Below, one piece after another: positions 1-64,000 of a DNA stretch of 64,000 nucleotides. Both the position numbers and the translations under genes were made by a program. The stretch's first letter is position 1; every line of letters starts with the position of its first letter. Below the pieces are notes generated by a model, which saw nothing but the letters and a program-made list of their open reading frames with translations, was not told where the DNA came from and made no database searches. The stretch spans positions 705,818 through 769,817 of the forward strand of contig NC_090611.1 of the NCBI RefSeq assembly GCF_004359215.1, read 5' to 3'. Source of the stretch: Bremia lactucae (taxonomy: Eukaryota; Oomycota; Peronosporomycetes; Peronosporales; Peronosporaceae).

Positions 1-26
1 CTTCACTGTAATTGGTCGGATCTTTG

Positions 27-1784
27 TCAAAAATAGCATTTACGACTCCGCCGCTTGACTTCGACTCCTCCTGGAGTGCTACCGCCTGCGCGCTTCGATG
101 CGCCGCGCGTTCCATAAGCGGACCGCGTCCACTTCTTCGTGCTTTTCTTTCGTGTACCCACATTGGCAGCACTTGTGTTGCTTCCTTTTGCTTGTCTTGG
201 GGCGGGTGTCGTCACATCCTTATCCTGCTCCACCGTCGCTTGCTGCAGCTGCGCGTTCTGTGCTTCAGACAGAGTGTCGATATCCTTGACGTGCTGAGTC
301 ACGATCACCTTGTTCTCCTTGCGTAGATAAACCTTGTAGCCCTTGGTTTCTTCACTTATCCCCACTATCGTGGCAAGTTGTGCGCGCTGCTGTAGTGAAT
401 TTTTGCTTGGGTCGCGATACACGCTACACGTGGAGCCGAAAACAACGATCTTGCGCAGATCCGGCATCTTTCCCGTCAACACCTCAAGTGGAGACGCTCT
501 CTTAGCGTTTGCGCGCGTAGGGCTGCGATTCAGTATATACGAGGCGTACTGAACCTCATCTCCCCAAAAATGAAATGGTAGACCGCACGCAAACATCATG
601 CTTCGTGCCAAATTAAGCACCGTCCTGTGCATCCGTTCCGCCTTGCCATTTGAAGCTTGGTTTCCAGCTTCCGACACTTGCCTTGTCACCCCGGTCCTTT
701 TACAAAAGAGGTCTATGTTGGCGTATTCTCCACCACCGTCTGTCCTTAGCACGTGGATTCGGCAGTTGAAACGCTTTTCAAAAAGAACGAGGAAAGCCTC
801 AAACTGTTTAGCCGCCACGTCCTTTGTTCTTGCGAGAAATATCCGGCAGTAATTCGACTTGTGATCGACGAAATTAACCAAATAACGGTTTCCGAGCCTA
901 TCCTGTGGCGTCATTGGACCTTTCAAATCCGAACAGATGACTCCACCGACTCTGTCAATGGGCGCGTTGAAACCACTGTCCGTCTGGTTTTGGGAGTTTC
1001 GCGTCTGTTTACCCTCCATGCACGAAACGCACGCCATGCGCTTGCTGCTCGTCAGCCTTATCCCTGAGGCTGGGTCTCGAGCCATGCGCTCAATGGTGTC
1101 GAATGCCAGATGCCCGAAACGCTGATGGAAATGTAAAAGCGTCCTTACTTGCACATCGCTCGTAACATCTGCGCTCGCACTTGATTCGAGCACGGCCATT
1201 ATAGTATCACATGTGTCCTGTCGCCCCTTCTTCGCTGATATTTTATCGTATAAAACGTTTCTTCCCATCTCAACGTCAAACACGACAGCGCCGTCGCTGC
1301 GCCGTTCAAGTGCACGCCCCTTCAAATCGTAGACAAGAGCAAAGCCTTTTCTTTCCAGCTTGCCATACGAAACGATGTTCTTTGACAATCTCCGCGCCAG
1401 GTAAACATCAGTAAGCACCACTGTGCTCTCCATACCACGAGCCACCACCTTAAGGCGCACGCTCCCAACACTCGTCAGTTTCAACGTCTTTCCATCAGCC
1501 ATCGCTATCTCTTCGCTGCATGTGGCAGAATCGAAAAGCAACTTCTCGTCATTCACGAGATGTCGACTGGCGCCGCTGTCGAGAATCCAGTCACTATCAT
1601 CGTAGTCATCCGACTCGCACACCGCAAGTACCATCTCACGCTTGCTCTTTTTGCCACGCTTTAGTTTCTTCGCTCCTTCATTCTTGTTCTTTTCGCTCAG
1701 TGCGAGCACCATACCTCCACCTGCCTTGTCCTCTTTCGGCCTTCCACTTCGTATTTTGCCCTTAGAGCGACAGTCAGCTTGCAC
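27..1784 (-). CDS. Copia Pol fragment: protease and integrase (copy A)
   Basis: A 585-residue frame identical to its counterpart in copy B (8286-10043). It carries the aspartic protease motif DSGAS (residues 69-73), the integrase zinc-binding HHCC region (H-H around residue 217 onward, then CVSC), the GKQTR motif typical of Copia integrase, and the D-D-E core with LRTDGGGEY and NGKAER. The frame stops after the integrase instead of running into RT, a break shared with copy B. It overlaps gag in another frame. Together with gag it would form the Gag-Pol polyprotein of a Ty1/copia element. Confidence 0.9.
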   Translation of the reverse strand: MQADCRSKGKIRSGRPKEDKAGGGMVLALSEKNKNEGAKKLKRGKKSKREMVLAVCESDDYDDSDWILDSGASRHLVNDEKLLFDSATCSEEIAMADGKTLKLTSVGSVRLKVVARGMESTVVLTDVYLARRLSKNIVSYGKLERKGFALVYDLKGRALERRSDGAVVFDVEMGRNVLYDKISAKKGRQDTCDTIMAVLESSASADVTSDVQVRTLLHFHQRFGHLAFDTIERMARDPASGIRLTSSKRMACVSCMEGKQTRNSQNQTDSGFNAPIDRVGGVICSDLKGPMTPQDRLGNRYLVNFVDHKSNYCRIFLARTKDVAAKQFEAFLVLFEKRFNCRIHVLRTDGGGEYANIDLFCKRTGVTRQVSEAGNQASNGKAERMHRTVLNLARSMMFACGLPFHFWGDEVQYASYILNRSPTRANAKRASPLEVLTGKMPDLRKIVVFGSTCSVYRDPSKNSLQQRAQLATIVGISEETKGYKVYLRKENKVIVTQHVKDIDTLSEAQNAQLQQATVEQDKDVTTPAPRQAKGSNTSAANVGTRKKSTKKWTRSAYGTRGASKRAGGSTPGGVEVKRRSRKCYF

Positions 1785-2938
1785 GTGACCGACCTTGCCG
1801 CATGCATAGCAGGTGCGCGTGTCCTTACGCTTTGGTTCAACATGAGCAGCGACGACTTCACGTCCAATTGCTCCGCTTCCAAGCTCGATTGACTAGGCAA
1901 ATGCGCCAGCGCTTCTGCATGTCGAAGATAGTCGACACGCGTCGGGTCGTACTTGGCCCGCATTACGTTCATAAGCTCGGGCGATGCGTGGTGCACGATG
2001 TTATCTAGGACGAGTGAGTCCGCACCACCACGTGCGTCGCTTACAGCAACCATGTATAGGTAGTGCTCTGCCCATGTGCGCTTAGAATCTTTCTTTTGCA
2101 TGAACAGTTTCATCGCCTGGCTAGCCGTAATAGACGTCTTGAATGTTGCAAGTAGCTGGCACATAACATAGTCCAGCGTCGGATGCTGGTTCCACCACGT
2201 GTCTACCTGTTTGTGGTAGTAACGCTCAGCCGTTCCGCTGAGGTAGTGACCAAGCAGGTCAACCTTAACGTCCTCACTCCAGGTGAAACCGCACGAGGAC
2301 TCAGCCAGGTTGACAGCGCGCAAAAACGTGCGCCCCCAGTCGAGGAACCCAGAGCCTAGTCCCTTATAGAGTTCAGTCCCGTCAAATTTCCGAATCGACA
2401 GCTTGCGCTGACTCGCATTCGGTGTCGCATAGAATGCTGCTGCATTAGGAGCTTGCCCCGATGGTGCTGGTCCATCTGCTGGACGCGGTACCGCGCCGGG
2501 AGTCGGAGCATGCGCCCGTGCCGGCGCGAAAGACGCAAACATGGACTCTTCAATCTCGGGCTCACGTGCGCGCGGTGGCCGTGCGACCGGCTTACGCTCA
2601 GGCGAGTCCGTGAGCGCGTCGATGGTCATCGGTCTTGCCCGCGCGTTAGCACCAAACGCTGATGAAAACATCCCGCTCTCTACAGCACCCATCATTCTCT
2701 CTTGATCTTCACGATCGCGCTGGGAAGACTCCATCTTCTCCATGCGGTTGGTCAGAGCGACGAGGGCCGCGAGAATCTTGTCGTCTGTTGCCGAGCTCCT
2801 TTCGCGAGCTGGCGAGTCTTCAACGGTTGCGGCAGCACGTGCGGACGAGGCAACGCGCGCCGGCGAAGCACCGCGGGCCGGCGAGGCCCTTGCGTGACCT
2901 GCTGGTGCCGGTGTAGGCTTCGTGTCCGTTGTCTTAGC
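1697..2938 (-). CDS. Copia Gag, 5'-truncated (copy A)
   Basis: The Gag frame corresponds to 9956-11209 in copy B. The first Met in this copy is at 2743, but the frame is open upstream to the N at 2940. An A-to-C change replaces the Met of the HAMASP sequence of copy B by Arg. Gag is Pro/Ala/Arg-rich at the N-terminus, then has a conserved capsid-like region beginning near KLSIRKFDG. Several missense differences from copy B occur (for example D for N, L for Q, M for I). The reading frame then leaves the zinc-knuckle frame, as in copy B. Confidence 0.8.
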   Translation of the reverse strand, partial: AKTTDTKPTPAPAGHARASPARGASPARVASSARAAATVEDSPARERSSATDDKILAALVALTNRMEKMESSQRDREDQERMMGAVESGMFSSAFGANARARPMTIDALTDSPERKPVARPPRAREPEIEESMFASFAPARAHAPTPGAVPRPADGPAPSGQAPNAAAFYATPNASQRKLSIRKFDGTELYKGLGSGFLDWGRTFLRAVNLAESSCGFTWSEDVKVDLLGHYLSGTAERYYHKQVDTWWNQHPTLDYVMCQLLATFKTSITASQAMKLFMQKKDSKRTWAEHYLYMVAVSDARGGADSLVLDNIVHHASPELMNVMRAKYDPTRVDYLRHAEALAHLPSQSSLEAEQLDVKSSLLMLNQSVRTRAPAMHAARSVTCKLTVALRAKYEVEGRKRTRQVEVWCSH

Positions 2939-2939
2939 T

Positions 2940-2940
2940 N
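2940..2940. other. Single assembly N at the Copia/Gypsy junction
   Basis: The only ambiguous base in the window. On its left is Copia copy A, cut just short of where its primer site and 5' LTR should be; on its right is the 3' part of a decayed Gypsy pol. A lone N exactly at this junction looks like a contig join or collapsed gap. Confidence 0.85.
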
Positions 2941-2944
2941 GCTC

Positions 2945-3800
2945 TGTGCTTGTCCAGCCCCTATTCGTACCCTATGGAAGATTAGATAATGGCCTAGCCA
3001 TATCAGCTTAAGTCTCGCTAAATTTATGTAAATAACTGGCGAGAGCCAACCACTCACGCAAATTCTTTTTGTTCTTAGGAACCGTCCAATCTACTATGGC
3101 TTTTACCTTAGCGGGATCCGCTCTACAAATTCGCTTCCCAATGAAGCTTTTTAAGAAGGGATGTTCTTCTGCGCCAAAATGCATCTATGTTTATAGGCAT
3201 AAATTTAATTTGTGCGCAAACAATCGAGCTTTGATCGCAATGGTCTATGCAGTTTACGACATCCGTCTGGCCCTGTTCCGTAGGACTGTGGACAAAAATG
3301 TCATCAAAATATGTATGTGCATAACCTCGATGAGGGCGGAAAAGTTGCGTCACTAGACGATTAAATGTTGCCGGGGCGTTGAAGAGCCCTTGTGGCATAA
3401 CCAAATACTCCTATAGCATACCGTTTGGGGTGTTAACCGCTGTAAGCGAAATATCACTAGCTCGTATGAGCAGTTGGTAATACCATCGACTACGTCAAGC
3501 GCACTGTACAATGTACTTCCCGCCATATTCTTCTGGAGAACATCCTTTCAAGGAATGGGGGTTTGCGCTGGTATAATGGCAGTAGTAATCTTATTATAAG
3601 GTGTACAATGCGCCATTTACCATTTGGCTTTTCGACACAAAAGTCGGTGTCGAATGGGGGGTGATTTGCTATCTCGTACCATTCCAGCCTCGTGCTTAGC
3701 ACGGGAGAAATTGTCAAAAACGTCACACTGCTCCTTTGGTAAAGGCCACAGTAGTATTTGTTCCAGGTACCAGTACGGAGTAGAGACATTACGCTCTTAA
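2945..3800 (-). pseudogene. Gypsy-1 reverse transcriptase remnant
   Basis: Minus-strand pieces in order: FCVEKPNGKWRIVH (about 3640-3600), the MPQGLFNAPATFNRLV motif (about 3400), FDDIFVHS as the YVDD-type catalytic motif (about 3310), then the thumb/connection stretch containing DPAKVKAIVDWTVP and LASYLHKF (about 3110-3000). These are family-typical Ty3/gypsy RT motifs. The pieces lie in different frames with stops between them, so the gene is dead. Confidence 0.85.
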
Positions 3801-4399
3801 GAGGCCGGGATATTCACGTCCCTGAATTTTTCAGCTTGTATTGGTTCCATACCAGAGCTGGTATCCAACCCGACATCCGACAAGGAGTTAGGTAACTCAG
3901 ATTCCTTGTCCACGACCATTAACGTGTCACTTCGCGCGCAATATAAGGGTTTGCCTCTGAAATGCCCTGGCGAGCCACCAAAAGTACACTCAATATGGTG
4001 CCGCCTCGGCCGTTCACACTCGGTGGACTTAGACGTGCCACTCCACGTATCTCAGGGATGTCACACTCTTGATGACTCGGCCTTAGGCCTACTAAGCTTT
4101 CAGCATTCAGTGAATCGTTTTTACAACGAGTGTCACTCGACGAATTTCGTACCGTTTCATTTTCTTTTTCTGAGTCGGGCTCATTAGCTCAGGCATCCCA
4201 ATGTCTAAACTGACACATATAGTCAGTGATTCGCGCCAACAGCGTTTTATTGCCTAGCAAAGGTGAATTCATGACTTTCCAAATCTTTGCTGGAAAAATT
4301 AAAAAATACAGAAGTTGAAAGTCCTTAAACATGTTTATATGATTACATCACATTTAAATTTAATGTATTTTTGAATATTTTTAGGGTTCATCGGAGGTT

Positions 4400-4800
4400 T
4401 GTTTAACGAATCAACTTCTAATTTTCAATATTTATTTCAAATAAAGTGGATTAGGATCATTGCGCGTGGCGCAAAAGGTCTTGGACCTCCAATCAAAGCA
4501 TGGCTCATGGCGTTCAAGCCAGGCCATACCAAGGATGAGATCATATCTCGAATCCAAATCAGGACGAGACAGCGTTCCAAACTGTTAAGTCCAGAAGCTT
4601 CATAAGTAACTTCAACTGAACTTTAGGAACAGTGACACGAGTCCCAGTCGCGAAGCGAACAGTGATTGTATCACCTTTATGCGCTTTGAAACCTCAACAT
4701 ATTGCTGAGTTCTCTCAAGGGGAAGACGTCGAGCATAATTACAAGACGCTCCTGAGTCAATTCAATTGACCATGGATTGTCAAAGCCCTTCACAGTTGCT
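4400..4800 (-). pseudogene. Gypsy-1 aspartic protease remnant
   Basis: The minus strand of 4733-4758 reads DSGASCNYA, the retropepsin-like active-site motif. Just downstream, around 4680-4620, it reads ITVRFATGTRVTVPKVQL, and then a degenerate version of the segment preceding RT, with stops. The identification rests on the active-site motif and its position between gag and RT. Confidence 0.75.
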
Positions 4801-5234
4801 TGAGCAACCAACAAGCCAGGCTTGTACTTACGCCCCGTGCCATTACGCCCCGAGCTAATTGGAGCTAGGTCCTGTTTACTCCCACCTCCTAGAAATTCAA
4901 CAGAGCGTAGGTCTTTCCCGGTAGGGCGCCATGCACCTACTGGTTAACGACGTTTTCCCGCACCGTATTAGATTTCTAATATGGAGGCTCTTCCGAGCTT
5001 TACGCGTATTGCGTAGAGGACAGGCCGAATCTAAATGTTTTGCGCTCCCTCACATATAACATCTACGGATGTTCTTATGCTGTTCCACAGCTTGAAGTGC
5101 TTCTTTTCCTTCCTCAACGAGGCCTAGATCCATGGGAACAGGTCTATTAGACGATACCCGTGTGCTCGAAGATCCTGTACGGTAAACAGGCAAGCTGGCA
5201 CGAGCAGACTTAAAATCAAACTCAGCGCATGTCG

Positions 5235-5690
5235 CTATGGCAAGTGCCTCTTCGAAAGTAGCAGGTGGGATCGGAATAATTCCGTCCGGGCAACCTCCCC
5301 ATTGAGACCCCCCATAATGACTGTTATGACAATTGCTTCTTTCACCGGGTCTTGATGCATAGATGCAATGAGAGTTCTCAGCTTCTGGACATAGACTCCT
5401 AAGGTTCGTTTACCCTGTCGAGTCGCTATGAGCCGTGATCGCACACGAAAAGCCTGATCAGGTGGTGCAAACCTGCTGGTCATTTGCTCTTTCAGCGAGT
5501 CCTATGATGATAAAGTGTCATTTATGGACGTGCTGCACGAGAGTGCCCATTTCATGGCTCTACCTCCGAGCTTGGAAATGCGTATGGCCACCTTTCTCGT
5601 TCTGTTAAGAGCAAGGCGGAGTCAATGGACATCTCTATCTGCTTAATCCAAAAAAGCAGGTTTCTCCCTCTCTACGCTTAATTGTCGTCA
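5235..5690 (-). pseudogene. Gypsy-1 Gag remnant
   Basis: The longest piece (5235-5483) contains FAPPDQAFRVRSRLIATRQG, RTLGVYVQKLRTLIASMHQDP and GLNGEVARTELFR, matching retrotransposon gag capsid features (the family name for this domain is Retrotrans_gag). Upstream, across a frameshift, the minus strand reads WIKQIEMSIDSALLLTE and similar gag sequence up to about 5690. No zinc knuckle is seen. Confidence 0.8.
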
Positions 5691-6183
5691 CATTGACAGC
5701 TAGAGGGCAAGCCTTTGGCTCTGAATCAGGTACAGAGATCAACCGAGTTAGCGTAGAACCTCTGGTCCCTGGGACATAATAAACTCAATATGTTCAAGCC
5801 CAAATAAAGTTTTTGAGCTTGTCGTACGCTGTGCGTTGCGTCTCCGAAAGTTCTGAAAAAAAAACGTTTCCATTTCAGTAAAGGCTTAGTCTTATAAAGA
5901 TTCTGGTGTGAATTGACTCAGGGTACTACCAGGTGTAGCGGAGCTACCTCGTTTCTTAAGTCAGAGGAAGACTTTTAGACTCAATGAGTCTCTTAGCAGC
6001 AAAAAGGTAGCATTTGTCGGTGCCATACCAACTTTTTTTGTAGTGGCATATGTAACCAATTTATTTTATACGCATATGTTAAAAGGAAAATTAATAAGAA
6101 GGAAGTATTGAGCGAAACTGAGCCTGGGTGGGTGAGGAAGATGCCCGTAACGAGGCCGTTCGAATTCGAGTCCAGAAATGATA
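5691..6183. other. No recognisable gene
   Basis: AT-rich stretch between the Gypsy-1 gag remnant and the small interrupted ORF. Short open frames on the minus strand here show no recognisable domain. Confidence 0.6.
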
Positions 6184-6354
6184 TTAATTCTCTTCGAACG
6201 ACTGCAGCAGATGCTGCAGTGGGGATATCCATCTAAGTATTTCTCGTCGTATAAATGCTTTGCAATTATGCACATCGCGTAGAATTGCAATAAGCTGCGA
6301 ATTCTCGCGGTGAAGAGCCATCAACCTTTCTCGTGGTGAAAATCCGGCAGAGTC
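6184..6354 (-). pseudogene. 3' part of a small ORF interrupted by Copia copy B
   Basis: Removing Copia copy B and one target duplicate joins minus-strand 11567-11434 to 6349-6184 into exactly 300 bp (100 codons) in one frame, ending at TAA 6184-6186. This half encodes a charged helical-looking sequence (SPRERLMALHRENSQLIAIL and on). I do not recognise the family. It may be a real gene fragment or chance; the in-frame join and helical composition favour a former coding sequence. Confidence 0.45.
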
Positions 6355-6574
6355 TGTTGGCAATGTTTTGCTTCTTAAGGAAGAGGATGATAAGATTCTG
6401 AATTAACATGACTTATTTGCATGCCAGAGCTGCTCTTCCTATTAACTCTCTCTGCTCCAACCACTACAAATTTGGTTGGTTGCAAGCACTAATTACTTCA
6501 TCTTACTATGCACACGGGAAATAACAACTGGCGCTAATCGCATCTTCAACTCCTGTCACCTTGAACTTCCAACA
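6355..6574 (-). repeat. Copia copy B 3' LTR
   Basis: A 220-bp repeat with TGTTGG...CCAACA ends, nearly identical to 11214-11433. Visible differences include ATGCCAG versus CTGCTAG, CTATTAAC versus CTTCTAAC, and AATTACTT versus ACTACTTC. It is preceded on its left by the GAGTC target duplicate. Confidence 0.96.
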
Positions 6575-6583
6575 CTCCTTCTC
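6575..6583 (-). other. Polypurine tract of Copia copy B
   Basis: On the minus strand GAGAAGGAG lies directly against the start of the 3' LTR, the position of the plus-strand primer in LTR retrotransposons. It is short, so this is a positional call. Confidence 0.6.
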
Positions 6584-6673
6584 GAGTGCGCCTTTCGTTT
6601 GTTTCCTTACCTTCCCTTCGTTTCCTTCAACGTGCTTTACTTCCCTTGAAAGTCCTCATACTTTTTAGTCCGT

Positions 6674-8431
6674 CTACTCGATGCGCATCAGATCACGAAG
6701 CCTTGTAAGTTTCGCCGCATCGTGGGCCTTCGTCATCAGGTCCGCAAGCATCACTTCAGACCTCAAATAGTGCGCAGCGATCACACCGCGGCGCGAGAAA
6801 TCGCATAAAAACTTGAACCGTACGTCGATGTGTTTGGCCTTCATCGACGATGCTTCGCCGGAAATCTGACTTATAGCCGCTTGATTGTCCACGTAGAGCT
6901 TCATTGGCAGTGCTGGTGACATGCCGATCTCGCTAAGCAGCTCTCGCAGCCCGAGCAGGTCACGCGCCATCTCCGAGGCAGCGACAAATTCAGCTTCCAT
7001 CGTCGAAAGGGAAACTCCACCTTGTTTTCGAGCTCCCCAACTCACCGCCATACCGTTCAGCCGCAGCACGCCACCTGTCATCGACTTCATTTCGCCCTTG
7101 TCTCCAGCAAAATCAGCGTCGCTAAATGCTTCCAGCTCCAAACCCTGATATTGTTCTTGACCTGGCGACATCGTTATCTTCAAGCTTGCGGTACCCTTCA
7201 GGTACCGAGCAATCCTTTTAGCGAGCTTCCAGTCAATCACTTGCGGTGCATGAGTCTGTCTTGTAGCCTTGTGCACAGCGAACGCGATGTCCGGCCGTGT
7301 GCAACGCGCAATCCACAGCAAACTCCCGACAAGCGACTGAAAACTGCGGACCGTTGGGCCAGTGCCTGCACTTGTAGATCCAAGCAGCTCCACGTCGTCC
7401 GGTGGTATGTCGTAACAGTCGTTGCCAATAGGCGCGCGCGTCGAATTTGCTTCTGCCAGCCCATTGGTCCGAAGTAGATCAGCGATCGCCCCCTCTTGGT
7501 CCAGTGTGTATTTGCCTGTATCATTTAAATTAACCCGCATACCCAAAAATTTACTTACGCGTCCCAGATCCTTGATCGATAGTGACGACAGACTTTCGAA
7601 AAGTCGCTCGACTGCTTCCACACTTGTTCCCGTCGCCATAAGGTCGTCCACATAAACGCCCACAACCACGAGATCTTCGTCTTCCTTTTTCCAATAGAAA
7701 CACACATCGCTTTCACAGCGCATAAAACCTGCCTCGACGAGGCGCTTGTGATGCAGCTGACTCCATAGACGACCGGCCTGCTTTAGCCCATATAGGCTCG
7801 TCCGTAGTTCCAGTACTAAATCCTTTTCACTTTCCGCGTCTTGTTCACGCATGGTCTTTGCAGATATCGTCATTCCTTGTGGCACATGTAGATATATCTG
7901 TAGATGCTCCTCCTTGTCCGCCTTGACATATGCATTGGGGATGTCGCCGTGCTTTGCAGGCACCCCCCATATGGCCGCAAGCGCTAATATGACCTTCACT
8001 GTTGATAGGTCCATCACGGCGGCGAACGTGAGACTGTAGTCGACTCCTTGGACCTGTTCATTGCCGCAAGCAACGAGGCGCGCCTTCAGTCGCTCGACCT
8101 TGCCTTGTGCGTCTGTCTTGGTCTTGATTACCCACTTGGTATGCAAGGCGTTTAAGCCAGGCGCGCGCTTGACTACTTGCCAGACTTTATTATTCTGAAG
8201 TGCTTCGACTTCTTCTTCCATAGCCTTGACCCATCCATCGCGATTCGCACTTCGCATAGCTTCACTGTAATTGGTCGGATCTTTGTCAAAAATAGCATTT
8301 ACGACTCCGCCGCTTGACTTCGACTCCTCCTGGAGTGCTACCGCCTGCGCGCTTCGATGCGCCGCGCGTTCCATAAGCGGACCGCGTCCACTTCTTCGTG
8401 CTTTTCTTTCGTGTACCCACATTGGCAGCAC
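6674..8431 (-). CDS. Copia reverse transcriptase and RNase H (copy B)
   Basis: 585 residues from the first Met, but as part of Pol the frame would be entered from the integrase frame upstream. It has the Copia RT start NNKVWQVV...KTKWVIKTK-type region (residues 80-105), the first catalytic Asp in HGDIPNAYVK (about 163), the LYGLKQAGRLW motif (213-223) and the catalytic YVDD (260-263). It ends with a Copia RNase H: SDADFAGD, the SMTGG segment, EAEFVAASE and DNQAAI. All motifs look intact. The protein would copy element RNA into DNA in cytoplasmic particles. It is out of frame with the integrase segment upstream. Confidence 0.93.
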   Translation of the reverse strand: MLPMWVHERKARRSGRGPLMERAAHRSAQAVALQEESKSSGGVVNAIFDKDPTNYSEAMRSANRDGWVKAMEEEVEALQNNKVWQVVKRAPGLNALHTKWVIKTKTDAQGKVERLKARLVACGNEQVQGVDYSLTFAAVMDLSTVKVILALAAIWGVPAKHGDIPNAYVKADKEEHLQIYLHVPQGMTISAKTMREQDAESEKDLVLELRTSLYGLKQAGRLWSQLHHKRLVEAGFMRCESDVCFYWKKEDEDLVVVGVYVDDLMATGTSVEAVERLFESLSSLSIKDLGRVSKFLGMRVNLNDTGKYTLDQEGAIADLLRTNGLAEANSTRAPIGNDCYDIPPDDVELLGSTSAGTGPTVRSFQSLVGSLLWIARCTRPDIAFAVHKATRQTHAPQVIDWKLAKRIARYLKGTASLKITMSPGQEQYQGLELEAFSDADFAGDKGEMKSMTGGVLRLNGMAVSWGARKQGGVSLSTMEAEFVAASEMARDLLGLRELLSEIGMSPALPMKLYVDNQAAISQISGEASSMKAKHIDVRFKFLCDFSRRGVIAAHYLRSEVMLADLMTKAHDAAKLTRLRDLMRIE

Positions 8432-10043
8432 TTGTGTTGCTTCCTTTTGCTTGTCTTGGGGCGGGTGTCGTCACATCCTTATCCTGCTCCACCGTCGCTT
8501 GCTGCAGCTGCGCGTTCTGTGCTTCAGACAGAGTGTCGATATCCTTGACGTGCTGAGTCACGATCACCTTGTTCTCCTTGCGTAGATAAACCTTGTAGCC
8601 CTTGGTTTCTTCACTTATCCCCACTATCGTGGCAAGTTGTGCGCGCTGCTGTAGTGAATTTTTGCTTGGGTCGCGATACACGCTACACGTGGAGCCGAAA
8701 ACAACGATCTTGCGCAGATCCGGCATCTTTCCCGTCAACACCTCAAGTGGAGACGCTCTCTTAGCGTTTGCGCGCGTAGGGCTGCGATTCAGTATATACG
8801 AGGCGTACTGAACCTCATCTCCCCAAAAATGAAATGGTAGACCGCACGCAAACATCATGCTTCGTGCCAAATTAAGCACCGTCCTGTGCATCCGTTCCGC
8901 CTTGCCATTTGAAGCTTGGTTTCCAGCTTCCGACACTTGCCTTGTCACCCCGGTCCTTTTACAAAAGAGGTCTATGTTGGCGTATTCTCCACCACCGTCT
9001 GTCCTTAGCACGTGGATTCGGCAGTTGAAACGCTTTTCAAAAAGAACGAGGAAAGCCTCAAACTGTTTAGCCGCCACGTCCTTTGTTCTTGCGAGAAATA
9101 TCCGGCAGTAATTCGACTTGTGATCGACGAAATTAACCAAATAACGGTTTCCGAGCCTATCCTGTGGCGTCATTGGACCTTTCAAATCCGAACAGATGAC
9201 TCCACCGACTCTGTCAATGGGCGCGTTGAAACCACTGTCCGTCTGGTTTTGGGAGTTTCGCGTCTGTTTACCCTCCATGCACGAAACGCACGCCATGCGC
9301 TTGCTGCTCGTCAGCCTTATCCCTGAGGCTGGGTCTCGAGCCATGCGCTCAATGGTGTCGAATGCCAGATGCCCGAAACGCTGATGGAAATGTAAAAGCG
9401 TCCTTACTTGCACATCGCTCGTAACATCTGCGCTCGCACTTGATTCGAGCACGGCCATTATAGTATCACATGTGTCCTGTCGCCCCTTCTTCGCTGATAT
9501 TTTATCGTATAAAACGTTTCTTCCCATCTCAACGTCAAACACGACAGCGCCGTCGCTGCGCCGTTCAAGTGCACGCCCCTTCAAATCGTAGACAAGAGCA
9601 AAGCCTTTTCTTTCCAGCTTGCCATACGAAACGATGTTCTTTGACAATCTCCGCGCCAGGTAAACATCAGTAAGCACCACTGTGCTCTCCATACCACGAG
9701 CCACCACCTTAAGGCGCACGCTCCCAACACTCGTCAGTTTCAACGTCTTTCCATCAGCCATCGCTATCTCTTCGCTGCATGTGGCAGAATCGAAAAGCAA
9801 CTTCTCGTCATTCACGAGATGTCGACTGGCGCCGCTGTCGAGAATCCAGTCACTATCATCGTAGTCATCCGACTCGCACACCGCAAGTACCATCTCACGC
9901 TTGCTCTTTTTGCCACGCTTTAGTTTCTTCGCTCCTTCATTCTTGTTCTTTTCGCTCAGTGCGAGCACCATACCTCCACCTGCCTTGTCCTCTTTCGGCC
10001 TTCCACTTCGTATTTTGCCCTTAGAGCGACAGTCAGCTTGCAC
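8286..10043 (-). CDS. Copia protease and integrase (copy B)
   Basis: 585 residues from the Met at 10043. The frame is open further upstream to about 10135 and there encodes a CCHC zinc knuckle ([14 protein letters not shown]), so the listed Met is probably not a real start. Protease motif DSGAS is at 69-73, followed by integrase HHCC, GKQTR and the D-D-E core with NGKAER. It ends in a stop at 8286-8288 while the RT frame, open since before 8431, overlaps it in another frame. Identical to copy A. Confidence 0.92.
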
Positions 10044-11209
10044 GTGACCGACCTTGCCGCATGCATAGCAGGTGCGCGTGTCCTTACGCTTTGGTTCAAC
10101 ATGAGCAGCGACGACTTCACGTCCAATTGCTCCGCTTCCAAGCTCGATTGACTAGGCAAATGCGCCAGCGCTTCTGCATGTCGAAGATAGTCGACACGCG
10201 TCGGGTCGTACTTGGCCCGCATTACGTTCATAAGCTCGGGCGATGCGTGGTGCACGATGTTATCTAGGACGAGTGAGTCCGTACCACCACGTGCGTCGCT
10301 TACAGCAACCATGTATAGGTAGTGCTCTGCCCATGTGCGCTTAAAATCTTTCTTTTGCATGAACAGTTCCATCGCCTGGCTAGCCGTAATAGACGTCTTG
10401 AATGTTGCAAGTAGCTGGCAAATAACATAGTCCAGCGTCGGATGCTGGTTCCACCACGTGTCTACCTGTTTGTGGTAGTAACGCTCAGCCGTTCCGCTGA
10501 GGTAGTGACCAAGCTGGTCAACCTTAACGTCCTCACTCCAGGTGAAACCGCACGAGGACTCAGCCAGGTTGACAGCGCGCAAAAACGTGTGCCCCCAGTT
10601 GAGGAACCCAGAGCCTAGTCCCTTATAGAGTTCAGTCCCGTCAAATTTCTGAATCGACAGCTTGCGCTGACTCGCATTCGGTGTCGCATAGAATGCTGCT
10701 GCATTAGGAGCTTGCCCCGATGGTGCTGGTCCATCTGCTGGACGCGGTACCGCGCCGGGAGTCGGAGCATGCGCCCGTGCCGGCGCGAAAGACGCAAAAA
10801 TGGACTCTTCAATCTCGGGCTCACGTGCGCGCGGTGGCCGTGCGACCGGCTTACGCTCAGGCGAGTCCGTGAGCGCGTCGATGGTCATCGGTCTTGCCCG
10901 CGCGTTAGCACCAAACGCTGATGAAAACATCCCGCTCTCTACAGCACCCATCATTCTCTCTTGATCTTCACGATCGCGCTGGGACGACTCCATCTTCTCC
11001 ATGCGGTTGGTCAGAGCGACGAGGGCCGCGAGAATCTTGTCGTCTGTTGCCGAGCTCCTTTCGCGAGCTGGCGAGTCTTCAACGGTTGCGGCAGCACGTG
11101 CGGACGAGGCAACGCGCGCCGGCGAAGCACCGCGGGCCGGCGAGGCCATTGCGTGACCTGCTGGTGCCGGTGGAGGCCTCGTGTCGGTTGTCTTAGCTGT
11201 TGGGCTCAT
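9956..11209 (-). CDS. Copia Gag (copy B)
   Basis: 417 residues from ATG 11209-11207, which lies within the primer binding site only 4 nt from the 5' LTR. The N-terminus is Pro/Ala/Arg-rich, then comes a capsid-like domain ([19 protein letters not shown] onward). The zinc knuckle expected at the C-terminus is not in this frame but in the pol frame (about 10080-10035), so Gag proper appears to need a -1 shift around LDVKSS (near 10130). The last 60 or so residues of this frame are therefore probably off-frame. Confidence 0.88.
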
Positions 11210-11213
11210 AACC
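11198..11213 (-). other. Primer binding site matching the initiator tRNA-Met anticodon arm
   Basis: Directly after the 5' LTR the minus strand reads GGTTATGAGCCCAACA. Its complement, GGGCTCATAACC, is the anticodon stem-loop of eukaryotic initiator tRNA-Met (GGG:CCC stem with CAU anticodon), not a tRNA 3' end. Drosophila copia is known to prime with a 5' half of initiator tRNA-Met cleaved in the anticodon region, with a very similar PBS. The gag ATG is the ATG inside this site. Confidence 0.85.
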
Positions 11214-11433
11214 TGTTGGCAATGTTTTGCTTCTTAAGGAAGAGGATGATAAGATTCTGAATTAACATGACTTATTTGCCTGCTAGAGCTGCTCTTCCTT
11301 CTAACTCTCTCTGCTCCAACCACTACAAATTTGGTTGGTTGCAAGCACTAACTACTTCATCTTACTATGCACACGGGAAATAACAACTGGCGCTAATCGC
11401 ATCTTCAACTCCTGTCACCTTGAACTTCCAACA
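11214..11433 (-). repeat. Copia copy B 5' LTR
   Basis: 220 bp with TGTTGG...CCAACA ends, followed on the right by the GAGTC target duplicate (11434-11438). The transcript would start within it on the minus strand; no TATA-like element is obvious. Confidence 0.96.
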
Positions 11434-11567
11434 GAGTCTATATTCTCAATTGCAAGTTTGGAATTTGAGGCAATCGCCGCGCGTACCGAAGAGCTGCAAC
11501 ATTTTCTAAAGGAGCGTCGTTGTGATCAATGTCTACTGCCTTCGCCGAAATTGTGTTCCGTTAACAT
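11434..11567 (-). pseudogene. 5' part of the small ORF interrupted by Copia copy B
   Basis: It begins at ATG 11567-11565 (MLTEHNFGEGSRH), has an in-frame TGA at codon 14, then continues as SQRRSFRKCCSSS and on to the insertion point at ATA-GAC-TC, continuing at 6349. The single TGA and the Copia insertion make it a pseudogene if it was a gene. Function unknown. Confidence 0.4.
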
Positions 11568-11892
11568 CTCACTTTTTTATTGCAAGTGCAAACGATTTAA
11601 GTAATATAATGATTTTCGGTTTAAGAATATTTTGATGGGATCTAGGCAAAAAAAATGATTTCTTAAATATTGGTACTCGTAACGCATTTTGTACTACTTC
11701 ATCAATTCGGATAAATAGCTTTCAAGACCACGATCCTTACCCTTTACTTACCAAGGTATAAAGCCAGCGCCGTTTACTTCTTTAAGTTGTACGTTTCGTG
11801 TCTTTAGGCATGCTTTTTTAAAAGAGAAATAAAACAGTGGGCACTTAAATTGCTTTTGATTTTTTTTATGTAGCCATGTTTTTTAAAATAGC
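11568..11892. other. Upstream region of BUD23
   Basis: AT-rich non-coding stretch between the interrupted ORF and the BUD23 start. No specific promoter motif is recognised. Confidence 0.5.
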
Positions 11893-12938
11893 ATGAGTCG
11901 TCCAGAGCACATCTCACCACCCGAGGTACGCGCAACAGCCAGAGCTTCACAATGTTTTTAAACTTACCTTGCAATCATGTGTATCTTTCATAGATCTATT
12001 ATGATGAAAAGGAGGCGGCTAAGTACAACTCGAGCTCGCGCATTGTCAAGGTGCAGCAGGAGCTCTCTAATCGCGCCATCGAATTGCTAAATTTGCCCGA
12101 GGGCAAAGAAGCGTTTATTTTGGACGTTGGCTGTGGCAGTGGACTGAGTGGAGGTTTTATAAGTTTTTCAACAGGCTTAGTTATATGAAACCTGATAAAG
12201 TGTGGCCTCAAATATATATGCAGTGGCGCTGGAGGAACACGGTCACGCATGGGTTGGCGTGGATATCAGCAAAGACATGCTGGACATTGCCTCTGAACGG
12301 GATAGCAGCGGTGATGTGTTTTTGCAGGACATGGGAGGAGGCCTGCCTTTTCGCCCTGGGGTGTTTGACGGCTGTATCAGTATTTCAGCTATTCAGTGGC
12401 TTTGTTACTCTGACAAGAAGGAACACACGGCCCGCAAACGCCTTACACGCTTCTTCACATCACTTTACACGTGTCTAAAGGCGGGCAGTCGTGCAGTTTT
12501 GCAGCTCTATCCCGAGACACCCGAACAGATGGAGGAAATTTCGGGCACTGCGATGCGCTGCGGGTTCTCGGGTGGTCTTGTGATTGACTTTCCCAACAGC
12601 ACGAAAGCCAAAAAATTCTATTTGTGTCTTTTTGCCGGATACATGGAGCCGCAGAAGGTGCCACAAGGTCTTGGCACCGCTACTAACGAAGTTTCCTACG
12701 AAGGGCGTGGCAAAAACCAACGCGTACGCGTGCAAATCTTTGCTATGAGTTTAGATGAATTTGATGTCTAACTGTATTGCATGTTCTGTCTAATTTACAG
12801 CAACGCCGAGGTAAAGGCCGTGACTCCATAAAAGGCAAGGACTGGGTATTAGCCAAGAAAGAACGTTACCGCAAACAGGGAAAAAAGGTTAAGGCGGACA
12901 GCAAGTTCACGGGCCGAAAGCGTCCAGGCAAATTTTAA
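11893..12938 (+). CDS. BUD23: 18S rRNA (guanine-N7) methyltransferase BUD23/WBSCR22
   Basis: Four exons: 11893-11925, 11994-12153, 12224-12723 and 12801-12938, giving 831 bp and 276 aa (human protein about 281). Introns are 68, 70 and 77 bp; two have the donor GTACGC. The N-terminus MSRPEHISPPE is diagnostic. SAM-binding motif I is DVGCGSG (residues 55-61), followed by HAWVGVDIS, an ISISAIQWLC segment and the basic C-terminus ending GRKRPGKF, which resembles the WBS_methylT tail. In yeast and human the enzyme, with TRMT112, methylates a guanine of 18S rRNA and supports 40S export. It is convergent with the GCL gene. Spliced ends fit in frame throughout. Confidence 0.95.
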
Positions 12939-13334
12939 GATCACTGTATTTTCAAATGAGTTTGTAGAAGCTATTTAAAGCCTTTTGATGTCTTTATTTC
13001 ATAAGCGATTCCTTTTAGCTCGCTTATGGAAGGTGTGCTATCGACTGGGCTATCCTTGACAATCACCTTCGTCTCTAGTTCGGCATTGGTAAGAGGCACC
13101 AATAAGTGGTATTGCAATTCGTTATATCGATTTAGCATCGAGGTTTTGACAATTAAGCAGGACTTGCTTCTTAAAAAGCTGTAGTGTCATGGCTACACTA
13201 CATTTAAAACGACAAAATGGTATTGATAGCTATATTACGAAGAAAAAATTACGGACCAAGAGTTGGTTTAGTTTGTCTAAAAGTCAAGATGAATTCATTT
13301 CATGCAAATAGTATGAGCTAGTGCTGCAAATAAA
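12939..13334. other. Convergent intergenic region
   Basis: 396 bp between the 3' ends of BUD23 and glutamate-cysteine ligase. No ORF or structure recognised; it presumably holds both 3' UTRs. Confidence 0.6.
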
Positions 13335-15632
13335 CTAGCAATGACAAGTACGGCACACGTTCGATGCAGTACGTCCGAGATATCGCTGCAGCAGGGCTTG
13401 ACGCTTCTCAGTTGCGACTCCACTGCTTTTCAATGGCACGTGGTAAGCAGCCTGGCCTCGAACAGAAGCAATTTCAAATTCACCTAAGAGTTCAGGACAC
13501 TGCTTTTGACCCTCACCAATTTGCTGGCACTCATTTAAGAGATCAAAAGCCGTCGATTGAGGGACGACCGAGTCGTGGCGATAATCCGGGTGGGCACGCA
13601 CAAAGCGACGCATCCACGTGGCCGCCGTCGGCAACTCGCCTGTTGCTCGTTTTCTTATCAGACTCATGTACTTTTCCACAAGAATTCGTGTTGCTTCATC
13701 ACACTCAATGTAATCCAAGTAAGCATATACCAGTGGAATCAAACCTGGAAAGTACGAGCCTTTCCCCAGCATGATTTCAGCAATCGTCATGAGTTCGCTC
13801 CGGTCTGGATCGTTATGCAAGTAGCATGAGCCGTCACCGCTACCACAGTCATCGACTTCAGGTGGAGCCATGTGGCAACGAAAGTGAAATTTCTCATGAA
13901 GCACGGCATTTATCCGGTGAGCTGCCTCCATGTTGTCATTCACCTTGGACAGAGGAATGTAAAGGTTCAGATCGAACGTCAGGATCACACGCGAGACAAG
14001 AGCGATAAACACTGTAAAAGCTGCATTTTCAAAGTCCGTGAGTTGAATCTCCATTGAGCGAAACTCCGTACGCCAGCCAATGTGAGGCCCCGTAGCATTC
14101 GATGGCGCGGGCGGAGGGGGTTTCCAACGAACTGTCTGCCAATTGGTCGACTGAATGTTTTCAAAGTGGTCCGTTTCGTGCTCATTGTCCAAGTGTAAGC
14201 GCTGTTGATAAATCACAAGTGGGTCACGAATAAACAAGTGCGAAATATGGAGCGCCAAGAGTCTATCTACATTCGCATCTATCAGTGTCTTGTACGATTC
14301 TTCGTCGTACGGAACGTCCACGTCATTGTACTTGTCTGTAGACGTATGAGGATCCTCCCCTTGTTTATGGTTGCAAATAAACGTTGAGATGCCTTCATAG
14401 CGGGACTTGGGTAGACGCTTGACACCATTGCCGGCCATATTTGCATACTTGGCTTTCATCGCTGGGTCTGTCATGTCGAGAGCTTCGCCTAGCTCCTGAG
14501 GCGTTCGATCATCTACCGATGCAGAAATTGTAGCCCAGCGTACATCTGTGTCAGCAAGACGACCCTTAAGAATCGGCGTCGCAGCCGTGAGACCTAATAA
14601 AATGGGTGAAAGCACGCCTAAATGGTCATACAGGTGCCTCGACTCGCCAACATTCTTGGCTTGAAAAGTTACTTGGAGACAGCACATACCCATGCCAAAA
14701 GCCATGGCATCCATGTGAATGAAACCGGGATATGGCTCGATAATATGATCAGTACTCTTTGTCAAAGCCTCGTGCGTTAAAAGGGGCTCCTGTTGCCTCT
14801 TGGACGCGTCAGTCTCCTCAACACACTTATGCATGGAGCTCAGAGATGTTAAAGCTGACCCAGACGGACCTGCTTTCGGCGTAATTGTCTTGGATTCGTA
14901 CTGAGGACGTGACTTCTCAGCATTCCACGTCGCTTGCTCCTCCTCTTGTCGTGCCTCTGTGTACACGTCTCGAAAAATTGGGACACGAATGTCCACTTTT
15001 CTTGTGCGACGCTGTCGAATGTTTTTCGTAAGCGTCGCAAAACGTGGATGCGGATTGATAATGGCATCACTGACATAGTCCGACATGGCAACGGGGCCAC
15101 GTGGTTGACTCGATGGCACTGTAAAGTCTCCAACGCCCATCATGGGGAAGGCCGTGACGGACGGAGCAATCTCGTCCTCATGAAGCAGCGCTAGCAGCCG
15201 CGCACGTCGTAGACGCATGTTGTCCTCCACCTTGCGTAAGTCACTCGTAAAGCCACCGTAAGGCGCACTAGGTGTCCCTTCAATCATCCACGCGCCGTAC
15301 TCGGGCACCCAATTGCACCCGTCCACACTCGGCATTGCAATAGTTTTTATATATTTATGGTCGACACCATTTTCTTCTGAATTTTTTTCTTTGGCTTGCA
15401 GTTGGCGCAGGATTTCGGCACCACGCAGCGCCAATCGCGCGTGCTTGGTCTCTTTGTCCATTTGAAACACACCGTACTCGAGCTCGTCGCCCCACTTAAG
15501 TTCATCACCCTCGATGTCTTTAACGCGATTATACGTGTGCAAAAACTGGTCAATGCCTTGAGCTCGCACGTGCTGAAGCCACTCGAGAGCTTCCGGCCAG
15601 TCTAAGGAACTGCCTTCGACTAGCAAGCCCAT
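13335..15632 (-). CDS. GCLC: Glutamate-cysteine ligase catalytic subunit
   Basis: A single uninterrupted exon of 765 aa, a little longer than the usual eukaryotic type (about 640-680). The N-terminus MGLLVEGSSLDWPEALEWL followed by HVRAQGIDQFLH and KWGDELEYGVF is typical of the eukaryotic GCL family (GCS domain). Further signatures are MPSVDGCNWVPEYGAWMIEG, GMGMCCLQVTFQA and ATPILKGRLADTDVRW. The enzyme makes gamma-glutamylcysteine from glutamate and cysteine, the rate-limiting step of glutathione synthesis in the cytosol. It ends in a Cys-rich tail (VCRTCHC). Its 5' end faces the CDK7 gene across 247 bp. An acidic/variable insert around residues 225-290 may explain the extra length. Confidence 0.96.
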   Translation of the reverse strand: MGLLVEGSSLDWPEALEWLQHVRAQGIDQFLHTYNRVKDIEGDELKWGDELEYGVFQMDKETKHARLALRGAEILRQLQAKEKNSEENGVDHKYIKTIAMPSVDGCNWVPEYGAWMIEGTPSAPYGGFTSDLRKVEDNMRLRRARLLALLHEDEIAPSVTAFPMMGVGDFTVPSSQPRGPVAMSDYVSDAIINPHPRFATLTKNIRQRRTRKVDIRVPIFRDVYTEARQEEEQATWNAEKSRPQYESKTITPKAGPSGSALTSLSSMHKCVEETDASKRQQEPLLTHEALTKSTDHIIEPYPGFIHMDAMAFGMGMCCLQVTFQAKNVGESRHLYDHLGVLSPILLGLTAATPILKGRLADTDVRWATISASVDDRTPQELGEALDMTDPAMKAKYANMAGNGVKRLPKSRYEGISTFICNHKQGEDPHTSTDKYNDVDVPYDEESYKTLIDANVDRLLALHISHLFIRDPLVIYQQRLHLDNEHETDHFENIQSTNWQTVRWKPPPPAPSNATGPHIGWRTEFRSMEIQLTDFENAAFTVFIALVSRVILTFDLNLYIPLSKVNDNMEAAHRINAVLHEKFHFRCHMAPPEVDDCGSGDGSCYLHNDPDRSELMTIAEIMLGKGSYFPGLIPLVYAYLDYIECDEATRILVEKYMSLIRKRATGELPTAATWMRRFVRAHPDYRHDSVVPQSTAFDLLNECQQIGEGQKQCPELLGEFEIASVRGQAAYHVPLKSSGVATEKRQALLQRYLGRTASNVCRTCHC

Positions 15633-15879
15633 GATCTTGTTTGCAAAAATTTGCTTAATTGAGTCGGCTAAAAGTGAGGCAGCGCTATATTAATTTATCA
15701 GCCATGAATTTTGCAGCTGTATGTTTACCACAAAATTATAAAAGTGTGTTATCCTCTAAAATCATGATTTTAACTTTAAAAAATGTATTTCTTGGACGTG
15801 GTAAATATTTGTCTGAAAAAGCAATTTGATACCATCTGCATATATTTTGAAATTGCTATTACATTATATTTATCGTTGC
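15633..15879. promoter_or_regulatory. Shared upstream region of GCLC and the CDK7-like gene
   Basis: 247 bp of AT-rich DNA between two divergent starts, so both promoters must lie within or near it. I see no specific motif; this call is from gene layout alone. Confidence 0.4.
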
Positions 15880-16797
15880 ATGGACCGCTACGACCGTGGA
15901 GACATCCTGGGCGAGGGTACGTTCGGTATCGTTTATGCCGCCGTGCAGAAGAGCACTGGACGTCACGTAGCCATTAAAGAATTCAAGCGTGGTAAATTTA
16001 AGGACGGCGTGGATTTCACGGCTTTGCGTGAAGTGAAACTTCAGGCTGAACTAAAGCACGCGAACGTGATGGAGCTTCTTGATGTCTTTGTCGCTAATGA
16101 AACGATTAGCGTCGTATATGAATTGCTGCCTAGCAATCTAGATGACGTTATCAAAGACAAAGCGGTGGTGCTCACAGCTGCCGATATTAAGGCTTACATG
16201 CAGATGCTCCTCAAAGGTCTCGCCTATTGCCATGAGCAATACGTGTTGCATCGCGATCTGAAGCCTGAAAACTTGCTCATTGGGCCCGACGGTCACGTTA
16301 AAATAGGCGATTTCGGTCTAGCTAGGGTCTATGGGAGTCCAAACCGCAACATGACTTCGATGGTCTGTACTATTTGGTACCGACCACCGGAGCTTCTTTT
16401 CGGAGCGAGAGAGTATAGCGGCTCGGTGGACATGTGGGGCGCTGGCTGCGTTTTTGCAGAACTGATGCTGCGCGTGCCGTATCTTACCGGGATAAGCGAA
16501 TTGGATCAGCTTGGCAAAATCTTCCATGCGCTTGGGACGCCGACGGAAGAGGAATGGCCCGGTATGACCTCGCTGGCAAATTTTATCGAATTCACTCCAA
16601 GCTCAGCTCCCCCACTAGCTTCGATTTTTTCAGCGGCGTCCGAAGATGCGTTGGATCTATTGGCCAAGCTGCTGAAATTTGACCCAATGAAGCGGATAAC
16701 TGCAGTGGAGGCACTGAAGCACCCGTACTTCAGCAATTCACCAGCACCCACTTCAGTTGAAAAGTTGCCATCGACATCCGCTCCGCAACAAGCATGA
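15880..16797 (+). CDS. CDK7: CDK7-like cyclin-dependent kinase (CAK / TFIIH kinase)
   Basis: I choose ATG 15880 (MDRYDRGDILGEG); an in-frame Met 18 codons upstream adds residues unlike the family. This gives 305 aa. The glycine loop is GEGTFG (11-16), the catalytic lysine K33, then HRDLKPEN, DFGLA and WYRPPELLFG. Features pointing to CDK7 rather than other CDKs are DGVDFTALREVKL, the activation loop GSPNRNMTSMV with phosphorylatable Ser and Thr in the CDK7 positions, LLRVPYL, and the C-terminal YFSNSPAPT. In animals and yeast CDK7 with cyclin H and MAT1 phosphorylates cell-cycle CDKs and the RNA polymerase II tail. No introns. The classic CDK PSTAIRE helix is replaced by DFTALRE. Confidence 0.92.
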   Translation: MDRYDRGDILGEGTFGIVYAAVQKSTGRHVAIKEFKRGKFKDGVDFTALREVKLQAELKHANVMELLDVFVANETISVVYELLPSNLDDVIKDKAVVLTAADIKAYMQMLLKGLAYCHEQYVLHRDLKPENLLIGPDGHVKIGDFGLARVYGSPNRNMTSMVCTIWYRPPELLFGAREYSGSVDMWGAGCVFAELMLRVPYLTGISELDQLGKIFHALGTPTEEEWPGMTSLANFIEFTPSSAPPLASIFSAASEDALDLLAKLLKFDPMKRITAVEALKHPYFSNSPAPTSVEKLPSTSAPQQA

Positions 16798-19700
16798 AAT
16801 CAACGTCCAGTTATTACATAAAATGCTATAGACTGGATAGTATATTTTTTATTTGTTTTATTGAGGATGGTTTCATTATTTTATGCATGGTATCAAATAT
16901 ATTCTACTTGTCTGATTATATCTTAAGATCTCGAATAAGGCACAAGTCTATTACTTTACTATCGCTGCCTTTAAGATCCTGTTGTACTGAGGCGCACTTT
17001 CGTTCCGTCGTGCGTTGCTGGGACTGCCAGTGAAATATTGTGAGCGTTACATTATATATCGACGTTCGATAACAAAACATATCATACGACTAAGAGAACA
17101 AGCCAGTGAGTGGGAAATAAATTTAGGCAGCAATAAGTTCAACGAGAATTTTGCTAAAACTAATTTGGCAGCGAGACGACTTCGAAATGCCACCAAACTG
17201 GGAACAAATCAAGACAAGTAGATCAACTGATCAATGAGGCATCATTGTTTCGCAGAGCAAAATACAATTTACTATCGAAAAATATGTGGTGCTAAATCGA
17301 TCTTTCTTTGAACTTCTTTTCAAAATTATTAAGCACAATGTGTCGAAGCACCGGGATGCGTAAAGGCAACGGCACGAATTGAAATTGTTTAGATCGAAAT
17401 ACATGAGTAAATCCAATGCGCAATATTTACATGTAGCGATGTAGTTTTAAACGGAATAGGTCTAAAAACAAGGCTCGGAGTGCTTGGTTTTAAATAGCCA
17501 AGTGTTCAAAAGAGAGGTGAGGAGAAAGAAAAAAAATGAAGATAGATCGATCAAGCTAATGAGGAGAGAAAATCTGAGATTTTGAGATTGCCTATTACAC
17601 AGCAAACAACTCTGAACTCAGACTTGATAGCCTAACGATATAGATGCCTCACTATCGCGCCAACTAAGTCAACGGCAGAAGAAACCAAAAAGTATTCATA
17701 AATAGGAACACACCAAGACCATTTTTAAATATATTTTCAGAAGAAGACTTTTTACTGAACGAAAAATTTCGTCAAGTACGATCATTTTAAGTTGACAAAA
17801 GAAAACATTACACGAGCTAAAACAATAGCAAACTCTTTTGATAAGACTCAGCCACGTACTTTGTTTGCTATCGGATAGAAAACGCAGGGTCAGCACCAAC
17901 AATAGCCTCGTAGTTTCTAATGCTTTTTATAGTAGCTTCAATTGGGTGTTCTGATCTATCTCAACGCAACAAGCAGAGGTCATAATAACAGTATTGTTAT
18001 GAATCTAGAGCTATCTACTTGCCCATGGTAATGCAACTTTATTTCGCAAGAGATAGCTCTCTCGGGGAATACAAACGGCAATTACTAATGGGTTGTAGAC
18101 GCGATTTTCGCGTCGACTTGATAAGGAATCGTCGTTTCAGCGACACTCGATTGGTCCCTTAAAATCAAATTTTCAATCGAAGATGATTCGTGTTTGTCAC
18201 GGACCAGACATTTTGATGCAAAGACAAATTTATTTAGTTGATGATATTTCTCCTTCGACGTGTGCCTTATTTCAAAGAAAGTCAGACTGGTGGATATCAG
18301 CACATACAATTCTTTATAATGGTCGCTTTATGCTTCCAGGAATCTAACCTTTTCATGATATCTGTTGTATATAAGAATTTTGAGGCATAGACATGGAATC
18401 GAGCGGTGCGCTCATATAAAGTTACGACCGTTTTGCTACGAAGTTGCTTAATGGTAACGAAGGATTGGTTCTTGTCTCGGATACTGCTCATTATAGTTAA
18501 TTCGCCAGTCTTCGACTCATGCTCGCGCACCGAAATGGTGTTAACAAATGTCATTATTTCGGAAATTGCGATGAGAGCAATTCGGCTTCCTGATTTCATT
18601 CACCCCAGATTAAGAGGTATCTGAGGTCATTTCAGCTATCTATCGACTCAAGCGATCCTTCCGCAGACAAAACTGGAACTATACATTCGAATTTTGAGCT
18701 ACTTGAAGCAAGCTATACGTTAGACACCCGGCTTTGGTGCTTACAGCTGCGAAGTCTGACCGCAATCCCCATCTTATGTTTGACTTTTATGTAACTAGTT
18801 GGGATTTAGATCATCTTGTATATTGCGCGGCTGCGAATGGCGTACTATGTGCTTCCCTATGGAGTGTCTTCAATTTGCAATTCAATGCAAAATTTCCGCT
18901 ACCGTAACTTAGAGCAAAGCTTTAAAATTTGACACACTATACCAAAATGTCGTAGACAAATATTGTACAATAGAAATACGATATTGTAGGAAAATTGTAC
19001 CGTTCTTAGCAAATTGATTCGCATTGCAATTATGAAAGGAAATGCATCAGCTGCAAGTCTGAACCAATGAATGAAGCTTGATACAGCTGCTCAGCTCACG
19101 GCATAAGCTTTAAACTCCTTTGGCACTTCCAAATGATGGTGCCGTAGCTCACTATAAATAATATTTCTATATCGCTTTTTGGAGCCTAAGTGCCTCACTT
19201 ACATCTATTGTTCTAAGCGATTCGGATAGCTGAATATAAATTCATTGTAGCATTTTTGTTTTGGACTTGTTACACCAACGCCTGATATAAATAGCATTTT
19301 TGGACAAGTATCGACGTTATAGATACTTAAAAAAATGTCATAGGATAAAGTTGGGGCCTGATTCGTGGGTAGGTTATCTCGACAAATTCAAGTGATGGCC
19401 TGGACATCGGGGCGCTGCTTTCGCACTTGGCTTCCAGTCAAACCAGAGTTTGCCTTGTCATTTCGGTCGGTTTGGATCGAGGGCGGCAGAGCAGACGCCA
19501 AAACGACTACAAATTTTTGCTCACTTCAAACCTGTAAAAATATTTACGGCTTGCCAGATGGCGATGGATGGCCTTACAAAAAGGAAAATAAATTATCTGT
19601 AGGTCAGACGGGGACGACCAGATTATCGTTTGTGAGGGGTTGAAATAATTTTCTTGGATAGGAGAGAGTGCAAACAGAAGATGGTCTAGGGGAAGGCTAA

Positions 19701-19855
19701 GCGCCTACTCGTACCTACCCAACACATTTCCATTTTTGCGGTAGGACGACAAGACCTCGTAGCCCCGTTAAGGGACTAGAAGGAGAGCGCGATAGGGTGT
19801 GAACAACCATCAATTATTACTATTCAATCTGTCCTGAATTGATCTCATCGTTGCC
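16798..19855. other. 3-kb region without a recognised gene
   Basis: AT-rich sequence with only short open frames on both strands (the longest about 100 codons, none with a domain or spliceable continuation I can support). No LTRs or inverted repeats stand out. It probably holds the myosin promoter at its right end. Confidence 0.6.
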
Positions 19856-22800
19856 ATGGAAGCTCAGCAGACAAAGGTTCGCCACTTCTACCTACCCCTC
19901 TTATATTAGATAAGATTGTATCTAATTCTTATTGTATTTAAATCGAATAGATCTATGTTCCCGACCCGAAGGTAAGCTGGGTCGAGGCCTCCATTACCAA
20001 AGGCCACGTCGTCAGTGAAAATACCATCGAAGTCGTGATCGAAGGCGATATCGCTGAGGAAAATGCGTCGAACCAGCCCGAAGCTGGCTCCATCCGTAAA
20101 ATCGACGTACGCTTGCTTCTTTCTCCTTAATTTATGGCTATGTGTGTGTACCCATCTGACTGTCGAATATGCATCTATTTACGATGGGCTTAGAAATCCA
20201 CGATGCTACTGCAAAACGAACTTATGTCTGACGACGGATGCGCGGATATGGTGAGTCTGAACTATCTGCACGAGCCGGCCATATTATTCAATCTTAAGCA
20301 TCGATTTTTGCGTCGAATTCCTTACACATACACTGGCGCTATTTGCATTGCTGTCAACCCAGTACGTAATGCCTATTGCGTTAGCCTATTGACTCTATAA
20401 CCTAATATTTCGAACTGTGGTGCTTGTTTTTTTTTTAATTCAAGTATTCATGGCTCGATATTTATACAAAAGCGCTCCAGGAGCAATACATGGAGCGCGA
20501 TCGCAGTGAACTACCTCCCCACGTATACGCCACAAGTGCTGGGGCGTTTCAACACATGCGCATTTTTGGTGAGAACCAAAGTATTCTCGTTAGTGGTGAA
20601 TCAGGAGCTGGAAAGACCGAGACTACTAAAATTTTAATGTCTCACTTGGCTTCCGCGGGTAGCCATTCTACATCGGATGCTCAAGCGAAGGAGGCGAATA
20701 TTATTGAGCGTGTATTAGATGCAAATCCATTGATGGAGTCGTTCGGTAATGCCAAGACTTCGCGCAATGACAATTCCAGTCGATTTGGCAAATTCTCAGA
20801 ATTGCAATTTGACGCCCTTGGCCAACTAATTGGCGCTCGCTCCCGCACATATTTGCTGGAAAAATCTCGGGTATCCCTTCAAGGGTTGGGAGAACGCAAT
20901 TACCACATTTTCTACCAATTGCTTGCCGCCCCGGCGGATGTGACAACAGAGATTAAAGTAACTGGCCTCCAAGCGAAAGACTTTATGTTTATTAAGCCCC
21001 ACGAAGAAGATATAGAGAATGGAATTGACGTTAGTGCTGGTATGAAAGACGCCGAGCGGTTTCAACAGACAGTGTCGTGCCTTGAGACCATGGGAGTGTC
21101 TAAGGAGGACCAACGGAGCATTTTCAAGGTGGTGGCGGCAATTTTGCATTTATCTTGCTTGCAATTTGAATCGATGCCTGGTAACGAAGACGCGTCCCAG
21201 CTTACGGGCACGCCTGAGAACCAACAGGCAAGTGAGCTCGTGTCGCACTTGCTTGAACTCGACGACAACCAGTTGCAAACAGCGCTTTGTACTCGTGAAA
21301 TGACAGCTGTTGCCGATACGTATGAAGTCCCGCTTAACGTCTCGCAAGCTGAAGGAGCTCGCACGGCGCTTGGTGTCGCGCTTTACTCACATATGTTTTC
21401 GTGGCTCATTCATCGTGTCAATGTATCCACAAGTGCCGCTGCTGCTGATGTGGCCCACAAAATTTGCATATTGGATATTTTTGGTTTTGAGATTTTTGAG
21501 AAAAACTCGTTTGAGCAACTTTGTATCAATTACGCCAACGAGAAGCTTCAGCAGAAGTTTACACAAGATGTTTTCAAGTCTATACAGCAAGAGTATGAAG
21601 ACGAAGGCATTCCGTGGACACGCATTGAGTTTGCGGATAATGTCAATGTCCTTTCACTGCTGGAAGGGCGCTTTGGCGTCTTGTCGTTGTTAAATGAAGA
21701 GTGTATGCGTCCAAAAGGCAGTGATGCAGCATTTGCTAACAAGCTGAAAGCGCATTACAGCGATAATGACCGCTTTGAGTGCCCACGTTTTGCTCGTGAT
21801 GCGTTTGTCATTAAACATTATGCTGGTCCCGTGCAGTACGATACGATGGGATTCCTAATTAAGAATACCGATGCACTTCAGAACGACCTCATTATATTGA
21901 TAAAGAAATCAAGAGCTCCTTTTTTGAAGAAGCTCTTTCCAGACGAGCATGTAGGTGACGCGATGACGGGAATTCCTGGCACTGCTGCGTTAGCTGCTAC
22001 GAGCGCACTGCGGGGACGTTCTATGCTAAAGCGCAAGAACTCTATTGTTGCGGATACAGTGGGCACGCAATTCAAGAGCCAGTTAAATGGCCTTATGGAA
22101 GACATTCGCCGCACGAATGTCCATTACATTCGTTGCATCAAACCTAATGGCAAAAAGAGCCCTCTGGTGTTTAACAAGCTTCGGGTGACGGAGCAGCTTC
22201 AGTGCGCTGGTGTAGTCGAAGCGGTGCGAATAAGTCGAATGGCTTATCCCAATCGTGTGCTACAGACCATGTTCCTCGAGCGTTTCCGCGGCGTGGCTTC
22301 ATCAAGTACTGCATCTTCGGCTCTTGCTGGGTTGACTGCTTCTGTCGATGAAAATCCAAGCGATGACGAGAAAATTGCGGCTGCTGTCCGCGAGTTGCTT
22401 GCCAACTTGATGCCAGGCAAAATGAACGAGTACGAAATTGGTAAGACACGTGTATTTTTTCGCCAAGGCGCACTTGAAGGACTCGAAGAGCTGCGTACGC
22501 GTAAATTTAATGCTGCAGCTGTAGTCCTGCAGCGCTATGCTAAGAAATGGATGGCCATGGCAATGTTTCAACGGGTGAAAGAGGCTACGCTAGTTGTTCA
22601 GAAAGTGTTTCGAGGACATCGAGCAATGGCTCAGTACAAGAGCCAGCGCATGGCCGCTATTAGCGTTCAAAAGTACGTGCGTCGCCACTGTGCGCGCCAG
22701 CTATTGGTGCACATGCGTGAAGAGTATCGAGCAACTAAGATTCAAAATGTTTGCAAGATGTTTGTCGCCCGTCGTCAGTACTTGGTGAAAATTAAAGCCA

Positions 22801-24524
22801 TCCGTACAATGCAGAGCGTCGTGCGTATGCACTTGGCTGTCAAGGCTTTTTCGGGACTACAAAAGCAAGCAAAAGAAGACGCCAAGTTAGAGAATCAGAT
22901 TCAATTGCTGAAGAAACGTCTGCAACAGGAGCGAGAAGCTCGTATTGAGCTTGAACAACAAGCACAACACGGTAGCCGTGCGTCCGTGCACATGCGTAGC
23001 GAGGAGGCACTTGAGGATGCGGATCTCGTGATTGATCAGCTCCGTCGTGAAAATGCTGCATTGAAAGATGCGAATACAAACTTGAAAGCTTTTGGCGTAC
23101 AGCTTCGCAAGGAAAAAGATGTGATGGAGCGTGGAGCGTACGTGAACGGTGCATCCTTTGCCGCTGCGAACCAACGTGCGACGAAATTGCAGGATGAAAA
23201 TGAAGTCTTAAAGAGCGAACTTGCTCGATACAAGACGGGTCATCGGAATTTGAAGGCTCAGCACGCGGGTGTAATGGAGAAGATATCACTCATGCAGAGT
23301 TCGTTAAGCGAAGCGCTGAACGAACGTCAGGCGCTTCGCCATACTGTGGATCATTTGAAACAACATACCGAGCATTTGCAGGGGGAAAACATGGCGCTTG
23401 CCAAGGCGAATGCTCGACTTCGTTTGATATTGCGTCAGGATCCTGAGCTTAGCCGAAAGCACCGCGAAGAGGTTCCTCGCCTTACAAAGCTAGCGCTGTC
23501 ATCAAAGCAGCCACAGCAGATTGGGACGGTATACAAAACCACAGCCGCTCCATCTAAAGCAATCGAGCTTTCAGAACTGTCGGTAGGCATGCGCACGCTG
23601 TCAACGTTACAGCCGCCGACGCCTCCTATGGAAAATACCATTTCGATTACTCAGCCAATGACGACACCAATTAAGCGTGCTAACTCGCTGTCCATCCGAA
23701 AACTTTCTCATGAGAGTCACAAGTCAATACGGGTCGTTAACATCCGTGAATTATCAAGTGCAGGCCCCGAAGAGGAGCCCGCAGTGCTTGTCTCGTCACC
23801 TACTGACGAGGCTGCAGGCGAACGGTTGTCGTTTGCTGAGGTGATCAAGGGCCGGGACCGTCGCTCTTCGTCAATCTCAAGCACAGGTTCATCTTCGGAA
23901 TCTCAGGCTCCGATCGCTACTTGTACGAATATTCGTCAACCAACAGGCGAAGATGGTCCGCTCGAGTCTCCAGCAAAGGTGATGGGAATTGTATTAGAAG
24001 GCGAGTCCGAGGACAGTACTGACCGCGTAAGCTTTAGTGTGACGCTCGCCGTTGACATGTTGGATGATGCAAAGCAGCAGCAAAACCAGCGCTTGTCCCT
24101 TACTGGCGCTACTCTGATCGCTAAACAAGGGACCAACAATGTCGCAGGGAAGTCCAAGGGTCGCTCCCGTCGCAGCTCGTACGACCGCGCCGATAATGGC
24201 GAGAATCGACGCAGTGCTTCATCACGGCAGTCGTTTTCAGGCAGTATGGAAGGAAGTCGCACGAATCGACACTCGTACGATTCGTATGGGGGTAATAACG
24301 ATGGCTTGCGGAATTCTTCTTTACGACAGTCGCTCACGGGGGGCGGCCACCACAATGGAGGCAATCACCACAATAATGGAAACCATTACAATGGGAACAA
24401 TCGCGGACGTACTCGTCGCGGATCATATGACCGCAACGGTGGCTACAAGAGTCGACCTACGAGTGACACGATGAGCAATGCAAGCAACAGCAGCGGTGGC
24501 GGCGGTAAGCGCATTGAGCTGTAA
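19856..24524 (+). CDS. Unconventional myosin heavy chain
   Basis: Four exons: 19856-19876, 19951-20106, 20194-20361 and 20445-24524 (4425 bp, 1474 aa); introns are 74, 87 and 83 bp and all phase 0. The first exon codes seven residues (MEAQQTK). Motor domain to about residue 795: start DMVSLNYLHEPAILFNL, P-loop GESGAGKTET (166-175), switch I NDNSSRFGKF, switch II DIFGFEIFE, actin-loop region HYIRCIKPN, and converter GKTRVFFRQGALE. About five or six IQ-like motifs follow (roughly 800-915), then coiled coil (920-1115), then a long Ser/Arg/Asn/Gly-rich tail without a FYVE, PH or MyTH4 domain. It moves along actin; the class is uncertain, and stramenopiles have their own myosin classes. The tail has three imperfect R-R-x-S-Y-D repeats. 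Confidence 0.95.
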
Positions 24525-24769
24525 ATTTAATGCCAATGACATTTCAGTACATGGAATTTGCTTTGGGCATAGCTTAATGAGGTAAGATGTATATAGGTTC
24601 GAAAACTTCATCTGCAAAAAATAGCAAACATAAAAATAATATTGAGTTTGAACAACTAGCTCACTTAAAAGTAAACCAAAAGGTTTTCAATTAAATTTAG
24701 ATTGCTCCAATACACGCAATTTTTCTTATTTGACAAGAAAATGCTCCCGTCTTTTTTTTAATGGCCTTA
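24525..24769. other. Convergent spacer between myosin and cactin
   Basis: 245 bp AT-rich spacer containing the 3' ends of both genes. Nothing else recognised. Confidence 0.5.
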
Positions 24770-26395
24770 TTACCGACGGTACCTATGCCGCTTAAAGTTG
24801 AAATAAAGCTGAAGAATTCCACGCTCAAAGACACTTTTAAAGCCGCGCTTCTGTGAGTTTTCCCATTCACGATTGACAATCTTGAAAGCAATATCCTGGT
24901 AAGGAGGACCGGCGGAAAAGCGGATAATACAAAACTCGTCCGAATTGGTTTTTTCTAAAAAGAATCGCGGAGCCTTGTGCTTATCGATCAAGTCGGGATA
25001 AAAGAGATTAAACTTGTATCCTTGTACAACCTTGGGTGGCGGATTGTCACGATCGTAGTGCGTCTGGTTATACTTGTTCCAGTCAAAGCCCGTCTTGACG
25101 CGATTAAAGTACCGAGGCTTGCGCGGCTGGTACTTTTCACTCCAGCGTGGAGCTTTTTTGGGGTCTGGTAGATGCACCTCTTCGGACGCTTCTAATTTCG
25201 CTTCGGATTCATCCATATCTTTTTCAGCAAACATTTTTTCCATCTCTCGTGCTTCACGTCCAGCATCCCGACCATTCTCGTCCACGACACCGTGTATTTC
25301 ATCCTCAGCTGCACGGGCAGCAGCAACTTCAGCCGTAAGCGTCTCGTGTTCTTCCATTAAATCCGCCAGCTTGGTCAGCATCTCTTCATGTAACTCAGTA
25401 AGCCTCGCGCGCGATTGATACACTTGAATCTGATGCGCCACCGCTTCCCAATAGTCGATATCAACGCCAGTAGCTCCAGTCGAAACACTAGCAATCGTCT
25501 TTTTAACTTCTTCTTGCAACGCCTTGAGTTCTTCTGGATTCTTGCCATTCAGCATTTCCTGAATGGTCGCATTAACCGAGTCATGAATCGCTCCTCGATC
25601 TACCAGTCCTTCACTCTGGAGCTGCTTTAATCGTTGAATGCGATCACCACATAAAAATTTCATCAGCTTCCAAAACTCGGCATTGTGTCCTCGATTGCCA
25701 TTTTCCTCGAGCTCTTCATACGAACAAACATCCTGTAGCAGCTCCTGGAGCTCAATTAATGATAAAACTTCTACAATAGCATACGGTCGTCGATGCTCCA
25801 CTCGAATGTGGCCAATTTCTTTTTTAAAAAAGTCATTCTCATCATCCGAGCCATTGGTTGCGGACACTAGCAGCAAATTCTTTGCAAGTAGATCCACGGG
25901 TTTTTCGCGATTGGCCCGAATCCGTAATTGACTGCGTACTTTTGCCTGTTTCAAGTGGAATTGCTCTTCCTTCAGTTGCCAGTCTTCGTACTGTTCGACA
26001 TCTTTCAAACGCATTTCTTCGCTTTTAAGGCGCTCCATCTCTTCGCGCTCGGCCTCACGCGCCTCGCGACGCTTTCGGGCTTTCTGGATCTCATCTACGC
26101 GTCTCATTTGCGACCTCTTTAGCTCTTTTACCGTTGGTTCACTCTTACCCGTATCTCCATATTTCTTGCCCCACACAAAAGGCTGACTTAGGCTTGAATC
26201 TCCGAACGGATTCGTCTCGTCCGAGTATCCTAAACTTGCCAGCATCTTGGCAGACTTTTTGCGTGCCTTGCGCTCAAAACGCGCTTCGGCCTCACTGTCT
26301 GATGTTAATTTTTCCCGCTGACGCTTTTTGTGCTTTTTCTTGCTGCCGTGCTGGCGCTGCCGCGAGCTGCTACGCTCACTATCTGAGCGAGGCAT
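24770..26395 (-). CDS. CACTIN: Cactin (spliceosome-associated protein)
   Basis: A single exon of 541 aa. The N-terminus is Ser/Arg/Lys-rich (SERSSSRQRQHGSKKKHKKR), as in splicing-associated proteins, followed by a charged helical middle region (cactin_mid) and the highly conserved C-terminal CactinC domain: PRYFNRVKTGFDWNKYNQTH, VVQGYKFNLFYPDL, then TNSDEFCIIRFSAGPPYQDI and a basic end RHRYRR. In animals and yeasts cactin works in pre-mRNA splicing as a late spliceosome component in the nucleus. Convergent with myosin. Confidence 0.96.
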   Translation of the reverse strand: MPRSDSERSSSRQRQHGSKKKHKKRQREKLTSDSEAEARFERKARKKSAKMLASLGYSDETNPFGDSSLSQPFVWGKKYGDTGKSEPTVKELKRSQMRRVDEIQKARKRREAREAEREEMERLKSEEMRLKDVEQYEDWQLKEEQFHLKQAKVRSQLRIRANREKPVDLLAKNLLLVSATNGSDDENDFFKKEIGHIRVEHRRPYAIVEVLSLIELQELLQDVCSYEELEENGNRGHNAEFWKLMKFLCGDRIQRLKQLQSEGLVDRGAIHDSVNATIQEMLNGKNPEELKALQEEVKKTIASVSTGATGVDIDYWEAVAHQIQVYQSRARLTELHEEMLTKLADLMEEHETLTAEVAAARAAEDEIHGVVDENGRDAGREAREMEKMFAEKDMDESEAKLEASEEVHLPDPKKAPRWSEKYQPRKPRYFNRVKTGFDWNKYNQTHYDRDNPPPKVVQGYKFNLFYPDLIDKHKAPRFFLEKTNSDEFCIIRFSAGPPYQDIAFKIVNREWENSQKRGFKSVFERGILQLYFNFKRHRYRR

Positions 26396-26880
26396 TGAGA
26401 CTGAAAATTTGAACCCAAGGATAATGTATTGGTAAGCAAATAAGCCGACTTAATTCTTTGCTCTTTTCTTAGGCTAATTTAAATCTATCTTTATCAGGTT
26501 TGTATTGCCAATCGAAAGCAAAATCGTCCTCTTATTTTTAACTCGATCATAAACTGCCTTTTTGCATATGCTGGTCGAGAAGATCTGTGCTTCCAGCCAA
26601 GATTTTTTTAGCGCGGCGCATAGCTGTTTAATTCTTTACCTAGATAGCCAGAACGGGAAGTTAACGATCTACGTACTATTTTGCTTTTGACTGCGCCATC
26701 CAAATGTGATAATACAATTCTTTTTTCACTTAAAAATATCCAAACTTGCGATAACCTTACATTGCATGTGCAGCTTTACATAGCAGGACCACTTCACTTT
26801 ACCTCACCGACAGACCACCGAATAGCCAACGATATCGTTCGCTCGATAAATAAGACTCGCTCTCGATCCAAACCTCATCC
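26396..26880. other. Intergenic region upstream of cactin
   Basis: 485 bp between the cactin start and the 3' end of the RING gene. Only shadow frames; nothing recognised. Confidence 0.6.
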
Positions 26881-28001
26881 TTACGACTCGTCCGGACTTT
26901 CTTCAGCATCCGATTGCATAGCCATTGCAAGCAGTTCGTCCTGCTGAAGCTGTTCAAAGTGTTGCATTGCTGCGTACTGATCCTCACCCGACGCCAGCTC
27001 GACGGCTAGCATCATGTCCGGATCAAATACCGTCGAAAGTTGAATTCTACTGCGTAATGCCGACGGCAATCCTAGTGGCAACGTCGACGAAAACAATCGA
27101 GTTCGCATCATATTACGCTTTGGCGTCCTTTTCACGGCAACGGCAGCCGAGTACAGCACGGCCGAACGCTTCATATATTCTTCTGTACACTTGCACTCGA
27201 CGCGCTTGTCTAGATATTCATAAATACGTGCTACCAAATCTGTAGCATAAGAGCCCAAATCATCCACGTCGACCGAAGCAAGTTGCCACAAGTCATCACC
27301 TTCACAGCAATTAAATTCAGCGCGACAGATTGGGCACGTAGGGCTCTGTGTGCTCCAGTGCTGAAAGCAATTAAGACAAAAGCTATGAGCGCAAGGCAGC
27401 GCGACTTGTTTCTTTTTATCCATGCATATTTGGCACTCGGTGTCGTCAAATTCTGTTTCTTCAAAACTTGAGAATGTCAAGAAGAAGTTAGCTACACGTG
27501 TAATCCAGACCCTTTCGATACGTCCTACCTGATTGACTTCTCAGGAAAGCAAACAGTGTGCGCAGCGCACGCTTTGACATCGGACAAAAAGCAGTAAATG
27601 TAATAAAACTCAGCGATTGTCAGCGTTTTTGCCCGACCGATAGTGTCCGATCTCTCTGCGCGAAAGTCGCCCATGTTTGGCTGATTTTCTATGGGCCGCC
27701 GCAATTTGCGCACCTCAACGGCCACGTTGCCCCGGATGCGCCACAAATATGGCAACACCTCGGCAGAAACGTCCGGATTAATAATGACGCGAAAAGACAG
27801 GTAGCAATTCTTGGGAGTCGCGCAGTTTTGAGCCCTGTATCGACAGGTAGTGTCAGCGATACAATTATTTCTTCGAAATTCAACGTGAACGTACCACTCG
27901 TTGGCGTTTTGTAAGTGTGTGCCGAAATCCAAGAAAGAGCCCATGACCTGGCGAATACGCTTCTTCATCTTATCCTCTTGAATAGACGTCGTTTGTCCCA
28001 T
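26881..28001 (-). CDS. RNF141-like RING finger protein, predicted N-myristoylated
   Basis: Two exons on the minus strand: 28001-27529 and 27466-26881 (1059 bp, 352 aa), separated by a 62-bp GTAGGA...CTCAAG intron that splits a Ser codon. The Met of the separate downstream frame at 27480 lies inside this intron. The start MGQTTSIQ fits an N-myristoylation signal, as in animal RNF141 (also beginning MGQ). The middle contains TIGRAKTLTIAEFYYIYCFL, resembling the segment before the RING in RNF141. The C3HC4 RING has C169, C172, C183, H185, C188, C191, C202 and C205, ending CPICR; NDLWQLAS-like sequence follows. The C-terminus is acidic. Likely an E3 ubiquitin ligase at membranes. Confidence 0.88.
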
Positions 28002-29071
28002 GGTGAGTTACGATAGTGTAAACGAGTTTTGATTGATGCCACGCGGGGCAAGGCAAATGACAGAATGACTTTCTGTGAAGGTCCCCATTTCTAACAGCTG
28101 CTTTTTTTCTGGAAAATTAAAGTCGCAATTAGAAGCTGCGAATTTGTTATTGTGGCTGTGAGAGATGTGGTAATTCTTAAATTCAATCATTTTCAGCATA
28201 CAAATTACAAAAAGGAATGAGCAAGGAGTCAAGACTTGCCGCACTTTCTACGTGCATTGACAGCCTTCACAGGAGCTTCTGACGTAGGTTAATTGTGCTT
28301 GACGGTTGGCAACGACACCATGACGTGCAAGTCAACAATATGGCTGACCATGCCACAAGAACATACGTTCGCAAGATGCTTCGCACCATTCTTTACAGCG
28401 GGATTAACAAGATTGTTGCGAAACCATCATAATCTGGTTACAATGGCAAGTGACGAAGAGCCGGTGAATACAGGGAATCTTTACCCAAAGCGCACAAATT
28501 CGTTTGTTGGGCATAATCTTATTGCTGTAACCTCTTGGGCCCGAGTGACTTGCTAAACGACCAATGCAAGTGGCGGTATAGTGGTCAATGTTGCCACCAA
28601 AAGATTGCAATGCCGCCCTTTTCCAAGCTTTGGTCTCTTAATTGGAATTTGGTTGTCGGTGTATATCCGCTGCTGCGAATTAAGGAATTCTGTAAGGTGC
28701 AATGATGCTTAGCCACATACATGTGTGCTTGTAAGCGTACTGCTAGATGCGACTTTTTGGCCAGCAAAGATCTCATAAGAAGGAGATCGACAGCTTAACA
28801 CCTATTAGGAACCTGCGATTGCATTCTGTACGTATATCTAGGTGAAAGCTCAATGGTTCGAAGCTGAGCAGCTCAAAATAATTGCATGCAGCTGGTAGAG
28901 ATCAGGACAAAATTGATACAATAGAGTAAAATTAACTCAGCCTCGAAAAATTAATTGTCCTACTTAATTTATTGACACCTCTATCTGTCAATCGAAACCT
29001 GTCATACTGACTAGTAAACCTTCAGAGCGAGAGAACTAAGACGGGCACGCGAGGAACTCCGGAGCAGTACT
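28002..29071. other. Intergenic region without recognised features
   Basis: About 1.07 kb between two divergent genes (RING gene on minus, ATG1-like on plus), so it should hold both promoters. Short frames only; no repeat or motif recognised. Confidence 0.55.
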
Positions 29072-31865
29072 ATGAGCAGCGCGAATGGACAGACGATCAC
29101 TGTTTGTGGCAACGTCTTTCGGTGCGTATGGCAAGGCAATTTCATCCTTTTCAAAATGTCTCGAAAGCTTGTGTACCCAGCTAAACTTGGACTAAAATGT
29201 TGCATAATCTGATACAGCTTGGTCGAAATGATCGGCCGTGGCTCGTACGGCACCGTACGGCGTAAATTTTTTTGGGATTTGGTTCAACTTAAGTGACAAA
29301 ATGCCTCCTGATGGTTAACATTGACGTTGTAGGTGCATAAAGCAATCAATCTGTCCTCCGGAGCTGCTGTGGCCGTCAAGATGATTGGCAAGGAAAAATT
29401 GCGTCGGCCGCATGAGCGTCAAAGCATTGAAAAAGAAATTGAAACTATGCGCGTGGCCGTGGAACAGTTTGAGAATGGTCATCCCCACATTGTACGTCTG
29501 TTGTGCACCAAAGAGTCGCAGCAACACATATTTATTGTGCAGGTTAGTATCCACTCTTAAATATGAAGTGGCAACGATAGTCTTTTTACAATTATTTTTT
29601 GTAGGAATACTGTGCAGGTGGAGATATTGCCCAACTTATGAAGACCACCGATGGGTTGACAGAGACGCAAGCGAGGCTTTATATGTCGCAGTTGGGTACG
29701 TGGTAACGGCTAATGAAAGTGACAAAGACTCTTTTTTTAAGCTGTGGCGTGTGGATAAAGCGTCAGGATTGCAGTTTCTTCGGTCGCAAAATGTAGTACA
29801 TCGTGACCTCAAACCGGCCAATTTATTGCTATCATCTCGTAATCCTGCAACAGCCAAGTTAAAAATTGGCAAGTAGAAAATTAGTTGCAAACATATTCTA
29901 ACATCATGACCTCTGACAGTCTTGTAGCGGATTTTGGGTTTGCACGTGAGTTAGAATCAGAAATGATGGCCGAGAGTGTTGTGGGGTCGCCGCTTTACAT
30001 GGCACCAGAGCTTTTGGAATACAAATGCTATGATGCCAAAGCAGACTTGTGGTCAGTTGGGATTATCCTGTACGAGATGCTGGCGAACGAGCATCCGTTT
30101 CTTGTCGTTGATAAAGTCCACGCAACCAATCATCTTGCTCTGCGTCGAAATATATATCGCTACTATGAATGCTTTGGCCACGTTCGCTTTCCAAAGAAAA
30201 TCAAGGTTTCTCTCGAGTGTGAGCAGCTTGTGGCAGCGCTATTGCAGGTCGATCCTCGCAAACGCATTTCGTTCGAAGATTATTTCCGAGCTCCGTTCTT
30301 GTTGCCTCCTGCTCCGTCAGACACTGACTTGCCCTTTGACACCGCGGGTTTGGATAGCTCGGAGACCAAGCAGCCACTTGTTGCTGAAAAACAAACGGAA
30401 TATGGTATGTTTGTATTGTAAGTTTTTATATATAAGTTGATTAAAATTGTGTTTTGTGAAGAGGATTGGGCGACCTTTAGTGACGAGTATGTAATGGTTG
30501 AAAGCGAATACGAAGACGTAGGACGAAAGGTTTTAAACAGCCAGGACCTTAACGTGGATTTGGATGCCAAGGTTAGGATTACTTGAAAACTATGTTTGAC
30601 TCTTTAGGGACCTTGCGAATATCCTCTTACATTGAATGTCGTCATGACAATGTAGCCAAAGCACCACACGAAGGAGTATATTCCTGAACGTGACTCAGGC
30701 TCCACCTTATGTGACGGTGGCATTGAGATCCGAGACATTGTCATTGATACGTCGTCCCCTCGACACGGAGGACCTGAAGCTGAAACGGCAAGATCTCCTG
30801 TTTTAAACACGCTGGAAGTGAAAGCAGGTATGATAGAACGCAACGCGAATGCAACAATGCCAAAAGACCATTGGCTCATTGGCGAGCGCCGCCAATGGGT
30901 CACGGATGACAATCGCCTTGAAGAGTTGCTGGGTATATGCTACAAGAGCTTTACTTGTGGCAGCGTGGCTCTATTCGTGCCTACGCCATTTGGAGACTAT
31001 ATTGCATTTCACGAAGGGTGTCCCCACTACTACTTGTCAGAGGAATCTATAGTTGCTTCTAAAAAACACGACAGGTACGTTCAAGTTCACCATCTCATGC
31101 CATGAAGCTGTACCGTTGTTCTTATAAGTTTATTTAATGTAGAAATCCGCCGTACGTTCTTGGCCACATTGTTTACATTGAAGACCATGAAACAAGTGAT
31201 GTGAGGCTGGCATTCTATTTCTTGTGTGTGTTCACAATAACTTATGGAATCTGTACTCGATGTATTATCGAATACTTTAGGAAAAAAATCCGTACTGTCT
31301 TCGTGAAGGGACCAAGTATCATGTAGCCTCGGTCACGCCTTTAGCAACTTCATCCCACAACGCAAATGGTAGTGTCGAGACGGCAGATAGCTCGGATGCA
31401 TCGCATGAATTGCCTCTCTCCCAAGTTCTGACAGGAAAAGCAGTGGTAACTGGTTATGAGGATGCTGGTCTGCATCAAGCTGAGAATGAATTAGGGTCCA
31501 CAGAGCACCAGCGAATATCATTTCGTAGTTTTCAGATTAGCTCGTTGGCATTATTTTTCCTCAAAGGAGGAAAACTGCCGTATGTAGCCTTTAACGATGG
31601 TGCTCCAAATTACTTCTTGGCAAACGAGTCGATTCAAGCAGCGACGTTAGGTGTTGGAAGTGATCGTACGCCACCGGCTTACATTTGTGGAGAAATTATT
31701 TTTATCGATACTTTTCAGGCGACGGAGGTATGATCTGTGTAATTTTCATGGATGCTTGAGAGGCGCTTACGGTAACTGTGTATATCGCAGGATTTTAATC
31801 CCTATCGTCTATCGTACGGAACGCGATTCTATGTTGTGACAGTTGTTTATCCTACGAGAACATAA
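29072..31865 (+). CDS. ATG1/ULK-type autophagy kinase fused to two ATG11/FIP200 Claw-like domains
   Basis: Eleven exons reconstructed: 29072-29121, 29218-29254, 29333-29542, 29605-29695, 29761-29868, 29928-30404, 30462-30571, 30656-31074, 31143-31200, 31281-31727, 31791-31865; 2082 bp, 693 aa, all joins in frame. Kinase (about 17-290): GRGSYGTV loop, VAVK (K45), HRDLKPANLLL (D145), DFGFAR (D167), GSPLYMAPE and YDAKADLWSVG, the ATG1/ULK pattern. Residues 332-337 read DEYVMV, like the LIR of ULK1. About 456-540 and 600-690 are two related domains (CPHYYLSEESI ... NPYCLREGTKYHV; APNYFLANESI ... NPYRLSYGTRFYV) that resemble the C-terminal Claw of ATG11/FIP200. The usual ATG13-binding MIT pair is not recognisable. 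It should phosphorylate autophagy proteins and perhaps bind cargo receptors directly. Kinase identity is strong; the Claw call is by motif. Intron 5 is GC-AG. Confidence 0.88.
29869..29927 (+). other. GC-AG intron in the ATG1-like gene
   Basis: The 59-bp intron begins GCAAGT and ends TTGTAG, with a TTCTAAC branch-like site near 29906. Only this splice restores the invariant DFG motif (ATT-G|CG-GAT-TTT-GGG). The nearby GT (GTAGAA at 29873) cannot keep the frame. Confidence 0.82.
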
Positions 31866-33550
31866 ATGATTATTATTTGAGAGAGGGCTTTTACATGTAT
31901 ATACAACGCCCGTTGACACAAGGCCAGTTAAAAAGACTTATAGGAAAGAAAAGGAGATAATCACAGTAGCTGAAAAATTATTAAAAAATGGCATACAGAT
32001 AACAAAATATTGAGGGCTAAAGCTGATATATTGTCAAATGGTTCCATTGGAGGAAAGTTCACAATCTGATAAATAATTGGCTTGTATTGTCGATTTCAAA
32101 GAAACTCCAAATTTCACGTTTCTTACAGTTTTTACCCCTTCTTCCCGCCCCACCCCTCTTTGCTACACAAGATTAAGAGTATCGACTGCGCTGGACGGGC
32201 AATTAGAACCAATTCACGCCACAGTCTCCATAGTTTGATTGTATTGAAGCTGCGCTATAGATGCTCACATTCACAGTACACACTAGCAAGCTCTCAATTG
32301 ATGCATGCGACTAACGATTAACCTAGTCCGCAGTTCTAATCTTGCAATTCGTCAAATATTTTTATGAAGTATCTCACACCGCGACACATTTCAGCAGCTC
32401 TGACATCTATTAAGAGAAAGCGCTTATTCACTATGCTTCTTTCCACCATCGAACGTGAGCAAGCTTCGGAAAATGCGATGCACACGCTCTGTACGCCTAA
32501 TACCTTTTGGGTTTTAATAATACCAGGGTTGCAACCATTTACCGTACAGCTCCGTCTGCTGTCAGCGCCGGGATCAAAGCGTACGGAAACCTTGGCTCTG
32601 TTCCACGTCAATGCTGCGAAGTTTCAACCCAAAAGTACAACGCAGAGAAGCGCAAATGGCTGCGTCGTTGTATAATCAGCAACCCACTTTCATGCTTGGA
32701 CTAGACCAAGCATGCTTGGTAAGGTAAAGTGTCACACGGTTATCAGCTGCTTGACAATTTGGCGAATCCTTCGAGAGTTCAACTACACATATAAAGTCAG
32801 TCTTTGTGGCTACATAGCAGGAAAGGTTGAATTGGTATTATACAACGCTATACTCCATGATAGGTCCTGTACGCCGCGCAATCAGTGTCAAACAATCGAA
32901 TAGTATGCGGTTCGAGAGTGAGACCAATTCTATTTATTGAACGCATTTTACTTTGACGTTTTGGACGAAGTATCATTTGATATTTACGGGGTGTTGAGAA
33001 AGCGAGGATATGCCTTAAAGGTAATCATAGCGATAATGTCATCTAGTGGAATTTTGTTTTAGCATTTTACGCTTTGATTACCATGAAGAGTCATGCTCTG
33101 CTTTAGAGCCTCAATTCGCAACAAAGAATCCTTGACCGCGGACTTGATCACATTAACTTGCTCAGGAAATTCGTCAAGAATTGCTAAATAACAGATGTTA
33201 TGTTGTGCAGATTGCAGCATCTACGTCTATAATTTAATTCAGAAACAGATGGATAATTTGGATTCGCGGGGGTTGCTCAATTGTGGTTGCCTATAACTCA
33301 TATTTGCCAATTGATGTGCTCAGACGCATATATTTGCACCACCTTGACAAAAGTTGCTGCGTAACATCGGTCACAATTGATTGGGCCTTCCTAACCTTGT
33401 CCATGCAGCTGCTCTAGTCCTGTCCGTCCGTGGGGATAACACAATTGCGTTGAAAATGAAAAAATGTGCAGCTGTTGCACTACTTGAACATGTAAAGTTG
33501 TGATTTGGCGTTGGGGCGTGACCAAACCTGAAGTGATGTGGTTGTGATAG
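31866..33550. other. Intergenic region without a recognised gene
   Basis: About 1.7 kb, AT-rich, with only short open frames. A frame around 32364-32700 is open on two plus-strand frames but shows no domain. No repeats recognised until the hairpin element at 33551. Confidence 0.55.
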
Positions 33551-33682
33551 TTACTGTGTGAGCAGTAACTGCTATATGTTGAATTTTTGCTTTCTATATA
33601 TATAATATATAACTATAGAAAGCATTTATATAATATATGTAGGACGAAATTTGACATTCAACAGTTACCGCTCACACAGTAA
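33551..33682. repeat. Short inverted-repeat element (MITE-like hairpin)
   Basis: The left arm (33551-33584) begins TTACTGTGTGAGCAGTAACTG and ends GTTGAAT; the right arm (33656-33682) is its reverse complement with one mismatch and a 6-bp gap. A second hairpin sits inside (33589-33598 pairs with 33614-33623, GCTTTCTATA). The total is 132 bp and non-coding. It looks like a small miniature inverted-repeat element; no clear target duplication. Confidence 0.7.
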
Positions 33683-34972
33683 GTATGCTTCACTGATGTT
33701 CTACTCGATAGGTTCTGGTATTATGTCTAATATGCAACAACTGCCCTATGTCTGCTTGCTTGAGTGCATCGTCCAACTCAATGAGTTGCTTTCATTACCG
33801 CCTAGCCAAAAAAAGGTGTTCCTGTGTCTTTTTATAAAGTTCGTTTAAAAATATATGTAAAGTGGATGTACTTGCTGTCCACTCGCCAAGGTATTCTGCT
33901 GAACGCGTCTGCGCAGATCTGTAAGACTTGAGACAGACGTTGACGAGGAAGAGTTCGCTACTTTCTTCAAAGTCGTCACCTCCTTGTTGCAATGCAGTTA
34001 ATGTACCAGCCTCGAGTGTAATTGTTGACGTGGAAGGCGACGGAGATGTTGGCAAGGAAATCGACATAGACCTGGATGGGTCAGGAGAAGTGGTGTTTTA
34101 GTGTTGGTCGGTGGCTGAAGGTCGGGCGGTTGCAGTGGACATGTGTAGGGTGACAAAGGGGTACCAGACAAGCGACATCGCGGTGTGTGAGATCTGGGTG
34201 GGTGGCCTTGCCAATAAATAACGCAGCGGCGTTTTCTGTACGCAGAATACGATTTAAGAAGAGAATCTGAAGAACGCTTACTTTTAAACTAATAATCAGC
34301 AAGCAAAAGAAATTGATCTTGATGAAAAGGAGATAGCCTTTTATAAAAATTGGAAAGGTATTTTGTAGCTTTTAAACCAATGATGTCAAGTAATCCTATT
34401 CAAATGCATGCGTCCTGCTAAATTTGTTGAAAGAAAGCTTCAACAGACACAGAGAAACCTTGTGAAGATGATCCTTGCAAAATGTATAGAATGCGTCCAA
34501 AACAAGGCTTATTTAAATTTACGGTCAGTATTAAATCATTTATTTAATATAATTTAAAAAATGAAAGCGTATTCAAGATATTTATTTAAAGTTCGTCTGC
34601 TGATTTAAAGGAACTGATTGATTGGAGGTAGTGACTCCGATCCAGGTGGTCATCACTCGTTTCTGAATACAAACAGATCTGGGCATCGATTCCTTTGCGT
34701 CAGGCTTACTATAAATACTACACCTTTACACTTCAAGTGTTTAATCAACTGTATGTTCAGATATGCCATCAAATTTGTTTAAGTCATCGCTATTTAGTGA
34801 CCAAAGCCACGAGTAGTACTTTTCGTGAGAAACGCTCCTCGTAAACAAAGTTGACGCGACTAGTAGAACGGCATGTCATTATGTCGCTTTAATTACTCAA
34901 TCGACAATACACCATGTCGTGTGCAAAAAATTAGCAGTCATGATCTAATTGCTACTGAATCGAGGCTGATAT
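33683..34972. other. Intergenic region without recognised features
   Basis: About 1.3 kb of AT-rich sequence with only short shadow frames. Nothing recognised. Confidence 0.55.
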
Positions 34973-35112
34973 ATACGATTAAGGCTGGTGGTTCATTCTT
35001 ATAAATTATGAATCCTGGTTCGGAGACTTTTTGCCATAGAATTCATACGATTAAGGCTGGTGGTTCATTCTTATAAATTATGAATCATTGTTCGGAGACT
35101 TTTTTTGCCATT
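34973..35112. repeat. Tandem duplication, 72-bp unit, two copies
   Basis: ATACGATTAAGGCTGGTGGT starts at 34973 and again at 35045. The copies match apart from a few changes (CCTGG versus CATTG, and two extra T in the second T-run). Confidence 0.9.
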
Positions 35113-35321
35113 ATCTTTTTCCTTTGAAGTACTAATTTGTTAGCCCCGTACGAGCTGTCATGTTTGAGAGTACTATAGTCCACGTACCAGGTTTACGTTC
35201 TGTCGATTAAATCTGGGATAGCACGCACTACGAGTGGGCCAGCGGCGCCGCCGCGGGAGAACTACCACCGCCGGATTGCGAACCGCCCGACCGAGAAGTA
35301 GGAGAGCAGCGATCCCAGCGC

Positions 35322-35819
35322 ATGAAGATCGAGGCTCTCCAGGCAAAATCGCAGCCTTGTATCGACAACACAGAATCTCAATCAGCTGCCTCTCCGGAGT
35401 TTGCGGACGTACTACAGCCTTCGTGGGCAGGCGGCACGTCTTTAAGTATGGGCATCTCTTCGAACAGTGCGCCTATCCCAAGTCATGCGGCGTCTCTGGG
35501 ACAGCCGGTTAAGATGGTTCGGCTGCAAGACAAGGATACAGTGCTGGTCGAGCTCGAAAAACGGCTCTCACCAACCTGGACGATAACACCAGCTAAGCTC
35601 TTTCCGAACGCCCACGACAAAGTCAAGGCTGATGATGAGCTTGTCCCACCCGAAACAAAATCGTTTTTCGAAACTGCGAGGAGCTGTTCCAATTATATGA
35701 GGGAGTATGTTTCACTTGTGATGCTCCTTACGCAACATGAGCTCCTATGCCATGAAGGCAAGTCGAAGTTCGTACAACACTTACGGTCCTTAAAGCCAAT
35801 TAGCAAACATAATCAGTAA
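35322..35819 (+). CDS. Hypothetical protein, 165 aa
   Basis: An open frame of 166 codons with low similarity to anything I recognise. It is Ser/Pro-rich at the start (SQSAASPEFADVLQPSW), then has a charged segment and a hydrophobic stretch (SNYMREYVSLVMLLTQHELL). The Arg-rich frame overlapping its 5' end (35234 onward) and its position in a repeat-rich block suggest it could be part of an old transposon, such as a gag, but no motif confirms this. No signal peptide or RxLR motif. Confidence 0.3.
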   Translation: MKIEALQAKSQPCIDNTESQSAASPEFADVLQPSWAGGTSLSMGISSNSAPIPSHAASLGQPVKMVRLQDKDTVLVELEKRLSPTWTITPAKLFPNAHDKVKADDELVPPETKSFFETARSCSNYMREYVSLVMLLTQHELLCHEGKSKFVQHLRSLKPISKHNQ

Positions 35820-38350
35820 ATTCAAATGGGCCAGGTTAAAACCAATTCATCTGTTGACGCATTTCCAAAACGGAACCATGCATCAATGAAGGAGGACAAC
35901 GGCCCCAGAAACACCGGCACACATACAAGACGTTGATAATGCTCAACCCAGCGTTGTACGTACAGGACATTGTGACTTTATGGGCATTTTCGCGTGCAGA
36001 CGGTCACCGCCAGAAGCGGTGGCCGGCTACGAGGCGGCACGTTTGACAAGGGGCATCAGCAGCGGGCCAGCGGAGGGTAGCATCGTCTGCAGGCACCTGT
36101 CATGGATTTCCAAGGTGTTTGGTAGGTTATATGGACAATAAAGGCTAGGTGAAAATTGAACTTGTTTCACACCTGCGCAGTGGACTTAATATTCGGCTGT
36201 GCGGCAGAGCACCGTAATATCAAGAAATACATCTTGTTAATAGCAGAACGAATGCGAGTGGACTAGGAGATGCTCAAGCGTTTTAATAATGTTAACGATA
36301 GATTTAGCTACAAAATTGCTTCAACGCTTTTTTTATGACAGAGCCACGATGCGTAACTTTCATTTGGCCGCCGTACCGTTTCGGGGCGTGGTACCATGTG
36401 CCAACATGCCTCCGCCAGCAAGTGATTTGTCTCATTTCAGTAGCTCGTCCGTGATGTAAATTGCATTGCTACCGAACGGAAGCAGGCGCTAGAGCTCCAT
36501 TACGTGACCCGGGTCACTGACGCTGGACGATATGCTGCGTGTTCTTAAGAGCAGTTATTGCGAAATTTAATATGGAAGACCTGTATAGCTGTACACCTCA
36601 CTCATTACTTCTACGGTAGAAAAATTGATGTTCAAGATGTCAAATTGTCCTTAATTATTGCGGGGGTCGTGCGACTCATATGGTTTAGCCGACCTATCAT
36701 TCTGAGGCACCCGGATGTTGGACGCCGTCTTCAGTGTTTGAATTACGGTGACTTTGTTAATTCCCCCTGTGAAGTTTCACGGAGCTTAATTGCCGTCTTA
36801 GTCAGGAGGGTTGCTACCGACCGCGAAATTGCGGGGTTTAAGGTTTGACAACGCCTTTCGGCGACTTTAAAGGAATTGCCGCTATCAGGCTGAAGCTTCC
36901 ACATAAAAGGATAAGAGGACACATGTAGCAGCGAAGCCTTCCTCAACCGCGGAAGGTTTGTTCACCACAACCCACTACCACGTTGCCTCGCGTCAACGCC
37001 CCCTTAACCTCTTTTAGGAGCCCAACGACCAGCACCAAAAAAAGAGTTGGGGGACGGACGGTCCGTCTGCTGGCGTAAGAAGTTATTCCGGAGGACTAGG
37101 ACCGGCTAGAAGCTCGATTGCCGTTAAAGCGGTTTCGCTGACCGAAGATGAACATTTCCCTTAGCCGTCTCCGTAGTCGGGTGCGAATCAGGAAATATCT
37201 CGTTGATTCCTGACGAGAGGTTCACGGTACCGAGTGCCTGAGGTTTAAGACGCTGATCAAGCTACTTATTCACCATCGCCTCATGTCGGTGGTGAATAAG
37301 CAGCTTGATCAGCGTCTTAGTCTCAGGTCACTTGTCCACCAGACCGCACAATGGATGAATCCACATCGGCCGGGTGATAAGGCTTTAGGGCAAGGTTAGA
37401 GCTCTAGTCATTCTTAAGTAGATAGAACGAGCTACGTTGCATCAAACGGTTTAGGATTGTCAGATCAGCTCGGATTTCCAGTTGCCCATGGCGGGCTTGG
37501 AACACGTGATGCAAAAGATTTACCCGCTATTGAAACGAGACTAAGACTGCGTCGGTAATAAATTCTGCTTCGGGAAATTGTATGGCAACGGCGTTAGCCC
37601 AGGCGGTGGCTAATTATGACCTGGTCGCAACAGGAAGCAGTTTTAAAGATGATTTTCGCTAGTGTCTAGCGCGGCTTGCTGAGCGGGTCTCCGATTTGGA
37701 TGAGAAATAATCACTACGCGTGTACAGCAACGCTGGTGAATGTGTTAAGCGGTTAAACAGGCAACGTCCCCGAGAATCCGCTAAACAATTATATTGGTAC
37801 CGCCATGACTTCGCCAACACCCCATTGACTCACCTCGTGGTTATTGCGAACATAGTTGGGGCAGTAGTGAATTCCATCGATTACGGGGAATTTCATTCAA
37901 CGTTCGATATTAGTGCTCGCGCACAATACGGACGGACGCCATTCGTGAGCCCGACCAGTGTACCGATCTAGCACCTTCACACGGGGAAATATACTCTTCG
38001 AGACAGATAAATACATTCCTTTCGAGTCTGCCAGTGCACTGACGCTATCACTGTATATAAAATTCAGGACCAGGACTTGCAGCTGGCTCTCAGATTTTGT
38101 GGCGACCACAACTTTCGTCCATAAGCTTCGAGTGAAATATCCTGCTCCATTAAGGAGACTAAAACGGGTTTACGGAGAAGAAGCCTTAAGAGTCCTTGAT
38201 GTCCTTTCGGCATTTCGATATTGCAGGGAAATAATGGACCCCGCTCTGGACGTGGGAGCGCTTCTCCACCACATCGTCACCAGCGGACCTATAGGCTGCT
38301 CAGTCTCGTAAATGAGATTCGGAAGCTTGTCGTCTACCGCTTCGGTAGTA
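35820..38350. other. Repeat-like region without recognised genes
   Basis: About 2.5 kb with scattered short frames of 60-117 codons on both strands. The plus strand around 37560-38310 has several short stretches of coding-like composition split by stops (for example KRLNRQRPRESAKQLYWYRH and a 117-codon frame at 37958-38311), suggesting a decayed element of unknown family. It includes the palindrome at 37237. Confidence 0.45.
37237..37327. repeat. Near-perfect palindrome with about 38-bp arms
   Basis: The left arm (37237-37275) starts CCTGAGGTTTAAGACGCTG and the right arm (37290-37327) is its reverse complement with about three differences; the loop is 14 bp. The RNA or single strand would form a stable hairpin. 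Confidence 0.85.
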
Positions 38351-38505
38351 ATTGGAAGCCTCTGATTAGCCGATGTAGTTACATCCAGGAACATCTATTT
38401 GACCGCCTCAAATTTTATTGGCAGCCTCTGCTTAGCCGATGTAGTCGTATGCGAGAACCTCTGTTCGACCGCCACGATGTGAATTGGGAGCCTCTGCTCA
38501 TATCC
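38351..38505. repeat. 66-bp tandem repeat, about 2.4 copies
   Basis: ATTGG(A/C/G)AGCCTCTG occurs at 38351, 38417 and 38483, exactly 66 bp apart, so the repeat keeps frame at 22 codons. On the minus strand it encodes repeats with the sequence QRLPI and follows the Gypsy-3 protease region; on the plus strand it encodes L-F-D-R repeats. Units differ by point changes. Confidence 0.85.
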
Positions 38506-38820
38506 GCTTCGGTGCTTGACGGGCCGAGATAGCCAGTCGATCTGCGGCTGATACCGTGATAGCCACGTATCCCAAGAATGCAATCGCATGCGTAGTTTTT
38601 TTTTGTAATTCAAAAACTCATCGTTGCTCGCAAAGCCATCAAAAGTGTATGGCAAAAAACCGTTTTGAGCGGAACACGTTGTGATTTGCCATCGGCGAGC
38701 TCGACAATAATGACACCCGGACCCTGTCGAACCGTGATGGTAGACGGGAGGGGGGTCAAATAGGAGGCACGAAAGAAGTTGTTCGAGGCACCAGAACAAC
38801 ACTCGGAGTGGTCGATTCAC
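38395..38820 (-). pseudogene. Gypsy-3 protease/RT-linker remnant
   Basis: The frame contains SWDTWLSRYQPQIDWLSR, matching the segment after the Gypsy protease (normally a GMPWL-x-RYxPxIDW motif). The usual protease Asp-Ser/Thr-Gly is not recognisable. It runs into the 66-bp tandem repeats. Confidence 0.65.
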
Positions 38821-38850
38821 TCCAGCAACGAAGATACTGATGATGATCAG

Positions 38851-39996
38851 TCATGACTCGTCGCGCATGGTGGTAACACTGACGTGAGAATGAGTCACTT
38901 TGGGACTAGGAGCCCGAGCTGCCACCGGGGTACCCGGGCTCCGTTTCTGCCCGTAGGGCGCCCCACCCACTGGGATTGCTCCTTTTATTGGCCGTGCCGT
39001 CGACGACACAGCATCTCCTCGTGAGTTGGCTGTGTTTATGGCCACCGGCGCGAGCGCGCGACAAATGACCGCACAATGGCTTGTCTTGCCGCATCGAAAA
39101 CACTTTATCGTGTTTTGACTGCGAATGTTGCAGCGTAAAGAGTAGCCTTCACCACGAAAGATGTCGATTGCGTCGAGATTCATTGGCTCTGGGCCAGGCA
39201 TCTGGGAAGATAGTGACGCTGCGTTTAAAAATGACGATGCGACAACGTGATCCTTACTAAGAGCGAGAGCAAATGCATCTTCGAGGGTCTTCGGCTCAGC
39301 ACGCGTGGACAGTAACGTGTCATGCCTTGCTGTATACCGAAGACGAAGACATGGACTTGCGAAGTCATGTCGATCGCCTGCGTGATGATACACGAAGCAA
39401 GGTGTCGTTTCCTTAAAACGTAATCACGCGTCGAGATATTGTCCTGTAGAAAGTAGAAGAAGCTTGCACGTAAGAGAGATTCGTCTTGTGGGGGCTCGAA
39501 TGCCAGTCGCAAGTCGCATTGGATGGCGTCCAGCGTGGGAAACGCGAGCTCCTACACGACGCGTTTCCCCTAGAGCCCATTCATTTGCTTTGCCTGACAG
39601 TCGAGATAGCAGACAGCTGACTTTGGTCGTCGGAGCGTTAATCAATCTTGACGCTGTTGCAATGTCAATCACGTGGAGCCATCTATTAAACGGGAGCCGG
39701 TCCAGACCATAACCGAGTACGTCAACGTCTCCATCTTAATAGCGTTGTACTGCCAAGGGGGCGAGTGTGTCGATACTAGCCGATTCGCTTGGGCAAGCTC
39801 GCGCACCATGTAGTTTTGAATAGCAGTGCGCTGTCGGTCGGACGTCGCTGTACTCAGCTGTGACGTCGCGACGATCTATCCAGACACGCCGCGAAGCGGT
39901 GTAGTGCCTGTCACGGAGGTGAGGAAAGTCTGCATGTTCCAGCGAGTCCACTTGAGCCACCGAAGACTCGTCCGTGCTCATCTTAAATCTGGTCAT
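38851..39996 (-). pseudogene. Gypsy-3 Gag remnant with zinc knuckle
   Basis: Three overlapping frames make up a broken Gag: an N-terminal piece (39996-39736), a capsid piece with SCLLSRLSGKANEWALG (39672-39424), and a C-terminal piece with MPGPEPMNLDAI and the CCHC knuckle CFRCGKTSHCAVIC (39393-38851). Frameshifts and a stop separate the pieces. Confidence 0.75.
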
Positions 39997-40022
39997 TAAG
40001 AGGATTACGAAGTGCTACTAGG

Positions 40023-40800
40023 TATAACGCGGTGAGAGCCCGTTACCGTCTTACACTACAAAGCTTTGAGGAAGCGCTCTATTTATGTGGAAAAAGCAAC
40101 TCAGTTTATATTTTTGTCTTTAGTTTTATTTCGTACAATGTACAAAATTGTTCCCTTGCTCTGAGGTACCACTCAAATACAGTTCGAATTATCATTGGCT
40201 AATATTATTGGTTCTGGCACCCTAATAATGTAGAGCGATGATAAATGACTCGCAGTATCGCTGATCGGATACTGCACTATACCTACTTATGTAATATATA
40301 TTGAGCCGAAAGCTACTTACGTAATAGGTTGCCCCATTCCACCTTTTGCTAGTACTGACAACAGTTTTAGTCAATCTACACTGATAACAGTGAAAGTGAG
40401 GTGCATCAATTACTTCACGTATACTGACGTACAGAGAAAGGTTACAAGTAGCTAAAAAGTCTTAGCTACTCTAGGTCGATGCTAAGACTTTAGTATAGAG
40501 AACAAGTAAAACTGTATTAATATATTAAGTTCTTTCGTAGCGATCCTCTAACTACTGGTTTTAATATAGAACTAGCTAGCTATGTAAAGCGCCTCCTTGA
40601 GCACCTCGAATCGTGTCTTGTGACGATTGGCGGGGTTGATATCAACCAATCAACAGAATATCTTGTTGCGTCAATAATAAATATAAAGTCGGAATTAACA
40701 TATTGTTATAATTTTGTTCTTCTTTATTTATTTCTCTTATAAGAATAATATTTTTTGCTCCTCTTAGGTGATAATATTATGAAACGGAGACCCCGTTTTA
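40023..40800 (-). repeat. LTR-like sequence of Gypsy-3
   Basis: The left edge follows GTGCTACTAGG, the same PBS sequence (in reverse) that abuts the 5' LTR of Gypsy-2 at 48940. The right edge ACCCCGTTTTA resembles the CCCCGTTACA end of the other LTRs. The part from about 40325 matches the reverse of the Gypsy-4 LTR (for example GCTAGTACTGA, CACTGATAACAGTG, GTTGATATCAACCAATCAACAG). The extra 300 bp on the left suggests an insertion. Confidence 0.55.
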
Positions 40801-41316
40801 TCTAGCCTACTAATGACAATGGATGGCCGCCCTGCCAACCCGCACCGGAGGTGTGTGATAGCTGGGTGGGAGGAGGCCCTGTAGCCGAAATTCCCCATAG
40901 TGTAATGAGCGGTGCGTGGTTCCATTAAGAGAACTTCGTCAAAATTGAACTTCTAGCCTACTAATGACTCTACGGAGGTGGTAGATTGAGTTGTTTTCCG
41001 CACCATAAAATATAGCAGCGGGTGTTGCATGCTTCAGGCTTGTTAACAGCTGTATGACGGCTTTATCCTTCAAATATACATTACGGGATCCGCTAACTAT
41101 CCCCCAGTCTTCGATAACCAACGCCCCCTCATGCATTACCCTAAGTTATTAAAGGTTACCCCTAGGCTATATTAACGAGCTTCGATTGGCTGGAGGGGAT
41201 ATCTCTGGATTCGAATACATGACAGAATGATCTCGATGCAAAAGCTTGCACTTCATTCCATTCCATAGTGCCGTACCATACCCTTTCTATTTTCTAACAC
41301 TATTACTAATACTACT
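40801..41316. other. Intergenic region
   Basis: About 500 bp. It contains a 16-bp direct repeat, CTAGCCTACTAATGAC, at 40802 and 40953, 151 bp apart, which may be the trace of an excised or decayed small element. Otherwise nothing recognised. Confidence 0.5.
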
Positions 41317-43325
41317 ATGCATCAGCTCGAAGAAGATATCGTCCATACTACCTACAAATCCTTGGAAGAGGCTCGCTTAGCAGTAAGCCGTCGATCCCAG
41401 ATGAGGGCTTTGTGATTACTTGCAAAAGAACAAGTAGAGTTGGACACCGCGACGATGGTAAAATCAAAGCTTTTTGTCTGGAATGCTCATGTTCGGGTAA
41501 TGCAACTCTGCCACAATAGCAGAAGCAGCGTAAACGCGTACGCGGAAGCCGTGGAACAGGTTTTTAGTCCGCTTTAACAATCCGCCGAATGAGAGGATAT
41601 GGAGACTTAGTTCAGTAGGTTGTTGAGGCCAACAAACTTGAACGAAATTACAAGCCGTTTGCGGATGCTGCCGTACATCCGCAAGGCCGAGCCCTCAAAA
41701 GCGACGAGCAGCAACAAATACTGAACTACGGTCAGTCACGTCTGACACATCCCCGTATTGTTGCGCAAATGCGCAATGGCAACAACATCACGATAACACC
41801 CGTGATGTATACAACATTCGCGACGCAGAACGTAGGCGTTTGTTGCGTTGCAGAACCCCACTGGCTGCCCTTCTTGACGGTCTTGAATCTGGAAATGTTT
41901 GTCTGCCATATGATACACAGCTTGATGCCGGAAGGAGGCTGACTCATCTCTACATTGTATTTCCATCAGCAAAAGAACTTTGCTGCAGTTTTAGCACCGG
42001 AAAGGTCTGGCTGTTGGACTGAAGGTACAAAACCAACCGTTTTGGTCTGCTACTTTTACAATTAGTCGGAGTTAACGGACCAGCCAGACTTTTACGTTTG
42101 CCTTCATCTCATGGCTGGAGAAAGAGCTGATGATTACTTTTGGGTAATACGCCTTTTGAAGCAGACGTTCGTGGACTTCTTGGTGTCTCCATTGACTTTT
42201 GTCACCGACAGAGAGTTAGCTCTGGTGAATGCACTTCGCGAAGTCTTTCCTGGAGCTAATAGCCTCATCTGTTGCTGGCATATTAGCAAAAACATCCTTG
42301 CCAGGCAGCGCACGGCATTCGAGTTAATGCAGGCTTTCAAGGAGCTCACGAGCCAATGGAATGCATTGGTGGTATCTTCAACCCCCCAAATATACCAGAA
42401 TCGGCTTGTCAAAATGCGAGAGGCCTTCGCGCGTCAAGTTATGACATACCTAGAAGAGACATGCCTTGTTTACAAGGAGAAATTTGTGTCTGCTTTCTTG
42501 CGCGGCAAACTGCTTTTTGGACATTCAACATCACGTGTGGAAAGTGCGCACTCTGCACTGAAGGGGAAGATTGCAGTATCCACGGGCAATCTGTTGATCG
42601 TAGACACAGCTTGCCGGCTGGCTTGCGATGGTCAACTTGCAGCCATCAGACTGCAATCCGCCTGAGAACGCGCAAACGCCAATCTGCAGTTTGGTCAAGT
42701 TTTTTTCGGGATAATGGGAAAGTCTCGGCGGCAGCGCTGAAATTAGCCTTCCGGCAATTCAGAGATAGAGATGATGACGGCAACTGCTGAGGCATGTTTG
42801 TCACAAACTCCGGTCATCCATGCAAGCACATGTGTCGATCAAGAGCTGCTGCAACACCAGCTAGAGGTCTCGTTCGTAATGAATTTGATCCTCATTGGTG
42901 GCTTGTTCAACTTTCTCGAAAAATAACAGCTGTATGCGGTACCACTAGCATCATCAATCAATGAAACTTTACAACAGCAACCCGAACAAATGAGGAGGGC
43001 TCAATCTATCAAAAAAAGTGATCCTTGACCACGTAGGCACTATCCCGGATGGAAAAAATTATCAATCCTGAGAATGTACGCTCTCGAGGACGCCCTTCAG
43101 GATCAACGCGCAATCCGTCGCAAGTTGAGGTAGTTGTTGCTTCCCTTCGACCACTAGGACGTTTTTAGAATTGTAGTCAAATGGGACATAATAGAAGAGG
43201 GTGCACTTAAGCTTCTTCTACCAATGTCAATGCCGATCCAGCTTCCACGGCCGATCTAGCGTCCATGGCCGATCCAGATCTTCCACAGCCGATCTACCCT
43301 GATGATCAGGGTACTGCAGACACTT
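41317..43325 (+). pseudogene. Decayed MULE (Mutator-like) transposase
   Basis: Pieces in order on the plus strand: a FAR1/FLYWCH-like N-terminal DNA-binding region (ATG 41317, SLEEARLAVSRRSQMR, then GFVITCKRTS after a frameshift); a region with NYGQSRLTHPRIVAQMRNGN-like sequence; the intact transposase core at 42111-42665 (DDYFWVIRLLKQTF, FVTDRELALVNALREVFPGA, CCWHISKNILA), matching the MULE DDE domain; SWIM-domain-like residues; RGRPSGSTRNPSQ near 43085-43125; and a damaged CCHC knuckle ending GHNRRGC (about 43185-43210). Stops and frameshifts make it inactive. Terminal inverted repeats were not found. Confidence 0.85.
42111..42665 (+). pseudogene. Intact core fragment of the MULE transposase
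   Basis: 184 codons without a stop, containing the second catalytic Asp in FVTDRELAL and the C/H pair CCWHISKN typical of MULE transposases, plus SRVESAHSALKGKI near the end. It lacks the N-terminal first Asp region, which lies upstream across stops, so it cannot be functional alone. Confidence 0.85.
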
Positions 43326-43683
43326 TTTTTTCCTCCTGCTACTACTTTACTACCCATCCAAGTATATAGTATAGTATAATTGCTTCAAACGATGTTCTCT
43401 ATAACTCCTTCGAAACAAAGTTTTCTCTGTTGTGATCGTCGTTAAATTTTAGCTTCTATACGTTAAGTTTGTAAGCTTCTGTCGTTTTCAGCTTCCATAT
43501 ACAAGCCTTGCCATTTTGTGATATGTAAACGTACAGCCAGTCAAAATTCGTTTATTTAAATGCCGCCGATCATAGCTCATGGCTTAAACTTAGGGGTTCT
43601 GCATTGGGGGGGGTCTAGATAGCGAAAACTGGGGTGGTGGTTAGCGGATCCTTTCATTATAATCGCATATCACCATCTGTGAT
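43326..43683. other. AT-rich flank of MULE and Gypsy-2
   Basis: About 360 bp with no ORF; a run GGGGGGG near 43605-43611. Nothing else recognised. Confidence 0.5.
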
Positions 43684-44117
43684 TGTAACGGGGCACTGCC
43701 GTACTGCTTTAGTTTAAGTCCACTTCGCAATGCCTCAGTGCGAGTGGTGCCTCACGTCACTTCACGTACACTAGTACGTACAGAAGAAGACCCTCCATAA
43801 ACACTTGCTTAAAAGTGGGTTAAAAGATAACTGTATTTAATATAATTAATTGCTTCTGTTTTTATCTATCAAATACTAACTTAAATATAAAATAATACAA
43901 AACATGTAGTAAAGTCTTATCTGCCTCTCTCTTTGCGCGCGTTCAGCGCTGACTGGACCGCGAAGAAAGTAGATATAATGGCCTATATTTACAAATAATA
44001 AGCTTTTAGAATATTAGTACGCAGAGTAATTTTCTCCTAATTTTCTTTACCATTAAAAAAAATATTAATTAACAAACCTTTAAGTGTTAATGTCATGTAA
44101 CGATACACCCCGTTGCA
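43684..44117 (-). repeat. Gypsy-2 3' LTR
   Basis: 434 bp, starting TGTAACGGGG and ending CCCCGTTGCA. Aligned with 48940-49452, it lacks about 80 bp present there (the stretch between ATAATGGCC and AAGCTTT). Shared blocks include CACTTCGCA(A/C)TGCCTCAGTG, TTAAAAGATAACTGTATTTA and CTTTAAGTGTTAATGTCATG. Confidence 0.9.
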
Positions 44118-44438
44118 TCACCGCTCCTTAAAAGACAATTACTCTGATTGATAATAAATAGAGTGGTCATAATAAGACCACTTAATTAAAAAAGATGTTA
44201 ATTAGTCAGAACCATCATGTTTAGTCGCATTATTAAAAAGTCCATGCGGTAAGCAAATAGTGCGGCGTCTTCGGCTGCTACTCCTCACAATAAATTCCTT
44301 ATTTATTGCGACAAAGCTACATAACCTTGATCCCAGCGCGAAGAACTTTCGCGCTGAGGAAAAAAATTATCTCGTAGATTCTCATAAGCATCAATGGTAT
44401 AGTGGCAACAACAAGCGAAATAAAGTCTCGCTGATGCA

Positions 44439-45400
44439 ATCCTGAGGGCGTTTATTTGCAATGTCAAAGACATTGGACGCGAAGCCTGGCTTCAAAGACT
44501 TAACGCGATTCGCGTTAAGTTTGAGAAACGAACTTTAACCGGTGCAAGGGATAAATTGCATCGGTTGTCACGTGAGGCAGGACTTCCATGCCTTACGTGG
44601 GGCGATCCCTGTCCGTTATGTGTTGAATACACGAAACGAGTGAAAGGGGATGTTTATTCCCGTTCTTCGCCCTTGGAAAAGGCTCGCATCTCTATCGGGA
44701 TGCGCGATGCCATTGACATTTTGCAATCAATTTACATGCGCCAGGGGCGCGTGTTTTCCGATGGACCTTCTGATTCATCGGATGGGTCTCGTCATACTGA
44801 CGGACGACGCCCTCAACGTCAACAACCAGCCTGGAAAAATGGTTCCTAGCTGTTATGCGAAGGTGGATAACCGCGCCAGCAAACCGGATAACTCATTCGC
44901 CGCCCCTTCAAATCACGGTGGTTTACGATGCGTTCCACAAGGAAGCGTTCATCACCGTAGGAATCCCAACAATGCTTGTGGTGGAGGAGAAAAAAATAAA
45001 TCCGAAGTTTGTGTCGGATTTAGTGTCGAAGTTCGACAAACTCGATCGCTACCTCCATGTATTGGAGGATTACCTTGAACACGGGCGCGGTAAATGTCAC
45101 TCGTTGAAGCAGACGGTGCAGGCTCACCACATCGAACGGTTTCCAACCGTTCGAAGGTTGCGTACTCAATGTGGAGTACGAACGGAAATATCACGCTCTT
45201 CGTGATGAGCTGTCTTCCGCTCATGGCGGTTTCAAGGACCTTCGGACCCGGCATGAAAATCTCCAGATTCAACATGAGAATCTGGTTCGTGACCACAAAA
45301 ATTTCTTAGGACTTCTTGTAAAGGGTGCTCAGATTCGTCCTCGGAAGAGACCGCGTACTGATGATACGGGCGGAGCCAACGTACAACTCTATTGTGTACG
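44439..45400 (+). pseudogene. Antisense ORF of Gypsy-2 (conserved in Gypsy-4)
   Basis: On the strand opposite to gag-pol, between the pol end and the 3' LTR. Pieces: 44439-44849 (REAWLQRLNAIRVKFEKR, LPCLTWGDPCPLC, MRDAIDILQSIYMRQG, VFSDGPSD), 44855-45205 and 45171-45400, the last strongly coiled-coil (DELSSAHGGFKDLRTRHEN) with a basic RPRKRPRTDD end. Two frameshifts interrupt it. Gypsy-4 has a homologous frame at the same position and orientation. Function unknown: it could be a regulatory or Env-like extra protein; no transmembrane segment is seen. Confidence 0.7.
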
Positions 45401-45700
45401 CATTTTTTTATTGCCTCTGCGATGCAGTACACCGAAAGGCCCAATGAACTTGGGTAATAGTTTACTGCTAACCACATTAGTGACTACACGATTAGGTAAG
45501 TTTACCGTAGAGAGTAGCACTAGGTCATTAATTTTAAATGAAAGAATGCTGTTCTTCCATGTTTGTCTGCGTTCTGTTTCTGACGGTCCACTGCGTTAGC
45601 AATCGAATCCTATACGAAACGGGTTACTGATTCTCGAGCCAGCAGAAATTTCTCTGCTGACTCATTTGTTGTGTCTTTTTCAGTGTGCTTTGTGCGCATT
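45340..45700 (-). pseudogene. Gypsy-2 Pol C-terminal (chromodomain-like) remnant
   Basis: The minus strand reads DSIANAVDRQKQNADKHGRT, then a frameshifted NDLVLLSTVNLPNRVVTNV-type segment, then KLLPKFIGPFGVLHRRGN, the usual Gypsy integrase tail before the chromodomain (GPF motif family). It overlaps the 3' end of the antisense ORF tail to tail. Confidence 0.8.
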
Positions 45701-45710
45701 ACCATGAGAT

Positions 45711-46735
45711 CTATCTATTCTTCATCACTCGAGTCGCTGGTAATTTTGACGCGTGATGGGCATGAGCCCAGAAACGGTTCTGCTCGTACAAGTCTACCCC
45801 CCCTCTTAAACTAAAGGTACCTCTAATTGGGTGGGTACGCGTGGATGGCGTAAGCCACTCACGAGAACGTTGTATGCGTTGTAGTCGCACACAATTTGCA
45901 CCGAATTGTTGATGGCGAATTCGATTATCGGTAAATACTCGCTCCAATTCGGATACGATTGGAGGTAACCTCGAAGTATTTCTTCGAGGACGCGATTTAC
46001 GCGTTCCGTCTGACCAACTATCTCTGGGTAGTCAGAAGTTGACATAGTCAGTCGTGTTCCGAAAGATCGGAACACGGATTGCCAAAATTCCGCCGTAAAT
46101 CGTGGATATCTATCCGAGACCAATACCTGGGGTAAACGGTGGAGTTTGAATACCGCGTCGATAAAGACACGGGCACAGCCCCGAGCCGTGATCGACTTAG
46201 GTATTGCAACAAGATGTACCATCTTGCTGAATCTGTCTACAAAAACAAGAATTCCATTGTTTTTGTGATCGTCTTCGGAACATACGAACACGAAGTCCAT
46301 AGATACAAACTGCCCAACATTCTGCCGGAAGTGGTAGAGGTTGGAGAGGTGCACGGGATAAAGAGCTAGGCTTCACCCGTTGACATACCTTGCAAGCACG
46401 AATGTACTTGCGCACGAGCTGATACTGGCGGGGCCAATAAAAGTCATGACTTACTGTGATATAAGTTTTCTCACGTCCACGATGCCCACTTGTTGGTGCA
46501 TCGTGACACTCATACATGATGCGCAAGCTCAGATCAATGTGAGTTGAGCAGACGACACGTGGAGTGTCGCCGGCAACGGCTGTGTAATTTAATATGCCGT
46601 TTTGTGATGTGTAAAGATTGGATGATGATCGATATAAGCCGGTAAATCTTTTAAGAGATTCACCGGATGGATTTATCAGATGATCCATTAAACGCAGAAG
46701 GTCCTAATCTTCTGCGTTGGCCTTCTTTATGTCAT
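45711..46735 (-). pseudogene. Gypsy-2 integrase remnant
   Basis: Two overlapping frames: 46688-46197 with the integrase zinc-binding H-H-C-C region (YECHDAPTSGHRG... CKVCQRVK) and 46354-45806 with the D-D-E core (VDRFSKMVHLVAIPK, FWQSVFRSFGTRLTMSTSD, GQTERVNRVLEE). One frameshift separates them, plus a stop after VPLV. These are intact Ty3/gypsy integrase motifs otherwise. Confidence 0.88.
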
Positions 46736-47355
46736 CAACAAGGTTGATGACAGAACACTTGAAGTGAGTGTTGCAACAGTGGGATTATTTCCACTGTTGG
46801 AATGTGCAGCCGGCTCGAAATCGGGTCGGCGTGATAACGCATCAGCGACGAAATTAAGTCGTCCTGGTTATATTCCACAAAGAAATTATACTCCGCGAAA
46901 AAGGATAGCCACCTCGCCATTCTTTGCGAGAGGTGTGGGCTATTTACGGCAGTGCGTAATGACGCATGGTCCGTATATTCGATGAAAGGTCTATCTCCGA
47001 GGAGATAGACCCTAAATGTAGTCAGTGCATATCTCATGACAAGGAGTTCCTTGTCATGCACTGGGTAATTGCATTCAGCTTGTTGCAGCTGACGCGATTG
47101 GTAACAAATGGCGCGCTCCGTGTCATCTGTATCGTATTGCATTAACACACAGCCGATTGCGAAATCGCTGGCGTCACAGACCACATGGAATGGTCTGTCT
47201 TGATCTGCAATTACCAAGATGGGCAATTGCATCAAGCTTTGCTCGATACCTTCATAGAAACGCTGACAATCAGCGCTCCAAAGCCATTTCTCGTCTTTTT
47301 CAAGACGAGAGAGATGAACTGTCATCTCGGCATAATTGCGTGAGTACTTGTGCAA
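46735..47355 (-). pseudogene. Gypsy-2 RNase H and RT connection
   Basis: 206 codons open: LSRLEKDEKWLWSADCQRFY, then CDASDFAIGCVLMQYD, SRQLQQAECNYPVHDKELL (RNase H Glu region), FIEYTDHASL and SQRMARWLSFFAEYNF, all typical of Ty3/gypsy RNase H. A stop separates it from the LHKYS-preceding RT end. Confidence 0.88.
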
Positions 47356-47712
47356 TTACGCCGCTAACCCAAGGAACTTTTTAAGTCCCTTGACATCGAC
47401 TGGAACTTGCCAGTCGGTAATTGCCTTGATCTTTTCGGGATCCGGGCGCAAACCGTGTTTACCGACGATGCACCCAATAAGTGGTATCGCTAGACGCACC
47501 GTCATCCTCGTTGGAGGGATGTCCCACTCAACATATTTGAACCTACGACCCTCTAGCAACTGGCAACGAATAAAGTTATTTGACGCCTTATAGTCGACTA
47601 GGGCTCTAAGTGACAAATCATTTGTCACTTTTAACTTCAAGGTGATGAGAAATACCTTATCGCCAGGTGCAGAGACACATAATGATTGTGTGTCTGGAGC
47701 AACTTTTGTCAA
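47356..47712 (-). pseudogene. Gypsy-2 protease fused to the RT tail by deletion
   Basis: One 118-codon frame reads ALVDYKASNNFIR (a protease active site with DSG altered to DYK), then CQLLEGRRFKYVEWDIPPTRM, and then jumps straight to GCIVGKHGLRPDPEKIKAI and KKFLGLAA, the end of RT. About 600-700 codons of RT palm and catalytic YxDD region are missing. Confidence 0.82.
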
Positions 47713-47929
47713 GAGATTTGCAAATTCTCTTGAGGTTGCTGGATCAGTAGGGCGTTTCGCCCCTACTAACCCCGACCGTTTGTTGGCGGTCTGCCTCGCT
47801 GTTGCGATTTCGCAACAATGTTGGACTCGCGACCGTTGCCTTTTTTGGCATTCGGTCCATAATTACGTTCAGTACCTCTCGGTACTAGGCGTAGGGCACT
47901 TCACTAATGAGCGTAGTGTCCTAACTTTT

Positions 47930-48840
47930 GACAGCGATTGCATTCCTACAATCGCTAATTGTTAGAAAAGCGAGGTCTCTCGCTTTCGACATAAGAGAGG
48001 TCCATAAGTTCTGGACCTCCAAGCTTGTGTCGTCTTGGAGGACGATACGATGACGAACTAGCTTGAGCCTGTCTCAAGCTAAAGTCCTCCTGTTCCGCAA
48101 CGGATATTGCTTCTTAAAGCGTATCCAGTTCCAAGTGGAACAGGTGGGTCTTTACCGGACCATCCGTAAGACCTTGCACGAACACCGTTATCAACGCGTG
48201 TTCATGAACTAGGCTGTTTGTGATACAACTCACTAAGAGTCGTATGTGCTGGGCATAAGCGTGCGCATCACGCTTGCCTTGTTTGAGTTTCAAAAGCTCT
48301 GATCGATCTCTGAACTTAGCCCTAGGCGGTTAAAACGTCTGTTTGAGCCGGGCTTTGAAAGCCTCTAGCGACCCAAAGACATATGGGTCACGCAACTTAA
48401 GGCCTAGTGCACAAGTTTTGGCACGGCCTGCCAAATTTGCAGAGCAAATGCGGCTTGCATATTCTCGTCGTCGATGTGGCGAGCCCTTATGGCATCGTCC
48501 AACTCGAAAAACCATCTTAAGAGGGAGTCTTCTTCGACTCCCCTATACTTAGAGATGCCAAGATTTAAGGTTTCGGGACGACGCGTGTACATCATCCCAG
48601 GTACAGGGGTCTGTACCTATTGTAACCTCAACAGTTCTACCTTTTGAGAGCCTTGCTGATTAAGCAAGGCTACCTTCTCCTTCTCCTTCGCCTCGTCAAG
48701 TTATGTTGTATGAACTTATCGATAGTTGAATGGACGGCATCTCTGTCCAAACCGTTTAGCATGGCCAAGATGGCATCGTTCCCTACGATCAAACTGATTC
48801 GTTCGACCGCACTCCTTTATATCTCACTTAGAAAGGAGTA
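47930..48840 (-). pseudogene. Gypsy-2 Gag remnant
   Basis: Pieces in two frames: SKYRGVEEDSLLRWFFELDD (about 48540), ANLAGRAKTCALGLKLRDPY and SLEAFKARLKQTF (about 48430-48330), then PVKTHLFHLELD-like sequence and a basic Pro-rich end (about 48100-47960). This is a retrotransposon gag domain with frameshifts. No knuckle recognised. Confidence 0.78.
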
Positions 48841-48939
48841 GCTATCTCGCGAAACGTGATGCGTATTTTCATTATCATCTCACATGTCCATTAGATGATG
48901 GAATTGTGGTCCTTGGACGGACTACAAAGTGCTACTAGG

Positions 48940-49452
48940 TGTAACGAGGCACTACCGACTTGCACTGCTCCAGTATAAGTCCACTTCGCACTGCCTCAGT
49001 GCGAGTGGTGCCTCACGTGACTTCACGTACACTAGTATGTGCAGAGGAAGACTCTGTTTATGCACTTGCTTTAAAAAGGGTTAAAAGATAACTGTATTTA
49101 ATATAGTAAGTTCTTCTGTTTCAATCTTTTCAATACTAACTAAATTATAAAATAATACAAAACACGTAATAAAATCTGATCTGTTTCTCTCTTTGCGCGC
49201 GTCCAGTGCTGACTGGGCCGCAGAGAAAGTAGATATAATGGCCCACATCTACCAATGCGCGGACATCCTGAAGATCCGAGGTCAGTCGCAAGACTTGACC
49301 CTCGAGATCCACAATACGTTGTTCGGCAGCGGAAAAGCTTTCCGAATATTACTACGTAAAGTAATATTCTCCATATATTGTCTATCATTTAAATAATATA
49401 TTAATTAACAACCTTTAAGTGTTAATGTCATGTAACGATACACCCCGTTACA
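48940..49452 (-). repeat. Gypsy-2 5' LTR
   Basis: 513 bp, starting TGTAACGAGG and ending CCCCGTTACA. Its left neighbour reads TAGTAGCACTT on the minus strand, the same primer-site sequence found after the Gypsy-4 5' LTR. Confidence 0.9.
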
Positions 49453-49457
49453 GTAAT

Positions 49458-49795
49458 GGTGTTCTCAAAATTTTGTTGGTATCATTAGAAGGGCAACATA
49501 GATCTGACAATCCCCTTGGCAAGCGTCGTTGCATTATTCTCTAGCAGAGAAGAAGCGGAATTTGTTTGTATGCACGCTTCCTCGTATTAATGAGATAAGG
49601 TCACCTAACCACAACCTAGCTATTAAACAAAAATTTTGGGCAAAAACAAAAATACGCAATTTGTAGGCGTACCTAGCGCAATAATAGATGCAAAACCTGC
49701 AAAAAACGTTAATCAGGAACGAAGGTGTCCTATGGCTGTTAGATTTCAGTTGATTTCTGCAACTCTTTGTCGGGTGACGTAGCAGCCTTTGAACC
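49458..49795. other. Upstream region of the pyruvate carrier gene
   Basis: About 340 bp between the Gypsy-2 right flank and the MPC1 start, probably containing its promoter. The minus-strand frame here is a shadow. No motif recognised. Confidence 0.5.
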
Positions 49796-50274
49796 ATGTC
49801 AATGGCATCCCGACTTCGCCATTTCGTTAACAGCCCTACAGGTCCGAAGACAACGCATTTTTGGGGCCCTGTTGCCAATTGGGGATTCGTGCTCGCCGTA
49901 AGTACACTTCATCTTTTTTTCGTTTGATCGAAATGAGTCTTTGTTAATACACTACTATTCCATCGACTGGTGGCCATGTAATTGAGCAGGCTATGGCTGA
50001 CATGAAGAAACCCGCTGATGTCATTTCGATCAACATGACGTCGGGTACGTCAATTTGGTATATTTAGAGCGTGATTTGCCTAATTCGTTGTCGTTGCTCA
50101 GCCCTGTCGATCTACAGTCTCGTCTTCATGCGATTTGCGTGGATGGTCAAGCCTCGAAATTACCTCCTTTTGGCCTGTCACGCTTCAAATGAAGTGGCCC
50201 AACTCTACCAGCTGCAGCGTGGCTTGCGCTTCCAGACTAGTGCGAAAAAAGCCTCGACACACCGTCTTACCTAA
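49796..50274 (+). CDS. MPC1: Mitochondrial pyruvate carrier 1
   Basis: Three exons: 49796-49897, 49990-50044 and 50102-50274 (330 bp, 109 aa, the usual MPC1 size), with introns of 92 and 57 bp. Hallmarks are [13 protein letters not shown], then [17 protein letters not shown], and [35 protein letters not shown], all diagnostic of the MPC family. MPC1 pairs with MPC2 in the inner mitochondrial membrane to import pyruvate. Exon 2 ends with TCG-G; the next exon begins CC, giving SALSIYS. It is convergent with MCCB (94 bp apart). Splice sites are GT...AG with canonical GTAAGT and GTACGT donors. Confidence 0.96.
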
Positions 50275-50368
50275 TTTCGTACTAAGAATGCTTCGATCGG
50301 TATTGACGGGTTGTTGACACTAAAAATCAACAATATATTGCAACAACATGTTTGCATTAATAGTTAGC

Positions 50369-52075
50369 TCACATGCGAAAGACACCAAACTTTGTTTCCT
50401 GAGGCTTAGAATTTAGCGCCACACTAAGACTCAGTCCTAGCACTTTACGCGTGTCCTTGGGATCAATAATGCCATCATCCCATAGACGTGCTGTCGAGTA
50501 ATAAGCGGAACTCTCCAGGGCATACTTGTCCAGGATCGGCTGTTTAAAAGTGGCTTCTTGTTCCGCAGACCAGGCCTCTTGACGTAATTCGTAATTGTCA
50601 CGCTGCACTTGAGCCAATACACCAGCAGCCTGCTCGCCGCCCATGACTGAGATGCGAGCATTTGGCCACATGTACAAGAAGCGAGGAGAAAAAGCACGGC
50701 CGCACATACCATAGTTTCCAGCCCCGTACGACCCGCCGATAATGCACGTGATCTTAGGAACCTTCGTATTCGCAACAGCCATCACCATTTTCGCTCCATC
50801 TTTTGCAATACCACCGTGCTCAGCTTTTTTTCCAACCATAAAGCCCGTGATGTTTTGCAAAAACAACAGTGGAATGCCCCTTTGACTACAGAGCTCAATA
50901 AAATGCGCAGCTTTGACCGACGATTCCGAGAAAAGAATCCCATTATTGGCAACAATCCCCACGGGATTCCCATACAAGTGTGCAAACCCAGTCACCATCG
51001 TCACTCCATACTCCTTTTTAAACTCATCAAAGCGACTGCCGTCCACAATGCGAGCAATAACTTTCCTCACATCAAAAGGTTTGCGGGAATCCACAGGGAT
51101 GATGCCACTTAATTCATCGGGCGAAAACCGTGGCTCTTCGACTTTCGTCTGCGTGACACTAGGCTCCGGACGATAGTTAATATTGCTGACAATCCGTCTC
51201 GTAATATCGAGTGCGTGGGCATCGTTATTGGCATAATGATCAATCACGCCAGACGTGCGGCAATGGACATCAGCGCCTCCCAATTCCTCGGGCGTCACAA
51301 TTTCTCCCGTTGCCGCTTTAACTAGCGGTGGACCGCCAAGGAAAACTGTTCCATTTCCCTTCACAATGACACTTTCATCCGACATGGCGGGAACGTACGC
51401 GCCGCCAGCAGTGCAGCTTCCCATGACAACAGCGATCTGAGGAATGCCCAACGCCGACATTGTGGCTTGGTTATAAAATACTCGTCCAAAATGGTCGCGA
51501 TCTGGGAAGATCTCGTCTTGCAGCGGCAAAAAAGCACCGCCCGAGTCCACGAGATACACGCATGGCAGCCGATTTTCCTGTGCAATCTCCTGGGCTCGGA
51601 GATGCTTCTTAACTGTAAGAGGAAAGTAGGTGCCACCCTTGACCGTCGCATCGTTGCCTAAGACCATGCATTCGACACCACTGATGCGGCCAATGCCCGT
51701 GACGATGCCAGCGCTAGGTACGTCTCCGCCGTACATATCGTAGGCGGCCAATGGTGACAGCTCCAGGAAGGGCGAGCCAGGATCCAAAAGCGAGTCAATT
51801 CGGTCACGTACAAGCATTTTGAGTCGAATTTCGTGGCGCTTTCGAGCAGCTTCGCTACCTCCCTGGCGCGCTTTCGCCACGCGCTCTCGCAGCTCGAGTG
51901 TGAGCTTGGTCATATGCGCATCGGACTCCACAAATGCGGCCGACTTTAGATTGAGAGCGCCATCCAGGACATTAGAAAGCGAGCCAATTATGCCAGCGTG
52001 TGATGCAAAAGTACAAGAAAGAGACACGGGGCAACGCGTCGGGGCGCGAAATCCCTTGCATAGCTTTAATAGCAT
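50369..52075 (-). CDS. MCCB: Methylcrotonoyl-CoA carboxylase beta subunit, mitochondrial
   Basis: 568 aa in a single exon, the usual size (about 560). A basic N-terminal stretch ([20 protein letters not shown]) is consistent with a mitochondrial presequence. Carboxyltransferase domains follow with [91 protein letters not shown] and [21 protein letters not shown]. This combination ([23 protein letters not shown]) marks MCCB rather than propionyl-CoA carboxylase. It transfers the carboxyl group from biotin to methylcrotonyl-CoA in leucine degradation in mitochondria; its biotin-carrying alpha partner is not in the window. Confidence 0.96.
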
Positions 52076-52572
52076 CGTCGCTACGGAGAACTTGAGGAGT
52101 GGGCAACGTTGAAGCCTTGCACAAATATCCCTGTTAGATTAAATGCATAATTTGGATAGAATTGACAATATTTGGCTATTGTGAATGCTTGACTAAATTA
52201 GAGCGGAAAACAAAATTTATTTAACAAGGCTCGTGACACCCACCATCTCCACAACATCCGAAATTCCGTGTTTTACGTTGAGCAGCTGCCGTCGGACTTC
52301 CATCGGTCGTATGTTTCGAGCAAAGTGATATTCTGGCATACAACTCTCAAGTCGTCATCTGTTTAAACAAGACAGAAATCCCGTCCAATCTGATCAAAGG
52401 TTTCAAATTGCAACAAGTATCTTCCATCCGATTTTTACGGGTCCAATACGGATTGGTTAAAATGCTAACAACAACACTATTTTATGTCGAATTTGCATTT
52501 CTAAGTCGTCCCCTCAGTCCCAGGTCTGCCCGCTTCCTCCTTCTACCATCCGGCCATTAAAACATCGCTAAT
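52076..52572. promoter_or_regulatory. Divergent intergenic region between MCCB and the DUF3228 gene
   Basis: 497 bp between two start codons on opposite strands; both promoters must lie here. No specific motif identified. Confidence 0.4.
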
Positions 52573-53517
52573 ATGCTCCTCGCGCACCTACGGAAAACGG
52601 CTACTGTGACTCGCAGATTCCAAGCTCGCGAATTTGCAAGCATGCTTGGATCGTTCACAAACAAAATGGAAAAAGAGGCTGCTGGGGCCTCACCGTCTCA
52701 TTCGCGCGGTGACATCGTGCTCGGTTCGCCACAAACAAGAATTTGATATCGTGTAAGTAAACCAATTGACAATGATTGCAATGGTTTTTGCAGATGGATT
52801 TGCAAAGCGCCAATTTCAAGATAAGACATACGCTGGCACGCGGCTCGATTATGACGAGGATGAATTTGTAAAGAAGGTGAACGAAATTTACGAATCAAAC
52901 AACAAACAGCTAGTAGACGGGTGCGCTTTTATAACCATACGACATTTGGTTGAAAATGATTGACGTGCCTGTGCGTAACTGCGTAACCACAGGTATGCCC
53001 CTTTCTGCAAACACCTCTTTGTCAAAAACTTCACAGGTGCTCGCCACACCATGGTGCCGATTACGCAAGCCAACGCTCATTTGCTCATGTCGGATTACGA
53101 AGCCCGCGCGAAATATGAGCTTCCAGTGTACGTTGTTGCTACTCTAATGCGCTTCTATACTTGAAATAGTACTCACTGATGCTATATTGCTGCAGCTTAA
53201 CCCGTTGGTTTCCTAGCCACAGCGTAACTCCGCGAGTAGCCGAGTATCTCGATATCATTCTCTACAGCCGGGACCAAATCATGAAGGAGAATGAAGCAAT
53301 GGATTTACCAGCAGATCCGTCCCATGTCGATGCTCCGTGGGGCATTGTGTCGATCAAGGCACAGGACGTGGATCACGAGCTCCCAATGAAGCCCATTACC
53401 ATGATGCGAAATGCGATTGGAAAAGAGCAGGGGGGCTCTGGCGTTCCCATTGATCGGGATGAGTACATGAAGGCGGTCGAGTATTGGCGAAACCACGTCA
53501 CGATTAAGAAAATGTAG
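52573..53517 (+). CDS. DUF3228-family protein with an apparent frameshift in exon 1
   Basis: Exons as read: 52573-52752, 52794-52920, 52993-53127, 53196-53517. Exons 2-4 join in frame and carry the family features YAPFCKHLF, VPITQANAHLLMSDYEARAKYELPV, RVAEYLDIILYSRDQI, WGIVSIKAQDV and ITMMRNAIGKEQGGSGVPIDRD. Exon 1 (start MLLAHLRKTAT) meets an in-frame TGA at 52744, yet the canonical donor GTAAGT at 52753 would be in the right phase if one more base were present just before. With one base restored the protein would be about 254 aa. Either a sequencing error or a disabled gene. DUF3228 function is not established. Confidence 0.7.
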
Positions 53518-53701
53518 TCCCTCCGAGTAGAAACGGTGTGCTAGACACAAATATCCGCGCTATGTCTTAACAGCTTTGACGATGCTTATACTCCATTAAA
53601 CAAGAATGACTAATGTCTTAATTTCTGCTTATAGTGTGATATGTATTGTAGTTTATATTTGTCGCACGTGTTGAAAAAACATAATTTTTTACAGAAAACA
53701 T

Positions 53702-55111
53702 TTAGCATGTGTTTGTCTTCTGAAAGTCTTCCCAAGCATTATTCAGTGCAGCAAAAACGCGTTCCGCAATGAGCAATTGCTCTGCATTCCGTCCCCCAGC
53801 TTTGTCCGGATGAACGACAATCATAGCCTTGCGATAGTGTTTCTTGACGTCATTTGGCTGAAGAAGCTTGCCCATATTCACTTCAGTCCATTTGCAGTCG
53901 TCCCACATGACTTGATGCATCGTCGACAGCAGCGTGCGAATATTCTTCACGCGACCATTATCCTCAGCCCATACTTTCAATCGAGGGCCAATCACCGAGT
54001 TCGCAGTATCCTTCATAGCCGCCATGTTCAAAACCGCTTCTTCGCGTTTTCGCAAGTTCTCGCGCGCACGGTCGACATCTCGCTGGACTTGGCGTTCCCG
54101 TTCTAACATGGCCCGACGGACTTTGTCACTCTTGGTCGACTTGTCCACTAAATTCGGATTGTATACGTTCGAGCCGTCGGACGTGGATTGCGAATGCTCC
54201 TCCATTTCCGCCATTGTCACAGGACCGACAGTCTGCCCATTGTCGTCTTCAAACTTGGGCGAATCCTGAGGCATCGCTTTGGGTAAAGAAGGCGAAGCTG
54301 CCTGTGTTGTACAAGCAGCTAGCGGGTCCATGGAGTTTAAGAATTGCGATGCAGCATTCGCTGACGTAGCCATTGCATCGTTCCAGCCACTGTCACTCAT
54401 TAGATTCACATCCTTCGCTACTGGCGAGAGTATCGGGGCAGCCGCAGAGCCAATAGGTGCTTGCCTATCGCCAGATAAGAAGTCTTCAAGAACTGGCTCT
54501 TTAACTCCCTCGGTTCGATTCGGCGACATGCTACGTCGCGACTCGTATCCGCCTTCACTATTCTGTGTTTGATCGGAGTACTTTGCTGGCCGATTCTGTT
54601 CGTACGCCGGAAGTGAGGACGATCGATGGTAGCTGCTGCTTTCACCTAATGAATTGACTGTCTGTGAATTACTAAGACCGTCACCAACAGAGCTCGAGCT
54701 TCCATGAAGCTTTGATAGGGGACTGCCACTTGCCCACTTAAATACAGGGCGGCGACGAAAGACGATACCAGTTTTTTCCGGCCGCTCGAGTCGCAGCAGC
54801 TTGCAGATCACACGACCGCCCGCGAGTGGAACCTTTTGTGAAGACTGGGTGATGTCTAGCCAGTAAAATGTATTACCTTTACTACTATTCAGACGAAAGC
54901 GGAAATGGAAGGCCGTCAGATTGCGCAGCGGAAACCCACGCAATACGTCTGCAAGCGTCACGTCGCTCGAGGAGACGGCCGTCAGTCGGAAAGCATTTGG
55001 ATGGGCGCGATCCTCACCTTCTTCACCCTGTAGATGGTAGAATACCCAAATCCCGTTCTCCATGGCGATTGTGCGGACCGAAGGCTCTCCACGACGATAC
55101 GAGATGTCTCC
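53702..55111 (-). CDS. Auxilin-like J-domain protein
   Basis: From Met 55063 it gives 453 aa; the frame is open upstream to 55111 (GDISYRRGEPSVRTIA), just after an acceptor-like CTATTTCAG, so a short 5' exon not identified here probably exists. N-terminal 120 residues form a compact domain (ADVLRGFPLRNLTAFHFRFR ... FYWLDI), weakly like a DIX domain. Next comes a long Ser-rich disordered region, a helical segment (ERERQVQRDVDRARENLRKR), and a C-terminal auxilin-type J domain with VWAEDNGRVKNIRTLLSTMH and HPDK at 418-421. Auxilins recruit Hsp70 to uncoat clathrin vesicles; here, Hsp70 co-chaperone activity is likely and clathrin binding unproven. Confidence 0.85.
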   Translation of the reverse strand, partial: GDISYRRGEPSVRTIAMENGIWVFYHLQGEEGEDRAHPNAFRLTAVSSSDVTLADVLRGFPLRNLTAFHFRFRLNSSKGNTFYWLDITQSSQKVPLAGGRVICKLLRLERPEKTGIVFRRRPVFKWASGSPLSKLHGSSSSVGDGLSNSQTVNSLGESSSYHRSSSLPAYEQNRPAKYSDQTQNSEGGYESRRSMSPNRTEGVKEPVLEDFLSGDRQAPIGSAAAPILSPVAKDVNLMSDSGWNDAMATSANAASQFLNSMDPLAACTTQAASPSLPKAMPQDSPKFEDDNGQTVGPVTMAEMEEHSQSTSDGSNVYNPNLVDKSTKSDKVRRAMLERERQVQRDVDRARENLRKREEAVLNMAAMKDTANSVIGPRLKVWAEDNGRVKNIRTLLSTMHQVMWDDCKWTEVNMGKLLQPNDVKKHYRKAMIVVHPDKAGGRNAEQLLIAERVFAALNNAWEDFQKTNTC

Positions 55112-55520
55112 CTGAAATAGAAGAGAACATTAGCATAAAATGCAATGTCCACCACACAACGAAACCTTACCGAACTTTAAAATTTTCAACACTGAAAGAG
55201 CACATTTTCCGATCGTGCAACAACACGTCGTTTGAAATATCGTGACACTAAATAAAAACTACTCGAAAAGTGCGCATCAGTCGTCTTAAATTGCTCAAAG
55301 GGTTTTGTGTTTCTGTTAATTTTGATTCCGAGGCTTTCGCGGAATTTCAAATAGCAATTTCAAAATTGAAAGACAAGCTGCTTGACCGAGTGTCGCCACT
55401 AGTAGTCATGTCTTTTACTACCTGCAAGTCTCCCAAAATATCTTACACTTTTATTAATTAGTTTTTAGAATGCCTTTTACTCTATACAATCATTAAGTCA
55501 AAAACTAAGAGGCTGGAATT
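55112..55520. other. Upstream of the auxilin-like gene, flank of Gypsy-4
   Basis: About 410 bp, probably containing the missing first exon and promoter of the minus-strand auxilin-like gene. A 63-codon plus frame at 55270 shows no domain. Nothing else recognised. Confidence 0.45.
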
Positions 55521-55939
55521 TGTAACGAGGTGTCCCGTTACATAAGTATTATTTCCTGACAAGAGGAGATGGATGGATTTGTACTTAAATCAGCCAATTA
55601 ATAGAGTTAATGTCTTATTGCATCTATTTCACCAAATTTGATATTATTGGAACTATTTGAGTCAAAATTAATATAGATACTAATTTTGTACTTCTTCATT
55701 TTCCTATCATAAACGATAGATAGAAGATCGTTACGTAGAAACTAAGTATACTAATACAGTTTTACGTTTTCTCAATTCTAAAGCCTTAGTCTAGACCCTT
55801 GAAGCTAAGTCCCCTTCGCTTCATACAAACCATTCTTTGTACTATTGTGTACGTGAAGTTCCAAGGCACCTCATCTACACTGTCATCAGTGTAAGATGAA
55901 CTAGTGCTTACCAGTACTAGAGAAAGATGCCCCGTTACA
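55521..55939 (+). repeat. Gypsy-4 5' LTR
   Basis: 419 bp, TGTAACGAGG...CCCCGTTACA. It shares blocks with 62491-62998: AGCTAAGTC/AAGCCCCTT, TGTACGTGAAGTT, GAGGCACC and CACTGTCATCAGTGTAAG-like sequence. Confidence 0.88.
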
Positions 55940-55960
55940 CCTGGTAGCACTTCGTAGTCC
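55940..55960 (+). other. Primer binding site of Gypsy-4
   Basis: CCTGGTAGCACTTCGTAGTCC directly follows the LTR. TGGTAGCACTT would pair with a tRNA 3' end (AAGTGCTACCA). Matching sequences abut the LTRs of Gypsy-2, Gypsy-3 and the LTR at 63368. I did not match it to a specific tRNA. Confidence 0.6.
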
Positions 55961-56059
55961 GTTCAACGGCCCACGTACGTTCCATCCAACACGGACATGT
56001 TGAATGAAGAAGGAGAGAGCTTTCAAGCCTCTCAAGAAGGCTATCACGCAACGCGTGAA

Positions 56060-56790
56060 AGGTTTACTCATTTGAATGACCTTAAATGGAGAGCGATCGA
56101 ACGGTTGAGCTCGGTCGTAGGCGGGCCAGCCGTTGGCGCCATGCTGTATCTCTGAACACAGATTTACAACATGCGGCCTTACCCGAGTTTATTCAACACG
56201 AACTCGACGGAATCTAACAGAAAGTAACCTTGCTTCACCAGTAAGGCTCTCAACACACACAGGTGTTGAGAGAATAGGGTGCTCAACAACTAGAACTGTT
56301 GAGACAGCAGCATTTACATGCTGCTAGCGGCCGACGCTTCCATGTCGACCTAAAAGCTTAAGGATAGAAATCTCTAAGTTTAACGCAGTCGAAGGCGACT
56401 CTTTTTTAAGACGGTTCGTCGAATTAGACGACGCCATAGAAGCTCGCCGCATCAGTGATGATGCGACGAAAGTGAAATTTGGCATGTCCAACTTAGCCGG
56501 ACGTGCCAAATTTTGGGCCTCGGGGCTCAAAATCACAACCCATTAGTTTTTGGGTCATTGAGGTTCTTAAGACCCGGCTGAGACAAACATTTGAGCCGCC
56601 ACGTGCCAAATTCAGGGCTCGGGCCGAGCTCCTGGATTTGAAGCAGGGCAAGCGTGATCTACACGCTTATGCCCAACATACACGATACCTGGTCAGTTGT
56701 ATCGTGACTTATCCTATTGATGAACACACACAGGTTACTGTGTTCGCCAGGAGTCTAACAGACGGTCCTGTCAAGATCACACGCGAGCCG
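56060..56790 (+). pseudogene. Gypsy-4 Gag N-terminal half
   Basis: Plus-strand pieces: LNDLKWRAIERLSSVVGG (about 56080), ISKFNAVEGDSFLRRFVELDD (about 56360-56430), MSNLAGRAKFWASGLK (about 56480-56530) and LDLKQGKRDLHAYAQHTRYL...ARSLTDGPVK (56630-56780). It resembles Gypsy-2 Gag. It breaks off after DGPVK; the part that should follow (LFRLE...) is at 60467 on the other strand. Frameshifts and stops present. Confidence 0.8.
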
Positions 56791-56866
56791 GTCGCACTGA
56801 AAATAAAACCGAGTCAGCAGAAAATAACCTGCTGACTCGGTTTTATTTTCAGTGCGTCCGGCTCGC
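56783..56866. repeat. Fold-back palindrome at the Gypsy-4 inversion breakpoint
   Basis: Left arm 56783-56820 and right arm 56829-56866 are reverse complements over 38 bp with one mismatch; the spacer is 8 bp (AAAATAAC). The right arm is the pol linker within the inverted segment; the left arm is a short inverted copy of it, abutting gag. This structure is typical of template switching or hairpin-mediated inversion. Confidence 0.92.
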
Positions 56867-59800
56867 ACTGCGGAGATATCAATCTCTTCATTATTGAGAA
56901 TGTTATCATTCTCATTATAATACTGTTTTCGATGCTGAGTCTTTCAGCACTCGTTGTCAAAGTCAGTAATAGCATTATTATTATTACTGAGATTGTCCAC
57001 TTCAATGTTAATTACATCAATATCGGTATCCTTCGCATTCACATTAGTGCTAATGCGTGATGAGCAAGAGCTATTTGCTCCCTCCTTAAATAAGAGTCAC
57101 TCTCAAACAAGGTATACGTGGGTGGCGTAAGCCATTCACGAAAAATGGTGTATGCTTTGTAGAAGGATGCACTAAAAGAACTCGCTCCAACTCTTAAAAT
57201 AGTGGACGTATCCGGGAAATATCTCTTGGAGAATTCGGTTTGCTCGCGCCGTCTGACCATCTGTTTCAGGATAAACAGAGGTTCACATTTTCAATTGTGT
57301 TTTAAGTGATTTGAACACTGTTTGCCAAAATTCCGCCGTGAATCTAGGGTCTCGATCTGAGACCAGTTCGCGAAGTAACCCTTGGAGTCGAATCATCTAT
57401 CCAACAAAGACACGAGCACAGCCTTTGGCTGTGATCGACTCCGGTGCTGCAGTAAGATGTACCATTTTATTGAAACGATCAACAAAAACAAGAATACCAT
57501 TGTTCTTATGTTCGTCTTCAGGAAATCCTAAGACGAAGTCCATGGATACAGACTGCCAACACTCTGCCGGAACAGGCAGAGGTAAACTAAGCCAGCGCGT
57601 ATTTCATGACAGGAAGCTCCTTGTCATGCATTAGATAGTTGCGTTCAGCTGGTTAAAGCTGACGCGATTGATAACAGACGACGCGGCTCTGCGCCGTCTG
57701 TGTCATATTGCATTAACGCACAGCCGATTGCAAAATCGCTGGCGTCACGGACCACATAAAAGGTCGGTCTTGGTCAACAATCGCCAAGATTGGCGATTGC
57801 ATCAAATTTTTCTTGATATTCTCGAAGGAACGCTGACAATAGCTTTCCATGGCCACTTTACATTTTTCTTCAACAAAGAAAAAAAGACGTGCTGTGATTC
57901 GGCCTTAATTGTGGAGTACTTGTGCAGGTATGCCGCTAAGCCTAGGAACTTTCTAAGTCTCTTTACATCGACTGGCACAGGCCAATCGGTGATCGCCTTG
58001 ATCTTTTCTGGATCCGAGCGTACGCCGTGTTTACCCACGGTGCACCCAAGAGGTGGTATTTCGGTTGCAGCGAATAGACACTTCGTGAGATTTGCATACA
58101 ACGTGTGCTTACACATAAGTGGGAACCTTTCGGACGTGATTACGATGCACTTCAACATCCGACTTTTCATTTATGGCTCTGCTATGAACGAAGACGTCAT
58201 CAAGATAACTCGGTGCAAAATCCCGCACCAATCTTAACAGATTGGTTGCACATATGTTGAACGTTGGAGGGGATTACAAAGCCCGTGTGACATAACTTGC
58301 CATTCCCATTGTATTCGGCTTGATGTGCTTACTTATGTGAACGGGATATCCTGTTCACGCATAAAATCTGATAGAATTCATCCATCAGATCCATTTACGA
58401 AAAGATAGTACTTTTTGACATACCAATAATGATTACGTCTTTTTGTGGTATCGGCGTTTGAGCTGGTACTGTTGCAGCGCTCAATTTATTGAGCGCATGC
58501 ACAATCCGCCATCTTCCTGTTGCTTTACGCAAACAGAAGGTCGGAGAGCTATGTGTGTAAGTTGATTCGCTCACAATGGCCCGCTGCTTAGCGATCGGCA
58601 AAGAATTTTTCGATCGCTAATAATTGTTCACGAGGCAATGGCCGTTGCTTCATGCCTTAGTACTTCGAACCTGGAGTTAGGTCGATTTGGCGTCGAGTGA
58701 CTTTATCCTTCGGCAACTCGCACGATACTGATTCAGGGAAGACATCCTTAAATTTTAATAAATCCTTATATAGAGTATTTGTCTGCAAAGACTCCCACGA
58801 TTGGGACGTAAAACGTTCAATCCGAGCTTCTCATCGAGGACAGTTCCGTCCATCGATGAGCTGCTGAGAACCCGTTCGTTCTCAGGAAATATTATTGCTG
58901 ACCGAATATCGGCCACGTAGTTGTCATATATGACAAGTACGCAGATCTGCTTGACTTTGCCACTACGCAGATCACGCAGGAAGCGTTTTCGTTCAAGCGT
59001 TGGCAATTGAGTTATCTCCGAGGCGCTATGTAAATGCGCCTACACTCGATTCATTGTTTACTGAGACATTTATTGTCTCAGTTTCCTCTATATTACTTAT
59101 TTTCAAAGGTACCTGGGAACCTTTGACCACAGGTTTCCGAGGATTTATTCCACAGATTGTTGGGGACCTTTTCCCTTAAGTTTTGTTTGAGGAGTATATC
59201 CCCAACTGTCTCTAGCTGAGGTTGCGAGACCACAGCGAGATCCTCTACGATCGACTCTGTAGTCGATCTAGGACTTTCGCACTGCCTCTTATAGACGGGC
59301 GTTTTAAACTTTCTTAAATGTTGTTTTTCAAGCAAGCATCCATGTTTTGTACCTCTCAACTTATTCGAGTGGTCGAACCAATGCCTCTGCTTGTGCAAAG
59401 TCGTCGGTAGCTATGTCCACGTCGCAATGGTTGACCTTCGACGATGCGTATGCTTGTGCACAGCCGTCGAGATCTAACTCCGCAGTGTGATTAGTATTTA
59501 CATTGAGGTCTTGTGCAGTCATGCAAACGACCGGACCACAAGTGAGGCCATCGCACTCACTCGAAAGACATCCTCACGCTTGTGGACGCTCCAAGACATT
59601 TATCAGTTGGCCATCTGATGAACAAGAGACAGGGGTGCGGGCAGCGTCGCGGCTGGATGCTGCCAATTTATACGTGGCTCGTACTTTCTGGGCCATAATA
59701 ATCCCAGGATTGAATCAAATTTGTCATCCAAATCTAGTACGATGGAATCATAATCGTACTGTTCACCCTTTATTGTGTATAGGATTCCAGCTGCACTTTT

Positions 59801-60467
59801 TTTACTGTTACAGATGCGCCGGTTGCTAGGCGCACTGTCATCTCGTTCGAGGGATATCGCGCTCAACGAACTTGAGCCTGCAATCTTCTAGCGGTTGGCG
59901 TCGAATAAAGCTGTTCTACTCCCCACTATCGACTAGGGACTTTAGTTTCAAATTCTTTGCCACTACAATTGTCAGGGTGATGAGGTTAACCTCAAGTTAC
60001 ACGCAAGATTTATGTGTGAGGAGCAACTTTAGTCAAAAGGCCTGCAAATTCTTTTGACGTTGCTGTATCAGTAGGGCACTCCGCACCTACTAACCCCGAC
60101 TGTTTTTGACGATAGGCCTCGCCTTTGCGAATTCGCTACAGTGTCGGATCCGCATCCTCCGCTGTTCCTAGCGGGAGGTCGATCTTTTCGCTCAGTGTCT
60201 CTAGGCACTGGCCGTAGACCACTACACTTATAGGCGTAGTGGTCCATCTTCTGACAAAGATTACATTATTGTAATCGTTTGTAACTTGTAGAGCGAGGTT
60301 TCTCGCTATCTACACACGAGAGATCTATGGGTCTTGGGCCTCCATTTTCTTGTCATCTTGGTGGACGAAATGCACCCGAGTGAACGAGAGCCTGTTTCAG
60401 GCTAAAGTCCTCTTGTTCCGCTACAGAGATCGCTTGGTCTGGCGTCTCTATTTCGAGCCGGAACAGC
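56840..60467 (-). pseudogene. Gypsy-4 inverted segment: Gag C-terminus, protease, RT, RNase H remnant and integrase
   Basis: On the minus strand, in order: Gag C-terminal LFRLEIETPDQAISVAEQED (about 60465-60400); protease-RT linker with DDKFDSILGLLWPRKYEPRI (59866-59603); pre-RT region with LERKRFLRDLRSGK (59006-58755); RT start FCLRKATGRWRIVHALNKL (58601-58395); RT end GKHGVRSDPEKIKAITDWPVP and LRKFLGLAAYLHKYS (58170-57802); RNase H traces; integrase remnants and REWLTPPTY (57600-57039); and the acidic pol linker to the palindrome. Deletions (for example within RNase H) and frameshifts throughout. Confidence 0.8.
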
Positions 60468-60760
60468 GGCGGACTGACAGAAACGGAACTCTGACAAAAA
60501 TGGAAGAGCAAACATGCTCTAAATTAATGTAAATGACCTAGTCCTACTGTCTACGGCAAACTTACCATAACGCGTAGTGACCAATGTAGGCAGTTATAAA
60601 TTACTGCCCAGGTATATCGGCCCCTTTCGTGTACTACATCGCCAAGGCAATGACTACACGATCGAGCTGCCTCGTAGAATGCGTACGCATCCTACGTTTT
60701 ATGTTGGGCGTCACCGCCAGTACCATCGTTACGAGGCTTCTTCCGATTTTAAATAACACC
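60468..60760 (+). pseudogene. Gypsy-4 Pol C-terminal tail
   Basis: The plus strand reads QKRNSDKNGRANML, then NVNDLVLLSTANLP, RVVTNVGSYKLLPRYIGPF, RVLHRQGNDYTIELPRRMR and THPTFYVGRHRQYHRYEASS, the Gypsy integrase tail and chromodomain-like end, with three stops. It begins exactly where the inverted segment ends. Confidence 0.87.
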
Positions 60761-60839
60761 GAAACGGTCCAGGGCATCCGCCAAAGCCTGATAGTTCCGA
60801 GCCAAAGCCTTATTGTCTCGGAACAGAGTCTGATAAGAT

Positions 60840-62363
60840 GATCCACTCTTGTTTCCAAGGAAGGGATCTTCTGACGAGCTGTCACCAGCTCGTTTTGAAG
60901 GGACTGATGTGCCGTTTTGTTTGCCAGTTGATCAGTCGCAACCTGCGCACAAGTTCTCAACTGGTCATGATAAATATTATCAACCGCTTCAGCTAACTCG
61001 CGGCGGGGATCGCTCGTGACCCTCAAATAATAAAGTTGATTCAAATCCGGTTTGTCAAACGAGGCGATTCGATCCTCCCCCCCTCCACATCCTTTGACGG
61101 ATTCGAGTGGTGAGAAACATTTCTTGTTGAAAGCTTCTCGAGCCACCGTGAGGATACCCTAGCATGATAGTTGAAAACCTCGTTCCCAAGTGATGTTGGA
61201 CGTTCCGGGTCTCGTCTTGCACCCATCCTCCTCGGCAGAAGGTCCATTGGAGAACGAGCGCTTCCGGCGCTCGTAAAAGGATTGGAGGTTCTCAATCCCT
61301 TGACGCATCTCGTGAGTCCTCCAAAGGATCTTTGAGGGGATATGCTTCCTTAGGGGCAGGACTTGCACCCTTTAAACAACATGGACATGAGTATCCCCGC
61401 GATAGGCAAGGAATCCCTGTCTCTCTTTACAATCAGTGAAACTTATAGCGTGCACCGACTACGGCCCGTTTTTCGATTCGTTCACGGAAAGCATCTAGCT
61501 TGTCAAGCCAGACCTCGGCCTATGTTTTGTACATTCTGTACAAAGGCTGTCCAAGCTTGGATCAAAGGTTTGACATCCATTGCCCGTTTAGAAGAGTACA
61601 ACCGATGCCGGAAAAAGGCACCGATGAAGAATTTCGTCTCACTCTACCAAGGCTGTAAAGCATAGATGATTCGAATAGCGAAATGTGATATCGATCGTTG
61701 GTCATACCAGACCAACGAATGAGGTTATCCTTTGAGGGCAACCAAGGCCTTTTCTCAGGAGCGAACCGCACCGTTTTCCGGTCCCTCTCCTGCTGGCTCA
61801 TGTTAACGCTAACGTTAACTTTTCTCTTGGAGCGATTCCTAGAATCACTTCTTTCCAGGTGATGCGAGCTAGCAACACCAGCAGCACTCTTCCCTTCGCG
61901 ACCACTTATTTCTGGTGACGCATACAAACGTCACCAGAGTGGTCATCGCCCACGCAGTCATCTGATGATGACTATTCTCCAAAGAGGTCCGACGAGTCGA
62001 GCAACCTCGTCATCACCTCCCTGAGTGTCGCATTAGAACCCAAAGGCTTAACAGACTCTGCCCCGGTTGACCTGGCAGCCTTACAGTCGACACTGAGGCG
62101 GGCGATGCCGGTGACTTGGTCCAGCCACCTAAAATTGGTGTAGCAGGTGACTTGTAACCGTCACCTGCAATGTCATTAACAGATGACATGTTCCAGTCAC
62201 CTACAATGGGAGAATGAGGTGACGTATTCTCTTCAGTAGACGCATTAGCATCCACTGAAACATTTGCATCACCAACAGCTGCACTGATCCGTGCAACTGC
62301 CAGCTTTGCGGCCTCAGGGCCCACGGGCACAGACTTGTTAGTCGCCATGTTGATTTTGGTCAA
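60840..62363 (-). pseudogene. Antisense ORF of Gypsy-4
   Basis: Opposite to gag-pol, between pol and the 3' LTR. Pieces: 62363-62013 (Met start, Ser/Asp-rich repeats PHSPIVGDWNMSS, PATPILGGWTKSP), 61927-61562 (KRKVNVSVNMSQQERDRKTV), a broken region around 61560-61390 (NIGRG...LDKLDAFRERIEKR, GIPCLSRGYSCPCC), 61368-61159 (MRQGIENLQSFYERR, FSNGPSAEEDG), and 61146-60840 (ending in a coiled-coil-like region). The middle is clearly homologous to the Gypsy-2 antisense ORF, including the CPxC motif. Overlaps the pol tail tail-to-tail. Function unknown. Confidence 0.72.
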
Positions 62364-62476
62364 AATCGATTAATAATTATTAAACATCGGTATTTTGATT
62401 AAACCAACAATGTGAATTACAGGGAAAGTCATAATGGTATTTCCTGTCACCCAACATCAGTCACTATAGTTATGTT

Positions 62477-62490
62477 GGTTTGGGGGGTGA
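62477..62490 (+). other. Polypurine-rich tract before the Gypsy-4 3' LTR
   Basis: GGTTTGGGGGGTGA lies directly before the LTR at 62491, the position of the plus-strand primer. The assignment is positional. Confidence 0.6.
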
Positions 62491-62998
62491 TGTAACGGGG
62501 TGTCTTGTTGCATTAAGATTATTTCCTAAAAGAGGAATAATAAATGTTATTTACCATGAGAGGAAATAAATAAAGATGTACAAAATTATTGTCTTTAACA
62601 TTTTTGACTTAAATAGTTCCAATAATTCCAAATTGGGTAATATTGATGCAATAAGACATTAGCTCTATTGATTGGTTGATATCTGTCTAAATTAACCCCG
62701 CCAATCGTTATAAGTCACGCTTGTGCGGTGCGCAAGGAGGCGCCATACTTTGTAATTGATATAATAAGTTCAGAAGTAGGTAAACGATCGTTACGTAGGA
62801 AACTTAATATAATAGTACAGTTTTACTTTTCCCTAATTATAATCCTTTGAATTACCTCTGGTAGCTAAAGCCCCTTAGCTACTTTGAAATTTTCCTCTTT
62901 ACCCTTGTGTACGTGAAGTTTCGAGGCACCTAATTTACACTGTAATCAGTGTAAGGTTAACTAGTACTGATCAGTGCTAGTGAAGGGTGCCCTGTTAC
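62491..62998 (+). repeat. Gypsy-4 3' LTR
   Basis: 508 bp beginning TGTAACGGGG and ending GCCCTGTTAC. It shares many blocks with the 5' LTR at 55521 but is 89 bp longer. Confidence 0.88.
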
Positions 62999-63367
62999 TC
63001 TGATCCCCGTCCATGTCCAGTTCAGCGTTGGTTCGTCGCGTTTTCGGCGCCATCAAGTCGTGCTCCCTTGCTGTTGCAGAGGCCCAGGAGATAACCGAGT
63101 CTTATTTGGCGCTGCTGGTAGCTTAGGACGCCGTGTATCGCCGCCAGTCCGTTTACAGGACGGGGCTGGTATTGGAATGAAATGCGCGGGCTGTTGCGGC
63201 TGGCTGTCGAGTTTATACTCACCGCTGACGGGTGCCTTGTGCTGCGCAGATTGGAAAATGGTCATGTTATTTTGTACCCGCTATGCATTTGTACGCAACG
63301 TACAATGTTATAATTGACATATATTTCTTTTATGTAAATCATTTTTTACGGGCTAAAGTTGCCCTAA
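62999..63367. other. Gypsy-4 right flank
   Basis: About 370 bp. Overlapping frames on both strands (for example 63060-63317 plus, Cys-rich) show no recognised domain. Nothing further supported. Confidence 0.5.
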
Positions 63368-63876
63368 TGTTACACAGTCCCCATTAAGTACACTGGGTGT
63401 ACTTAAGGGGATGATCAATTATTAAATAATAGTAATTAGACCCAACACTCGGGTGTGGTGCACATTTGTGACCAACCCTTGTGGATGTGATGCACATGGG
63501 TGCATTCACATTAGGAGGGATGGCGCCTAGCGTCATCCGTTACGCCAGGTATCTAGAAAGATACGCTCGCAGCACATATTAAGTGTTATCTATAGAGATG
63601 ACATTTTAATTGGTAAAAATAGGTATTTATATTTAATACGATTAAATATAAATCAGTCGGAAAACTACTTCCTACTTGGTAAGTGCGCACGAGGAGCCGG
63701 ATCACCGCTCCCGTGACGACACTTAACCAGAGTACTTAGTGTGTTGGGTGAGGTCGCTAACGCGCCCACCACAACTACCTCACTGCACGCAAGAGAAGCA
63801 GGTTTGACCGCTTCCTCGCTGTGCTAGGGTGCGTGTCTAAGTAGAGCGTGGCCGCATTACGACGTGCCCGCCTACA
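63368..63876 (+). repeat. 5' LTR of a further Gypsy-type element
   Basis: About 509 bp from TGTTACACAG to GCCCGCCTACA, immediately followed by CTTGGTAGCACTTG, which matches the primer-site sequence (TGGTAGCACTT) of the other Gypsy elements here. Sequence differs from the other LTRs, so it is another family. The rest of the element would lie to the right of the window. Confidence 0.6.
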
Positions 63877-64000
63877 CTTGGTAGCACTTGAAATCTTTCC
63901 CACGACCCGCATCTCTGCGTGTGTACGTGAGGATGAGCCTCAATATTGATTGGGCTCATTTTCCCCACCTCTCCGAACATCATCGGGAGGTGGCAGGGCT
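63877..64000 (+). other. Primer site and leader of the truncated right-hand Gypsy element
   Basis: CTTGGTAGCACTTG follows the LTR directly. The remaining 110 bp (including GGGCTCATTTTCCCCACC) would be its untranslated leader. No gag start is visible before the window ends. Confidence 0.45.

Follow-up and report, generated by a model that had tools for sequence, protein, structure and literature searches.

A predicted Bremia lactucae gene joining a ULK/ATG1-type kinase to two ATG11/FIP200-type Claw domains, present in addition to separate ATG1 and ATG11 genes

In the organisms in which selective autophagy is understood, one protein recognises receptors (ATG11/FIP200) and another is the kinase (ATG1/ULK); it is still debated how the kinase is activated when a receptor binds. 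A gene of Bremia lactucae raises the question of whether the two can be built into one chain and, if so, whether such a chain stands in for the ordinary pair of proteins or is found beside it. The window, which is the whole 64,000 nucleotide stretch of DNA that was analysed, is contig C2 positions 705818-769817 of a genome sequence of 115.9 Mb in 220 contigs. Predicted splicing of 11 exons gives a continuous frame from an ATG at 29072 to a TAA at 31865, encoding 693 residues (Table 1). The initial annotation had described a read-through in frame from a complete kinase to two Claw-like domains, and this observation of an open frame containing a kinase and two Claws is confirmed. Nine of the ten introns are GT-AG and the other, intron 5, is GC-AG with the donor GCAAGT.

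Table 1. Features of the kinase-Claw gene; positions are those of the window
Feature	Position	Strand	Basis
Whole gene, 11 exons, 693-residue Claw-kinase	29072..31865	+	Spliced open frame, Pfam
Exon 1, N-terminus	29072..29121	+	Spliced frame
Exon 2, glycine-rich loop GRGSYGT	29218..29254	+	Spliced frame
Exon 3, VAVK lysine	29333..29542	+	Spliced frame, motif check
Exon 4, kinase part	29605..29695	+	Spliced frame
Exon 5, HRDLKP catalytic loop	29761..29868	+	Spliced frame, motif check
Intron 5, GC-AG, phase 1, directly before ADFG	29869..29927	+	Intron comparison
Exon 6, DFG, GSPLYMAPE activation segment, remaining kinase	29928..30404	+	Spliced frame, motif check
Exon 7, LIR-like DEYVMVE (residues 332-338)	30462..30571	+	Motif only
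Intron 7, kinase/Claw join	30572..30655	+	Stops in every frame of a retained intron
Exon 8, linker and first part of Claw 1	30656..31074	+	Spliced frame, Pfam
Intron 8, phase 2, inside Claw 1	31075..31142	+	Intron comparison
Exon 9, middle of Claw 1	31143..31200	+	Spliced frame, Pfam
Intron 9, phase 0, directly before ..NPY of Claw 1	31201..31280	+	Intron comparison
Exon 10, Claw 1 end (NPYCLREGTKYHV), linker, most of Claw 2	31281..31727	+	Pfam, solved-structure match
Intron 10, phase 0, directly before ..NPY of Claw 2	31728..31790	+	Intron comparison
Exon 11, Claw 2 end (NPYRLSYGTRFYVV) and stop	31791..31865	+	Pfam, solved-structure match

The C-terminal part was searched with the PF10377 (ATG11) profile, the check proposed in the initial annotation for its two ATG11/FIP200-type Claws. 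Scored separately, copy 1 reaches 56.5 bits and copy 2 reaches 66.9 bits, both above the Pfam cut-off of 22. Copy 2 has ten matches to solved sequences at E values up to 1, eight of which are FIP200 Claws (E 4.4e-8 to 1.2e-6), including one that is fused with a receptor peptide; the remaining two are unrelated (E 0.6-0.7). Copy 1 alone, compared with solved structures at E values up to 10, matches no FIP200 chain and only one unrelated chain, at 0.36. By BLASTP, copy 1 is 44% identical to the Claw of a separate ATG11 encoded elsewhere in the genome (E 1e-22), copy 2 is 38% identical to that same Claw (E 4e-18), and the two copies are 38% identical to each other (E 2e-20).

An alignment of these three Claws with FIP200 has 14 invariant columns, and the aromatic positions, the Y of NPY and the F/Y after GT, are kept. 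At the positions that we take to be K1569 and R1573 of FIP200, mapped by eye on the alignment, all three Claws have D/E and P, the separate ATG11 included. Binding of FIP200-type motifs therefore cannot be assumed, and the sequences suggest that ligand preference may differ from that of FIP200. A single-sequence fold model, made for an 83-residue piece of exon 10 only, has a mean pLDDT of 41, which is too low to carry meaning.

The kinase domain extends over residues 17-290 (Pfam Pkinase, 226.2 bits), and a sequence check finds the catalytic motifs VAVK, HRDLKP, DFG and GSPLYMAPE all present. Among the best 60 of 1075 matches to solved structures, the highest are ULK3 (174.9 bits), ULK1 (166.5 bits) and ULK2 (153.9 bits), followed by SIK3 (139 bits). 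The genome's own ATG1, which is 40.9% identical to the fusion kinase over 281 residues, likewise has ULK3 as its best solved match. The fusion kinase has 132 matches in the genome, with loci for the best 30. Two of these are the window itself, one is ATG1 (entered as the spliced protein), and 27 are others; one refetched copy brought the latter to 28 rows and the dropping of three duplicates left 25 kinases. A tree of 29 rows was made from these 25 together with the fusion, ATG1, human ULK1 and human ULK3. The last four form one clade against the 25 kinases with support of 97/96, on a branch present in 98% of 200 bootstrap trees. Inside this clade support is weak, both for the pairing of the fusion with the genome's ATG1 (90/46) and for the placing of the fusion with ULK1 and ATG1 apart from ULK3 (91/69). 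By its sequence, the kinase can be assigned to the ULK/ATG1 family on the basis of the clade grouping and the intact catalytic motifs, in agreement with its original naming as an ATG1/ULK kinase. Roughly 100 remaining kinase matches, many of them single exons, are outside the tree, and therefore further ULK-type kinases are possible in this genome.

The kinase and Claw parts meet at intron 7. A stop at the join to exon 8 (30656), which the initial annotation regarded as decisive against a fusion, is not there and the frame is open across the join. Plain retention of the intron was ruled out, because it has stops in every frame (3, 3 and 1, with 3 in the frame that read-through would use). Codon scores, trained on 4427 codons from five other genes, are positive on either side of the join, with means of 0.31 for residues 294-361 and 0.20 for residues 362-450; 500 random 60-codon windows from the flanks have a mean of -0.28 and a highest score of 0.12, in a comparison that favours the exons, these being stop-free by construction while flank windows and alternative frames are penalised for stops. 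The weakest segment of the gene is that of Claw 1, at -0.003, which is still higher than the stop-penalised values of its other forward frames (-0.24 and -0.58) and of the flank mean. In exon 8, 58 stop-free codons precede the first Met. Stop-free windows of this length make up 191 of 3655 overlapping windows in the flanks, and therefore the openness of exon 8 alone is moderate support only.

It could be supposed that splice prediction has wrongly merged two adjacent genes, one for a short ULK kinase and one for a small double-Claw protein. Such a merger would be compatible with a join that is predicted from the splicing of genomic DNA, with the intron 7 donor GTTAGG, and with the short end, VRIT and then a stop, that is read on beyond exon 7; but it would leave the second gene with no Met for 58 codons, a gap of just 84 bases from the first, and a coding score that is positive right from the join. 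Intron 7 is also a phase 0 intron, with an acceptor that coincides exactly with the start of the open frame in exon 8, so that two merged genes are a very unlikely source of this frame. That the fusion is the organism's sole ATG1/ATG11 module, as its domain content might be taken to indicate, is harder still to believe. The genome has a separate ATG1 with an MIT2 domain and a separate ATG11 with both an ATG17-like region and a Claw, as well as matches to ATG13 and ATG101, and the fusion as the only ATG1 was rejected on these grounds.

The separate ATG11 is encoded at C3:2679497-2676017 (-) in 12 exons and has 899 residues, with Pfam matches to ATG17_like (65.5 bits) and ATG11 (79.4 bits) and with one Claw. 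The separate ATG1, on contig C15, has 878 residues, a Pkinase match of 224.3 bits and an ATG1-like_MIT2 match (PF21127) of 33.6 bits, which passes the cut-off of 27.6; the score for MIT1 (PF12063) is only 12.2 bits. The ATG13 HORMA match lies within a 925-residue frame. ATG8 also has a profile match in the genome, and the NBR1-type Ig domain has two, one in a frame that also has PB1. The initial annotation had implied that the two-protein wiring was replaced, and this is not supported, a separate ATG1 and a separate ATG11 coexisting with the fusion; thus one molecule instead of two becomes one in addition to two. As judged from these sequences, the fusion is an extra Claw-bearing ULK kinase beside the ordinary machinery.

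Of the five PF10377 matches in the genome, two lie in the window, two belong to ATG11 and one is false. The last, C7:3289458-3289769, at first scored 27.5 bits and was rejected as a further ATG11 when a Tf2-1-like SH3 profile fitted better, with 40.9 bits; the frame scores 21.9 bits for ATG11, just below the cut-off of 22, and is the end of a retroelement integrase. False matches of PF10377 to the SH3-like end of Tf2-1-type integrases are a trap in searches for the ATG11 family. PF04108 (ATG17-like) has two genome matches below the cut-off, at the separate ATG11 and at C11:2819504 (25.9 bits), and also matched 4 of 14 prokaryote controls.

The initial annotation's remark that an ATG13-binding tail is not recognisable is supported. 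Among the 6 Pfam families listed for the 693-residue protein at E values up to 0.1 there is no MIT domain, and by Pfam the fusion protein does not have the C-terminal tandem MIT domains of ATG1/ULK1 proper. The PF12063 profile gave no match in the genome, but the controls also gave none, and therefore this genome result does not show absence. The ATG17-like scaffold region, present in the separate ATG11, is likewise absent from the Pfam matches of the fusion protein.

The tail between the kinase and Claw 1 has no Pfam domain, and its best matches to ATG1 and ATG11 (E 0.49 and 9.3) are not significant. It includes the sequence DEYVMVE, and the ATG1 paralogue has EYVLVDE at residues 501-507; the LIRs of ULK1 and yeast Atg1 are of the FVMV and YVVV types. 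When each tail was shuffled 5000 times, the tight pattern [DE][YFW]V.V[DE], picked after both sequences had been inspected, turned up in 10 shuffles for the fusion and in 6 for ATG1. The usual looser LIR pattern turned up in 1538 and 2296, respectively, and so the motifs are unusual only under the tight definition chosen post hoc. A phmmer search of solved structures with the LIR region as query gave no match.

Claw 1 and ATG11, Claw 1 and Claw 2, and the kinase and ATG1 are each linked by shared intron positions. Intron 5 has the same position and phase as the single modelled intron of the genome's ATG1, and intron 8, at an Arg in Claw 1, has the same position and phase in the separate ATG11. 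Introns 9 and 10 are each two residues before NPY and have no counterpart in ATG11. Homology thus supports several of the splice borders (introns 5, 8, 9 and 10). Claw 1, the closer of the two to ATG11, keeps the ATG11 intron, and Claw 2 has the intron that is Claw 1's own. The simplest order of events for these intron patterns would be that the C-terminus of ATG11 was joined onto a duplicated ATG1-like kinase, that a new intron then arose before NPY, that the Claw was duplicated in tandem inside the gene, and that copy 2 lost the ATG11-type intron. The Claw copies are just 38% identical and both are open, so the fusion is unlikely to be young, as far as the divergence of the two Claws can tell, and relatives should therefore have it. 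Searches for relatives gave no pattern match in viral contigs and 110 in bacterial and archaeal contigs, none of which was confirmed; these collections were not built to hold oomycetes, so the results say nothing about conservation.

We know of no described kinase-Claw protein, and such architectures may already stand in domain databases. The fusion resembles ATG1, ULK1 and ULK2 in its kinase clade, the GSPLYMAPE activation segment and the LIR-like motif in the tail, and shares with the genome's own ATG1 the intron before ADFG. It differs from them in having two Claws and no detected MIT/EAT tail. With ATG11/FIP200 (RB1CC1) it shares the C-terminal Claw (PF10377) and, in the case of the genome's ATG11, one intron; however, it has two Claws, no ATG17-like region is detected, and a kinase takes the place of the scaffold. 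ULK3 is similar in being the best solved match for the fusion kinase among the best 60 of 1075, but has MIT domains and is not known to have a Claw.

The gene probably encodes a second ULK/ATG1-family kinase with a built-in cargo-receptor reader, to judge from its predicted domains, with receptors recruiting the kinase directly through the tandem Claws. Two Claws per chain would supply the double grip that FIP200/ATG11 obtains through dimerising, so that receptors clustered on cargo would recruit and concentrate the kinase with no ATG11/ATG13 bridge, and the LIR-like motif would hold it on the ATG8-coated membrane. The fusion kinase would then initiate or strengthen the selective autophagy of certain cargo, and general autophagy would stay with the ordinary ATG1 complex. 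A more far-reaching form of this proposal, which is put forward tentatively, is that the linked Claws act as a pseudo-dimer that senses receptor clusters and switches on the ULK kinase, bypassing ATG11/ATG13, and that this arrangement has coexisted with the ordinary complex for much of the history of the lineage. Receptor binding, the pseudo-dimer, the ATG8 tether and kinase activation by clustering are what we infer from the domain content and the separate canonical set, for a gene known here from its genomic sequence.

Other functions can be envisaged for the same domains. ULK3 and Fused act outside autophagy, and the fusion could be a ULK3-like or other non-autophagy kinase whose Claws recruit non-autophagy partners. 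The top solved match being ULK3 and not ULK1 (among the best 60 of 1075) would fit this, though the same is true of the genome's ATG1; so would the deep divergence from ATG1 and the lack of a detected MIT tail for joining the ATG13 complex. Claws, however, are to our knowledge known only from autophagy scaffolds, EYVMV resembles the EYVLV of the genome's ATG1, and the tree puts the fusion with ULK1 and ATG1 apart from ULK3, if weakly (91/69), which together make a role outside autophagy rather unlikely. Less probable again is a decoy or regulator in which the tandem Claws would compete with ATG11 for receptors and the kinase would phosphorylate bound receptors, tuning their affinity and so restraining or timing selective autophagy. 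The same domains and the same undetected MIT tail would serve here, and this overlaps with the other readings, so that the likelihoods given to them need not sum to one.

A receptor-reading kinase of the kind preferred here, occurring naturally as one chain alongside the two-protein system, would offer a direct test of whether Claw clustering suffices to activate a ULK kinase. Searches that use the kinase only can take such a gene for a plain ATG1.

Elsewhere in the window, Copia-type retroelement copies, named from the look of their frames only, are found at 27-2743 and 6674-11209 (-). The frames at 27-1784 and 8286-10043 apparently encode the same 585 residues, and gag-like and reverse-transcriptase-like frames adjoin. 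A 1344 aa frame at 20490-24524 (+), also named from its look only, is myosin heavy-chain-like with a Gly/Asn/His-rich tail. A triosephosphate isomerase-GAPDH fusion (C11:3571835-3572551), which is a stramenopile marker, is present in one 608-residue frame; this is consistent with a stramenopile and fits the oomycete of the initial annotation. Two further triosephosphate isomerase matches of identical score, at C107:1431572-1432300 and 1436719-1437447, are approximately 5 kb apart and may reflect either a recent duplication in tandem or a repeat in the assembly.
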